A stretch of DNA of 43,698 nt from Thermoleophilaceae bacterium (GCA_030447905.1 JAUJNZ010000003.1:1-43698), one strand, 5' to 3'. Positions 1-43,698 are shown, numbered from the stretch's first letter. Program-made: numbers and translations. The notes: generated by a model from the sequence alone, not told the origin.

Positions 1-2333
1 CCGGTATAGGTCTTGCCCGCTCCGGGCGGGCCCTGGATGAAGAGGTGGCTGCGGTCGAGCCCTCGGGCGATCTCGAGCGTGCGCTCGAGCCGGTGCTCTC
101 CCTCCTGGAGCCTCCCGCCCGTGGAGACCGCCGACGAGCGGGGCAGGGCACGGGCCAGCAGATCGCGTGCCGCCCGATGGCGGGTTCCGCCTGTGAGCCC
201 TTCCGCGATCACCGTGGCGGCGAGCTCTCGCAGCGCGGAACGCTGGTCGGACGTCCAGTAGGGACGGCCCGGGATGAGGGCGCGTGGAGGGGCCCATTCC
301 CGGCGCGAGGGGCCGACCTTGACCTCGAGGACTCCCTCGTCGTCGTGGATGGCGAGCACCTCCCACTCACAGGGACTGAAGGGGTCGGGCGAGCCGTCGG
401 CATCCCGCGTGACCGTGGAGGGGTCGAGGTACTTCCCGGGCCCGACCTTGTGCTCCTGGCGGGGGAAGGACAGCCGCCGCCGGTAGGACTGCGAGCGGCC
501 GCCGAGCGCCTCGAGCTCGCCGGCAGCCTCGAGACCGCCGATCGCCTCGGTGTCCGGGGAGATGAGCTCGTGCTCGGAGAGATCGAAACGCTGGAAGAGC
601 GACCACCACACCGGCTTGTCCTCCCGGCGGTGATAGTCGAGCAGCTGACCCATCAGCCAGCGCGAGCGCTCGTCCGCCGAGAAAGCGGTGTGCTCGTCCG
701 GGAGCCCACGCCATAGCTCGCGCTGGAGCCCCGCCACCTCCTCGGTCTCTTCGGCCTGGGTCGGCGGGGGTTCGGCCTCGCCGACTCCGCGGAAGGGAAT
801 CTCCGTGCCGTGCACCCGCGCCGCCTCCACGCGCCGAGCTAGCAGCCACTCGCGCAGGAGGTGGGTCGAGCGGCAGTCCTCCTCGTTGTAGCGCTCGATC
901 GACTCGAGCAGCTCCGGGTCGCCGGTCTCGAGCCACTCCTCGAAGCGGACGATCGAGTCGGCGCCCTCGGTGACCGAGGCCTCGCGCTCCTCCGGCATGT
1001 AGAACGCCTCGACCTTCTTGATCGAGTAGCTCGACTGGGAGATCCGCAGGCCCTGCTCGACGACCCGATAGAGATCGACCAGGCGCCGGGTGCGAAGCAG
1101 ATGGTCGACCTCATCCTCGCGCGTGGCGTGGAGGCCCATGAGGCGCTTGAGCGCGGTCGGCTCGTAGGCGGCGTAGTGGTAGATGTGCATGTGGGGGAAG
1201 CGCTCGAGGCGGGCCATGAAGAAGTCGATGAGAGCCTCGAACGCCGCCTTCTCCTCCGCACGATCACGGCCCCAGAAGGCCCGGAACACCGGCTCCCCCG
1301 ACTCGACGCGGGTCACCCCGAAGAGGTACTCGAGCCCGTCCTCGTAGAAGGGGTCGCCCTCGATGTCGAAGAAGAGATCGCCCTCGGAGGGCGGAGGCAG
1401 GAGGGCAAAGCCCCGCCCCTCCTCGGGCTCGAGCAGCTCGTAGCGGGGCCGCCCGGTGGTCCTCTGCTCGACCTGGAGCCTCGCTTGGGCGCGCAGGCGC
1501 TCGAAGGTGTGCTCTCCGACTCGCGGCGGCCGCTCGCTCGAGGAGGAGCGAGCGAGCGCAGCTGTGGTCCGTATGCCGACCTCGCGCAGGCGGGCGATCT
1601 GTGGCCGTCCCATGCGGGCGACGAGGCTCAGGTGATCGTCGGCCTGGCGCACCCCGTCGCAATGGTCAGACCAACGACACAGCGAGCAATGCTCGACTGG
1701 CTCGGGGTAGGTGCCGGTGACACCCTCCGCCAGGGCCCGTGCGAAGGCACCCCGGAGACGGCGTCCGTAGGAGGCGAAGTCGGCGAAGCGAAAGCTCTCA
1801 CGCTCACCTGAGCCGAGGACCACATGGAGCGCATCTGGCGTGCGCCCCTGTGCTCGGGCGAGCAGCTCCGAGTAGAGGCAGAGCTGGAGGACGAAGTACG
1901 GCCGCACCGTCCGCGCCAGCTTCGTGTCGGCGACCTCATAGCTCCACTCGCCGAGAGCGGACGGCTGCTCGACGCGTTCCAGGAAGTCGGCATAGCCGCG
2001 CCAGTCACCCTCCGCCAGCACCGCTTGATAGATCACGGAGGCTCCGGCGCGCATGGCCTCATGGGTGTCGGCGACCGCTTCCCGGAGCGTCCGCGCCCGG
2101 CTTGGTGGGGCGATCTCCGCGACATCCACACCGCCGGTCGCCAGCGATCGAAGGTGCTTTCTCTCGTGCTCTTCGCCCTTGGCGGCGATGAGGTCGACGG
2201 CGTCGGTCCGCGTCGGTGCGAGGTCGAGACGCCCGGTCGCTACCTCGAGGTCGAGGTGAACAAGGTGCTCACACTCGAGGAAGTTGACGAGGTCGGTGGC
2301 CGCAAGGAGAATCTGGTCGTCATAGCGCTCCAT
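1..2333 (-). CDS. TM0106-type RecB-like nuclease / P-loop helicase, 3' end outside window
   Basis: About 777 codons run unbroken from an ATG preceded by a GGGAGG ribosome site; the C-terminus lies beyond the window edge. The N-terminal part looks like a Cas4/RecB-type PD-(D/E)XK nuclease: a D-x-K motif (ADTKLA) near residue 133, a QLCLYSELL helix after it, and a cysteine cluster (HCSLCRWSDHC) near residue 215 of the kind that binds Fe-S in Cas4/AddB relatives. A DEDD RNase H-like domain follows, with FFDIEGDP near residue 320 and NEEDC near 480. At the window edge a Walker A motif (GPPGAGKT) opens a superfamily 1 helicase domain. This order matches the TM0106 family, which is inferred to process nucleic acid; its physiological substrate is not established. 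Gene transcribed leftward, alone in view. The family call is firm; the biochemical role is inferred. Confidence 0.85.
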   Translation of the reverse strand, partial: MERYDDQILLAATDLVNFLECEHLVHLDLEVATGRLDLAPTRTDAVDLIAAKGEEHERKHLRSLATGGVDVAEIAPPSRARTLREAVADTHEAMRAGASVIYQAVLAEGDWRGYADFLERVEQPSALGEWSYEVADTKLARTVRPYFVLQLCLYSELLARAQGRTPDALHVVLGSGERESFRFADFASYGRRLRGAFARALAEGVTGTYPEPVEHCSLCRWSDHCDGVRQADDHLSLVARMGRPQIARLREVGIRTTAALARSSSSERPPRVGEHTFERLRAQARLQVEQRTTGRPRYELLEPEEGRGFALLPPPSEGDLFFDIEGDPFYEDGLEYLFGVTRVESGEPVFRAFWGRDRAEEKAAFEALIDFFMARLERFPHMHIYHYAAYEPTALKRLMGLHATREDEVDHLLRTRRLVDLYRVVEQGLRISQSSYSIKKVEAFYMPEEREASVTEGADSIVRFEEWLETGDPELLESIERYNEEDCRSTHLLREWLLARRVEAARVHGTEIPFRGVGEAEPPPTQAEETEEVAGLQRELWRGLPDEHTAFSADERSRWLMGQLLDYHRREDKPVWWSLFQRFDLSEHELISPDTEAIGGLEAAGELEALGGRSQSYRRRLSFPRQEHKVGPGKYLDPSTVTRDADGSPDPFSPCEWEVLAIHDDEGVLEVKVGPSRREWAPPRALIPGRPYWTSDQRSALRELAATVIAEGLTGGTRHRAARDLLARALPRSSAVSTGGRLQEGEHRLERTLEIARGLDRSHLFIQGPPGAGKTYT

Positions 2334-2465
2334 AGTCACCCTCCCTGGAAGACGGCTCCTCCCTTCCAGCTTCGAGGACGGGGCTCCTTCGGTCGCTCGA
2401 GCTGATCCATGAAGATCGGGCGTCGAGTCTGAGCCCCCGTCCGAGCGGACCCGCCCATTTTGGGC

Positions 2466-2868
2466 TCACCGCCTCCTCTTCCTCCCTTTCCGCGCCCGAT
2501 CGGCGTCATTGAACTTCGCCCCCCGCGAGGCGTCGTCGAAGATAGCCCGGTCGGCGAGGCTGCGCAAGAGCTCGCTCTCCTCGGCCATGTCGGCGGCCAC
2601 GGCCGGTGAGGCAGCGCGCATGGCCGAGCCCAGGACGTCGCGGGCCTCGCCGAGCATCGGCGCCGCCTCGTGGGCCTCGCCGCGGCGCAGCGTCTCGGAG
2701 GCGCGGCGCTTGCCGTCCTGGCCTGCTAGAAGGTCAGCTCGCTGCGGACGGTCGGGTCGGGGATCCGACCGGCCGCCTCGTCGCCGGGGACGACGTCCAC
2801 GTCCACCGGCGCCTTGATCTCGTGCTTGGTCGCCGCCGGCAGCTCGACGTAGCGCAGCTCGAGGCTAT
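2466..2868 (-). pseudogene. C-terminal remnant of a VWA-domain protein gene
   Basis: Two frames together read as the end of an actinobacterial von Willebrand factor A (Ca-activated chloride channel-like) protein: a beta segment ending VVPGDEAAGRIPDPTVRSEL, then after a 1-nt frame change near 2728 an alpha-helical tail (KRRASETLRRGEAHEAAPML and on) finishing in a basic RKGRKRRR. The VWA/MIDAS domain itself is missing. Upstream the frame runs straight into the end of the sigma factor remnant, so an internal deletion seems to have joined the two genes. Family assignment rests on recognising the tail and is moderately sure. Confidence 0.5.
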
Positions 2869-4030
2869 GCGCCACAGCCGACCGCGCGCGACGCAACAGC
2901 TCGCGTTCGCGCTCGTTGTCGCAGAGTCCAGCCGCTCGCACGAACTCCTCGCGTGCCGAACCGCCCCGGGCGGGCGAGGATGTCGCCGCGCACGCTGGGC
3001 AGGAGGTGAGCCGTCGCAAGGCGCGCTCGTCGGTGAGCGAGTCGACGCGAGCCCAGGCGGGCCGAAGCCATCGTCACCGCGACCGCGCGCACGACCGGGG
3101 AGCCCGGAGCGCCAGGAGGTCGACAGCGCGACGATTCGCGGCCAGTCGGCGCGCTGCGGGCTCGCGCGTGGAGCGTCGATCGCGGCCTGGAGCGTGTAGG
3201 GGCCCAGGGCGCTGCGTCCTCGGCCGCTGCAGCTCGCCCACCGTGCACGAGCAGGCGTCCCAGCGCGCGCGTTCTGTTCGGCCAGAGGACCGGGTCGCCT
3301 CGCGGCCCGAGCAGCCGCGAGGTGAGCTCCCGCCGCAGAGCGGGCTCGCGTGGCATCAGCGCGGCGAGGATGCGCCCGAGGCGCAGGGCGTCGTCGCACA
3401 GCGTCGGCCGAACCCGCTCGCCCGCCGTCGCGGCGCGTAGCCCTCGTTGAAGACGAGGTAGGCCTCGAGCACCGCAGGCAGGCGGTCGTCCAGCTCATCC
3501 CGGCCACCGGGGTCCTCGGCGGCACATGGGCCTCGGCGAGCGTGCGCTTGGCGCGGACGATGCGCTGGGCGACGGTCCCCTCCGAGACGAGGAACGCGCG
3601 ATCTCCGGCGTCGACAGCACCGAGTAGGCGCAGCGTCAGAGCGACACGCGCCTCCTGGGACAGGACGGGGTGGCACGTCATGAAGACGAGGCGCAGGACG
3701 TCGTCCTCCACCCCGTCGACCTGGACGGAGAGCTCGGGCCGGTCGAGCTGCTGCAGGGTCTGTAGCTCGCGTCCGATGATCTCCTGCTTGCGCTCGAGCG
3801 CGCGGCGGCGCAGCGCGTCGATGCCCCGGCGCTTGGCAGTGGCCATGAGCCAGGCAGGTTTGTCCGGGATGCCCGACTCCGGCCACTGCTCGAGCGCGGC
3901 AACGAGCGCGTCCTGGGCCAGATCCTCGGCCATCGACACGTCGCGGACGCAGGGAGTCAGCCCGGCGATCAGCCGGGCCGACTCGATCCGCCAGACGGCG
4001 TCGATCGCACCGGGTGGCCGATCGTTGAAC
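2869..4030 (-). pseudogene. ECF42-type sigma factor, multiply frameshifted
   Basis: The most intact part (about 3990 down to 3540) reads AVWRIESARLIAGL, then EDLAQDALVAALEQWPESG and AWLMATAKRRGIDALRRR (sigma regions 2.1-2.4), then ARVALTLRLLGA and TVAQRIVRAKRTLAEA (region 4). The linker and region 4 helix are damaged. The C-terminal TPR-like extension typical of this group is spread over other frames: AYLVFNEGYA near 3450, AHLLPSVRGDILAR near 2980, EEFVRAAGLCDNERERELL near 2920. At least four frame changes are needed, so it cannot yield a full protein. The gene lies directly downstream of a DGPF/YciI gene, the standard partner of ECF42 sigma factors. Its 3' end is fused to VWA tail sequence. 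Pseudogene status is well supported unless the assembly is faulty here. Confidence 0.75.
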
Positions 4031-4061
4031 ACGAGGTAGATCTGCTCGCGCAGCCGAGTTG

Positions 4062-4402
4062 GCCTCGCGCAGCTCGGGGGTGAGCTCCTCGCCGAAGTCG
4101 TCGGCCTCGAAGATCTGGCGCAGCTCGATCTCCACTCCGCCGTCGAACGTGCGCGCTTGAGCCACTCGATCGCCTCGGCGAGGGCGCTGCCAGATCCAGT
4201 AGCGCGCGACGATGCGCTGGTCGACGGTGCGCTCGCCGCCGTCGAAGCGGACCTTGGCGAGACGACGTCGGGCGCAGGCCGTGCCCGCCGCATGACGCCC
4301 GCCTTGACGAGCTCCTCGTTGTACTTCGTCATCGCCTCCAGGAGCGCTGGGCATCTCGCCCTCGGACTCCGGGCTGCCGGGAACCAGAACCATGAAACGC
4401 AC
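4062..4402 (-). pseudogene. DGPF/YciI family protein, copy 1, frameshifted
   Basis: Pieces in two frames assemble into a DGPF protein of about 115 residues: start (V)RFMVLVPGSPESEGEMPSA, then TKYNEELVKAGV, then KVRFDGGERT, a YWIW motif, and the well-kept end FDGGVEIELRQIFEADDFGE. The central DGPF segment after GGERT is shortened and the frame changes at least twice. GTG at 4402 is the likely original start. It precedes the ECF42-type sigma remnant in the same direction, the usual gene pair. Fold relatives are dimeric ferredoxin-like YciI proteins; the biochemical role of DGPF proteins is not settled. This is the first of two copies in a tandem duplication. Confidence 0.7.
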
Positions 4403-5215
4403 GCGCCTCCTGGTGGTGGTGGGGGGCACTGGTTTTACTCCACGTCGAACGAGACCGCACGGAATCGACACAGCCCGAATCTTTGCGCGCGTCGACGGCT
4501 CTCACCCCCGTCGGCCCTGGACGGAGAGCGATCGCGCGGGTCGGATCGCCAGAACGCCGACCTGCCTCGTCGCATGGAAAACTGGTGGGCGCTCTGCGCC
4601 GTCCGATGGGTGCTGATCTTGGGCCTTCTGGTTGCCGGCTGCGGCGGAGGCGGCACGGGCGATGAGATCTCCGATGCTCGGCCACCGGGCATGGACGGTG
4701 GCCGAGGCGGCGAGAAAACGCACTTCCTCTCAGCCGTTTGTGACTGCACGCGGATGCTTCATGCCGCACCGCTCCCCGCGCGCCGGACATGCGTGACAAG
4801 CCGCCGAACAGGGAGGAGCGCGCGTCCTGCGACGCGCCCGCAGATCCTCAAGGCCACGCGCGCGAGCCTTCGACCGCCGCGCGGTCGATGGGAGCTCTCG
4901 CCTCGGCAGCTCACGCTCGGGCTCGACGAGGGTGGCCGGTGGAAGTTCCTGGTCGCCTACAGGGACGCTCAGCTCGATCGAACGCCCAATCCCGGATGCG
5001 GGCGACTTCTGGATGCACGCCGCGAGCGCGACTGCGACGGGCTATGGCGGGGTTTTGAGCGCGGCTCGCGCGCGCAGCCGAGGAGCGCCGGCTGCGCGAG
5101 GAGCTTATGGGGCCTACGCGACGCCCGGCCCGCTACAGGACATCGCCGAAGTCGTCGACCTCGGTGAGACGCGCAACTTCGGCTTCTACGGTCCAGCTTC
5201 CCAAACGGAGGATTC
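4143..5215. repeat. Tandem diverged repeat, unit A (DGPF 3' part plus lipoprotein)
   Basis: This stretch realigns with 5225-6598 over nearly its whole length. Shared landmarks in the same order are the DGPF segment (AGATCCAGTAG at 4193 and 5296), the motif CATGGAAAACTGGTG at 4571 and 5822, the run GGTTGCCGGCTGCGGCGGAG at 4630 and 5907, GACATGCGTGACAAGCCGCC at 4787 and 6082, and GACGCCCGGCCCGCTACAGG at 5119 and 6480. The copies differ by many small indels and substitutions, so the duplication is old or has decayed quickly. Confidence 0.8.
4572..5215 (+). pseudogene. Lipoprotein gene, copy 1, frameshifted
   Basis: From ATG at 4572 the frame gives a short N-terminus, a hydrophobic stretch and a lipobox (LILGLLVAGC followed by GGGG), so the ancestral product was a membrane-anchored lipoprotein. 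After about 40 residues the frame is lost. A later frame keeps LDEGGRWKFLVAYRDAQLD, and another keeps AYATPGPLQDIAEVVDLGE and FGFYGP before the end. Comparison with copy 2 suggests an NTF2-like or unknown soluble domain of roughly 200 residues. It is divergent from the DGPF copy 1 gene, with about 170 bp between their starts. No full-length reading frame survives. The exact family is not recognised. Confidence 0.6.
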
Positions 5216-5224
5216 GTGTCGAAT

Positions 5225-5572
5225 CGCCGCGTGCGCGCTTGAGCCTCCCGACCTCGGCGAACTCGATCGCGCTCGTCAAGGGAAGCGCACGGCCAGATCC
5301 AGTAGCCCGCGACGATCGCGTCGGGCCTCGGTGATCCCGAGGCCGGCGAGACCGTCGATAACGGTGCGCTCGCCGCCGCCGAACGGCGGACCTTGGCGCG
5401 CTCGGGAGACGTCGAGCGCAGGCCGTCGCCCGCCAGCATGACTGGCCGCCTTGACATGCCGCTCAAGGGATCCACGCTGACGAGGGTTGTACTTGCTCAT
5501 CGCCTCCAGGAGCGCGGTGCTGGGCATCTCGGATCTTCTTCGGGGGAGAGCGGGCTGCCGGGCGGAACCAGA
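5225..5572 (-). pseudogene. DGPF/YciI family protein, copy 2, frameshifted
   Basis: Second copy of the DGPF gene. One frame holds EMPSTALLEAMSKYN and, further on, GGGERTVIDG; another holds VMLAGDGLRSTSPERAKVR and then IVAGYWIWPCASLDE. Several frame changes separate these. An extra segment (LAGLGITEARRD) sits where the DGPF motif should be, so the ID-G-P-F core is interrupted. The 3' end lies back to back with the end of lipoprotein copy 1. No sigma factor remnant accompanies this copy, consistent with a duplication that began inside the DGPF gene rather than in the sigma gene. Confidence 0.65.
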
Positions 5573-5822
5573 CCGCGTTCGTGCAGAGACGAAGTGGAAG
5601 CTTGCTGCGCTGCCTCCTAGTGGTGTCGGGACCGTCGAACGGGCCACGGTCGCGACTCGAACGAGGCCGCACCGAATCGACACACCCGCGAATTCTTTGC
5701 GCGCGTCACTGGCGGCGGGACGGCTCTCGAGCCCCGAAATCGCCCGTTGCGGGAATCTCGTGCCGACGAAGGCGCGTCGATCGCGCGGAACGCGGATCGC
5801 GCGAACGCCGCCGCCTCGTCGC

Positions 5823-6597
5823 ATGGAAAACTGGTGCCCGGCGTGCTCTGCGCCGTCCGATGGGTGCGGAAGGCGTACGGCCCGTTTCGGCCTCTGAGGC
5901 CTTCTGGTTGCCGGCTGCGGCGGAGGCGGCACGGGCGTTCGAGATCTCCGCTGACTCGGCCACCGGGCATCCCGGTGGCCTCGAGGCGGTCGAGAAAACG
6001 CTGGCGGGCTTCCTCTCAGCCGTCGAGTCCCGTGACTGGGCGTCTCGCCCGCTTCATGCCGCACCGCCTCCCAGCGCGCCGGACATGCGTGACAAGCCGC
6101 CGAACGACGCGGAGGAGTGCGCGACACTCGACGACGCGCTCGCGCCGGCTCTCAAGGCGAAGAGCCTTCACAACGCGCGACGGGGTACCGCCGCGCTCGG
6201 GAGGGAGCTCTCGCCTCCGGACAGCTCACGACCCTCTGGGCACTCGACGAGGGTGGCCGGCCGGAAGTTCCTGGTCGCCAACAGGGGCGCTCAGCTCGGG
6301 ACGAGGCCAAGCCCAATCCCGGATGCGGGCGACTTAGCCGGCTGGATGGACGCCGCGACGCGCGACTGCTGCGCTATGGCGGGGTTTGACGGAGGAGGGC
6401 GGCTCGCGCTTTGATTCACCTTTCCGTCGCGCCGAGGCGAGGAGCGCCGGCTGCGCGAGGACCTTATGGCCGCCTACGCGACGCCCGGCCCGCTACAGGA
6501 CATCGACCGAAACCCGTCGGTCAGGCCACGGGCTCCTCGGTGAGACACGCAGACTTCGGCTTCTACGGTCTCAGGCCCAAACGGAGGATTCGTGAAC
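5823..6597 (+). pseudogene. Lipoprotein gene, copy 2, frameshifted
   Basis: Aligns with copy 1 from ATGGAAAACTGGTG onward. The lipobox region is damaged: an extra segment with an in-frame TGA lies before the GGCTGCGGCGG codons. The body is better kept than in copy 1: VEKTLAGFLSAVESRDWAS (typical of the first helix of NTF2-like lipoproteins), DMRDKPPNDAEECATLDDAL, then RKFLVANRGAQLG, WMDAATR and finally TPGPLQDI and FGFYG. NTF2-like is a tentative family call from the helix and length. At least three frame changes prevent expression as one protein. Confidence 0.6.
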
Positions 6598-6757
6598 GTC
6601 ATCGCCGCGACGGATGCGACCCGGGGCGGACCCGACCCCGACCACCTGGAGCCGGGCGTGTGATGACGTTTCAAGGAAAGCGCAGCAGGCCGGTCAAGTT
6701 CGGAGTGAGCGCGACGACGGGGTGAATCGGGAGGGTGGTCGACGCCGTCGCGTCGGA

Positions 6758-6982
6758 AAGCTAGTCGACGGCGCGAGTAGTTATCTCGAGGCCGGCGAGA
6801 CCGTACGCGAGGTCGTTCAGGTCCAGACGGGCCAGTCGGCCATGGAGACGGCCGGAGGGATCGCAAACCTCGCCGGCCCGGGGCTCGGGATCATTCCCGA
6901 GCGTGCGACGGTGTTTGCGCTTGCGCTGATGGCTACCGACACGCACGTGCCGCTACGTAACGCGGCTGTCGATCCACGCTGA
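6758..6982 (+). pseudogene. Fragment of an actinobacterial unknown protein (LEAGETV type)
   Basis: The frame reads SSYLEAGETVREVVQVQTGQ, then SAMETAGGIANLAGPGLGI and FALALMATDTHVPLRN before a stop. It resembles the N-terminal half of small actinobacterial proteins that begin with 'L.PGE.v..v..gQTG' and contain 'FALVvTDrnVY', possibly PH-like domains. Here the protein ends just after the TD-x-V strand, about half the usual length, and no convincing start codon precedes it. It sits right after repeat unit B in the decayed region. Recognition is by pattern only. Confidence 0.35.
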
Positions 6983-7382
6983 CGAGGAGTTGAAAAACCA
7001 GTGCTCGAGAGATTGAGGGACCAGGCGCAGGTGCGGCGCGAGGGTAGCGCGGATCTTCCCAACTGCGCCGGGGGAAGGGTGTCCATGTGATGTGGGATGG
7101 CCGGCGCGTTTGGCTTGCGCTCGGGCGCCTGCTCGCAGGCCGCCATCGGGAGGAGACGAAGTCGAAGTCGAGCGCCATGGATGGGACCGGCGCGCCCTCG
7201 AAGCGGTGAACGCGAGCGTCGAAACGCCCGTCGAACGGGCCACGTGTCGCGACTACGGCTAGCCCCTCCGAACGGGGACACCAGAGGCGCCGAGCACCGA
7301 ACCTTTCGCCGAGGTCGCCCAGCCTGCCGAGCCCGACCGCGTTCGCGGAACGCGCGCCGGCCGCTGCTGCTCCACGCTAAGT
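6983..7382. other. Scrambled non-coding stretch with short repeat patches
   Basis: No gene is supported. It holds short patches copied from the tandem repeat region: the 17-mer GATCCACGCTGACGAGG at 6970 matches 5470, and GTCGAACGGGCCACGTGTCGCGACT at 7230 matches 5634 with one extra base. These suggest a third, heavily deleted repeat unit. Confidence 0.4.
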
Positions 7383-7470
7383 GTGTCCGTCCGTTCCCGT
7401 CTCCGACCAGGAGCGCGCCAAGCGTTTCTACGTGGAGACGCTCGGGTTCGAGCTCGTCCGCGCCGCGAGT
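7383..7470 (+). pseudogene. Glyoxalase/bleomycin-resistance family fragment
   Basis: The translation VPVSDQERAKRFYVETLGFELVRA is the characteristic first strand and helix of a VOC (glyoxalase I-like) domain. The match stops abruptly near 7470, where an SDR fragment on the opposite strand begins. Only about 28 residues of a usual 120 remain. Confidence 0.6.
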
Positions 7471-7573
7471 TGCGGCGGCGAGCGTCGGCGAAGTCCACGC
7501 CGAGGCCGGAGGAGGCGCTGGTGACGATCGCGACCTTGTCGGTGAGCCGGAGGGCGTCGAGATCCTGCCGCAT
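7471..7573 (-). pseudogene. Short-chain dehydrogenase N-terminal fragment
   Basis: Starting at ATG 7573 the reading is LRLTDKVAIVTSASSGLGVD, the Rossmann nucleotide-binding start (TGxxxGxG, here TSASSGLG) of an SDR enzyme. The sequence turns into unrelated code after about 33 residues, at the glyoxalase fragment. It begins 28 bp after the stop of the MhuD-like gene on the same strand, so the two were probably once an operon truncated by the decay region. Confidence 0.6.
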
Positions 7574-7601
7574 CGCGGCACCGGCTCAGCCGGGTTCCGG
7601 G

Positions 7602-7922
7602 TCAGCCCTCGGCCGTCGGCTCCTCGCGCTCGAGCACGTCGAAGGACCACAGCTCGCTAGCGGTACCGACCGGGCCGCCCTCGCGGTGCTGGCCGTGGCC
7701 GGCGGCGAAGTCAGGGCTGGCGACCCAGGCCTGGAAATCCTCCTCGGAGCGCCAGCGTGTGAGGACCAGGCACACCTCCCGCTCGTCGTTGGGGCGGAGC
7801 AGCTCGAAGGTTTCGAAGCCGGGCGCGCTCGAGACGCGACCCGCACGCGAGGCGAAGCGCCTCGCGAACTCGTCGAAGCGGTCGCGCGGCACGGTGATCG
7901 CGTTGATCTTGACCACGCTCAT
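7602..7922 (-). CDS. MhuD-like antibiotic biosynthesis monooxygenase (possible heme-degrading)
   Basis: A 106-residue ABM-fold protein beginning MSVVKINAITVP. Residues known to matter in mycobacterial MhuD are in the same places: Asn7, Arg26, Trp66 (EEDFQAW) and His76 at the haem-ligand position. The GFETFELLRP strand and the LVLTRWRSEED segment are standard. By homology it could bind haem as a dimer and cleave it oxidatively to release iron, but many ABM proteins act on other substrates. The start is ATG at 7922. The SDR fragment follows it. Intact, and the first good gene after the decayed region. Confidence 0.85.
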   Translation of the reverse strand: MSVVKINAITVPRDRFDEFARRFASRAGRVSSAPGFETFELLRPNDEREVCLVLTRWRSEEDFQAWVASPDFAAGHGQHREGGPVGTASELWSFDVLEREEPTAEG

Positions 7923-8082
7923 GCCCTGGAGGCTACGGCAGCCCGTCCACGGTGGATACGAACGCGGTCAGCACAGCGACGCATGACAGCGACCCAGCAT
8001 GTGAGTCGATCGGGCGGTAACCGCGATGCCCCGCCTGGGCACGCTTTGTCCTCGGACTCGGCCGACCTATAGTCGAACCACG

Positions 8083-8496
8083 ATGGGAAAGCTGTGGGTC
8101 CTCGACACCGAAACTAAGGGCACGGGAGCAGAGATGGTCCCGCTCGAGAAGGTCCTTCAGGACCCGCGTTCGGCGCGAGCGCCAGTTCTGGCGCCGGAGC
8201 GCCAGAAGCGCGTCAAGCCGCCGCCTCCGAGGGCACCCTGGCGCTTCAAAGTCGTCGACGTCATGACCCGCCAAACCGTGGCGGAGGGCGTCGACGCAAG
8301 AACCACGGTGGAGGTTCTCAGGAGCTTCCGCAGCGTCGTGGACGTCAGCGTCTACGCGTGGGATCGAGCGGCCACCAACTGGCGACCGCTCACGCTCGCC
8401 GAGCGACGGACGGTCTGGTCCTTCCGCGATCGCTCCGCGCCGGTACAGCCTGTGAGCCCGGTCGATGGGGCTGAGGCGCGCAGGAAGCTTGAGTAG
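8083..8496 (+). CDS. Conserved unknown protein, 137 aa
   Basis: The frame is open from 8026, but ATG at 8083 (MGKLWVLDTETKGTGAEMVP) is the natural start. The middle (KRVKPPPPRAPWRFKVVDVM) is a proline-rich linker leading into an alpha/beta segment, VVDVMTRQTVAEGVDARTTV, VLRSFRSVVDVSVYAWD, and a basic C-terminus. The TLAERRTVWSF segment resembles a helix at the end of a small globular domain. I recall similar short proteins in Thermoleophilia but know no function. No signal peptide or membrane segment. It is free-standing, about 160 bp from the divergent MhuD-like gene, so the shared gap may carry both promoters. Confidence 0.7.
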   Translation: MGKLWVLDTETKGTGAEMVPLEKVLQDPRSARAPVLAPERQKRVKPPPPRAPWRFKVVDVMTRQTVAEGVDARTTVEVLRSFRSVVDVSVYAWDRAATNWRPLTLAERRTVWSFRDRSAPVQPVSPVDGAEARRKLE

Positions 8497-8689
8497 CGAC
8501 GCCTCACCGGTGCTCGTACCCGGCCACGGCCGAGAGGAGACGTAGCTGGGGCCACGGAGACCCGCGCATGAGGAATAACGGCGGTGTCTTCTTCGACCGG
8601 TGACCGCACGCAAGCGATAGGTCGTGGGAGAGAGGAGCCAAGCGTCCTCGCCCGAGGACGCTCGAGCGGCGCCCTTACTGCCAGCTCGT

Positions 8690-8935
8690 GCAGGGCGGGC
8701 ACACCTCCGCAGGTGTAGCTCGCGTCCGCGACCGACCACCACGGGACGGTCACGCCGAAACGTCGAGTAGCAAGGTGGCCACCGGCGCCTGGCCGCCGGA
8801 CCGCCCGAGGGTGAGGACCTCGATGGGCACCGCGGCCGAAGGCGCGTTCACAAAGACCTCTTCTGGCTTCGCTGCCAGTCGGCATCGTGAGCGCGGTCTC
8901 GAAGTCGGGATGGGCGATCCGCTGCTGGATCGGCC
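8690..8935 (-). pseudogene. Unrecognised coding remnant in two frames
   Basis: One frame reads AKPEEVFVNAPSAAVPIEVL, continuing with TLGRSGGQAPVATLLLDVS, then hits a stop. A neighbouring frame continues FGVTVPWWSVADASYTCGGV and PALHELAV. Both look like real protein with hydrophobic beta strands, but joining them needs a frame change near 8760. No family recognised. Confidence 0.3.
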
Positions 8936-8940
8936 GCAGG

Positions 8941-9408
8941 TCAGGCGCTTCTCCTCGACGGGGCAGACGTCCGCAACCCACTGGGCGGCGGGGGCGGCGG
9001 CAGCTGGCGCCACTCGGTGAGCTTGCCGTCGCGAACCGCGAACCGGACCTCGGCCGTGCCGGTGCACGGGGTCCTTCCGTCGCGCAAGCGGAAGGTGGCG
9101 AGCCAGGTGCGCCCCTCGGCAGCGACGCGCGTCACGTCGGCCTCGCAAGGGAGCGAGGCGCTGAACCGCGCCCCGTCGGCGGGCCCGCGCAGTCGCATAT
9201 CCTCGACCTGCGCCACCACGGCGTTCGGGGCAAAGAAGGCGCCTGCGCGGTCGTAGTCGCCGGCGTTGGTCGCGCGGCTCCAGCCTCGGATCACCGCCTC
9301 TGGGTCCTCCCGCGGCGGCTCGTCACCGCATCCCCCGACCGCCAGCACTGCGGCTGTGAGCGCGAGCAACCAGACCACACGGGGCCCGAGTACACGGTCT
9401 CCCAGCAC
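8941..9408 (-). CDS. Lipoprotein with NTF2/SnoaL-like domain
   Basis: A hydrophobic segment (VVWLLALTAAVLAVGGC) ends in a lipobox with Cys about 27 residues from the GTG chosen at 9408; AAGG lies upstream. GTG at 9378 is an alternative start but would leave no positive N-terminus. After the acylated Cys comes DPEAVIRGWSRATNAGDYDR and AGAFFAPNAVV, the first helices and strand of an NTF2-like fold, then paired strands with two cysteines (LPCEADVTRV and GRTPCTGTAE), which may form a disulfide outside the membrane. The domain ends at LTEWRQL followed by a proline run and an unconserved tail. Ligand unknown. Same broad type as the decayed lipoproteins at 4572 and 5823, though not obviously the same family. 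Confidence 0.75.
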   Translation of the reverse strand: MLGDRVLGPRVVWLLALTAAVLAVGGCGDEPPREDPEAVIRGWSRATNAGDYDRAGAFFAPNAVVAQVEDMRLRGPADGARFSASLPCEADVTRVAAEGRTWLATFRLRDGRTPCTGTAEVRFAVRDGKLTEWRQLPPPPPPSGLRTSAPSRRSA

Positions 9409-9457
9409 GGGATGGACCTTAGTGGCGGGCGACGACCGACAGCACATGAGGCGCCTG

Positions 9458-9707
9458 TCCGACGGCCGGAAGTGGTCTGCAAGCACATCGACAAGATCCG
9501 CGAGATCACCGGGAGCCACGAGCACGTGGCGATCGGAAGCAACTTCGATGGCTCACCAAGCCCACCATCGGCGGGCTCGAGACCATGGCGGACTTAGCGC
9601 AACTCGAGGCAGCCCTCGCCAAGCGCTACGCCACGACGCCGAGCTCGTCACCTCCGGTAACGCAGTTCGCGTGCTGCGCGATCTCTGGGGCGGCAGACCG
9701 CCGCGGA
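9458..9707 (+). pseudogene. Membrane dipeptidase (M19) C-terminal fragment
   Basis: One frame gives KHIDKIREITGSHEHVAIGS and then NFDG, matching the renal dipeptidase-type motif 'H..hv...G..h.gIGSDfDG' near the C-terminal zinc site. Two further frames give IGGLETMADLAQLEAALAKR and AELVTSGNAVRVLRDLW, the usual end of the family. At least two frame changes and loss of the N-terminal two thirds make it a remnant. It starts just outside the divergent lipoprotein gene. Confidence 0.65.
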
Positions 9708-10080
9708 TCCGCCACCCGAGCACCAAGCGGCTAAGGCGGTCGAGAGGTTCTGCCCTCTGCAGCGCTGTCGGCGTCGCTGTCGCCGTGACCCACCGCCTTC
9801 GGGAACGGGGCTCGGTAGCTTGAGACGCCCTCCGGTCACCGCGAGACCGCTTGGCCCGAGCTCTCGCTGCGAAGTTTTTCTGCGTCGCTCATGACGATCG
9901 CACGCCGATCGCGCACCGGCGTCCGGGGGCTTCCGATCTCTGGCCGGCAGGGGTACATGTGTCGGGATAGCCGCGCTCCGCTCGACCCGCCGCCCCGAGT
10001 GGATCTCTCTCTCCGCCACCTCACGGCCCTGCCGGAGCCGTCCGGGCGAGTCCCGCAGTGACGGCTCTACCAGTTCGCCA
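9708..10080. other. No gene recognised
   Basis: Between the dipeptidase remnant and the hemoglobin gene I see no supported reading frame, RNA or clear repeat on either strand. Confidence 0.5.
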
Positions 10081-10500
10081 TTACGACAGGGGCGGCGCCG
10101 GCTGGAAGGCGGCGGGGAGCGGCGTGCCGGTCTCCTGTGACTCGACCTCCACGATGTCGTCTCTCATCGGCGCCAGGAGGCCGAGCAGTTCGTCCTGCTC
10201 AGCCTGGGACACGTTGAAGTGGTCGAGGCTGGCGCCGAGAACCTCGACCTGCGCGTCGAACTCCGCGGCCGTGACACCCATGTCGGTGTGGGCCTGCTTC
10301 ATGTCCCGACCGCTGTACGTGCAGGGCCCCCCGGCCGCCTCGCAAATCTGATCGACGAGCATCTTCTCGAGTCGTGCGGCGTCGGTCTTCGCGTACTTGG
10401 CCTTGATCCGGTCGTCTGCCACCGACCGTTGGATGAAGTCGGCCACGACCGCAGCGATCGCGTCTGTGCCGCCGAGACGCTCGTGCAGAGATGAGTCCAT
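10081..10500 (-). CDS. Truncated hemoglobin, group I-like
   Basis: The protein (139 residues from ATG 10500, with GGGGGA upstream; a TTG at 10512 is possible but unlikely) begins SLHERLGGTDAIAAVVADF, the A/B helices of 2-over-2 globins. The segment CEAAGGPCTYSGRDMKQAHT carries the proximal haem-ligand His71. The usual Tyr after Phe in helix B is Ile23 here, which would change O2/NO binding at the distal pocket; a subfamily with the GGPC-Y-G-DM signature tolerates this. The C-terminal tail after LAPMRDDIVE is unstructured. The usual role is O2 or NO binding or NO detoxification. Intact, divergent from the damaged phosphatase gene. Confidence 0.9.
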   Translation of the reverse strand: MDSSLHERLGGTDAIAAVVADFIQRSVADDRIKAKYAKTDAARLEKMLVDQICEAAGGPCTYSGRDMKQAHTDMGVTAAEFDAQVEVLGASLDHFNVSQAEQDELLGLLAPMRDDIVEVESQETGTPLPAAFQPAPPLS

Positions 10501-10507
10501 TAGTCCC

Positions 10508-11274
10508 CCCAAAGTCGGCCTCTGTCTGATTTGCGAGCCTATCGAAACCTACTTTGGCGTCGAGCCAAATGTCCTGACTCTCACCGACCTCGGAGTCGCG
10601 CAGGCCGAGGCCGCGGGAAGCTGGGTCCGTGACCACATCTCGTCGACCTTCTCGCGTTACTGCACCTCGGAGTACCTGCGAGCCAGGGAGACGGCCGGCC
10701 ATCTCGGCCTGCCCGGAGCGTGCTGGGTTCAAGACATCTTGCTCCGTGAGCGGTCCTGGGGCCGCGCGGACTTCGTCATGCCCGAGAGCGAGCGGTACGA
10801 ACGCTTCTCCGCCGAGCTGGCGGCACGCAGGGAAGACCCCTGCTACTGGCGACCGCCAGAGGGCGAGTCGCTCGCCGAGGTCTGCTTGAGGGTGGAGCGC
10901 GTCCTTACCAGGCTGCGGCGAGACCGCCCCGGCGGCAGCTGCATCCTCGCCACCCACGAGGACGTCATGTGGGCGGCGCGGTTCGTGGTCGAGCCATGAC
11001 CCAAGAGCAGTGGCGCGCACTCCTCCTCTCGGGTGACCCGTGCGACAAGATCCACAATGGCCAAGTCCTCCATTACACGCGCCGCGATCCCGCAACCGGC
11101 CGGTACTCGGACAGACTCGAATGGGTGCGTTCGGCTTGCCCGTGGGACCGGGCTCGCTCAAATGAGGACTGGCGCCACATCGAACCCCCCAGCTTCTCGA
11201 ATGAAGACCTCCTCGCCTCGGTCGCGGCGGTCGAGCGACTTGTGGCCGGACGGATCGCCGATCTTCAGCGGTAA
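10508..11274 (+). pseudogene. Histidine phosphatase (phosphoglycerate mutase-like), catalytic motif lost and frameshifted
   Basis: The body matches bacterial histidine phosphatases: LTLTDLGVAQAEAAGSWV, YLRARETAGHLGLPGA, LLRERSWGRAD, WRPPEGESLAEVCLRVERVL and THEDVMWAARFVVE. It then continues in another frame as MTQEQWRAL, KIHNGQVLHYTRRDP, EWVRSACPWD and NEDLLASV, which is how one uninterrupted family member normally runs. One missing base near 10993 (GAGC-CATG) explains the split. The N-terminal RHGE motif with the phosphorylated histidine is absent: the sequence there reads LCLICEPIETYF, and the second catalytic His region reads THED rather than THGE. So it lacks phosphatase chemistry even if expressed. 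Alternatively the second half is a separately started ORF (ATG 10995), but its sequence argues against that. Confidence 0.75.
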
Positions 11275-11438
11275 GACGGCGACGAGTGCCCGACCGTGCG
11301 CGTCTTAGGGACAGCTAAGTGACCTCGGGCTCTCGGCGTCACGCGCCTCGCGACCTTCGCTCGCTCACGCTTAGGAGCCGGACCCGTTGCCGCTATAGCG
11401 ATCCCGGCGGGTCTCGATGAGCTCCTTCGCGTCCAGGG

Positions 11439-12908
11439 TCAGACCGAGCGAGCTCGCTCCACCGCGCGCAGCAGGGCGAGCACGGGCCGGGTGAACCGGC
11501 GCATGGCCGGCGTCAGCCACCGGTCGCGCAGGTGCTCGTCCGCGGCGCGCGCCGGCCCCTCGGCGAAGGTGGGATAGGCGTGGACCTGACGGCTCACGTC
11601 CCCGATTGCGTTGCCTGCGGCGATGTGCGTGGCGAGGCCGGCGATTGCTTCGCCGCCAGTCGGGGCGGCGACCGTGGCGCCGACTAGCTTCCCGCGCGGG
11701 GAGCCGACAAGCTTGGCGAAGCCGTATGGGACCCCGGCGGTGACCGCCCGATCGAGCCCCTCGTAGTCGTGGTGCGCCACAGCGACGTCGTCGCCGAAGC
11801 GCCGGCGCGCCTGCTCCTCGGTGAGGCCGACGCGCGCCACCTCAGGATCAGTGAAGGTCACCCAGGGCACCGCGTCGGTCGTGAACGAGCGCCGAGCGTG
11901 GAAGAGAGCGTTGCCCACCGCGGTGCGGGCGTGATGGGCGGCGACGTGCGTGAAGGGAAGCGACCCGTTGACGTCGCCCGCGGCGAAGATGCCCCTGGCC
12001 GTGGTCCGCAGCGTCGCGTCGACCTTGACCGCGCCTTGGCCGTCGAGCTGAACTCCGACGGCCTCGAGGCCGAGGTCGGCGGTCTCGGGCCGGCGGCCTG
12101 TGGCCACGAGGATGCGGTCGAAGGGCAGCGAGCTCTCGACCCCAGCCTGCTTGAACAGGAGCCGTCCACTCTGGCCGGCGACTTCCTCGACGCGCAGCGC
12201 CTCCGCCGCCAGGCGGACGTCGACACCCTCGCCACGCAGTCGGTCGGCGATCAGCCTCTGGGCCTCCGGCTCCTCCGCGGCCAGCAGGCCCATGGCCACT
12301 TCGATCAAGGCGACTTCGCTACCCAGGCGCCCGAACGCCTGTCCGAGCTCGCAGCCGGTCGCTCCCCCGCCTACGATGACCAGCCGGCCGGGCAGCTCGC
12401 GCAGGTCCCAGACCGTCTCGTTGGTCAGCGGGTCAGCGTCCTCGAGCCCGTCGATCGGCGGCACGCTCGGCGACGAGCCCGTGGCGATCAGCGCGGTGCG
12501 AAAGTTCAGCAGCTGGCGGTCGTCGACCATGAGCTGCCCCGGCCCGACGAAGCACGCGTGGCCGGGTAGGACCTCAACGCCGTTAGCGCGCAGGCGGTCG
12601 ACAGAGTCTTGCGGCGCTATGCGCCGACGCGCTCCATCTACGTGGGCCATCACACGCGCGAAGTCGATCTCGGGCTCGACCGGCACCAGCCCGACAGCGC
12701 CAGCGTCTCTCATGCGCTGCGCGAGGTCCGCCGAGGCGATCAGGCTCTTGCTCGGCACGCAGCCGGTCCACAGGCAGTCTCCGCCGGTCTGCTCGTGCCG
12801 TTCGATCAGGACGACGCGCGCGCCGAGCCCCGCGGCGCCGTGGGCGGCGACGAGGCCGGCCGCGCCGCCGCCGAGGACCGCGAGGTCATAGCGCTTGGCT
12901 GGGCTCAT
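11439..12908 (-). CDS. FAD-dependent disulfide oxidoreductase (mercuric reductase / dihydrolipoyl dehydrogenase type)
   Basis: 489 residues from ATG 12908. FAD-binding start LAVLGGGAAGLVAAHGA, then the redox-active pair in GGDCLWTGCVPSK (Cys45, Cys50). A second Rossmann motif VIVGGGATGCELGQAFGRLG binds NAD(P)H near residue 180, and ARGIFAAGDVNG is the second FAD contact. The C-terminal dimer domain keeps the general acid-base histidine in VHAYPTF. It lacks an N-terminal metal-binding domain and C-terminal Cys pair of true MerA, so mercury reduction is not supported; a soluble disulfide or quinone-type substrate is likelier. The C-terminus ends in a short hydrophobic helix. It lies 70 bp downstream of the anti-sigma gene on the same strand, so it may be co-transcribed with the sigma locus and belong to its stress response. 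Confidence 0.88.
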   Translation of the reverse strand: MSPAKRYDLAVLGGGAAGLVAAHGAAGLGARVVLIERHEQTGGDCLWTGCVPSKSLIASADLAQRMRDAGAVGLVPVEPEIDFARVMAHVDGARRRIAPQDSVDRLRANGVEVLPGHACFVGPGQLMVDDRQLLNFRTALIATGSSPSVPPIDGLEDADPLTNETVWDLRELPGRLVIVGGGATGCELGQAFGRLGSEVALIEVAMGLLAAEEPEAQRLIADRLRGEGVDVRLAAEALRVEEVAGQSGRLLFKQAGVESSLPFDRILVATGRRPETADLGLEAVGVQLDGQGAVKVDATLRTTARGIFAAGDVNGSLPFTHVAAHHARTAVGNALFHARRSFTTDAVPWVTFTDPEVARVGLTEEQARRRFGDDVAVAHHDYEGLDRAVTAGVPYGFAKLVGSPRGKLVGATVAAPTGGEAIAGLATHIAAGNAIGDVSRQVHAYPTFAEGPARAADEHLRDRWLTPAMRRFTRPVLALLRAVERARSV

Positions 12909-12978
12909 CGGCCCGACGGTCGGCTTGAAGCTTCGACCCGCGCCTCCCGCAGACGCCTCAGGGTTTCCCGAGCGCCGC

Positions 12979-13236
12979 TCAAGGGACGCGGCGCAGATGG
13001 TCGATCACGCCGGCGGCCAAGTCGTCCCGTCGCTCGGAGCGCAGCCCGCGAAGCGCGGTGAGCGTCCGGCGCAGGGCCTCCAGTGCCTGACGGCACTTCG
13101 GGCACACCGACGTGTGCCGTTCGACCCGCTGACGCTCTGCCGGATCGAGTTCCCCGTCGAGATAGTCGGAGGCGTGCGCGCGCGTGAACCGGTGGTCGAG
13201 CATGAAGCGAGGGCCAGAAAATGCCGATCGTCTCAT
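12979..13236 (-). CDS. Zinc-finger anti-sigma factor (zf-HC2), downstream partner of the ECF sigma gene
   Basis: 85 residues. ATG at 13236 overlaps the sigma stop codon (ATGA), so translation is coupled. HASDYLDGELDPAERQRVER leads into the H-x3-C-x2-C zinc motif (RHTSVCPKC), the ZAS signature that clamps an ECF sigma factor. After the zinc helix comes RQALEALRRTLTALRGL and an amphipathic C-terminal helix ending HLRRVP. There is no membrane segment, so the protein is a soluble, probably redox- or metal-sensing anti-sigma. The pairing with the adjacent sigma gene is inferred from the overlap. Confidence 0.85.
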   Translation of the reverse strand: MRRSAFSGPRFMLDHRFTRAHASDYLDGELDPAERQRVERHTSVCPKCRQALEALRRTLTALRGLRSERRDDLAAGVIDHLRRVP

Positions 13237-13865
13237 GACGACGGTACGTCGAGGTAGCTGTCGATCGCCTTGCGCACCGCCATCCGTCCCCGGTGCAGGC
13301 GGCTTTTGAAGGCGGCCTCCCCGAGCCCAACCACCGCGGCGGCCTCGGTCGTCGACAGACCTTCGACGTCGCGCAGGATGACCGGCCCCCGGTATTCGAC
13401 CGGTAGCGCGCGCACCGCCCGCTCGAGCGCGGCCCGCAGCTCGAGCTGCTCGGCCTGCGCCGGCGGCGCTTGTCTCGGGTCGGGAGTGTCGTGGATAGGC
13501 CGCTCCTCCATCGACACCGTCTGGCCGGACGGCGGTCCCCGCTCCGTCCGCCGCTTGGCCTCGTTGATCCCGATCCGGTACAGCCACGTGAAGAACCGCG
13601 AACGTCCCTCGAACCGGCCGAGGCTCCGCCACGCCCGCAGGAAAGCCTCCTGCGTAACCTCCTCGGCCTCCTCGGCGCTCGCCACGAATCGCAGCACGAC
13701 CGCATAGAGCCGGTCGGCGTGCCGCCGAACGAGCTCCTCGAACGCGATCCGGTCCCCGGCTCTGGCGCGCTCGATGAGGTCTGCTTCGGCGGCGTCCGAC
13801 CCTCCGCCGGCCTCGGTACCGCTGACCGTGCTGTGCACGATCGGCGCGTTCGGTTTCGACCTCAC
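13233..13865 (-). CDS. ECF sigma factor, RpoE/SigE-like
   Basis: 210 residues from GTG 13865; an internal GTG at codon 10 is an alternative. After a low-complexity leader, region 2 reads DLIERARAGDRIAFEELVRR, EAEEVTQEAFLRAWRSL and the -10 recognition stretch RFFTWLYRIGINEAKRR. A linker (about residues 110-135) carries TPDPRQAPPAQAEQLELR. Region 4 reads ALPVEYRGPVILRDVEGLS, TTEAAAVVGLGEAAFKSRLH and RGRMAVRKAI, a good helix-turn-helix. The gene lies between two ZAS-domain genes transcribed the same way. Such sigma factors usually activate their own operon; I could not identify a certain target promoter by eye. Confidence 0.9.
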   Translation of the reverse strand: MRSKPNAPIVHSTVSGTEAGGGSDAAEADLIERARAGDRIAFEELVRRHADRLYAVVLRFVASAEEAEEVTQEAFLRAWRSLGRFEGRSRFFTWLYRIGINEAKRRTERGPPSGQTVSMEERPIHDTPDPRQAPPAQAEQLELRAALERAVRALPVEYRGPVILRDVEGLSTTEAAAVVGLGEAAFKSRLHRGRMAVRKAIDSYLDVPSS

Positions 13866-13908
13866 GGGACCTGAACCTACCCGGTCTTCCGGCGATGGCC
13901 CGGCGCAG

Positions 13909-14184
13909 TCATGCCCCTCGGGCCCAGCCTGCTCCGTCGGTCGACCGGCGCAGATGCGCGATGACCGACGGGGCGACTGAGGGCCCCGCCGGGCGCGGCA
14001 AACGGCGCAGGGCGCCCAACGCCACGGTGAGGGACCTCACCAGGAGACCACAGTCCGCGCAATGCCGCAAGTGACGCTCGAGCCGGGGGCGCTCCCCCGG
14101 CGCCATGTCGCCGTCTACGTAGTCGCAGAGGCGACCGCGCGCCCAACGGTGTTCGAGCCGGTTTGCCAGGCTCCAGTAGGTCAC
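13909..14184 (-). CDS. Second zinc-finger anti-sigma-like protein (zf-HC2), upstream of the sigma gene
   Basis: 91 residues from GTG 14184. LCDYVDGDMAPGERPRLERH leads directly into H-x3-C-x2-C (RHLRHCADC), the same ZAS signature as the protein encoded at 12979-13236. The rest is LLVRSLTVALGALRRLPRP and a short tail ending HLRRSTDGAGWARGA. It is 43 bp upstream of the sigma gene on the same strand, and no membrane segment is present. Having an anti-sigma both before and after a sigma gene is unusual. It could be a second regulator, a sensor for the first, or a diverged duplicate. Confidence 0.75.
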   Translation of the reverse strand: MTYWSLANRLEHRWARGRLCDYVDGDMAPGERPRLERHLRHCADCGLLVRSLTVALGALRRLPRPAGPSVAPSVIAHLRRSTDGAGWARGA

Positions 14185-14189
14185 CGTGT

Positions 14190-14213
14190 TTTCGACCGCC
14201 CCGGTCGTCGAAA
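14190..14213. promoter_or_regulatory. Inverted repeat just upstream of the anti-sigma/sigma operon
   Basis: TTTCGAC at 14190-14196 and GTCGAAA at 14207-14213 form a 7-bp inverted repeat with a 10-bp GC-rich centre. It sits 5 bp before the GTG at 14184, over the expected ribosome site, so it could be an operator or an mRNA hairpin limiting translation. It may also be chance. Confidence 0.3.
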
Positions 14214-14441
14214 TGGTTCACGGCCGGCCGAAGCCGAATGACGGGATGCCCGCGAGCGCTGGCGGAGAACCCCCTCTGCCTGGCCTTGGTCCGCCGCGCC
14301 CGTTGCCTCGGACGGTGACCGTATGCCCACGGGTGAACCGTTGTCGAGCCTCAGGGGTCGAAAGGGTGTGAGAGTCAGTCGGTGGGTGCGCGTGAGTTCG
14401 GTGCCGGGAAGAGCCTGTGATCGTCTATCCGTTAGCTCTTG

Positions 14442-15005
14442 ATGGCCGTCGAGGGGCTTACTCGGACTGGTGGCGAGGCAGACGCTCGACGGACCGGGCT
14501 CGACGCAAGATGGCTGGCCAAAGGGCTCGCCGGACTCCGCATCTTCGTAGGGCTCATCCTATTCTCGAACGGGCTCGCCAAGCTCTTCTCGTTCAGCACC
14601 ATCGAGGTCGGCCCGTACCGCAGCTCGCTCGTCAACCGGGAGGAGGCCAGGGGCATCCTCTCCGGCGAAGCCAGCAAGAACGAGCTCCCGTGGATCCCGG
14701 GGCTCGTCAACGACGTCATCCTCGCCAACTACGGCTTCTTCCAGTGGCTGCTGACGGCGGTGGAGCTCGGCGTGGGTGCCGCGCTCATCGTGGGCCTGGC
14801 CACCCGCGGGGCGGCGCTCATCGGACTCGGCCAGATGCTTTTTTTGCAGCTTCTCTACTTCTCGAGCGGCGCGTGGATGTGGGAGCAGCCCCACGAGTGG
14901 GTGCCGATGCTCATCCTTCTCCTCGTGCCCGCCGGGCGCGTTTGGGGCCTCGACCACCGATTCGTGGGCCGCGGCATCAGGCGACTACGTGACTTCCCCT
15001 TCTGA
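14442..15005 (+). CDS. DoxX family membrane protein
   Basis: 187 residues from ATG 14442 (TTG 14439 immediately precedes it). Four hydrophobic segments: GLRIFVGLILFSNGLAKLF, an N-G-F-F-QWLLTAVELGVGAAL segment, ATRGAALIGLGQMLFLQLLY, and WVPMLILLLVPAGRV. The F-x-N-G-L-A-K-L-F signature after the first helix and GLATRGAA between helices are typical of DoxX/DoxD-like proteins, which include the small subunit of thiosulfate:quinone oxidoreductase and redox-linked membrane subunits. A hydrophilic loop of about 45 residues after the first segment is longer than in many homologues. It is the first gene of an overlapping three-gene set, suggesting a membrane or redox anchor for the two enzymes that follow. 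Confidence 0.85.
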   Translation: MAVEGLTRTGGEADARRTGLDARWLAKGLAGLRIFVGLILFSNGLAKLFSFSTIEVGPYRSSLVNREEARGILSGEASKNELPWIPGLVNDVILANYGFFQWLLTAVELGVGAALIVGLATRGAALIGLGQMLFLQLLYFSSGAWMWEQPHEWVPMLILLLVPAGRVWGLDHRFVGRGIRRLRDFPF

Positions 15006-15591
15006 GAACTTGCTGAGCGACGATCGGTCGACTACGAGCGTCGTGCCACTGATCGGAGTCGAGCAGGCACCGATACTCGCGCGTCCGTTCTATCCCGACG
15101 ACGGCCCCCCGAGCCCGCTCACCGCATCCCTGGCCCACGTCCCGGAGGTGCTGGAGGTAACGCTGCCGTTCGTCGGTCGCGTGCTCGGTCCGACTGCCAT
15201 CGACGCGCGCACCAAGGAGATCGTCATCCTCCGCTGCTCGTCGCTCATGGAGTGCCGCTACTGCGTCGAGACCCATACTGCCGTCGCCCTCGACTGCGGA
15301 CTCTCTCCGGGGGAAGTTCGTGCCCTTCGGGGCGAAGAGGAGGCCGAGGCCGTCTTCACCAACCCGGACGACCTTGCCCTGATCGCCTGGGTCGATGGCG
15401 TGGCTCTCGGCCGCGGAGCGGCGCCCGACGAGGTCACCGCTCGGGCGCGAGAGGCGATGGGACACCCCGAGCTCGTCGAGCTCACCCTGGTCGCCGGCGC
15501 GACCCTTATGCTCAACCGCTACTGCTCCGCCCTCGGGTTGCCGACGAGCCCGATGACGCTTGCCCGTCTCGCCGAGGAGGGCCTAGCGTGA
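14989..15591 (+). CDS. AhpD-like carboxymuconolactone decarboxylase family protein
   Basis: 200 residues from GTG 14989, overlapping the DoxX gene by 17 bp; GTG 15043 would give 182 residues and is a fair alternative. The core reads GPTAIDARTKEIVILRCSSL, then MECRYCVETHTAVAL. The CxxC-x3-H motif (Cys89, Cys92, His96) is the peroxidatic/thiol centre of AhpD relatives. Then GLSPGEVRALRGEEE and LALIAWVDGVALGRGA give the second helical repeat. Likely a thiol-disulfide or peroxidase-type enzyme acting with the adjacent radical SAM protein and DoxX. The substrate is unknown. The stop codon overlaps the next gene's start. Confidence 0.85.
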   Translation: MTSPSENLLSDDRSTTSVVPLIGVEQAPILARPFYPDDGPPSPLTASLAHVPEVLEVTLPFVGRVLGPTAIDARTKEIVILRCSSLMECRYCVETHTAVALDCGLSPGEVRALRGEEEAEAVFTNPDDLALIAWVDGVALGRGAAPDEVTARAREAMGHPELVELTLVAGATLMLNRYCSALGLPTSPMTLARLAEEGLA

Positions 15592-16421
15592 CGGCTATCG
15601 CGGACAGCATCGCCGGCGGAGAGATCGGTGGGCGGCTGTGGTTCTACGCCAACTACCACTGCAATCTGCGCTGCGCCTACTGCCTGACCGAGTCGGCGCC
15701 GCAAGTCAACCGCCGGGAGCTCGGCAGGGAGCAGATCGTGGAGCGCGCGCGGGAAGGCAAGGAGCTCGGCTTCACCTCCCTCGGAGTAACCGGCGGCGAG
15801 CCGTTCGTGCTCGACTACATGCCCGAGCTGATCGCGACCCTCGGCTCCGAGTTGCCCACGCTCGTCCTCTCGAACGGGACGGTCTTCAACGATCGGCGCC
15901 TCGGAGAGATGGAGCCGCTCGCCGAGCTGCCGGTGAAAGTCCAGATATCCCTCGATCGCCCGGACCCCGACGCCAACGACGAGATGCGCGGACCCGAGAA
16001 CTTCCGCAAGGTCGTGGAGGCGGTACCGCGGCTGGTCGAGCGCGGGATCGGCGTTCGCATCGCCACCACCCTCGAGGATCCCGAGGCCGATCCGCACGGA
16101 ATGGAGCGTCTGTGTGAGCTGCATCGCGCAATGGGCGTTCCCGACCAAGACCACGTCGTGCGGCCGATCGTCAACCGCGGCCGTGCCGCAACCAACGACA
16201 TGGGCGTGCTGGCCGGCCTCGAGCAGCTCGAGCCCGAGCTGACGCTCACCGCCGACGGCGCCTTCTACAGCCCGTTCGGGCCGACGGTCAGGGGCGGAGA
16301 GCTCGACACCGACATGCTCGTCTCGCGGACCACCAGCCCGGTGCGCGAGCCCGCGAAGATGCTGGCGCGGATCGCCGGGAATCGTCCGGCGGGCAATGAC
16401 GCATCGATAGGGATCAGGTGA
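15588..16421 (+). CDS. Radical SAM protein, MoaA/PqqE-like core, no SPASM domain
   Basis: 277 residues from GTG 15588, overlapping the previous stop (GTGA). The cluster motif C-x3-C-x2-C is Cys25, Cys29, Cys32 (YHCNLRCAYCLTES). Next come GFTSLGVTGGEPFVLDYMPE (GGEP motif binding SAM), LVLSNGTVFNDRRL and KVQISLDRPDPDANDEMRG (the conserved sixth strand), then a late strand with HVVRPIVNRGRA. No extra C-terminal cysteines, so no SPASM or twitch auxiliary clusters. The chemistry is 5'-deoxyadenosyl radical formation on an unknown substrate. No peptide precursor is seen nearby. Its C-terminus (SRTTSPVREPAK and on) is short. A likely partner of the CMD and DoxX proteins by gene overlap. Confidence 0.88.
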   Translation: MTAIADSIAGGEIGGRLWFYANYHCNLRCAYCLTESAPQVNRRELGREQIVERAREGKELGFTSLGVTGGEPFVLDYMPELIATLGSELPTLVLSNGTVFNDRRLGEMEPLAELPVKVQISLDRPDPDANDEMRGPENFRKVVEAVPRLVERGIGVRIATTLEDPEADPHGMERLCELHRAMGVPDQDHVVRPIVNRGRAATNDMGVLAGLEQLEPELTLTADGAFYSPFGPTVRGGELDTDMLVSRTTSPVREPAKMLARIAGNRPAGNDASIGIR

Positions 16422-16521
16422 GCATGACCCATGGTCGCTCGGTCGGGCGGCGGATTGGCGACTTGACTGAAGCGGAACTCTGCGGCTTGCGTGCCCCGGT
16501 TACTCGCGCATCGAGCCGCGC

Positions 16522-16821
16522 TCAGCCGGCCCGAACGAGTTGCATCGGCACCAGTTCATACGTGCAGGTGCCAGTCTGGACCGCCGGGTCACCCTCGCCG
16601 ATCGCTTGCGCGGCCTGCTCATCCTCAAGCTCGAGTAGCCCGAGGCCCCACGGGTCCTCGGGATGAAGCACGGGGCCGAAAGCCAGCGCCACGTCGCGGT
16701 TCAACAGATCCTGCCAATAGGCGACGTGGCGCTCCATCACCTCGGCCTCCGCTGGGCTCATATCCTGGGAGAAAGTGGGACGTGGCGGAAGCAGTCGGTA
16801 GAGGAAGGCCACGCAAGGCAT
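16522..16821 (-). CDS. YciI family protein
   Basis: 99 residues from ATG 16821, reading FLYRLLPPRPTFSQDMSPAE, then AEVMERHVAYWQDLLNRDVA and LAFGPVLHPEDPWGLGLLEL, an alpha-beta ferredoxin-like YciI fold of normal length. The His in MERHVAYW is the position proposed for catalysis in YciI. Distinct from the DGPF type at 4062. Convergent with the radical SAM operon, leaving about 100 bp between stops. Function of the family is not established. Confidence 0.85.
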   Translation of the reverse strand: MPCVAFLYRLLPPRPTFSQDMSPAEAEVMERHVAYWQDLLNRDVALAFGPVLHPEDPWGLGLLELEDEQAAQAIGEGDPAVQTGTCTYELVPMQLVRAG

Positions 16822-17150
16822 TCTTTCAGACCGATCGCGCCAACCCTGGCCCTCGGCTCTCGCACGTGCCTTGGCGGGATACCTCGGTGTGCGGCTCTGG
16901 CCGAAGCGGCCCCGCGCCGTCGTGAGCCGTCATCGCGCGTCCCGAGCGTATGGGCGTGGAGCGCGGCGAGGCCCACGCCTCGCTCGACCAGGCGCCCCGC
17001 GAGCTGGCCACTGCACCTTTTTCCGACTCGGACGACGTCGTTGTCATTCGCGTCCGGTCTGGAGCCGCCAACATCGCTGGAAAGCTGAACGCCTTCATGG
17101 CACCGAGGGCGGCTAGCGCGGCGGCAACTGCGAACTTTCGCGGACGAGCC
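16822..17150. other. No gene recognised
   Basis: A plus-strand frame around 16950-17100 contains ELATAPFSDSDDVVVIRVRS and GAANIAGKLNAFM, which looks vaguely protein-like, but it has no homology I recognise and no clear start. Nothing else is seen. Confidence 0.4.
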
Positions 17151-17666
17151 CTAACGAGCCGTCATGCGCACCTCCCCGTGCCAGTGCGCGTACGCGATCA
17201 ACTCGTCGCGCGCGAGCAGCGGGATTCCGTAGGCCTCTGCCGCGTACGCCGCGCGCCGGCCCTGCTCGCGAAGGTCGTCGGGGTTCTCGCGATCCAGCAG
17301 CGCCACCGGGCGCGCGAACTGAGCGCGGAACCCGGTCTCGCACTCGACGATCGTGCCCCAAGCCACGACCGCGCCCCAGACGCACTCGGGTGCCGGGAGC
17401 TCGGGCTCCGCGGCGAGCGAGTAGTACGCCGCCCAGCCACACCTGCAGTCACGATAGGGGGCCTCGTGGCCGCGTAGTGCGAAGCACTTCGCGACGCGCT
17501 CGTGGTCCGTCGGCCATGGCATCAGCCCAACGCGCGGGGCCATCATCCCGAGCGCTGGGTTCGGCACGAAGCGGCCGGCGACGAAGATGCCGGAATACAG
17601 GCCGCCGCGCTTGCATCCCCAGTGGCGAAAGCCGACGAGCGGCTCCGCGACCGGCTCGGCGCTCAC
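17151..17666 (-). CDS. Unknown cysteine-rich protein (C-x-CG type), paralogue of the gene at 19824
   Basis: 171 residues from GTG 17666, which overlaps the upstream proline-rich gene's stop (GTGA). Features: GFRHWGCKRGGLYSGI near the start, VAKCFALRGHEAPYRDCRCG (a C-x-C pair about residue 76), then VWGAVVAWGTIVECETGFRA and QFARPVALLD. The same layout (Y/F-R-x-W, then C-x-CG, then a beta strand pair 'G-x-V-x-x-WG-x-V ... G-x-R-A-x-x-A-x-P-V-x-L') recurs in the protein at 19824-20627, so both belong to one family. Cytoplasmic by lack of a signal. Cysteines may bind a metal. Function unknown. Confidence 0.7.
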   Translation of the reverse strand: MSAEPVAEPLVGFRHWGCKRGGLYSGIFVAGRFVPNPALGMMAPRVGLMPWPTDHERVAKCFALRGHEAPYRDCRCGWAAYYSLAAEPELPAPECVWGAVVAWGTIVECETGFRAQFARPVALLDRENPDDLREQGRRAAYAAEAYGIPLLARDELIAYAHWHGEVRMTAR

Positions 17667-17812
17667 GCTCGCTGCGGTTCGACCGGCTCGGGCTCGCGCG
17701 GTGGTGGCGGCGGCTCGCGATCGGGCTCGGGCTCGCGATCGGGCTCGGGCTCGGGAACTCGGACCGGCGCCGGTCGGTCGGTCTCGCGGATGGGCTTACC
17801 GATGTCACCCAT
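17663..17812 (-). CDS. Short proline/glutamate-rich protein, 49 aa
   Basis: Begins MGDIGKPIRETDRPAPVRVP and continues as EPEPDREPEPDREPPPPP to VEPQRA. Small MGDIG-starting, Pro/Glu/Arg-rich proteins are, from memory, common in Thermoleophilia. The stop overlaps the GTG of the cysteine-rich gene at 17151-17666, which supports it being translated. It carries a perfect 18-bp tandem duplication. Too short and repetitive for any functional inference. Confidence 0.55.
   Translation of the reverse strand: MGDIGKPIRETDRPAPVRVPEPEPDREPEPDREPPPPPREPEPVEPQRA
17717..17752. repeat. 18-bp tandem repeat, two copies
   Basis: GCGATCGGGCTCGGGCTC occurs at 17717-17734 and again at 17735-17752 without mismatch. 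It encodes the E-P-E-P-D-R repeat of the small proline-rich protein on the minus strand, so the number of units may vary by replication slippage. Confidence 0.9.
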
Positions 17813-17906
17813 GATGGGCTCGAATGGTACGGCACCGGAGCACCGGCGGTGCTACGACCGATGAGCGTACCCTGCGGAATCGTCGATCGGGCGGCCAGAA
17901 CCACGT

Positions 17907-18088
17907 TCACCCGAGCACTAGCCCAGCCACGCGGCCCGCGTCGGCGCAGGCGACCGAGAGGCCGATCGGCCCGCCCCAGTCATGGCCCGCACGAGCAACT
18001 CGTGGAGGTCAAGTTCGCGCACCAGCTCGCCGACCACCGCTGCGTGCTCGGCAGGCGTGTAGCCGTACCCGGGAAGCCTCGCAGCTGG
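17907..18088 (-). pseudogene. Alpha/beta hydrolase (haloalkane dehalogenase-like) fragment
   Basis: Reads LRGFPGYGYTPAEHAAVVGE, then LVRELDLHELLV, then after a 1-nt frame change GHDWGGPIGLSVACADAGRV and a stop. GHDWGG is the nucleophile-elbow sequence of haloalkane dehalogenase-type hydrolases. The catalytic acid and His regions and the whole cap are absent. About 60 of 290 residues remain. Confidence 0.6.
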
Positions 18089-18600
18089 GTATTCCCACCA
18101 CAGCTGTGTCGGTGTTCTCGCTCATGCTGGTCCCTTCATTGGTCCCAAGGCTTGTCGTCTTACGACGAACAGGGCACGCGGCGGGGGACGTCCGGGCGGT
18201 GTCGCGGCGGGCTAGACCCGCTTTTTCCCCTCAACCTGGCCGCGTCCTGAGCGGCCACCGTTACGGTAACCGAGCCGCCGATCAGCCAATTCGCGCATTG
18301 CGGGCGCTCCTGACGATCGAGGATGGCCCATGTAGGTCGAGAATGGCTCGGCCAGAGGCCGCGCCTCGCGGGCGCTCCGAGCCAGTGAAGAGCGCGCGGT
18401 GTCGCCAGGCCGCGAGAGTGCTCGGACGATGGTTCAGGGACGGCCGGCCTCCGGCCGCTTGTGTGCTCTCGCGCCCGCTCGATGAAGATGAGCAGACCGC
18501 CCTCCCCGCGGGGGGCAGGCGAGTCGAGGTCGAAGTGCGCAACCGTGGGCTGGTGGGTGGGTTTACCCTTCCCGGCGGATCAAGTCGAATGAGGAGCGAC
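18089..18600. other. No gene recognised
   Basis: About 510 bp between the hydrolase scrap and the secreted protein gene. A plus-strand frame is open throughout but its composition looks like GC-rich noise. It probably contains the promoter of the 18601 gene. Confidence 0.5.
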
Positions 18601-19422
18601 ATGACAAAGGGAAGGATCATCCAGGGCCTCGGCCTCTGCGCGGGGTTGCTGCTTGCTCTCGCGGGGTCAGCTCAGGCGGATAGCCATGGCGACGTGGTCA
18701 GGTTTCAGCAGCCGTACCCGCTGGCCGATTCGACACGTTCGGTCGTCCAGGGGCGCCAGGTGGCGGTCGCCGCTAGGGGCTCTGAAACCCGCCGCCCCAG
18801 CTGTCGGCTGCCCCGGGCCTCGGTGTCGCTTGCTCGCGACGAACGCGCCATCGAGTCCCGCCAGCTCTCGATCAACCTGCGGACCTGCCGCGCCACCTTC
18901 GAGCGAGGCGTTCCCCCGAAGTGGACCGAGGGCTCCTCACCGGTTAGGCAGCAGAGCGCCGGAGCCGATCGGGGCGAAGGAAGCCGGGCCGCTGGTGTCC
19001 GCGCCGCCGCGCGAGCATATACCTTCGGCGGTTACTCGAAGGCTTGGTACACGGACGCCCGCACCGGCCGGATCCTGAACTCAGTCCGCTCCGGGGCCGA
19101 TTGGAATCGGTCGGGAGGCTGCGTCGGCGCCAACAACGTTTGGTTTCGCACTTTCGCCGACAGCTTCACTGGGTGGTCTCAAGTTTCGCGCCGATGGTCA
19201 TACATCAACACGAGGTGCGACTACGTCGTTTCTTCCACCAACGCTCACTTCCGCGACCGCAAGTTCTCGGGCTGTAGTGACGGCCCCGTGGTCGACGCCC
19301 ATTACAGCCGCGTACGGTTCGTGGGTTATCCGAACGGCAACGCAAAGGGGTACAGGAGGAGCTGGATCGAGCCGAGCTGTTACCCCGTGCTCGTCGCCCA
19401 TCTCGCTCTCTATAGGCGATGA
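18601..19422 (+). CDS. Secreted cysteine-containing unknown protein
   Basis: 273 residues from ATG 18601, with GAGGAG eight bases before it; the frame is open far upstream but the signal peptide fixes this start. Signal peptide MTKGRIIQGLGLCAGLLLAL followed by AGSAQA and cleavage before DSHGD. The middle (about residues 30-140) is basic and disordered. The C-terminal domain starts around YTFGGYSKAWYTDARTGRI and holds four cysteines (SGGCVGANNVWF, YINTRCDYVV, KFSGCSDGPV, EPSCYPVL), probably two disulfides in an exported beta-rich domain. I recall no family name or function. Alone on its strand. Confidence 0.75.
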   Translation: MTKGRIIQGLGLCAGLLLALAGSAQADSHGDVVRFQQPYPLADSTRSVVQGRQVAVAARGSETRRPSCRLPRASVSLARDERAIESRQLSINLRTCRATFERGVPPKWTEGSSPVRQQSAGADRGEGSRAAGVRAAARAYTFGGYSKAWYTDARTGRILNSVRSGADWNRSGGCVGANNVWFRTFADSFTGWSQVSRRWSYINTRCDYVVSSTNAHFRDRKFSGCSDGPVVDAHYSRVRFVGYPNGNAKGYRRSWIEPSCYPVLVAHLALYRR

Positions 19423-19823
19423 GGGCCGGATCGCCGGCGGAGCGGTGGAGAGCGCGGGGTGAGGCTGTAGTCGAGGGCTCGTAGAGTGCTCAGCGTCTGA
19501 TGGACTGGCCTCGCCGGGTCTCTCAAACCTGACTGACTGGCGGGCAAGCGGCGGAGTCGATGGTCGCCGAGGAATCGAAAGACCTTGAGACCCGTTGTCG
19601 GGAGCCGGGGAGCCGGAGCCGGAAGGACGACAAGGGGAGGCGCACCTACGTCCCGCGGGCTGTAGGCTGCGCTGTCGATGGGTCTCCTCGGACCTCACCG
19701 GCGGATCACCATCGAGCCGACGCGCCAGCGTCCGTCGAAGCCACCTGAGCCCGCCCCGGGGCCTCGGCGACGCGAGCGGCCGGCCGAGCGGCCCCGACGT
19801 CGGGAGCGCGAGAAGCAGCCGGC
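19423..19823. other. No gene recognised
   Basis: About 400 bp with no supported frame or RNA. A short open frame at 19560-19748 looks like noise. Confidence 0.5.
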
Positions 19824-20627
19824 ATGAGCTGCCCGAGCTGCGGGTGGCCACCGGGTCCGCCGCCCGAGCGCCCGCTGGCCCTGACCGAGCTCCCGTGTCG
19901 CTGCGGCGCGGTCGCTTTCTCCTACGACGGCCGGCCCTGGATCTGGGTCGCGCGGGAGGAGCTCTGTGCCGCCGACGACCCGAACAGGCTCGTTCGCGCG
20001 ATCGCCGAGCGCGCGATGGCGGGCGAATCCGGGCAACTTGACCCCGAGAGCGGCGTCGAGGTGCTCCCGCGCAAGCGACAGGGCGAGGTCCTCGGCTACC
20101 GCGCCTGGAGCTTCGAGGGACACGAGCTCGCCTCGCTGAACGCCAGCAGAGCCCGTTGGACGCTTGGGCCGAACAAGGCGGACTGCCGGCGCGAGGAGTA
20201 CGAGGGACCTCGGTACCTCCCCCCTCACACAGCGCCCCACCCCGCTTGCGCCTGCGGCCTCTACGCCTGGCATAGCCCGCCCTCCCACTGGGCCGAGGGC
20301 TCGGATGTTGTCCCGGTCGTCCTCGGCGCCGTCCTGCTCTGGGGCGAGGCCGAGGTCTACGACGGCGGCCTGCGCGCCGAGTGGGCTGAGCCCGTCGTCC
20401 TCTCGTGGCTGCCCGACGCCTCGGAGGACCATCGCGAGCGCGTGATGACCGTCGCCGGCGAGTTCGGGGTCGAGGCCGTGCCCTTCGAGCTCTTGTTCGA
20501 CCGAGCCCAGGGGTACGGAGAGCCGATCCGCGACGAGGAGATGCCGCCGAAGGAGCGGCCGCCGGACGTCCGGCTCGGTACCCCCGTCTTCTCGCCCCAT
20601 GCGCTGCGACCAGTCCGCCCCCTGTGA
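19824..20627 (+). CDS. Unknown cysteine-rich protein with N-terminal zinc ribbon and C-x-CG domain
   Basis: 267 residues from ATG 19824. The N-terminus MSCPSCGWPPGPPPERPLAL then LPCRCGAVAF is a four-Cys zinc-ribbon-like knuckle absent from the paralogue at 17151. From about residue 90 the shared domain begins: VLGYRAWSFEGHELASLNAS, then TAPHPACACGLYAWH (C-x-CG), VVLGAVLLWGEAEVYDGGLR and AEWAEPVVLSWLP. A helical C-terminus follows (GVEAVPFELLFDRAQGYGEP). It resembles domains scattered through actinobacterial unknown proteins. Likely metal-binding and cytoplasmic; function unknown. Confidence 0.75.
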   Translation: MSCPSCGWPPGPPPERPLALTELPCRCGAVAFSYDGRPWIWVAREELCAADDPNRLVRAIAERAMAGESGQLDPESGVEVLPRKRQGEVLGYRAWSFEGHELASLNASRARWTLGPNKADCRREEYEGPRYLPPHTAPHPACACGLYAWHSPPSHWAEGSDVVPVVLGAVLLWGEAEVYDGGLRAEWAEPVVLSWLPDASEDHRERVMTVAGEFGVEAVPFELLFDRAQGYGEPIRDEEMPPKERPPDVRLGTPVFSPHALRPVRPL

Positions 20628-20816
20628 GGGTTCTACCGGCTCGCGAGTTGCTCAGTTGCAGATCGCGCGTCCTCCCTAGGCACGGGGACTCGGTGGAAGC
20701 GGATACCGTCGAGCGAACCTACCGGGCCGGTATGGCGAGTCGGTGCCCCCGCGCCGGACGCAGACGGGTCGCGACGGGTGAAGGTGACGGCCGCCAAGCG
20801 GCGTATATAGACGTCT

Positions 20817-21179
20817 GTGAAGGATGCCTCGCGAAGAAGGCACCGCCAGGCCGTGCCCAACTTTCCGGCAACGTCCGCTCTCGCCGTCCGGCCACGCCCG
20901 CCTCTCACACGGCATCCCCGCCTGAAGCCATGGGTGATCGTCGTGTCGCTGCTCGTCGCGCTCGCTCTGGCCGCGGGCAGCGGGTATGCCATCGGGCATT
21001 CAGGCGGGCCGAGTATCTCGGCGGCGAAGCGCGGGGGCTCGGAGGCCGGTAAGGCGGCTGGATCCCGCGCCGGAGCCGAGCGCGGCTTTCGCACCGGCTA
21101 CGCCAGCGGAAGGAGCTCCGCCTATCGAGATGCCTACCGCAGCGCTTATGGCAGAGCGGTCGGGGAGGCGGCGAAGTGA
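20817..21179 (+). CDS. Single-pass membrane protein with glycine-zipper tail
   Basis: 120 residues from GTG 20817. A basic N-terminus precedes one hydrophobic helix (WVIVVSLLVALALAAGSGYA, about residues 39-58). The tail is small-residue rich with Gly spaced every 3-4 positions (GSEAGKAAGSRAGAERGFRT, GYASGRSSAYRDAYRSAYG), a pattern typical of helix-helix packing. Its stop overlaps the GTG of the next gene (GTGA), and that neighbour has the same layout, so the two products probably form a complex. No family recognised. Confidence 0.65.
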   Translation: MKDASRRRHRQAVPNFPATSALAVRPRPPLTRHPRLKPWVIVVSLLVALALAAGSGYAIGHSGGPSISAAKRGGSEAGKAAGSRAGAERGFRTGYASGRSSAYRDAYRSAYGRAVGEAAK

Positions 21180-21976
21180 CGCCTCACCTCAGGCGCCTCA
21201 CTACGGCGGTCGCTCTCCTCCTCACGCTGGTTGGTCTCCTCGCCTTTGGCGTCGGTCGGGTGACGAGGCCGAGCGAGCGCGAGGCCAAGGCGTTGCGGTC
21301 GATGACCGAGCTTGCTGCCTTTCGAGCGGCGGACCGCAAGGCCTTCGTCCGCGCTAACGAGAGCGGGTACGCGGCGGGCCTCACCAACGGCAGGGCCGCC
21401 GGGCGCCGCGCCGGCGAGGCCCGAGGTGAAGCGATGCGGGAAACAACCTATGCCGCCGCAGCGTCAGCGCACCCGCACGTCCACTCCACTCCTACCGGGG
21501 GGGCCGAAGACGGTTGCTGTGCAACTTCTGCTTACCCTGACGGGTCCCAGCAACAAACTTATGCCTCGCAGGAATCGACTAGCGGCGATGCGGACTCGTC
21601 GGAGGGGACGTCGACGAACGGCGATGGGGACCCGGCCGATCACTCCCATTCCTCGTCGTCCTCCGGCCACGCCCATACCGACGGTTCTGATACGCCAACT
21701 ACCGACACCGCAGCCGCCGCAAGCGACGCGCCCGCTGCCACGGCGCAGAGACCGGACAGCAGTGCGAGCCCGGCGAACGCGGGAGATGGCTCTTCTGGAG
21801 CCGCCTACAGCGAGAGGAGAAGCTTCCGCACACGCACGCGGTGGAGGACGTCCGAAGCAGGGACGACTTACACGGTGAGGAGGAGCTACAGGTCGACTAC
21901 AACTTCCGGAGGAACTACGACGACACGCGTGAGAACCGCTCGTAGTTCCTACTGGACCCCTGACTCTTCGCCGTAG
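21176..21976 (+). CDS. Single-pass membrane protein with glycine-zipper and long Ser/Thr-rich tail
   Basis: 266 residues from GTG 21176, translationally coupled to the gene before it. A hydrophobic helix (LTTAVALLLTLVGLLAFGVG, residues 8-27) is followed by a helical segment with Gly-zipper spacing (GYAAGLTNGRAAGRRAGEAR) like its neighbour. Then come about 170 residues of Ser/Thr/Asp/His-rich low-complexity sequence, including a Cys-Cys pair in DGCCATSAYP, and a final section with regular RRSFRTRTRWRTSEAG and TYTVRRSYRSTTTSGG pieces. The tail is probably outside the membrane. Function unknown; the tail composition suggests a spacer or surface polymer-like region. Confidence 0.65.
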   Translation: MTPHLRRLTTAVALLLTLVGLLAFGVGRVTRPSEREAKALRSMTELAAFRAADRKAFVRANESGYAAGLTNGRAAGRRAGEARGEAMRETTYAAAASAHPHVHSTPTGGAEDGCCATSAYPDGSQQQTYASQESTSGDADSSEGTSTNGDGDPADHSHSSSSSGHAHTDGSDTPTTDTAAAASDAPAATAQRPDSSASPANAGDGSSGAAYSERRSFRTRTRWRTSEAGTTYTVRRSYRSTTTSGGTTTTRVRTARSSYWTPDSSP

Positions 21977-22048
21977 CCACCGCCTTCGGTGAGGCCATCG
22001 AGGCTCGCGCCTGCCTTGGCGCGACTGCTCGCCGCCTAAACTGGCAGC

Positions 22049-22297
22049 GTGCATAAGACACGCGCCTTCACCGCCAGAGCGATCTACGCGGCCAGACTGC
22101 TCGCTCGCGACGGCAGCGTCCCGACCCCACTCCGTTGGATGCTCCTGATCGGCCTGCTTCCGATACCGGGACCGATTGACGAGGCGATGCTGCTCGTAGT
22201 CGCCTCGCTGCTGTGCATCTTCGGCCGCGAAGCCATGCGTGGCGCGTGGCGGCGCGCCGAGACGGAGCGTTTCGCCAAGCGTTTGGCAGTGCCATGA
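22049..22297 (+). CDS. Small membrane protein, 82 aa
   Basis: From GTG 22049. A basic N-terminus (MHKTRAFTARAIYAARLLAR) is followed by two hydrophobic stretches in PLRWMLLIGLLPIPGPIDEA and MLLVVASLLCIFGREAM, then a basic end. The I-P-G-P-x-D motif between the segments recurs in small actinobacterial membrane proteins but I know no function. Its stop overlaps the next start (ATGA), pairing it with the membrane-anchored protein downstream. Confidence 0.65.
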   Translation: MHKTRAFTARAIYAARLLARDGSVPTPLRWMLLIGLLPIPGPIDEAMLLVVASLLCIFGREAMRGAWRRAETERFAKRLAVP

Positions 22298-22806
22298 CAC
22301 TCCGCATTCCAAAGTGGCTGCTCGTTGGTCTGGCCGTGCTCGTCCTGACCGGTGCAGGCGTTGCCGGACTGCGGCTGCTCGAGAACGAGGGGCCCGGGGA
22401 AGACGGCGATCCGGGCGCTGCGGAGCCCCCAATCGAAAAGGCCGCCGCGGTAGACGCGCGCAAGTGCGAGCAGCAGGCCGGCGATTTCCTTCGAGAGCTG
22501 GAAGGCCTTGAGAGCCGCGTGATACTAGGCGTGGCTTATGTCGATTACCTCGAGCGTGTCAACGAGGCTCGGCTTGCCTACCAGAGGATCCCCGTCGACG
22601 CCTTAGACCTCGCGTGCGTCGAAGTCGCCGCCCCAGCAGAGAGAGTGCTTACGACTCATTTGGAGGCTGCTGAGGTCTGGACAAAGTGCGTGAGGGACCG
22701 CGACTGTGGGAACGCCTCGATCCTACCCAAGCTTCGAAGGAAGTGGGAGAAGGCGTCGACTCAGCTCGAGGAAAGCAGGCAAGCGATGCGCGCGTTGAGG
22801 CAATAA
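22294..22806 (+). CDS. Membrane-anchored extracytoplasmic unknown protein
   Basis: 170 residues from ATG 22294 (overlapping ATGA). One N-terminal hydrophobic helix (WLLVGLAVLVLTGAGVAGLR) anchors a mostly helical domain: KCEQQAGDFLRELEGLESRV, YVDYLERVNEARLAYQRIPV, DLACVEVAAPAERVLTTHLE, and a pair in TKCVRDRDC. Four cysteines could form two disulfides outside the membrane. The C-terminus is a coiled-coil-like helix (KASTQLEESRQAMRALRQ). No family recognised. Confidence 0.65.
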   Translation: MTLRIPKWLLVGLAVLVLTGAGVAGLRLLENEGPGEDGDPGAAEPPIEKAAAVDARKCEQQAGDFLRELEGLESRVILGVAYVDYLERVNEARLAYQRIPVDALDLACVEVAAPAERVLTTHLEAAEVWTKCVRDRDCGNASILPKLRRKWEKASTQLEESRQAMRALRQ

Positions 22807-23055
22807 GCCGCGACGCGGGTCGCGCCCTGACGTGGAGCTGCGCACGGGTTAGCTTCAGCCCTTTTTCCCACTTGAGGGCACAGGCCACGACCCTCGTCCG
22901 ACGAAGCCGTTCGCCTCATGCCATCGGCGAGATCAACGATCCGGGGTCAGCGCAGGAGGCAAGCTCCTCGACATCGAGCTGCTCCTCCGGGGCATAGAGA
23001 GCGTCAGGCGCGTTAGAGTCGGCGGGCGAGCCGTCGACCTCCCGACGCCCGACCC

Positions 23056-24426
23056 TTGACCACCTTGCGCCGCGCCTCCCACGATCCCCAAGCGACGCCG
23101 GACGCCCATTGGCTGCGATGCGAGGGCTGCGGCGCCACCTACGCCGACGACGGCCTGCGGTTGACCTGCGACCAGGAGCACGAGCCCGCCCTCCTCACGA
23201 GCCGCTACCGAGAGGCTGCCTTCGTGCCCGACGGCGATGCCGGCGGCCTGTTCAGATACCGCAGCTGGCTGCCGTGCTCGGGCCCCGTGAACGGCGAGGG
23301 GGCGCCCGCGACCGTGACCTACCGCAGCGAGGACCTCAACCAGGCCCTCGGCCTGCCCAACCTGTGGATCGCTTTCAACGGCGTCTGGCCCGAGCGGGGC
23401 GCCGCGTGCGAGACGGCGACGTTCAAGGACCTCGAGGCGAGCGCCGTACTCGCGCGCCTTCCCGCGGGGGGCGATCGGACCCTGGTCGTGGCGTCGGCGG
23501 GCAACACGGCGGCCGCCTTTGCGAGGGCCTGCTCCCGCGAGCGAGTCGGGTGCGTGATCGTCTTGCCCGAGGACGGTCTTACCGCTCTCGAGCTCGCGAG
23601 TCCGCTGGACCCGTGCGTGCGGCTGGTCGCGCTCGGGCGCGGGTGCGACTACACGGACGCCATCCGCCTCGCCGACCACCTGGCCGATACGCCGGGCTTT
23701 CTCGCCGAGGGAGGGACGAAGAACGTCGGCCGGCGCGACGCGCTCGGCACCGTCCTGCTGAACGCGGTGGAGACCATCGGCGAGCTCCCGCGGCACTACT
23801 TCCAGGCGGTGGGAAGCGGCGCCGGCGGCATCGCTGCCTATGAGGCGGCTACCCGGCTCGTCGCCGACGGGCGCTTCGGATGCCGCCTGCCGCGGCTCTT
23901 CCTGAGCCAGAACCTCCCCTTCGCCCCGATCGCCGCGTCTTGGCGGCGCAGGCAGCGCGCCCTCGCCGAGTTGCCCGATGCGAAGGCACGGGTGCGGCGC
24001 ATCAAGGCCACCGCGCTGTCGAACCGCCAGCCGGCCTACTCGCCGGCCGGCGGACTCTACGATGCGCTTAGGGCGACCGGCGGAGAGATGCTTGGCGTTC
24101 ACAACCAGGAGCTCGACTCGGCGGCTCGCCTGTTCCGCGATACGGAGGGCATCGATGTCGAGCCCGAGAGCGCCGTCGCACTCGCGTCGCTGATCAAGGC
24201 CCGGGCGGAGGGGCGCGTCGACGGCCGAACCTCGATACTCCTGAACGTGACCGGTGGCGGGCGCTCGAGGCGGATCAACGGAGGCGGCGGCCAGCCGGTT
24301 CGCGCGGACCTCGAGCTCGGAGCGGGCCTCGGGCTCGACGGCTCTCGCGAGCGAGTGCTGTCGCTGTTCGGGGACGGACTGCCCGGACGCGATCGCCGCG
24401 GCACCGAGAGCGCGGTCAGACGATGA
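23056..24426 (+). CDS. Cysteate synthase-like / threonine synthase-type PLP enzyme
   Basis: 456 residues from TTG 23056; no ATG or GTG fits better before HWLRCEGCGATYADDGLRLT, a small zinc-ribbon-like start also found in threonine and cysteate synthases. The PLP lysine is Lys124 in ETATFKDLEA; the phosphate-binding loops are ASAGNTAAAF and GSGAGGIAAYEAATRL. FRYRSWLPC, TYRSEDLNQALGLPNLWIAF, EGGTKNVGRRDALGTVLLNA and LPRHYFQAV all resemble methanogen cysteate synthase (O-phosphoserine plus sulfite to L-cysteate) more than ordinary threonine synthase. Activity on phosphoserine/sulfite is inferred; the enzyme could instead use another beta- or gamma-substituted amino acid. First gene of a coupled operon with an aminotransferase and two methyltransferases. 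Confidence 0.72.
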   Translation: MTTLRRASHDPQATPDAHWLRCEGCGATYADDGLRLTCDQEHEPALLTSRYREAAFVPDGDAGGLFRYRSWLPCSGPVNGEGAPATVTYRSEDLNQALGLPNLWIAFNGVWPERGAACETATFKDLEASAVLARLPAGGDRTLVVASAGNTAAAFARACSRERVGCVIVLPEDGLTALELASPLDPCVRLVALGRGCDYTDAIRLADHLADTPGFLAEGGTKNVGRRDALGTVLLNAVETIGELPRHYFQAVGSGAGGIAAYEAATRLVADGRFGCRLPRLFLSQNLPFAPIAASWRRRQRALAELPDAKARVRRIKATALSNRQPAYSPAGGLYDALRATGGEMLGVHNQELDSAARLFRDTEGIDVEPESAVALASLIKARAEGRVDGRTSILLNVTGGGRSRRINGGGGQPVRADLELGAGLGLDGSRERVLSLFGDGLPGRDRRGTESAVRR

Positions 24427-25847
24427 CTACCGGCGACACCACGGAGCGCCGGCGCCCCGTGAGGCTCGAGGCCGACACGGCCGAGCACTTCGAGGCGATC
24501 ACCCCGGCTTCGCGGCGGTCCGTCGGCGACGCCACGGCCTACCTCCCAGGCGGTGACTCGCGCAGCACGCTGTTCCACCCTCCCTACCCGCTGACCTTCG
24601 AGGAGGGGCACGGCTGCCGGGTCGTCGACCTCGACGGCAACGCGCTGCTCGACTTCACCGGCAACCACACGTCGCTCGTCCACGGCTACGGGCACCCGCG
24701 GGTGCTCGAGGCGGTCGCCGGCCAGCTCCGCAGGGGAACTGCGTTTCCGGGCCTCACCCGCGCTCAGGCGGCCTTCGCGCGGCAGCTGTGCGAGCGCATC
24801 GAGTCGCTCGAGCGTGTGCGCTTCACGAGCTCCGGCACCGAGGCCACGCTCCAGGCGGTTCGCGCCGCACGGGCCTACACGGGCCGTCACGTCGTCGCGA
24901 AGATCGAGGGCGGCTACAACGGCAGCTGGGACGAGATGATGGTGAGCATCCACCCGCGCGTCGACCAGGCCGGTGACCGTGAGCGGCCGGAGTCCGTCCC
25001 GGCCTCCGAGGGCCTCACCGCCGGAGCTGCGAGCGACGTGTTGGTGCTGCCGTTCAACGACGAGGCCGCGACGCGCCGCCTGCTCGAGGACCGCGGCTCG
25101 TCGGTCGCCGCGGTGATCGTAGAGCCGGTGCTCGGCTCGGCCGGGATGATCCCCGCCGAGCCCTCCTACCTCCGGCTCCTCCGCGAGGTCACGAGCCGGA
25201 TGGGGATCGCCCTCATCTTCGACGAGGTCATCTCCTTCCGCGTCGCCCATGGCGGTGCGCAGGGGCACTATGGCGTTCGGCCGGACCTCACCTGCCTCGG
25301 CAAGGCGATCGGCGGCGGCTTCCCGCTCGGCGTGGTCGGAGGCCGTGCGGAGATCATGGAGCTGTTCGACCCCTCCGGCGGCCAGCCACGGGTGCCCCAC
25401 CCCGGCAGCTACAACGCCAACCCGATCAGCCTCGTGGCCGGGTCGGTGACGCTCGAGCTGCTGACCGAGGAGGCCGTGGATCATCTGAACGAGACCGGCG
25501 ACGCCCTGCGCAGCGATCTGCGTGACGCGTTCGACGAGGCCGGGCTCCCCGTCCAGGTCACGGGACTCGGCTCCCTCTTCGGCATCCACTTCCGGCCGGG
25601 CCCCGTCCGGGGCTACCGCGACACGCTCGCCTCGGACCGGGGCCTGCGCCACCGCCTGTTCCTGGGCCTCGTCGCGGAGGGCGTACTGATCGACCCTCGA
25701 GGGGCGGGCTGCCTCTCGACCGCGACCGGCCAGGCCGAGCTGGAAGCATTCTCGGGGGCGGTCCGGAGGGTGGCGCCTTCCCTGGCGGGCGGCGACGACC
25801 ACCGGATCGGGGAACCACCTGGACCGGACGCCGGGCGGCAAGGATGA
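24423..25847 (+). CDS. Class III aminotransferase, glutamate-1-semialdehyde aminomutase-like
   Basis: 474 residues; ATG 24423 overlaps the preceding stop (ATGA). Fold type I PLP enzyme: GCRVVDLDGNALLDFTGNHT, VRFTSSGTEATLQAVRAARA (cofactor phosphate loop), KIEGGYNGSWDEMMV, VAAVIVEPVLGSAGMIP, IALIFDEVISFR (Asp contacting the pyridine nitrogen), and the Schiff-base lysine Lys294 in CLGKAIGGGFPLG. The family includes both aminotransferases and GSA-type 2,1-aminomutases; the sequence alone does not decide. If the operon makes cysteate, this enzyme could deaminate it or shift its amino group. A hydrophilic C-terminal tail of about 20 residues extends past the domain. Confidence 0.88.
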   Translation: MTTGDTTERRRPVRLEADTAEHFEAITPASRRSVGDATAYLPGGDSRSTLFHPPYPLTFEEGHGCRVVDLDGNALLDFTGNHTSLVHGYGHPRVLEAVAGQLRRGTAFPGLTRAQAAFARQLCERIESLERVRFTSSGTEATLQAVRAARAYTGRHVVAKIEGGYNGSWDEMMVSIHPRVDQAGDRERPESVPASEGLTAGAASDVLVLPFNDEAATRRLLEDRGSSVAAVIVEPVLGSAGMIPAEPSYLRLLREVTSRMGIALIFDEVISFRVAHGGAQGHYGVRPDLTCLGKAIGGGFPLGVVGGRAEIMELFDPSGGQPRVPHPGSYNANPISLVAGSVTLELLTEEAVDHLNETGDALRSDLRDAFDEAGLPVQVTGLGSLFGIHFRPGPVRGYRDTLASDRGLRHRLFLGLVAEGVLIDPRGAGCLSTATGQAELEAFSGAVRRVAPSLAGGDDHRIGEPPGPDAGRQG

Positions 25848-26494
25848 GCGAGAGGCCGGACTCCGGAGACCTGCCGAGCAGGTACGACCTCAACTCGGTG
25901 TTCGCCGCGAAGGACAGCCGCGAGGTCGCCGAGCTGTACGACCACTGGGCCGACGACTACGAGCAGAGCATCCTCAGCTGGGGTTACCTCACGCCTGCCG
26001 TGACCTCAGGGCTTGTCGGCCGCTTCGTCGAGGACAGGGCGGCGCCGGTGCTCGACGCCGGCGCGGGAACGGGCCTCATGGGCGAGGTGCTCGCGACGCT
26101 CGGCTACTCCGACCTTGTCGCGATCGACATCTCGGAGAAGATGCTCGCGCACGCCCAAGGGAAGGGCGTCTACCGCGACGTCTCGCCGATGGAGCTCGGC
26201 CAGGAGCTCGACTTCCCGACCGGCGCCTTCGCGGCCGTCGTGGCGACGGGCGTCTTCGCCGCCGGGCACGCTCCGCCCGAATCGCTCGACGAGCTTGTGA
26301 GGGTGACGAGGGGCGGGGGTTCGGTCATCTTCAGCGTGCGCACCGACGTCCTCGACGATGCCTTCGGACCGACCCAGGACCGCCTCGAGGCGGAGGGGAG
26401 GTGGGAGCGCCTCGACCAGACGCTTCCGTTCTCGCACTTCCCGCTCGAGAACCCCGAGCTCAAGCTTCAGGTCTTCGCGTACCGAGTCCGGTAG
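25844..26494 (+). CDS. SAM-dependent class I methyltransferase (Williams-Beuren region 27 type)
   Basis: 216 residues; ATG 25844 overlaps the aminotransferase stop (ATGA). AELYDHWADDYEQSILSWGY is followed by motif I VLDAGAGTGLMGEVLATLGY, the acidic end of strand 2 LVAIDISEKMLAHAQGKGVY, and FAAVVATGVFAAGHAPPESL. The 'Y-D-x-W-A-x-x-Y-D/E' start and the HAP segment are typical of the family near WBSCR27. Substrate unknown; the tight coupling suggests it methylates a product of the two PLP enzymes, perhaps on nitrogen. Confidence 0.85.
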   Translation: MSERPDSGDLPSRYDLNSVFAAKDSREVAELYDHWADDYEQSILSWGYLTPAVTSGLVGRFVEDRAAPVLDAGAGTGLMGEVLATLGYSDLVAIDISEKMLAHAQGKGVYRDVSPMELGQELDFPTGAFAAVVATGVFAAGHAPPESLDELVRVTRGGGSVIFSVRTDVLDDAFGPTQDRLEAEGRWERLDQTLPFSHFPLENPELKLQVFAYRVR

Positions 26495-26499
26495 GCCTC

Positions 26500-27117
26500 G
26501 TGGACGCCCAGGGCTGGAACGAACGCTACGCCAAGCTAGAGCGAGTCTCCTCCGAGCCGAATCCGCTGGTCGCGGAGCTCGCCGGCCCGCTCCGGCCCGG
26601 ACGAGCACTCGACCTCGCCGCCGGCGAGGGTCGCCACGCCCTCTGGCTCGCACGCCGCGGCTGGCGCGTGACGGCCGTCGACTTCTCCGAGGTCGGGGTC
26701 GAGAAGGGCCGCCAGGCCGCTGAGGCGGACGGGCTTGAGGTCCAGTGGGTGGTCGCTGATGTGAGGTCATATCGCCCCGCGACCGCCTTCGACCTCGTCC
26801 TCATGACCTTCTATCACCCCGACTTCTCGGAGCGGCCGCAGGTGTTCTCCACCGTGGCCGGCGCCGTAGCGCCCGGCGGCCACCTGCTCATAGCCGGCCG
26901 CCATCGCGACGACATCGGCCGCGACGGCGGCCGCGGGCCCCGCGACCCCGCCCGCCGCTACACGCCGGAGCAGCTGGCCGGGGCGTTCCCCGGGATCGAG
27001 CTGACCCAATGCGAGCCGCGGACTCGCGTGATCGAGGGCGACGACGGCCCGGTCGAGGTCACCGACGTCGTCGCTTTCGGCGTCTCCCAACGCCAAAGCG
27101 CCCTGAGCTCGGCGTAG
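26500..27117 (+). CDS. SAM-dependent methyltransferase (TehB/thiopurine-like)
   Basis: 205 residues from GTG 26500, five bases after the previous stop. WNERYAKLERVSSEPNPLVA is followed by motif I ALDLAAGEGRHALWLARRGW, VTAVDFSEVGVEKGRQAAEA, and FDLVLMTFYHPDFSERPQVF. The PNP-LVAEL beginning and the AxGEGR-x-A-x-WLA motif mark the TehB/thiopurine-type group that methylates small molecules or oxyanions. The last gene of the coupled set; then 125 bp separates it from the peptidase gene. Confidence 0.85.
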   Translation: MDAQGWNERYAKLERVSSEPNPLVAELAGPLRPGRALDLAAGEGRHALWLARRGWRVTAVDFSEVGVEKGRQAAEADGLEVQWVVADVRSYRPATAFDLVLMTFYHPDFSERPQVFSTVAGAVAPGGHLLIAGRHRDDIGRDGGRGPRDPARRYTPEQLAGAFPGIELTQCEPRTRVIEGDDGPVEVTDVVAFGVSQRQSALSSA

Positions 27118-27242
27118 CTGAGCGGACGACCGCCCGGCCTCCCCCGGTGCTCGTGACGATCAGCGACTGACCGGGAAGAACGAGCCGATGTCCGATTCGA
27201 TCGACGTCGCCGCGGGCGCGGTCGCCCGGAGGTGACCGGCCG

Positions 27243-28097
27243 GTGATCACCGACGTCCCGGGCGTGCGCGTCGGCCACTTCACCGACGCGGTCGCCCGCA
27301 CGGGCGCGACCGCGGTCGTCCTGCCCGAGGGAACGCGGGCCTCGGGTGAGGTACGGGGAGGCGCGCCGGCCACCCGCGAGTGGGATCTGCTCGTGCCCGG
27401 GCGGCGCGTCGAGCGCGTCGACGTGGTGATGCTGGCGGGCGGCTCGGCCTTCGGCCTCGCCGCCTGCGACGGCGCCATGCGCTGGTGCGAGGAACAGAGC
27501 CGCGGGCACCCGACGCTCGCCGGGCGAGTGCCGATCGTGGTCGGCGCCGCGCTGTTCGACCTCCTGCCCGGAGACGGGAGCGTGCGCCCTGGACCGCGAG
27601 AGGGCTATGCGGCGTGCGCCGCGGCGAGCGACGATCCGCCCGAGCTCGGGGCGGTCGGGGCGGGCACGGGCGCCATGATCGACAAGTGGCGAGGCTTCGA
27701 GCACGCTCGGCCGGCCGGCATCGGCAGCGCCGCCGAGCACGACGATGAGCTCGTTGTCGGCGCGCTGCTCGCGGTCAACGCCTTCGGCGGCCTGGTCGAC
27801 CCCGGCGCGTCGCGACATCCGGTGTCGGAGCTGATCGTCGCCGGGGGACCGATCGAGAACACGACGATCGGCCTCGTCGCCACCAACGCGCGGCTAGACA
27901 AGGCGAGCTGCCGGCTCGTCGCCGAGTCGGCGCACGCAGGCCTGGCGCGGGTTCTCGAGCCCGTGGCCTCGACGCTCGACGGCGACGCGGTCGTCGCGGC
28001 GTCGACCGGGGCGCTCGCCGGCGCTCCGCTGGAGCGGGTGCGCATGCTCGCCGCCCGCGCGGTCGAGGCGGCGGTGCGTTCCGCCGTGAGCCCGTAG
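27243..28097 (+). CDS. P1 family (S58) peptidase, DmpA/L-aminopeptidase D-Ala-esterase type
   Basis: 284 residues from GTG 27243. ITDVPGVRVGHFTDAVARTG is the usual start of this Ntn-like family. VVMLAGGSAFGLAACDGAMR and the segment GAMIDKWRGFEHARPAGIGS follow, then the self-cleavage/nucleophile region ENTTIGLVATNARLDKASC, with Thr as the likely new N-terminus. Such enzymes cleave short peptides or amides. Shorter than many members (about 340) but core complete. Same direction as the PLP/methyltransferase operon, 125 bp after it, so membership of the operon is possible but less sure. Confidence 0.85.
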   Translation: MITDVPGVRVGHFTDAVARTGATAVVLPEGTRASGEVRGGAPATREWDLLVPGRRVERVDVVMLAGGSAFGLAACDGAMRWCEEQSRGHPTLAGRVPIVVGAALFDLLPGDGSVRPGPREGYAACAAASDDPPELGAVGAGTGAMIDKWRGFEHARPAGIGSAAEHDDELVVGALLAVNAFGGLVDPGASRHPVSELIVAGGPIENTTIGLVATNARLDKASCRLVAESAHAGLARVLEPVASTLDGDAVVAASTGALAGAPLERVRMLAARAVEAAVRSAVSP

Positions 28098-28131
28098 CCC
28101 CCGGCGAGGCGCCTGGCCAGCGCGAGGAGAG

Positions 28132-28419
28132 CTACTCCTCGTCCTCGCGGTAGCCAGCGCCTTCGGAGCCTCCCTCCTCGCCCTCGCCCGGTTCCTCGCT
28201 CTCGTCCTGCTCCTGCTGGCGCTCCTCGACGGCCTTGCGTCCCTCGATCACGTCCTCCTGCTCGTCCTGGAGCCCCGGTACGCGCTGGTCCGCGACCTTG
28301 GTGCGGATGTCCTGACGGGCCTCTTCGGTCTCACGCTCGAGGTCGTCGCGGCGCTGCTCCATCTCGTCTGCCCCACGCTCGAGCTCGCGGCTCGGCCCCT
28401 GGTAGTCGGTCTCCTCCAT
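28132..28419 (-). CDS. Small highly charged coiled-coil protein, 95 aa
   Basis: Begins MEETDYQGPSRELERGADEM and continues with long Glu/Arg helices (EQRRDDLERETEEARQD), then VADQRVPGLQDEQEDVIEGR, ending in an acidic run. No hydrophobic core, so likely an elongated helix or disordered. I recall similar MEE-x-DY-x-GPS-starting proteins in Thermoleophilia. Function unknown. Confidence 0.6.
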   Translation of the reverse strand: MEETDYQGPSRELERGADEMEQRRDDLERETEEARQDIRTKVADQRVPGLQDEQEDVIEGRKAVEERQQEQDESEEPGEGEEGGSEGAGYREDEE

Positions 28420-28454
28420 CGCTCCTCCGCATGTTTTGGCTCGTCGGCGGGATC

Positions 28455-28685
28455 CTACGGCCCGCGCTCGTCCTCGCTCGCCTCCTCGGCATCCTCGCGA
28501 GCCGCCTGGCGCTCGGCCTCGGCGCGTTGCTCGAGGCGCTCGCGCAGAAAGGCGTTCTTCTCGGCACGCCGCGCGTGCTGCTCGGCGGCGTCTTCGGTCG
28601 GCGCCTGCTCGGCCCGCTCGCGCTCGGCCCGCTCGCGGCGCATCTGACTAACCCGCAGCTCCTGTGTCGTCGGATCCTCCTCCAT
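28455..28685 (-). CDS. Small charged helical protein, 76 aa
   Basis: From ATG 28685: MEEDPTTQELRVSQMRRERA, then an almost uninterrupted Glu/Arg/Ala helix (EDAAEQHARRAEKNAFLRER) to an acidic end. Transcribed with the similar gene at 28132, 35 bp apart, so the pair may be one operon. The frame stays open upstream to 28910 but that part overlaps the terminator and sigma gene and is not coding. Confidence 0.55.
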   Translation of the reverse strand: MEEDPTTQELRVSQMRRERAERERAEQAPTEDAAEQHARRAEKNAFLRERLEQRAEAERQAAREDAEEASEDERGP

Positions 28686-28741
28686 CGCCTTCCACCGTAC
28701 CCGTCTGGCGCCGGTAGGGACCCTCGCGTCGCTGAAATCAG

Positions 28742-28779
28742 AAGAGCCGGCCCCCGTGCGTCCCGGGGCCGGCTCTTCG
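28742..28779 (-). terminator. Strong hairpin after the RpoD-type sigma gene
   Basis: GAAGAGCCGGCCCC at 28742-28755 pairs perfectly with GGGGCCGGCTCTTC at 28766-28779 (14 bp, 10-nt loop), 34 bp past the sigma stop. The following minus-strand bases (TCTGATTTC) are only mildly T-rich. Confidence 0.8.
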
Positions 28780-28812
28780 TCGAGTCCTGATTTCGCGGGT
28801 TTGAGGTGAGCT

Positions 28813-29868
28813 TCAGGCCGCCTCGCGCAGCCCCTCGACCTCGCGGTGCATAGCGAGATGCTCGAGGGCCTCCGACTCGAGCTGGCGCACGCGCTCGGGC
28901 GACAGACCAAGGCGCCGCCCGGTCTCGCGCAGCGGTGTCGGTTCGTCGCCGTTGATCCCGTAGCGGAGCTTTACCACCTGGCGCTCACGCTCGGGGAGCT
29001 GCTCGACCGCCTCGCGCAGGGTCTGCTCGCGGAGGCTCATCTCGACTTCCTCCTCGGGCTCCGCCCTCTCGCTGGGAAGGAGGTCGCCGAAGGCGGTCTC
29101 GCCCTCCTCGCCGACCGGCCGGTCGAGGCTAGTGATCGTCCTGGCCGCCGAGCGCACCTCGAGGACCTGGTCGAGCGGAAGCTCGGCCTCCTTGGCGATC
29201 TCCTCGTCCTCGGCGTCCCGCCCTAGGCGACTGGCCAGGTCACGCTCGGCGCGCGCGATCTTACGCTCGCGCTGGCCGATGTGGACCGGGATCCGGATCG
29301 TGCGCGCCTTGTTGGCGATGCCCCGCTGGATCGCCTGGCGGATCCAGAAGGTGGCGTAGGTCGAGAACTTGTATCCCTTGCGCCAGTCGAACTTCTCGGC
29401 CGCACGGATGAGGCCGAAGATGCCCTCCTGGATCAGATCGAGCAGGCCCAGTTCCTGGCCCTGGTACTTCTTGGCGATCGAGACGACGAGGCGGAGGTTG
29501 GAGTTGATCATCCGCTCCTTGGCCGCCATGTCGCCGCGCTCGATGCTCTTGGCGAGCTCCACCTCCTCCGCTGCGGTGAGCAGGGGATAGCGGCGGATCT
29601 CGTTGAGGAACAGCTGGAGCGCGTCCGTGGTCGTCCCGGCGAGGTTCTCGTTGAGGTAACGAGTGGCCTCGACGCCGCTGCGTCCGCAGTCGTCGGTCAC
29701 GTCGATGTTTCGGTCGTCAATCACTTCGTAGATCTCTCGCACGTCGTCCTCCTGCAGCCCGATGGCCTGCACGAGCTCGTCGAGCTCGTGCAGGTTCAGA
29801 CAGCCCTGTTCCTCCCCGCGATCGAGGAGGGTCGCTATCTGGATCTGGGGTGCTTCCTGGTTAGTCAC
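28813..29868 (-). CDS. RNA polymerase sigma factor, RpoD/SigA family
   Basis: 351 residues from GTG 29868. A shortened region 1.1 remnant ([20 protein letters not shown]) is followed by region 1.2 ([20 protein letters not shown]), region 2 with [20 protein letters not shown] and [40 protein letters not shown] (-10 recognition), region 3, and region 4 with [13 protein letters not shown] and [19 protein letters not shown]. The usual GTP- or NT-rich spacer is small, and LIQEG-I-FGL / GQELGLLD fits group 1 or 2 sigma factors of Actinomycetota. It could be the housekeeping factor or a close secondary one; the N-terminus is shorter than in typical SigA. The terminator at 28742 ends the transcript. 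Confidence 0.9.
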
Positions 29869-30005
29869 TCTTTCTACGTCCGGTGGGTCGATTCGTTACA
29901 AGAAGGTCCTTCGAGGCCGGTACTCTCGGCTGCCCTGGCCGGTGGGGCTCCACACCCCCTAACACGCCTTCGCGCCGGGTGGCGCGGCGGATGCCTTACG
30001 GGCTC

Positions 30006-30263
30006 CTAAACAGGCTCGGTGTCCGGCTGGGGTGGAATCTGTGGCTCAGGCTCGATCGGCTCGTCCGGCGTCTCGGGTCCCTTGGGGTCTGGCTCGGGGA
30101 CGTCCGGGCTCGGCGTCGGCGGCTCGATCGGCGGCGATGGCTCCGGAACCCCCGGACGTCCCGGCTCCCCCGGAAGCGGCGACGGGGAGGGGTCCGGTAC
30201 GCTCGGAGGCGGACCAGGCATCGGTGCCGGCTGGCCGGGGATCGCTGGGCCCGGTACCTCCAT
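30006..30263 (-). CDS. Proline-rich protein, 85 aa
   Basis: From ATG 30263: MEVPGPAIPGQPAPMPGPPP, then a PxP/PEP repeat (PSPLPGEPGRPGVPEPSPP) to the end. No signal peptide, no folded domain. Upstream of the RpoD-type sigma gene and on the same strand. Together with the one at 17663 it is the second Pro/Glu-repeat protein of the window. Low complexity means coding is only moderately supported. Confidence 0.45.
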   Translation of the reverse strand: MEVPGPAIPGQPAPMPGPPPSVPDPSPSPLPGEPGRPGVPEPSPPIEPPTPSPDVPEPDPKGPETPDEPIEPEPQIPPQPDTEPV

Positions 30264-30361
30264 CACGGGGTGATACCCGCAACGGAGCTCGCCAAACCTG
30301 GCACCTGGGGCGACGCGCCGGGTAGCCACCGGCTCCCCGGCGGCTTACAATCGATGGTCCC

Positions 30362-30450
30362 GGAGAGGTGGCCGAGTGGCTGAAGGCACTCGCCTGCTAA
30401 GCGAGTAGGGGGCGCAAGCTCTCTCGCGGGTTCGAATCCCGCCCTCTCCG
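30362..30450 (+). tRNA. tRNA-Ser(GCT)
   Basis: 89 nt with a 7-bp acceptor stem (GGAGAGG with CCTCTCC), a long variable arm as expected for serine, T-loop TTCGAAT, and anticodon GCT at 30396-30398 (loop CTGCTAA). Confidence 0.95.
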
Positions 30451-30487
30451 CTGAGCCAGCGGCTTGGCCCATACCCTCGATCCCCCT

Positions 30488-30562
<75 letters not shown>

Positions 30563-30820
30563 TCTTCCGGCAAGGCTTCTCCGCGGCGGGGTTTCTCTTT
30601 CTCGGAGGAACCCGCATAGACGGAGGGGTGTGAACGGAAGTGCAAAACAGGCTCGTGCCGAGCTTCCCTGCTGGTGGCGGCCCGGAAGGGCGCCCTCAAG
30701 GGCTCAGCGAGAAGCTACGGGCAACCCCGCCAAGCCCAGGGCGATCACGGTGCCGACGCGGGAGTTCTTCCGCGACCCTAGAGAAGCTCGCTAAGTCGGG
30801 TGGCAAAAGCGAGCGCGCAC

Positions 30821-31690
30821 GTGACGATCGCCATTTCGCTTAAGGTCAATGATGGCGTGGTCTTGGCAGCCGACAGTGCATCAACCCTGGTGGCCGCTGA
30901 CGATGCCGGGCATCGACGGGCGTCGTCAACGTCTACAACAACGCGAACAAAGTTGCACCGTCTCAGAAAGTCCCTTCCGATTGGCGCCGTCACGTGGGGG
31001 CGGGCGCCATCGGGGTCGCCTCCATTGAGACCTCTTCAAGGATTTGAGGCGGAGGTTCACGGAAACGTGGTCAGACGATCGCCTCGAAGCTGATTCGTAC
31101 TCCTTGAAGGGCGTTGCCGAGCAGGTCGGTCTTTCGCTGTACGACGAGCACTACGTGCCAGCCGTAGCCGACTGGCCCGAAGGGCGAGCCAAGCCCTCGT
31201 AGGCTTCTTCGTCGTCGGATACTCGCCAAGGGCGACGATGGCTGAGGAGTACCAGTTTCTGATTACCGAAGATGGGAGCGTGCTCCCCTGTCGAGCCTAT
31301 CCAGCCCACCGAGAGTTCTGGCGTCAGTTGGAACGGAGAGCCGGACGCGATCGTTAGAGCAGCTTCCTCGGCGCCACGGAACTGCTTTGCCAGAGGTCTT
31401 GTCCAACCATCTCGGCGTACCGCCGGATCAAGTCCGCCGCGATCGATCTCATTCAAGGCGCCTTGGGGCTACCGCTCGTCCAACCGGCCATGCCCTTTCA
31501 AGATGCGATCGATCTGGCAGAATTCCTCGTAGACGTCACGATCAAGGTTTCTCGGTTTGCTCCGGTCCGCACGAAGTCGGAGGCCCGATCGAGGTAGCCC
31601 AGGAATCAGCAAGCATGAAGGGTTCAAGTGGATACGCCGCAAGCACTACTATTCGGAGGCCCTCAATAGAACCATCCCTTTCCCGCCTCC
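30821..31690 (+). pseudogene. Proteasome-like Ntn hydrolase, multiply frameshifted
   Basis: From GTG 30821 the frame reads (V)TIAISLKVNDGVVLAADS and ASTLVAADDAG, the Thr-led N-terminal strands of a proteasome-type Ntn hydrolase (Thr next to the start, AADS after the VVLA strand). KSLPIGAVTWG follows, then in other frames FFVVGYSPRATMAEEYQFL, ITEDGSVL, SSGVSWNGEPDAI and finally KHEGFKWIRRKHYYSEALNR. That is the order expected for one 250-residue protein. At least five frame changes occur. Closest to the element's tRNA side, the usual place for cargo rather than core genes. Confidence 0.65.
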
Positions 31691-31993
31691 AGTATGGGCG
31701 GGGACGAAGCGCCCTCGGAGGAGGTCGCATTGGGTGATCCCCTCATCCATCCGGCGCACTCCTCGGTCGCTACTACCTCCATCCCGGTACGCGTGGCATC
31801 GCCCCGGGGGCGCGCCTTCCCGGCTGGAGATTGATCCCGACCGCCTGCTACCGCGCGACCCTGAGCAGTAGCGTCTCGAAGTCCGCGCGCCGGTCGTCGC
31901 GGTGATTGAGCCGACCCGGCGCGGCGGCGTATCTCACGGGCGGGCATGCGCCGAGTCACCCGCAGGGCCTGGGGATTCCTCGAGGTCGGTCTC
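31691..31993. other. No gene recognised
   Basis: About 300 bp between the Ntn remnant and the next fragment; no supported frame on either strand. Confidence 0.5.
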
Positions 31994-32719
31994 CTACAAC
32001 CGATCCCGCCGCCTAGCCAGAGCGCAGCTCTGAGAGTCGCCTGTAATAGCCGCGCTCCGCATCGCGCACGGCCCCCCGGCTGATAGCTGGCCCAGGGGAA
32101 GTTGACCGCACAGTCTCCGATCGGGAGCTCCTCGTCGGCGATTGTCAGCAGCGACCGTCTGTAGTGGCCACGCGCGGAAGGCGCGAGGCGTTCGGGCTGG
32201 CCTCGACCTCTGCGATACGAGCGGCCGCGGCGGCTTCCTCAAGATCTCATCGCGCCACGTCTCCCCAAGCTCGAGCAGGCGCTCCTTTCGTACGCTGTCT
32301 TCCTCAATGCCGAGCACGTACGCGACCTCCCCGCCGTCCATAGCCCTGCGCGAGGAGCATGCCCGCCCAGGCGATCTTGGTTTCGCGTAGGGGCGCTTGC
32401 TTTTGAGACCGCGCTCGCGGCCGCCTCCAGTGCGGTCATGAACGCTACGCGGTCGTTCGCGGTCGCTGCTTTGAGTCCTGGCGCGCTCGTAGACCCGCCG
32501 CCATGTCATAAAGCGCGTGGCAAATTGGAAACCAAGCGGCTCGCGTCGATCGTCAGGGAACCCGGTAATGAGCGATAGGACATGGGTTCGCTCGCGATCC
32601 TCCCGCTGGCGTTCGGACTCTCGTAGGCGCCGCTGATTGAGCACGTAGTCCTTCGGGCTAACACCCGCTCGCGCAAGCGCCTCAGGTCGAGGCCCGTAGT
32701 GATGTCTGATCCGAGGCAT
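31994..32719 (-). pseudogene. Unrecognised remnant with helical motif, frame damaged
   Basis: From ATG 32719: MPRIRHHYGPRPEALARAGV then SPKDYVLNQRRLRESERQRE and FATRFMTWRRVYERA look like real protein. Later GGEVAYVLGIEEDSVRKERL and LELGETWRDEIL resembles a DNA-binding or regulator helix pair. The section between has a composition unlike its neighbours, and an overlapping frame (32239-32439) seems to carry missing parts, so indels are likely. No family recognised. Confidence 0.35.
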
Positions 32720-32859
32720 GCCGAGGAGTGGGCCAGGGGGCACTCTGAGTCCGGGTGCGGTGATCAGGTCTACAACGTGCTTAGGCATGAATGTCGGCAC
32801 GGAACCCCTAGTTTGGCGCGACGGCAGGACAGTCGAGCCCGAGGGCTTGCGCCTGCGAA

Positions 32860-33165
32860 GTGAGCGCGGCTTCAGGCCGCGAGCGCCTCGCCGCGCTGGC
32901 CGAGCTCGCCCGCGGACGATCACCGGGATCGAGCGGCAGGGAGTCTGCGCGCACCGGAGCACGGCTCTTGCGCTCGCGGTCGCGCTTGGGTGCCGAGATC
33001 GAGGAGCTGCTCGGGCGACCGATGCTTGAGTTCACCGCCGCCGTCCGCGAGCGCCTCGTGCGAGCGCGCGACGAACGACCCCACGACGACGAAGACCCCG
33101 GCGCCTATTCCGGGGCCTTCGCGGAAACTTCAACGGCCGGGCAGGGCCGCTGTGAACCAGCCTAG
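32860..33165 (+). pseudogene. Unknown element protein remnant
   Basis: The frame includes ERLAALAELARGRSPGSSGR, RLGAEIEELLGRPMLEFTAA and VRERLVRARDERPHDDEDPG, a charged helical protein. It may run into the zinc-knuckle segment that follows. No start codon or ribosome site is convincing. Confidence 0.35.
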
Positions 33166-33400
33166 AGCCTGTCGCAGATGCGGGGCCGACTTTTTCCCGA
33201 GCAGGCCGGCTCATCGCCTCTGGCCGTGTTTTCGCTCCGAGCGGGACGCCCAGAGCACGAGGCACTCACCGCCCGAGCCGCCCCTCCTCGACGCGCACTT
33301 CCGGGGCTGCGGTTGCGCTCTGTCACCCCGATGCCCACCCGCCCGAGCGCGCCGAGCGGAGGCCACACGCGTCACGCAAGCGTCGCGCTCGCCCGCGTCC
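33150..33400 (+). pseudogene. Zinc-knuckle segment preceding the primase
   Basis: The frame gives PRACRRCGADFFPSRPAHRL followed by CFRSERDAQSTR: CxxC, then a third Cys, of a treble-clef or ribbon knuckle. In similar actinobacterial elements a short protein of this type precedes the primase. The fourth ligand is not visible here, so the frame is probably damaged. Confidence 0.4.
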
Positions 33401-33419
33401 GCGAGCTCCGGGCTGCGGT

Positions 33420-35069
33420 ATGACCGAGCGAGCGATCGACCGCGTGCTCGAGGCGCTGCAACGCTCGGACCTCGACTATCGCCCGAGCGCTCACGAGCAC
33501 GAGCGATGGATGGCGCAGTGCCCAGTCCGACGACCGCTCACCGTCGCTGTCGATCGCAGCCAGGAGATCGGACCCGACCGCAAGCCCGGCGCGCTTATTC
33601 ACTGCTTTGCCGGTTGTAGTGGCGCGACGTGGTCTCGGCACGCTCGGCTCCGGGCCGCCGACCTCTACGACGGCGAGCGGCGCACGAACAGGAACGGCAA
33701 GGCCAGCAGCCGCTCGGCGCGCAAAGCAACAGGCGGAGGCCGTCCGCCCGAAGCCGACCTCGGCAACACCGAGCGCCTCGTTGCCGCCCACAGCCCCGAC
33801 CTCCGCTACGTCTCCGGCCTCGGCTGGCACGTCTGGAATGACCTTCTTCCGCCCCGATACGGACGGCGCCGTCATGCGCTTCGCCAAGCAGGTGCCTCGG
33901 CGCATGTACGAAGAGGCCGCGCGGCTCGGGATGCCGACGCGCGCAAGGAACTCGTCGCTCACGCGGTCAAGTCCGAGTCGGAGGCGCGGCTGCGAGCGAT
34001 GGTCACCCTCGCCGAGACCGAAGAGACGGTCGTCGCGGCGCCCTCCAGGCTCGACGCTCACCCGTTCCTGCTGAACGTCGAGAACGAGCACGATCAACTT
34101 AGTGACCGGCGAGCTGCGCGCGCACCGCCGCGATGACCTGCTCACCAAAGATGGCGCCCGTCGCCTATGAGCCGGACGCTCACGATCCGGCGTGGGCCGT
34201 GTTCCTCGAGACCACGACCGGCGGCGACGCCGAGCTCGACGCTGCGCCGAGCCGCCGGCTACACGCTCACGGGCGAGACCGGGAGGAGGCCCGCCTCTTC
34301 TTCGCCCTTGGCCGCGAGGCGACAGGTAAGTCCACATTCCTCGGAGCCCTCAAGGCGACGCTCGGCGACTACGCGAAGACCGCCGACTTCGAGACCTTCG
34401 TCGCCCATCGCGGCGAGTCGGGACCGCGTGCCGACGTCGCCCGCCTCATGGGCGCCCGCATGGTGGCGAGCCTCGAGGTCGACGAGGAAAGCGCCTGGCC
34501 GAGGGTCTTGTCAAGCAGCTCACGGGCGGCGATACCGTCGCGGCGCGGTTCGCCTCTACCGCGAGAGCTTCGAGTTCCGGCCGGCGTTTCAGCTCTGGCT
34601 GGCCGCCAACGCTCGCCCGCGAGTCAGCGCCGACGGCGCGATCTGGCGGCGGATCATCCAGGGGCGTTCGTCGAGCAGGTGCCCGAGCACGAACGCGACC
34701 CTGAGCTAAAGCGGCACCTGACCACCGATCCGCAGGCGCGCAGCGCCATTCTCACCTGGGCGATTTCGCGGTTGTCTTGGTGGCAGCGTGATGGGCTCGG
34801 AGTCCCTCAGCGCGTGCGCGACTACACCGCCGAGTACCGCGCTGAGAACGACCCCCGTCGCGGAATGGCTCGGAGCGTGTTGTCGGGCTGGAGCCTGAAG
34901 ACGGTAGCCGATCTGCGCTCCTCCCTATGAGCGTGGGCCGAGCGCAACGGCGAGAAGGCAATCTGCAGCGAAGGCCCTCGGTGCCGCCCTACGCGCCCGC
35001 GGCTGTACCTCGAAGCCGACCAAGCGCCAGCGCACATGGCAGGGCATCGCGCTGCTCGAGGGTGACGGG
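33420..35069 (+). pseudogene. P4-type primase-helicase, multiply frameshifted
   Basis: Starts MTERAIDRVLEALQRSDLDY with HEHERWMAQCP and ALIHCFAGCS as a CHC2-like zinc primase start (C..H..HC..C). Then in successive frames SPDLRYVSGLGWHVWN, RMYEEAARLG, SRLDAHPFLLNVEN, KMAPVAYEPDAHDPAWAVF, and the helicase Walker A FFALGREATGKSTFLGALKA followed by LGDYAKTADFETFVAHRGES and AAGPRADVARLMGARMVASL-like motifs. ELKRHLTTDPQARSAILTWA and VPQRVRDYTAEYRAENDP end the D5/SF3 core. At least four frame changes. This would have initiated element replication. Confidence 0.75.
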
Positions 35070-35162
35070 TGACGCTTGTGACGGCAGAATCCAGTAAACC
35101 TCCCTCGCGCGCGCACGCAGGAGGCGAGTTACCGGAAGCCTCGCGTCACCCATCCGTCACCC

Positions 35163-35440
35163 GTCACCGCCGGGGTCCGAGCATGAGCGCGCCGCAGTCG
35201 CTCACCCTCCAGCTCCGCCCGAGCTCGTCGACACCATCGCTGAGCGCGCGGCGACCCTCGCCGGGCGCCAACCGCAGTCCGCCCCCGAGGTCATGACGGT
35301 CGACGAGGCGGCTGACTTCCTGCGATGTCGGCGCCAGCGCCTACGACCTCGTGTCGCAGAACCAGCTCCCTCAGCACCAAAGACGGTGGGCGCCTGCTCT
35401 TCCGTCGCTCCGACCTGCTGCGCCTATCTCGGGGGCACGC
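35163..35440 (+). pseudogene. Excisionase-like MerR-type HTH protein, frameshifted
   Basis: One frame holds VMTVDEAADFLRCRRQR, another YDLVSQNQLP and a further one gives the equivalent of GGRLLFRRSDLLRYL, together the helix-wing-helix of phage-type excisionases (HTH_17). A helical leader (ELVDTIAERAATLAGRQPQ) precedes it. The frame breaks near 35340 and 35390. Lies after the primase and well before the integrase. Confidence 0.55.
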
Positions 35441-35635
35441 ATGAATTGGCGACCGCGCATCACGGTTCCCAAGCCTCCGCCGCGAGCAGACCTGCAACGC
35501 CGTGCGCGGATGCCAGGCCGGTCGCCCCTGGCAGGTGGCTTTGCCGGCGCTGCCGCGTCGCCTCAAGCGCCGCGCAGCGGAGCTCCGAGGGGCCGAGCGG
35601 CGTGACCCCTGACCCTACGAACACGGAGACCCAAA

Positions 35636-36351
35636 ATGACTGAGAAGATCCTGCAAGGTGGCCAAGTCATGGCCGTCAACAACCAAGCCGACCAGGTGGC
35701 CGCGCTCGCCGGGCTTGGCTTGACGGGCGACCTCGCGGCGGCCGAGGCTGCGAGTTGGCGGCGCTGGTTGCCGGCCGCCCGTATGCCGTGGAAGGAGATC
35801 CGCGACTCCGAGGGAAGGTCGGCGAGCTCGAGCAACGCCGCCAGCGGCTTGAGGCGCGTCGCCTCGAAGGCTCGCGGGCGAGCTGAACACGCCGGCGCGT
35901 GACCGCGGGTGCTGGCCGGGTGGGAGCGAGATGGCCGTCGGGCCCGCGCCCCGAGCCGACGCGCCCGGCGCGCTTGAGGCCAGGCTTCAGCAGGTGCAGG
36001 AGGAGGAGCAGGCCATTCACCTCGCCGTCGATCCAGGTCACTGCCGAGCGCGCCGAGTTCGTCGAGGAGAACCGGCCGCGGCTCGTGAAGGACGCCGCGA
36101 AGAGGTCGAAGGCAAGGCGGCCGAGCGCGTACAGCGCGCCCTCAAGGAACTCGAGGAGGCCCGCAGTGCGCTCGTCGAGAGCAGGCGGCTCCGGTTGTGG
36201 ACGGAGCTGTTTCCCGCCCAGGAGGTTGGCCGTGAGCCGCGGTGGCTCCAGCTCGGCGGCGGCGAAACGCATCCTCGGGAAGGTCGGCCTTGAGCATGTG
36301 GTGGCCGTCGACCAGGTCTTCGAGGCGTTGCGCGCGGACGCTGATGGATAA
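35636..36351 (+). pseudogene. Coiled-coil element protein(s), frameshifted
   Basis: From ATG 35636: MTEKILQGGQVMAVNNQADQ, then AALAGLGLTGDLAAAEAA; the frame breaks and another frame continues VGELEQRRQRLEARRLEGSR. Further frames give RLQQVQEEEQAIHLAVD, AERAEFVEENRPRLVKDAAK, ERVQRALKELEEARSALVES and ILGKVGLEHVVAVDQVFEAL. Charged long helices, possibly one or two proteins. Function unknown. Confidence 0.45.
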
Positions 36352-36402
36352 CCGATGCGGCCACGCCTGAGCAGAGGAGCGAAGCTGCCCGACAAGGGCG
36401 CT

Positions 36403-36522
36403 CACGGATTACGAGCGTGAACGCGCTCGCGACACCCGGATCGACAGTGCGCTGGCGCTGCGCCGGCAGGCCAAGCATGACGAGCGCGTGGGCGAGCTCG
36501 ACCGGATGAGGCGGAGCTAGGT
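36403..36522 (+). CDS. Short open frame, DYERERARD type
   Basis: A 38-codon stretch reads TDYERERARDTRIDSALALR, then RQAKHDERVGELDRMRRS to a stop. Looks like the end of a helical protein rather than a full gene; no start codon is clear. Possibly the C-terminus of the preceding coiled-coil remnant. Confidence 0.3.
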
Positions 36523-36840
36523 GCCGGTCGACGGCTTGAGAAGCTCGGGGGGCCGCTGGTGGCGCTGCGGGGCCGGGCTCTTCCGGTGCGTGGGAGCCCC
36601 GGCCTCAGCGCGCCATCCCGAAGAGCGATTCTTTTGAGGCCCAAGAGGGCGACGGTCGCTACATCGAGCGTGCTGGAAACCGGGATTTTCGGTTTGACGC
36701 GATGGGGTGTCGACCCTCCGGGGCGGTCGGCGTTTCTCTCCCCGCGGCAGAAAACCCCGCGACCCCGTTCGAGAGCGGGCTCGCCTGAAGCGCTATGCCA
36801 CGGCGCATGCCCTACTTCGACGGATCGGAGCACTTTCCTC
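36523..36840. other. No gene recognised
   Basis: About 320 bp with no supported frame. The 3' part probably carries the promoter and ribosome site (GGAG near 36826) of the small gene at 36841. Confidence 0.45.
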
Positions 36841-36981
36841 ATGAGCGACAGAGTCCTTCCCGACCTCACCCAGCCGCGCGGCATCAGCCCCGGGGACCTC
36901 CTATCGGCGCTCGACGAGGGTCACCTTCGACACGCCGACCGTTGTCTCGTCGCCCGCGCCTCTCGGGACCGAGTGAGCTAG
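36841..36981 (+). CDS. Short ORF (46 aa) followed by a hairpin
   Basis: ATG 36841 with GGAG 12 bp upstream: MSDRVLPDLTQPRGISPGDL, then LSALDEGHLRHADRCLVARA and a stop inside the hairpin at 36980. A second frame at the end (VTFDTPTVVSSPAPLGTE) looks more protein-like, so a frameshift of a structural protein is an alternative reading. No family. Confidence 0.35.
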   Translation: MSDRVLPDLTQPRGISPGDLLSALDEGHLRHADRCLVARASRDRVS

Positions 36982-37003
36982 CACCGGCCTTTGAGCCGGT
37001 GCT
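36980..37003 (+). terminator. Hairpin after the 36841 ORF
   Basis: AGCACCGGC at 36980-36988 and GCCGGTGCT at 36995-37003 make a perfect 9-bp stem with a 6-nt loop (CTTTGA). No T-run follows, so termination is only probable. Confidence 0.55.
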
Positions 37004-37063
37004 CGATGATGCGGGGGTTCCCGTGGAGGCGATCACCCGTCGTCACCCTTGCGCCTACAGGAG

Positions 37064-37994
37064 GGAGGCGGTGTAGACACGGGCGGCACAACCCGCGAGG
37101 CGCGTTCGACCAAGCCGGACTGCCGCAACCGACCCCACGGCGCGACGCTCTTCGACCTCGACTTCGCGAGCGGCGTGGTCAAGGGCGGGGTCTTCCGCGG
37201 CGCGCTCGATGTCGGGACGCTCGTCAACAGCTGCCCGAACGCGCGGCCGTAAGCGACGCAAGCTGGGGACCTATCAAAGGTGGGCGGTACTGTCATCCAA
37301 GACGCCGCTCGCGACACGTCGGCCTACTGGGCGGCGCCAGCCTCCATCGTCTCCGAGGTCGACGCGCCGACCGGCGCGGTGGGCGTTGGTGTGCCCGGTC
37401 CGATCAGCTCCGTGTACCACACGGTCGCAGCCGGCGAGCTATGGGGTGCGCGCATCGTCTCGCGCGTTGAGCGTGGCCGCGGAACCCTGCGCCTGCGGTA
37501 CGCCTGGTACAACGCCGCGTCGGCCGTGATCTCCTTGGTCGAGTCCGCCCCGGTCGCGGCCCAGTGGCTTTCAACACATTGTCGCTAGCGGCACCGCCCC
37601 AGCGACGGCCATCTCCCCTCCTCGTCGAGCTCATGCACGACGGCTTCGACCCGGAGGACAGCTACTCGCTCGTCCGCGTGGGGGCGGCGCTCGTGCTCAA
37701 GCTTCCCGCCGGGATGAGCGTCCCCGCCTACTTCGACGGCGACTCCGACGTGGGCTGGTGGACGGGCGCGGCACGCCTCGACCTCCGAGCGCGCAGGGGC
37801 GGTGTTCGAGACCAAGAAGTCGCGGCCGAAGTGGCCGGTTCGACCAGCGCGGACACCGCTTCGAGGCGGCCGACGGGAGCACGCCGATCGTCTTCGGCTC
37901 GGGCGGGATCGATCTGCTCGCCAACACCGACATCCACAGGCCCGAGCGGGCGCTGCGTTGGTTCAGGGACTCCTCCCTGATCGGCGAGCTGTAG
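37064..37994 (+). pseudogene. Phage tail-like / carbohydrate-binding protein, frameshifted
   Basis: Successive frames carry GATLFDLDFASGVVKGGVFR, then AYWAAPASIVSEVDAPTGAV, YHTVAAGELWGARIVSRVER and GTLRLRYAWYNAASAVISLV (beta-sandwich, CBM-like), followed after a frame change by SVPAYFDGDSDVGWWTGAA and AHASTSER-like sequence, and an end with VFGSGGIDLLANTDIHRPER and FRDSSLIGEL. The YFDGD-x-x-x-x-WTG-x-xHAST pattern is common in tail and surface proteins of actinobacterial phages. At least three frame changes. Function as a phage-derived adhesin is inferred. Confidence 0.5.
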
Positions 37995-38009
37995 GGAAGA
38001 CTCGCGGCG

Positions 38010-38700
38010 ATGAATCGCCTCTCCGACGCCCTCGCAAGCTCGCACGCGACACGGCGAGCCCGTTCAGCTCGGGCCTCGTCGCCTGGCGACCGTCGACATC
38101 TGCGCGAATGGGCCGAGGCGGCAAGGAGGGATGCCGAGAACACCCTCAATGACCTCGACAGCTACCCCCAGGCGCGACTGGTGGGAGCGGCGCTCGCGCA
38201 GCCTGCTCGCGGTGTCAGAGCAGGTGCTCCGGGCCCTGGGAGAGGACGTGTCTCGTGGCTCGACGGGAGCCCCCATCGTCGCCGCTGCCCGCGAGCAGCG
38301 CGACGCCCTGCTCGAACAGCTCCGAAGCGCTCGTCTACCAGGAGACGGATCGCTCCATCGGCGCCCTGGCCGCTGAGCGGGAAGCTCGTGGAGGACGCGC
38401 TCGGGCTCTATCCGACCTGGCCGACGACGAGCGAGCCCACACGGTTCTGGGACCACGGTGGGTGGGCGGAGCATCAGGACCAGGTGTTCCCGATCGGCGA
38501 GCAGCCTCCGGCTGGGACGGCTCGCGACGGAGCGTGCGCCTTGCGCGCATCATGCGCCAGCTCCATGAGCACGCGGAGGACGGCCTGGTCGCCGACGCCG
38601 AGCGCATCGACCCCGAGATCAAGCTACGGGACAGCCGACTCGCCACCCTCTCCGCGCACGCTGACGTGGTCAATGCCATGAGCACGAGCGGAGGGGGCGG
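38010..38700 (+). pseudogene. Helical element protein remnant
   Basis: Pieces RRHLREWAEAARRDAENTLN, DWWERRSRSLLAVSEQVLRA, LGEDVSRGSTGAPIVAAARE, QRDALLEQLRS and MRQLHEHAEDGLVADAERID, RLATLSAHADVVNAMS come from three frames in register order, so one 220-residue mostly helical protein is likely. No family. Confidence 0.4.
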
Positions 38701-38702
38701 CG

Positions 38703-38995
38703 ATGGCCGCCCGCGAGCCGCTCACGTGGGAGCGAAACGCGCTCAGGGCCGGCGTGGACCCCGCCGAGGTCGAGGCGGCGTGCGGCGAAGAACGCCTCCA
38801 CGAGGCCGCTGAGGACGCACACGAGGCCCTCGAGCGGGAGAGGGTCTTCGTGTCCCTCCTGCTCCGAGAGCTCGCCCCCAGGCGAGGCTGAGTCGAAGGC
38901 CAAGCGCGGCGAGCACCCGCTCGAGCGACGGCTGAGCACCTTTCGGGTGGAGGTCAGGCGGGCACTCGATCACGTCACCGCGGGGCGGCGCTGAT
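38703..38995 (+). pseudogene. Small helical protein, one frameshift
   Basis: ATG 38703 with GGAGGGGG upstream: MAAREPLTWERNALRAGVDP then AEVEAACGEERLHEAAEDAH and VSLLLRELAP. A 1-nt change there shifts the real end, GEAESKAKRGEHPLERRLST and FRVEVRRALDHVTAGRR, into the next frame, which stops at 38995 right at the start of the integrase region. Unknown family. Confidence 0.45.
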
Positions 38996-40130
38996 GGCCG
39001 CCCCGATGGAAGACCCGCGCCGGCATCTACAGGCGTGGCGGGCGCTACGTCTTCTCCTACCGCTTGAACGGCCGGCAGCGGTGGGAGTCGGCGCGCACGC
39101 TCACCGAGGCACAGCGGCTCAAGGCTCGCCGATGCCGCCGACGCTGACCGCGGAAATTTCCACGAGCGCTCCGCGGCTCACCTTCCGGGGTACGCCGAGG
39201 GAGTGGGTCGAGAGCTATACGGGGCGCGGCTCAGGCGGCTTTCGTGAGTCGACGCGGGAGGGCTACCGAAGCGACTTCGAACGGTGGGTCTTTCCGTTCT
39301 TCGGAGACCGGCTCAAATACCGAGGTCACGCCGCGGAACGTCGCTCAACTCGTGTCCTATCTCGGTGGCCAGACCGGCAAGACCGGGCGCCCGCTGGCCG
39401 ACAACACCATCCGCAACATCGTCAACCCAGTCCGCGCGTGTCTAGCCGGCGGTCGAGGACGGACTATCCGCACGAACCCAGCCCAGCGTGTTCGGCTGCC
39501 GCACAAAGCGCGAAGCCCGAGGACGAGGACGGCGAGCAGGTTCGGCCGTTCACGCGGGAACAGCTCGCCGCCCTCGAGGCTTGTCCATCCCCGGCATCGG
39601 CTGATGTTCCGCCTCTTGTAGAACCGGGCTGCGCGTGTCCGAGCTTTTCGCGCTGCAATGGCGACATCTCGGGCTCGACGGCTCGAGCCATGCGTCCCGC
39701 GTCCGCCAGGCCTACGTGCGCGGTCGCATCGAGCGCCGCCGAGATCGAGGCACGGCAAGCGCGACGTGCCGCTCAGGCCCGCGCTCGTGAGCACGCTCCG
39801 CGCGTGGCGCAAGGCGAGCGAGTGGCCGCTGCGGGGCCTCGTCGTTTCCTCCCCTGCGAGGGACGCCGCTCAAGGTCGAGAACGTCCGTCGACGGGTGCT
39901 CGCGCCGGTCGCCGAGGAGACCAGGCGCACCGTGGGCCGGCTTCCACACCTTTCGCCACACATGCGCTTCGATGCTCTTCGAACGAGGCGCGAACGCCAA
40001 GCAGGTACAGCGGTGGCTAGGCCATCACTCGCCGAGCTTCACCCTCGATACCTACGTCACCTGCTCCGCTCCTGACCTCGACGAGCCGCTCGAGGCTGGC
40101 CTCCGAGCTCGGAGGGTGCTAACGAAAGTG
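38994..40130 (+). pseudogene. Tyrosine recombinase (integrase), frameshifted
   Basis: The N-terminal SAM-like domain reads LTFRGTPREWVESYTGRGSG, FRESTREGYRSDFERWVFPF and in another frame VTPRNVAQLVSYLGGQTGK and TIRNIVNPVRACLA. The catalytic domain carries RPFTREQLAAL, TGLRVSELFALQWRHLGLD (catalytic Arg, in its own frame after an in-frame TAG near 39620), GKRDVPLRPALVSTLRAWRK, and the intact end FHTFRHTCASMLFERGANAK, VQRWLGHHSPSFTLDTYV with H-x-x-R, H and the Tyr nucleophile. At least five frame changes. Reads towards the distal repeat; translation runs on into the tRNA-derived sequence. Confidence 0.85.
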
Positions 40131-40239
40131 CAAACATCGCCCTCTCTCGGCAGGGCCACGAGGAGCGCGACCCGACTCCACCCGAAACGGCGCCCTGCGC
40201 GGAAGACTCGACTAGCCCGAAACGGGCCAGACCGCCCTC

Positions 40240-40285
40240 GTCTACGGAACCGAAGGTCACAGGTTCGAATCCTGTCGGGCGTGCT
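40240..40285 (+). repeat. Attachment site copy (attR), tRNA-Arg 3' half
   Basis: Repeats 30518-30562 with one extra A at 40253 or 40254. Lacks the acceptor 5' strand and D arm, so it is not a tRNA gene. Marks the right end of the element. Confidence 0.9.
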
Positions 40286-40337
40286 GGGCTAGGATCGGCG
40301 ACGCGGTTGTCGGCCAGCCATCGTTGGAGAGGTCTAC

Positions 40338-41134
40338 GTGAGCTCGTCGCAGGAGGAATCCTCGTGGCTGCCCTCGATCAAGCCACGTCTGCGCGGTGTG
40401 TCGCACCAGTGGGCGTTCTTCGGGGCCCTGGTCGCGGGCGTCGTCCTGGTCGTCAACGCACCCTCGCGCCGAGCCCTCGCCGCGGCCGCCGTCTACGCCG
40501 CCGCCCTCGCCGGAATGTTCGGAGCAAGCGCCCTCTACCACCGGATCGATTGGCGTCCTCGCGTCAGCGTCTGGATGCGACGGCTGGATCACTCGATGAT
40601 CTTCGTGCTGATCGCAGGCACCTACACCCCAATCGCGCTTCTGCTGCTCGACGGAGACTTCTCGCGCATCGTCCTCGGGGTCCTCTGGGCCGCGATCCTC
40701 GGCCTCGTGCTGAACCTCGTCTGGATCGGCGCACCGTCGTGGCTGGCCGCCTTGATCTACGTGGCGCTCGGTTGGGTCGGCGTTGCCACCCTGCCGCAGC
40801 TGATCCGCGGGGGCGGGGCGATGGCGGCTGCGCTGCTCGTCGCCGGCGGGATCCTGTACACGGCTGGAGCCGTGGTGTACGCCAGGCGCCGGCCGATCCC
40901 CGACCCGCCGTGTTCGGGTTTCACGAGGTCTTCCACGTCTTCGTGATCGCCGCGGCGGTCGTGCACTTCGTCGCCGTGGCGTTCTTCGTCGTGCCCTGGG
41001 TTGAGGCAGCGCAGAACGCCGCCCGGGCCGGCCAAGCTCGAACCGTTCGCACTATGCCGGTGGTCGATCACCCACGAGGCCGAGCCCCCGAGCGGCGAGC
41101 ACGTCGCGAAGCAGGCGCGGTCGGTCGGTCATGA
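40338..41134 (+). pseudogene. Hemolysin III family membrane protein with one frameshift
   Basis: GTG 40338 with GGAGAGG upstream. LRGVSHQWAFFGALVAGVVL, ASALYHRIDWRPRVSVWMRR, LDHSMIFVLIAGTYTPIALL (the conserved HxxxRLDHSxIfxlIAGTYTP core), VLNLVWIGAPSWLAALIYVA and VAGGILYTAGAVVYARRRP follow the family order with seven hydrophobic segments. The last one is in another frame: AVFGFHEVFHVFVIAAAVVH with the conserved His residues. A single missing base near 40905 (CCCGACCCGCCG) explains it. Without it, a normal 230-residue PAQR-like metal-dependent membrane protein would result. The end overlaps the convergent phosphodiesterase gene by about 80 bp. Confidence 0.8.
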
Positions 41135-41870
41135 TGCCGTCCACGCCCAGGTCGAGCAGGGCGCGCATCGTCGACTCGTCGTTCACCGTCCAGACGTGCA
41201 CCGGAAGTCCCGCACGATGGGCCGCGTCGACGAAGGAAGCGGTGACGACCGGTAGCCGACCGCTGCGTCGCGGGACCTGAACGCAGTCCGCGCCCAGCCG
41301 TGGCATGCGCCCACGGATCGCGGCGACGCGAGCGACGGCGATGGCGCGCGGGCCCATCGACGTGCACGCCCGACCGCCGCTGAGCACGCGGACACGACGA
41401 AGACGTCGATCCGAGAAGGCCCCGAAGCCGACGCGCTCCCAGGCGCCGAGCCGATCGATCAGGGCGACGAGCGGCTCGACGCACCCGTCGGTCTTTGGGT
41501 CGATGTTGATCCGTACCTCCGGCCAGCGGACCAGCACCTCCTCGAGGCGCGGAACCCGGACCCCGCGACCGCGGAACGGGAAGCTGCGGCCGCCGTCAAG
41601 CGTGAACACGTGGCCGGCGTCGGCCGTCTCGACCTCGGCGATGCTCAGGGCGGCGATCGCCCCACCCGGTCGGTGACCCGGTCGAGGCTCGGATCGTGGA
41701 AGGCCACCACGGTGCCGTCGCGAGTCACGTGGGCATCGGTCTCCAGGTAGCCGTACCCGAGCGCGACGGCCCTGCCGAAGGCCTCGAGCGTGTTCTCGGG
41801 CGCCTCCTCCGAGCCACCCCGGTGGGCGATGGCGACCGGTGCGGGCGGTTCGAGGAAGGGATGAGGAGCT
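41052..41870 (-). pseudogene. Glycerophosphodiester phosphodiesterase, one frameshift
   Basis: N-terminal part [40 protein letters not shown] and [15 protein letters not shown] contains the HRG, E-x-D and HD active-site and metal-binding motifs. The rest, [40 protein letters not shown] and VHVWTVNDESTMRALLDLGV (W-T-V-N motif), MTDRPRLL, is in the next frame: one base appears missing near 41660 (GTGGGGCG). No ATG or GTG precedes [17 protein letters not shown], so the start is uncertain and overlaps the esterase stop. If repaired it would hydrolyse glycerophosphodiesters to glycerol-3-phosphate and an alcohol. Confidence 0.8.
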
Positions 41871-42537
41871 ATCTCTCTCGCGGCCGTGGCTCGACCAGCC
41901 TCTCCTTGAGCCAGTCCCGCAGCGCCTCGATGAACCTCGGCTCGATCGTGTGGGCCATCGCCGCCTCTCGGTAGAGCACCGCGAGACCCGCCTCCTCCAG
42001 GCGCCGACGAGCCTCGCGCGCGAAGTCGACCGAGATGACGGGGTCCTCCGCTCCGTGGCCGATCGCCACGGGGAAACCTTGCCGGTGGCCCAGGTCGAGC
42101 TCGAAGCCCTCGACCGAAGGGATGAAGCCGCTCAGGGCCAGGATGCCGGCGGGTGCCGGGCGGCCCGCACCGAGGCCGAGCGCGTACGACATGACGGCGC
42201 CCATCGAGAAGCCGCCGAGGACGGTGCGCTCCCAGGGCACCCCGATGGCGTCGGGCAGCGAGTCGAGCCACTCGGCGAGTCGACCGAAGCTGTCGAAGAA
42301 CGTGTCAGCGTCGGGGTACCCCACGCGGCGCACCACATACCAGTGGTGGCCGCCGGGCGGGAGCGAGAGCGGCGCTCTCGGCGCGACCACGGCGAGCCGC
42401 CGTTCGGGGTCGAGCTTGTCTGCCAGGGGGAGCAGGTCGAGCTCATCGGCCCCGCGCCCGTGCAGCAGGACGAGCGCGCCCTCGGGCTCGGCGGCCGACC
42501 GCTTACGGTGAGCGAGGGCATCGATTCCGGCGGCCAC
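41869..42537 (-). CDS. Carboxylesterase/phospholipase-type alpha/beta hydrolase
   Basis: 222 residues from GTG 42537. [20 protein letters not shown] forms the oxyanion loop; the nucleophile serine is in [18 protein letters not shown] (GFSMG); Asp in [15 protein letters not shown] and His in [11 protein letters not shown] complete the triad. Short YpfH/phospholipase-carboxylesterase fold without lid. Acts on small esters, likely cytoplasmic. Overlaps the start of the glycerophosphodiesterase gene, so the two probably form an operon. Confidence 0.88.
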
Positions 42538-42553
42538 GCCCGTGCCTCCGCGG

Positions 42554-43698
42554 CTACGGTCGCTCGTAGATCACCCGCAGCAGGTCGCCGCTCGTCACGA
42601 AGCTCGACGAGGCGCGCGTGCACCGAGCGCGGACTCGCAGCTCGCCGTTGCCGCTGGAGTTACTGACGTAATCGGCGAGCCTGCCGCCGGTCAAGCTCCT
42701 CTCGAGCGGGGCCTCGGTGCCTCCGAGCGAGCGCGAGGCGAGCGTCACCCAGCTCCTCGTCGTCCATCGCCAGATCGCGAGCGCCTGGGTGCAGGACGCC
42801 GAGCTCTTGCCCTTGAGGGTGATCCGGAGGCTCCGGAGCGCGTTGGAGACCCTGCCGACGCGCCCGTACCAGGAGCTCACCCGGGTTCCCGCCGTCGTCG
42901 AGTTCACCTGGAAGTACCGGTTGTCGTCGGCGGCCAGGCTGCCGGCGGTGCCGGCGCGCAGGGCACCCGTTTCGACCACCGCGGCGGCCGGGAAGGCGGT
43001 GACCCTCGCGAGCGTCCGGAACGACCAGGCCCGCTCGGGGTCGAGCGGGTTACCGGAGACGTCGCGAGCGGCGGCTGAGACCCTTGCGGAGTACCAGGTG
43101 CCCGAGGCCAGCGGGGAGGCGGGGCGGAAGATCATCGCGTCGCCCGACCACGAGAAGGTCCCGGAGACGCGGGCTCCGTCGCTCGAGCGCACGAGCGAGA
43201 AGGCAGCCTCGGTCGCCGCCCTGTCCATCGGCTCGTCGAAGGCCACCGCCACTCCGGTGGCGGGCGTGATGCCGAACTGCCCGTCGGCGGGCGAGGTGAA
43301 GGCGATCTTCGGGGAGTCGACATCAGTGCTCGCGCCTGCCCAGGCCAGGTGGCCGAAGTAGCGGCCCGAGATCGGTGCGCCGGGATCACCGACGAACCCT
43401 GAGCCCTGGACGGCGGCGGCACGGCTCGCGGCGTCGCTTCGCAGCTTGTCGACGATCTGTGGTGTCGAGAGATCCGCGCACGGACCGCGCCGACCGCCCT
43501 CGTCGAGGCACAGCGCGACCGCGCCGGCGATGTGTGGCGTGGCCATGCTCGTGCCCGAGAGGGTCTTGTAGGTCCCGCCCGGCCACGTCGAGCGGATGCA
43601 GACGCCCGGTGCGGCGATCGTGTGAGCGCTGCCGGCGGGCGTCGCCGCGTAGTTCGAGAAGCTCGCGTAGCGGTCGTCGGCCTCTCCCGTCTTGCACA
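42554..43698 (-). CDS. Subtilisin-like (S8) serine protease with Big_5 domain, 5' end outside window
   Basis: About 380 C-terminal residues. The active-site serine motif SGTSMATPHIAGAVALCLDE lies near 43550-43580; the Asp and His motifs are outside the window. After the catalytic domain (ending GYFGHLAWAG-like sequence near 43350) comes an SbsA-type Ig-like domain (Big_5): PKIAFTSPADGQFGITPATG, VAVAFDEPMDRAATEAAFSL, GTWYSARVSAAARDVSGNPL. The last section has a repeat-like beta domain (YFQVNSTTAGTRVSSWYGRV) with two cysteines. Exported protease by family; the signal peptide is not visible. Seventeen bp from the esterase start and transcribed the same way. Confidence 0.9.
   Translation of the reverse strand, partial: CKTGEADDRYASFSNYAATPAGSAHTIAAPGVCIRSTWPGGTYKTLSGTSMATPHIAGAVALCLDEGGRRGPCADLSTPQIVDKLRSDAASRAAAVQGSGFVGDPGAPISGRYFGHLAWAGASTDVDSPKIAFTSPADGQFGITPATGVAVAFDEPMDRAATEAAFSLVRSSDGARVSGTFSWSGDAMIFRPASPLASGTWYSARVSAAARDVSGNPLDPERAWSFRTLARVTAFPAAAVVETGALRAGTAGSLAADDNRYFQVNSTTAGTRVSSWYGRVGRVSNALRSLRITLKGKSSASCTQALAIWRWTTRSWVTLASRSLGGTEAPLERSLTGGRLADYVSNSSGNGELRVRARCTRASSSFVTSGDLLRVIYERP

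Follow-up and report, generated by a model that had tools for sequence, protein, structure and literature searches.

The window analysed here, a stretch of 43,698 nt from Thermoleophilaceae bacterium (GCA_030447905.1 JAUJNZ010000003.1:1-43698), contains at 23056-27117 a run of four closely packed genes, of which the first three, encoding a cysteate synthase, an aminotransferase and a first methyltransferase, are a conserved unit. We tentatively read these three as a sulfonate cassette in which the cysteate synthase is joined by a dedicated aminotransferase of class III and by a methyltransferase resembling METTL27, with gene 4 left outside, an interpretation that we place somewhat short of an even chance. 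Possible, albeit doubtful, is the further proposal that the cassette leads, via a cysteate-specialised aminotransferase, to a methylated sulfonate that has not been described before (C-, N- or O-methylated sulfopyruvate or cysteate), on a branch separate from coenzyme M (CoM) and sulfonolipids. The features are as follows:

23056..24426, + strand: gene 1, cysteate synthase family protein with PLP Lys124 (TTG start, 456 aa; TIGR03844, 9k3c, tree)
24423..25847, + strand: gene 2, class III aminotransferase of the beta-amino-acid type (ATG start, 474 aa; Aminotran_3, 6k8h, residue alignment)
25844..26494, + strand: gene 3, METTL27/WBSCR27-like class I SAM-dependent methyltransferase (ATG start, 216 aa; Methyltransf_11, 7qcb)
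26500..27117, + strand: gene 4, TehB-like small class I methyltransferase (GTG start, 205 aa; Methyltransf_25, 2.1e-17)
23005..26497, + strand: three-gene conserved block (blastn against the sister locus L009, 89.5 % DNA identity)

An earlier note on this DNA had described four ORFs with ATGA overlaps at 24423 (genes 1/2) and 25844 (genes 2/3) and a 5-bp gap between genes 3 and 4 (26495-26499), and this layout, including the coordinates, is borne out by the sequence. DNA comparison further showed that both overlaps are retained in the sister L009, a Thermoleophilaceae metagenome-assembled genome. For all four genes, dN/dS between the window and this sister species is 0.29-0.39, which indicates purifying selection and thus real genes. 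The start codon of gene 1 is uncertain, as the GTG start of the sister is not kept in the window.

The product of gene 1 passes the cysteate synthase equivalog TIGR03844 with 439.7 bits against a curated cut-off of 324.9, whereas threonine synthase models reach 81 bits at best, and the closest protein of known structure is a cysteate synthase (PDB 9k3c, 1.9e-103), with threonine synthases following only at about 1e-16 and weaker. A tree of 13 rows, among them the threonine synthase encoded in the same genome, two structurally solved threonine synthases and further cysteate synthases, places gene 1 inside the cysteate synthase clade (98/98), together with a protein encoded beside a sulfopyruvate decarboxylase in another actinobacterium (G006), while the threonine synthases stand apart (100/99). 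The proposal that this is a cysteate-synthase family enzyme in an actinobacterium accordingly holds, also against the objection that it might group with ordinary threonine synthases; model scores and tree together rule out a threonine synthase. The alignment likewise confirms the PLP lysine as residue 124 (in TFKDLEA) and the presence of the KNVGRRD block, next to a TGGG motif. KNVGRRD aligns with the equivalent block of cysteate-synthase-clade proteins, which takes the form xN[VI][GA][RK]RD, and its first lysine is missing in two Streptomyces proteins of the clade. Besides gene 1, the source genome has five PALP-family genes, including a threonine synthase, so that gene 1 is not the housekeeping copy. 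Gene 1 is thus a true member of the cysteate-synthase family, and the predicted formation of cysteate is well supported.

Gene 2 belongs to the class III aminotransferases (Aminotran_3, 1.2e-58), and its best PDB match (4.7e-112) is 6k8h, the Sphaerobacter beta-amino-acid transaminase StoTA (PMC10589169). It is 46 % identical to StoTA, in which R47 is conserved, and 40 % identical to each of VpAT (4ao9) and MesAT (2yku), in both of which R47 and R426 are conserved. Residue alignment assigns R47, H82, K294 (the PLP lysine) and R426 as its key positions; R47 corresponds to residue 61 of the 4ao9 chain and R426 to residue 418, that is, with a 20-residue offset, to VpAT R41 and R398, of which the latter presumably binds 2-oxoglutarate. 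In VpAT, R41 binds the carboxyl group of the substrate, and V43 and Y76 bind its aromatic ring (PMC9850050). The cassette enzymes differ from StoTA, VpAT and MesAT at these ring positions, where V43 is replaced by threonine (T49) or proline and Y76 by an invariant histidine (H82), and they form a clade of their own (100/100); the deep fork between beta-amino-acid aminotransferases and glutamate-1-semialdehyde aminomutases (GSAM) in the same tree has support of 63/71. Gene 2 had previously been labelled a GSA-type aminotransferase, which stands at the level of the superfamily but not beyond it: the aminomutase models both fail (TIGR00713, 337.1 bits against a cut-off of 527.3; NF000818, 336.7 against 398), in place of the GSAM active-site stretches NSPVRAF and SWGPLIHG the cassette enzymes show DSRS.LFH (with LCH in the sister species) and GNHTSL, and the arginines of beta-amino-acid aminotransferases, namely the pair known from beta-phenylalanine aminotransferases, are present. 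An identity as glutamate-1-semialdehyde aminomutase (HemL) is ruled out by these scores and motifs.

With its two arginines and more polar pocket, the enzyme would accommodate a small molecule whose amine has an acidic group on either side, for example cysteate. Against this it counts that most of the R47/R426 features are common to other beta-amino-acid aminotransferases too. Cysteate is our candidate substrate because it has such a structure and because gene 1, next to gene 2, is predicted to produce it. Orthologues of gene 2 with more than 60 % identity were found, among 346 genomes of the phylum, only in cysteate synthase carriers, with the next best match at 47 %.

Gene 3 is a Methyltransf_11 protein (3.9e-13) whose nearest solved relative by sequence is 7qcb, WBSCR27/METTL27 (1.9e-23, 86.7 bits, residues 30-205). 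The latter is a vertebrate protein whose own substrate is not known (PMC9240639), and gene 3 differs from it in sitting within a metabolic gene block. An AlphaFold model, computed from an alignment of the window and whole-genome loci, has a mean pLDDT of 83 and a plain class I fold. When compared with the PDB it gave no hint of a substrate, as 50 different class I methyltransferase entries scored Z 16.6-18.9 and 7qcb, with Z 18.1, was tied with many generic methyltransferases. The gene 3 proteins of the window, the sister and G563 and a fragment from G418 form a well-supported subfamily (100/99), apart from other methyltransferases of the same genome family.

With respect to distribution, a single 3.5-kb blastn block covering genes 1-3 links window 23005-26497 to L009 9920-13376. 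Outside the window's class, G563 (locus L014) carries on one strand a methyltransferase (61 % to gene 3), a cysteate synthase (51 %) and an aminotransferase (64 %), the methyltransferase lying 383 bp upstream of the synthase and the aminotransferase being followed by an APC permease, DUF3311, a Na-symporter and an amidohydrolase. In G572, the synthase and the aminotransferase are encoded on a contig of 5.2 kb, on which the methyltransferase was not seen. Both genomes belong to the same genus of another, distantly related actinobacterial class, which we suspect from its make-up to be Rubrobacterales and of which 39 genomes, all of one family, were searched; as they share a genus, the full cassette is known from only two independent lineages. 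Overall, cysteate synthase carriers are rare, accounting for 4 of 396 sampled genomes of the phylum, 2 of 299 of the class, 2 of 232 of the order and 2 of 31 of the family, each time with the source genome counted. The earlier note's impression of an unusual linked gene set is therefore sustained for genes 1-3, which are linked in the sister and in a second class, but not its four-gene order, from which gene 4 drops out. A literature search of limited extent found no published description of this gene set, and no paper on cysteate with a class III aminotransferase or on the terms N-methyl, sulfonate, methyltransferase and aminotransferase.

In the sister, gene 4 (window 26499-27087) matches a separate inverted block at L009 16474-17065, roughly 3 kb away from the three-gene block, for which reason we reject a four-gene unit. 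It was also not found in the regions L013-L015 by tblastn or annotation and is probably a bystander. Directly downstream, at 27243-28097, lies a gene for a peptidase of family S58 (DmpA-like). Since the upstream neighbours of this peptidase gene differ between the congeners G661 and G662, the site readily undergoes rearrangement. Sequence common to G662 and G663 is limited there to about 140 bp, and no clean empty site could be drawn in G661, G662 or G663. Further along, the segment 30362-40292 holds tRNA-Ser and tRNA-Arg and, after them, ORFs resembling a D5_N primase (33420-34136) and a phage integrase (38994-40292); it lies outside the cassette and is probably an integrated element associated with tRNA genes.

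On our favoured reading, gene 1 would form cysteate from phosphoserine and sulfite, a step well supported by its family. The sulfite could come from sulfate assimilation, as a PAPS-reductase family gene occurs in all carriers. Gene 2 may then bind cysteate as a beta-amino-acid analogue, with the sulfonate on R47 and the alpha-carboxylate on R426, and would pass the amino group to a 2-oxo acid to give sulfopyruvate, as residues and co-occurrence suggest. The cassette itself contains no gene for using sulfopyruvate. Finally, and here we are guessing from linkage, gene 3 might methylate sulfopyruvate or a close derivative to yield a small methylated sulfonate. The tie of gene 3 to the pathway is weak, because the gene stands apart upstream in G563, is missing from view on the G572 contig and occurs alone in G418. 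In the latter genome (L036 2-5652), in which no cysteate synthase was found, the gene 3 relative is followed by an APC permease, a MctP-like symporter and a further gene, an order that equals the one around the G563 cassette minus cysteate synthase and aminotransferase. Either the pair was lost in G418, or elsewhere it was inserted beside a pre-existing methyltransferase.

This arrangement speaks for an alternative in which only synthase and aminotransferase belong together, the methyltransferase being in either lineage a neighbour with no relation to them, and the G572 contig points the same way; however, the same methyltransferase subfamily adjoins the pair in two classes and its ATGA overlap is present in both sister species, so that we regard the absence of a common pathway as unlikely. 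Another unlikely reading, suggested by the earlier note, assigns gene 3 the N-methylation of cysteate or derived taurine to a zwitterionic, betaine-like solute, the aminotransferase recycling nitrogen or disposing of excess cysteate. Small class I methyltransferases do include N-methyltransferases, the structural matches of gene 3 comprise, among others, N-methyltransferases for phosphatidylethanolamine and phosphoethanolamine, and Shinella encodes a distant relative of gene 3 within a few kb of choline/betaine genes, on the opposite strand. Yet these structural matches are generic and tied in score, none of the equivalog models for betaine N-methyltransferases matches gene 3, and a cysteate decarboxylase is not seen within the cassette. 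It is also conceivable, if quite improbable, that the synthase has come to use another nucleophile, its product being a different beta-substituted alanine on which aminotransferase and methyltransferase act. Identity of the cassette proteins to the cysteate synthase of known structure and to the one encoded next to sulfopyruvate decarboxylase is only 41-46 %, but the clade motifs are largely preserved ([TS]FK[DE]xEA, RRD block, TGGG), and on the equivalog model the G006 protein differs in score by no more than 30 bits.

The two known uses of cysteate are harder still to reconcile with the cassette. In the type 2 CoM biosynthesis of Methanosarcina (MA3297 cysteate synthase, aspartate aminotransferase, MA3298 ComDE), cysteate is converted via sulfopyruvate and sulfoacetaldehyde to CoM, so that the first enzyme family and the transamination after cysteate are shared with the cassette; there, however, transamination falls to a general aspartate aminotransferase whose gene is not linked (PMC12713407), whereas the aminotransferase of the cassette is a linked class III enzyme accompanied by a methyltransferase. 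A related synthase does adjoin sulfopyruvate decarboxylase in G006, where this enzyme scores 208 bits, but the cassette genomes offer only matches of 36-42 bits to other TPP enzymes. As the decarboxylase is missing, a CoM route is very unlikely indeed, with a small chance left that the gene was missed in these draft genomes. Hardly more probable is a sulfonolipid route as in capnine or sulfobacin synthesis, in which cysteate would be condensed with an acyl group and aminotransferase and methyltransferase would be accessory. That pathway starts from L-phosphoserine and has known bacterial cysteate synthases (PMC11211663), but its acyltransferase and 3-ketocapnine reductase genes are absent from the cassette block, and no acyltransferase-type or ketoreductase gene is common to the carriers.

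So far, cysteate synthase is known from CoM synthesis in methanogens and from bacterial sulfonolipids. If the sulfonate cassette reading is true, Actinomycetota would provide a further, independently conserved setting that lacks sulfopyruvate decarboxylase, and thus another use of cysteate, as well as a sequence marker for cysteate-specific class III aminotransferases. The three genes are small enough for joint expression and direct testing.

Relatives of gene 1 were also observed in other surroundings. In G006, an actinomycetote of the window's class, the cysteate synthase (L013 8257-19438) lies beside a fused sulfopyruvate decarboxylase and is neighboured by genes for a TfrB-like Fe-S protein, an AcsV-like corrinoid activase, a corrinoid protein, a MtaA-type methylcobamide:CoM methyltransferase, a MtrH-like protein and a URO-D protein, which looks like archaeal-type CoM synthesis and methyl-CoM chemistry in a bacterium. 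Furthermore, cysteate synthase family genes occur on plasmids of Streptomyces sp. NBC_01340 (L027 13965-15278, 46 % to gene 1) and Streptomyces sp. NBC_01435 (L028 13830-15278, 41 %). Both adjoin a very long ORF resembling a modular synthetase, with DpgC/DpgD nearby in the former and a PLP enzyme and HPPD in the latter, and cysteate may be a building block in these two undescribed clusters.
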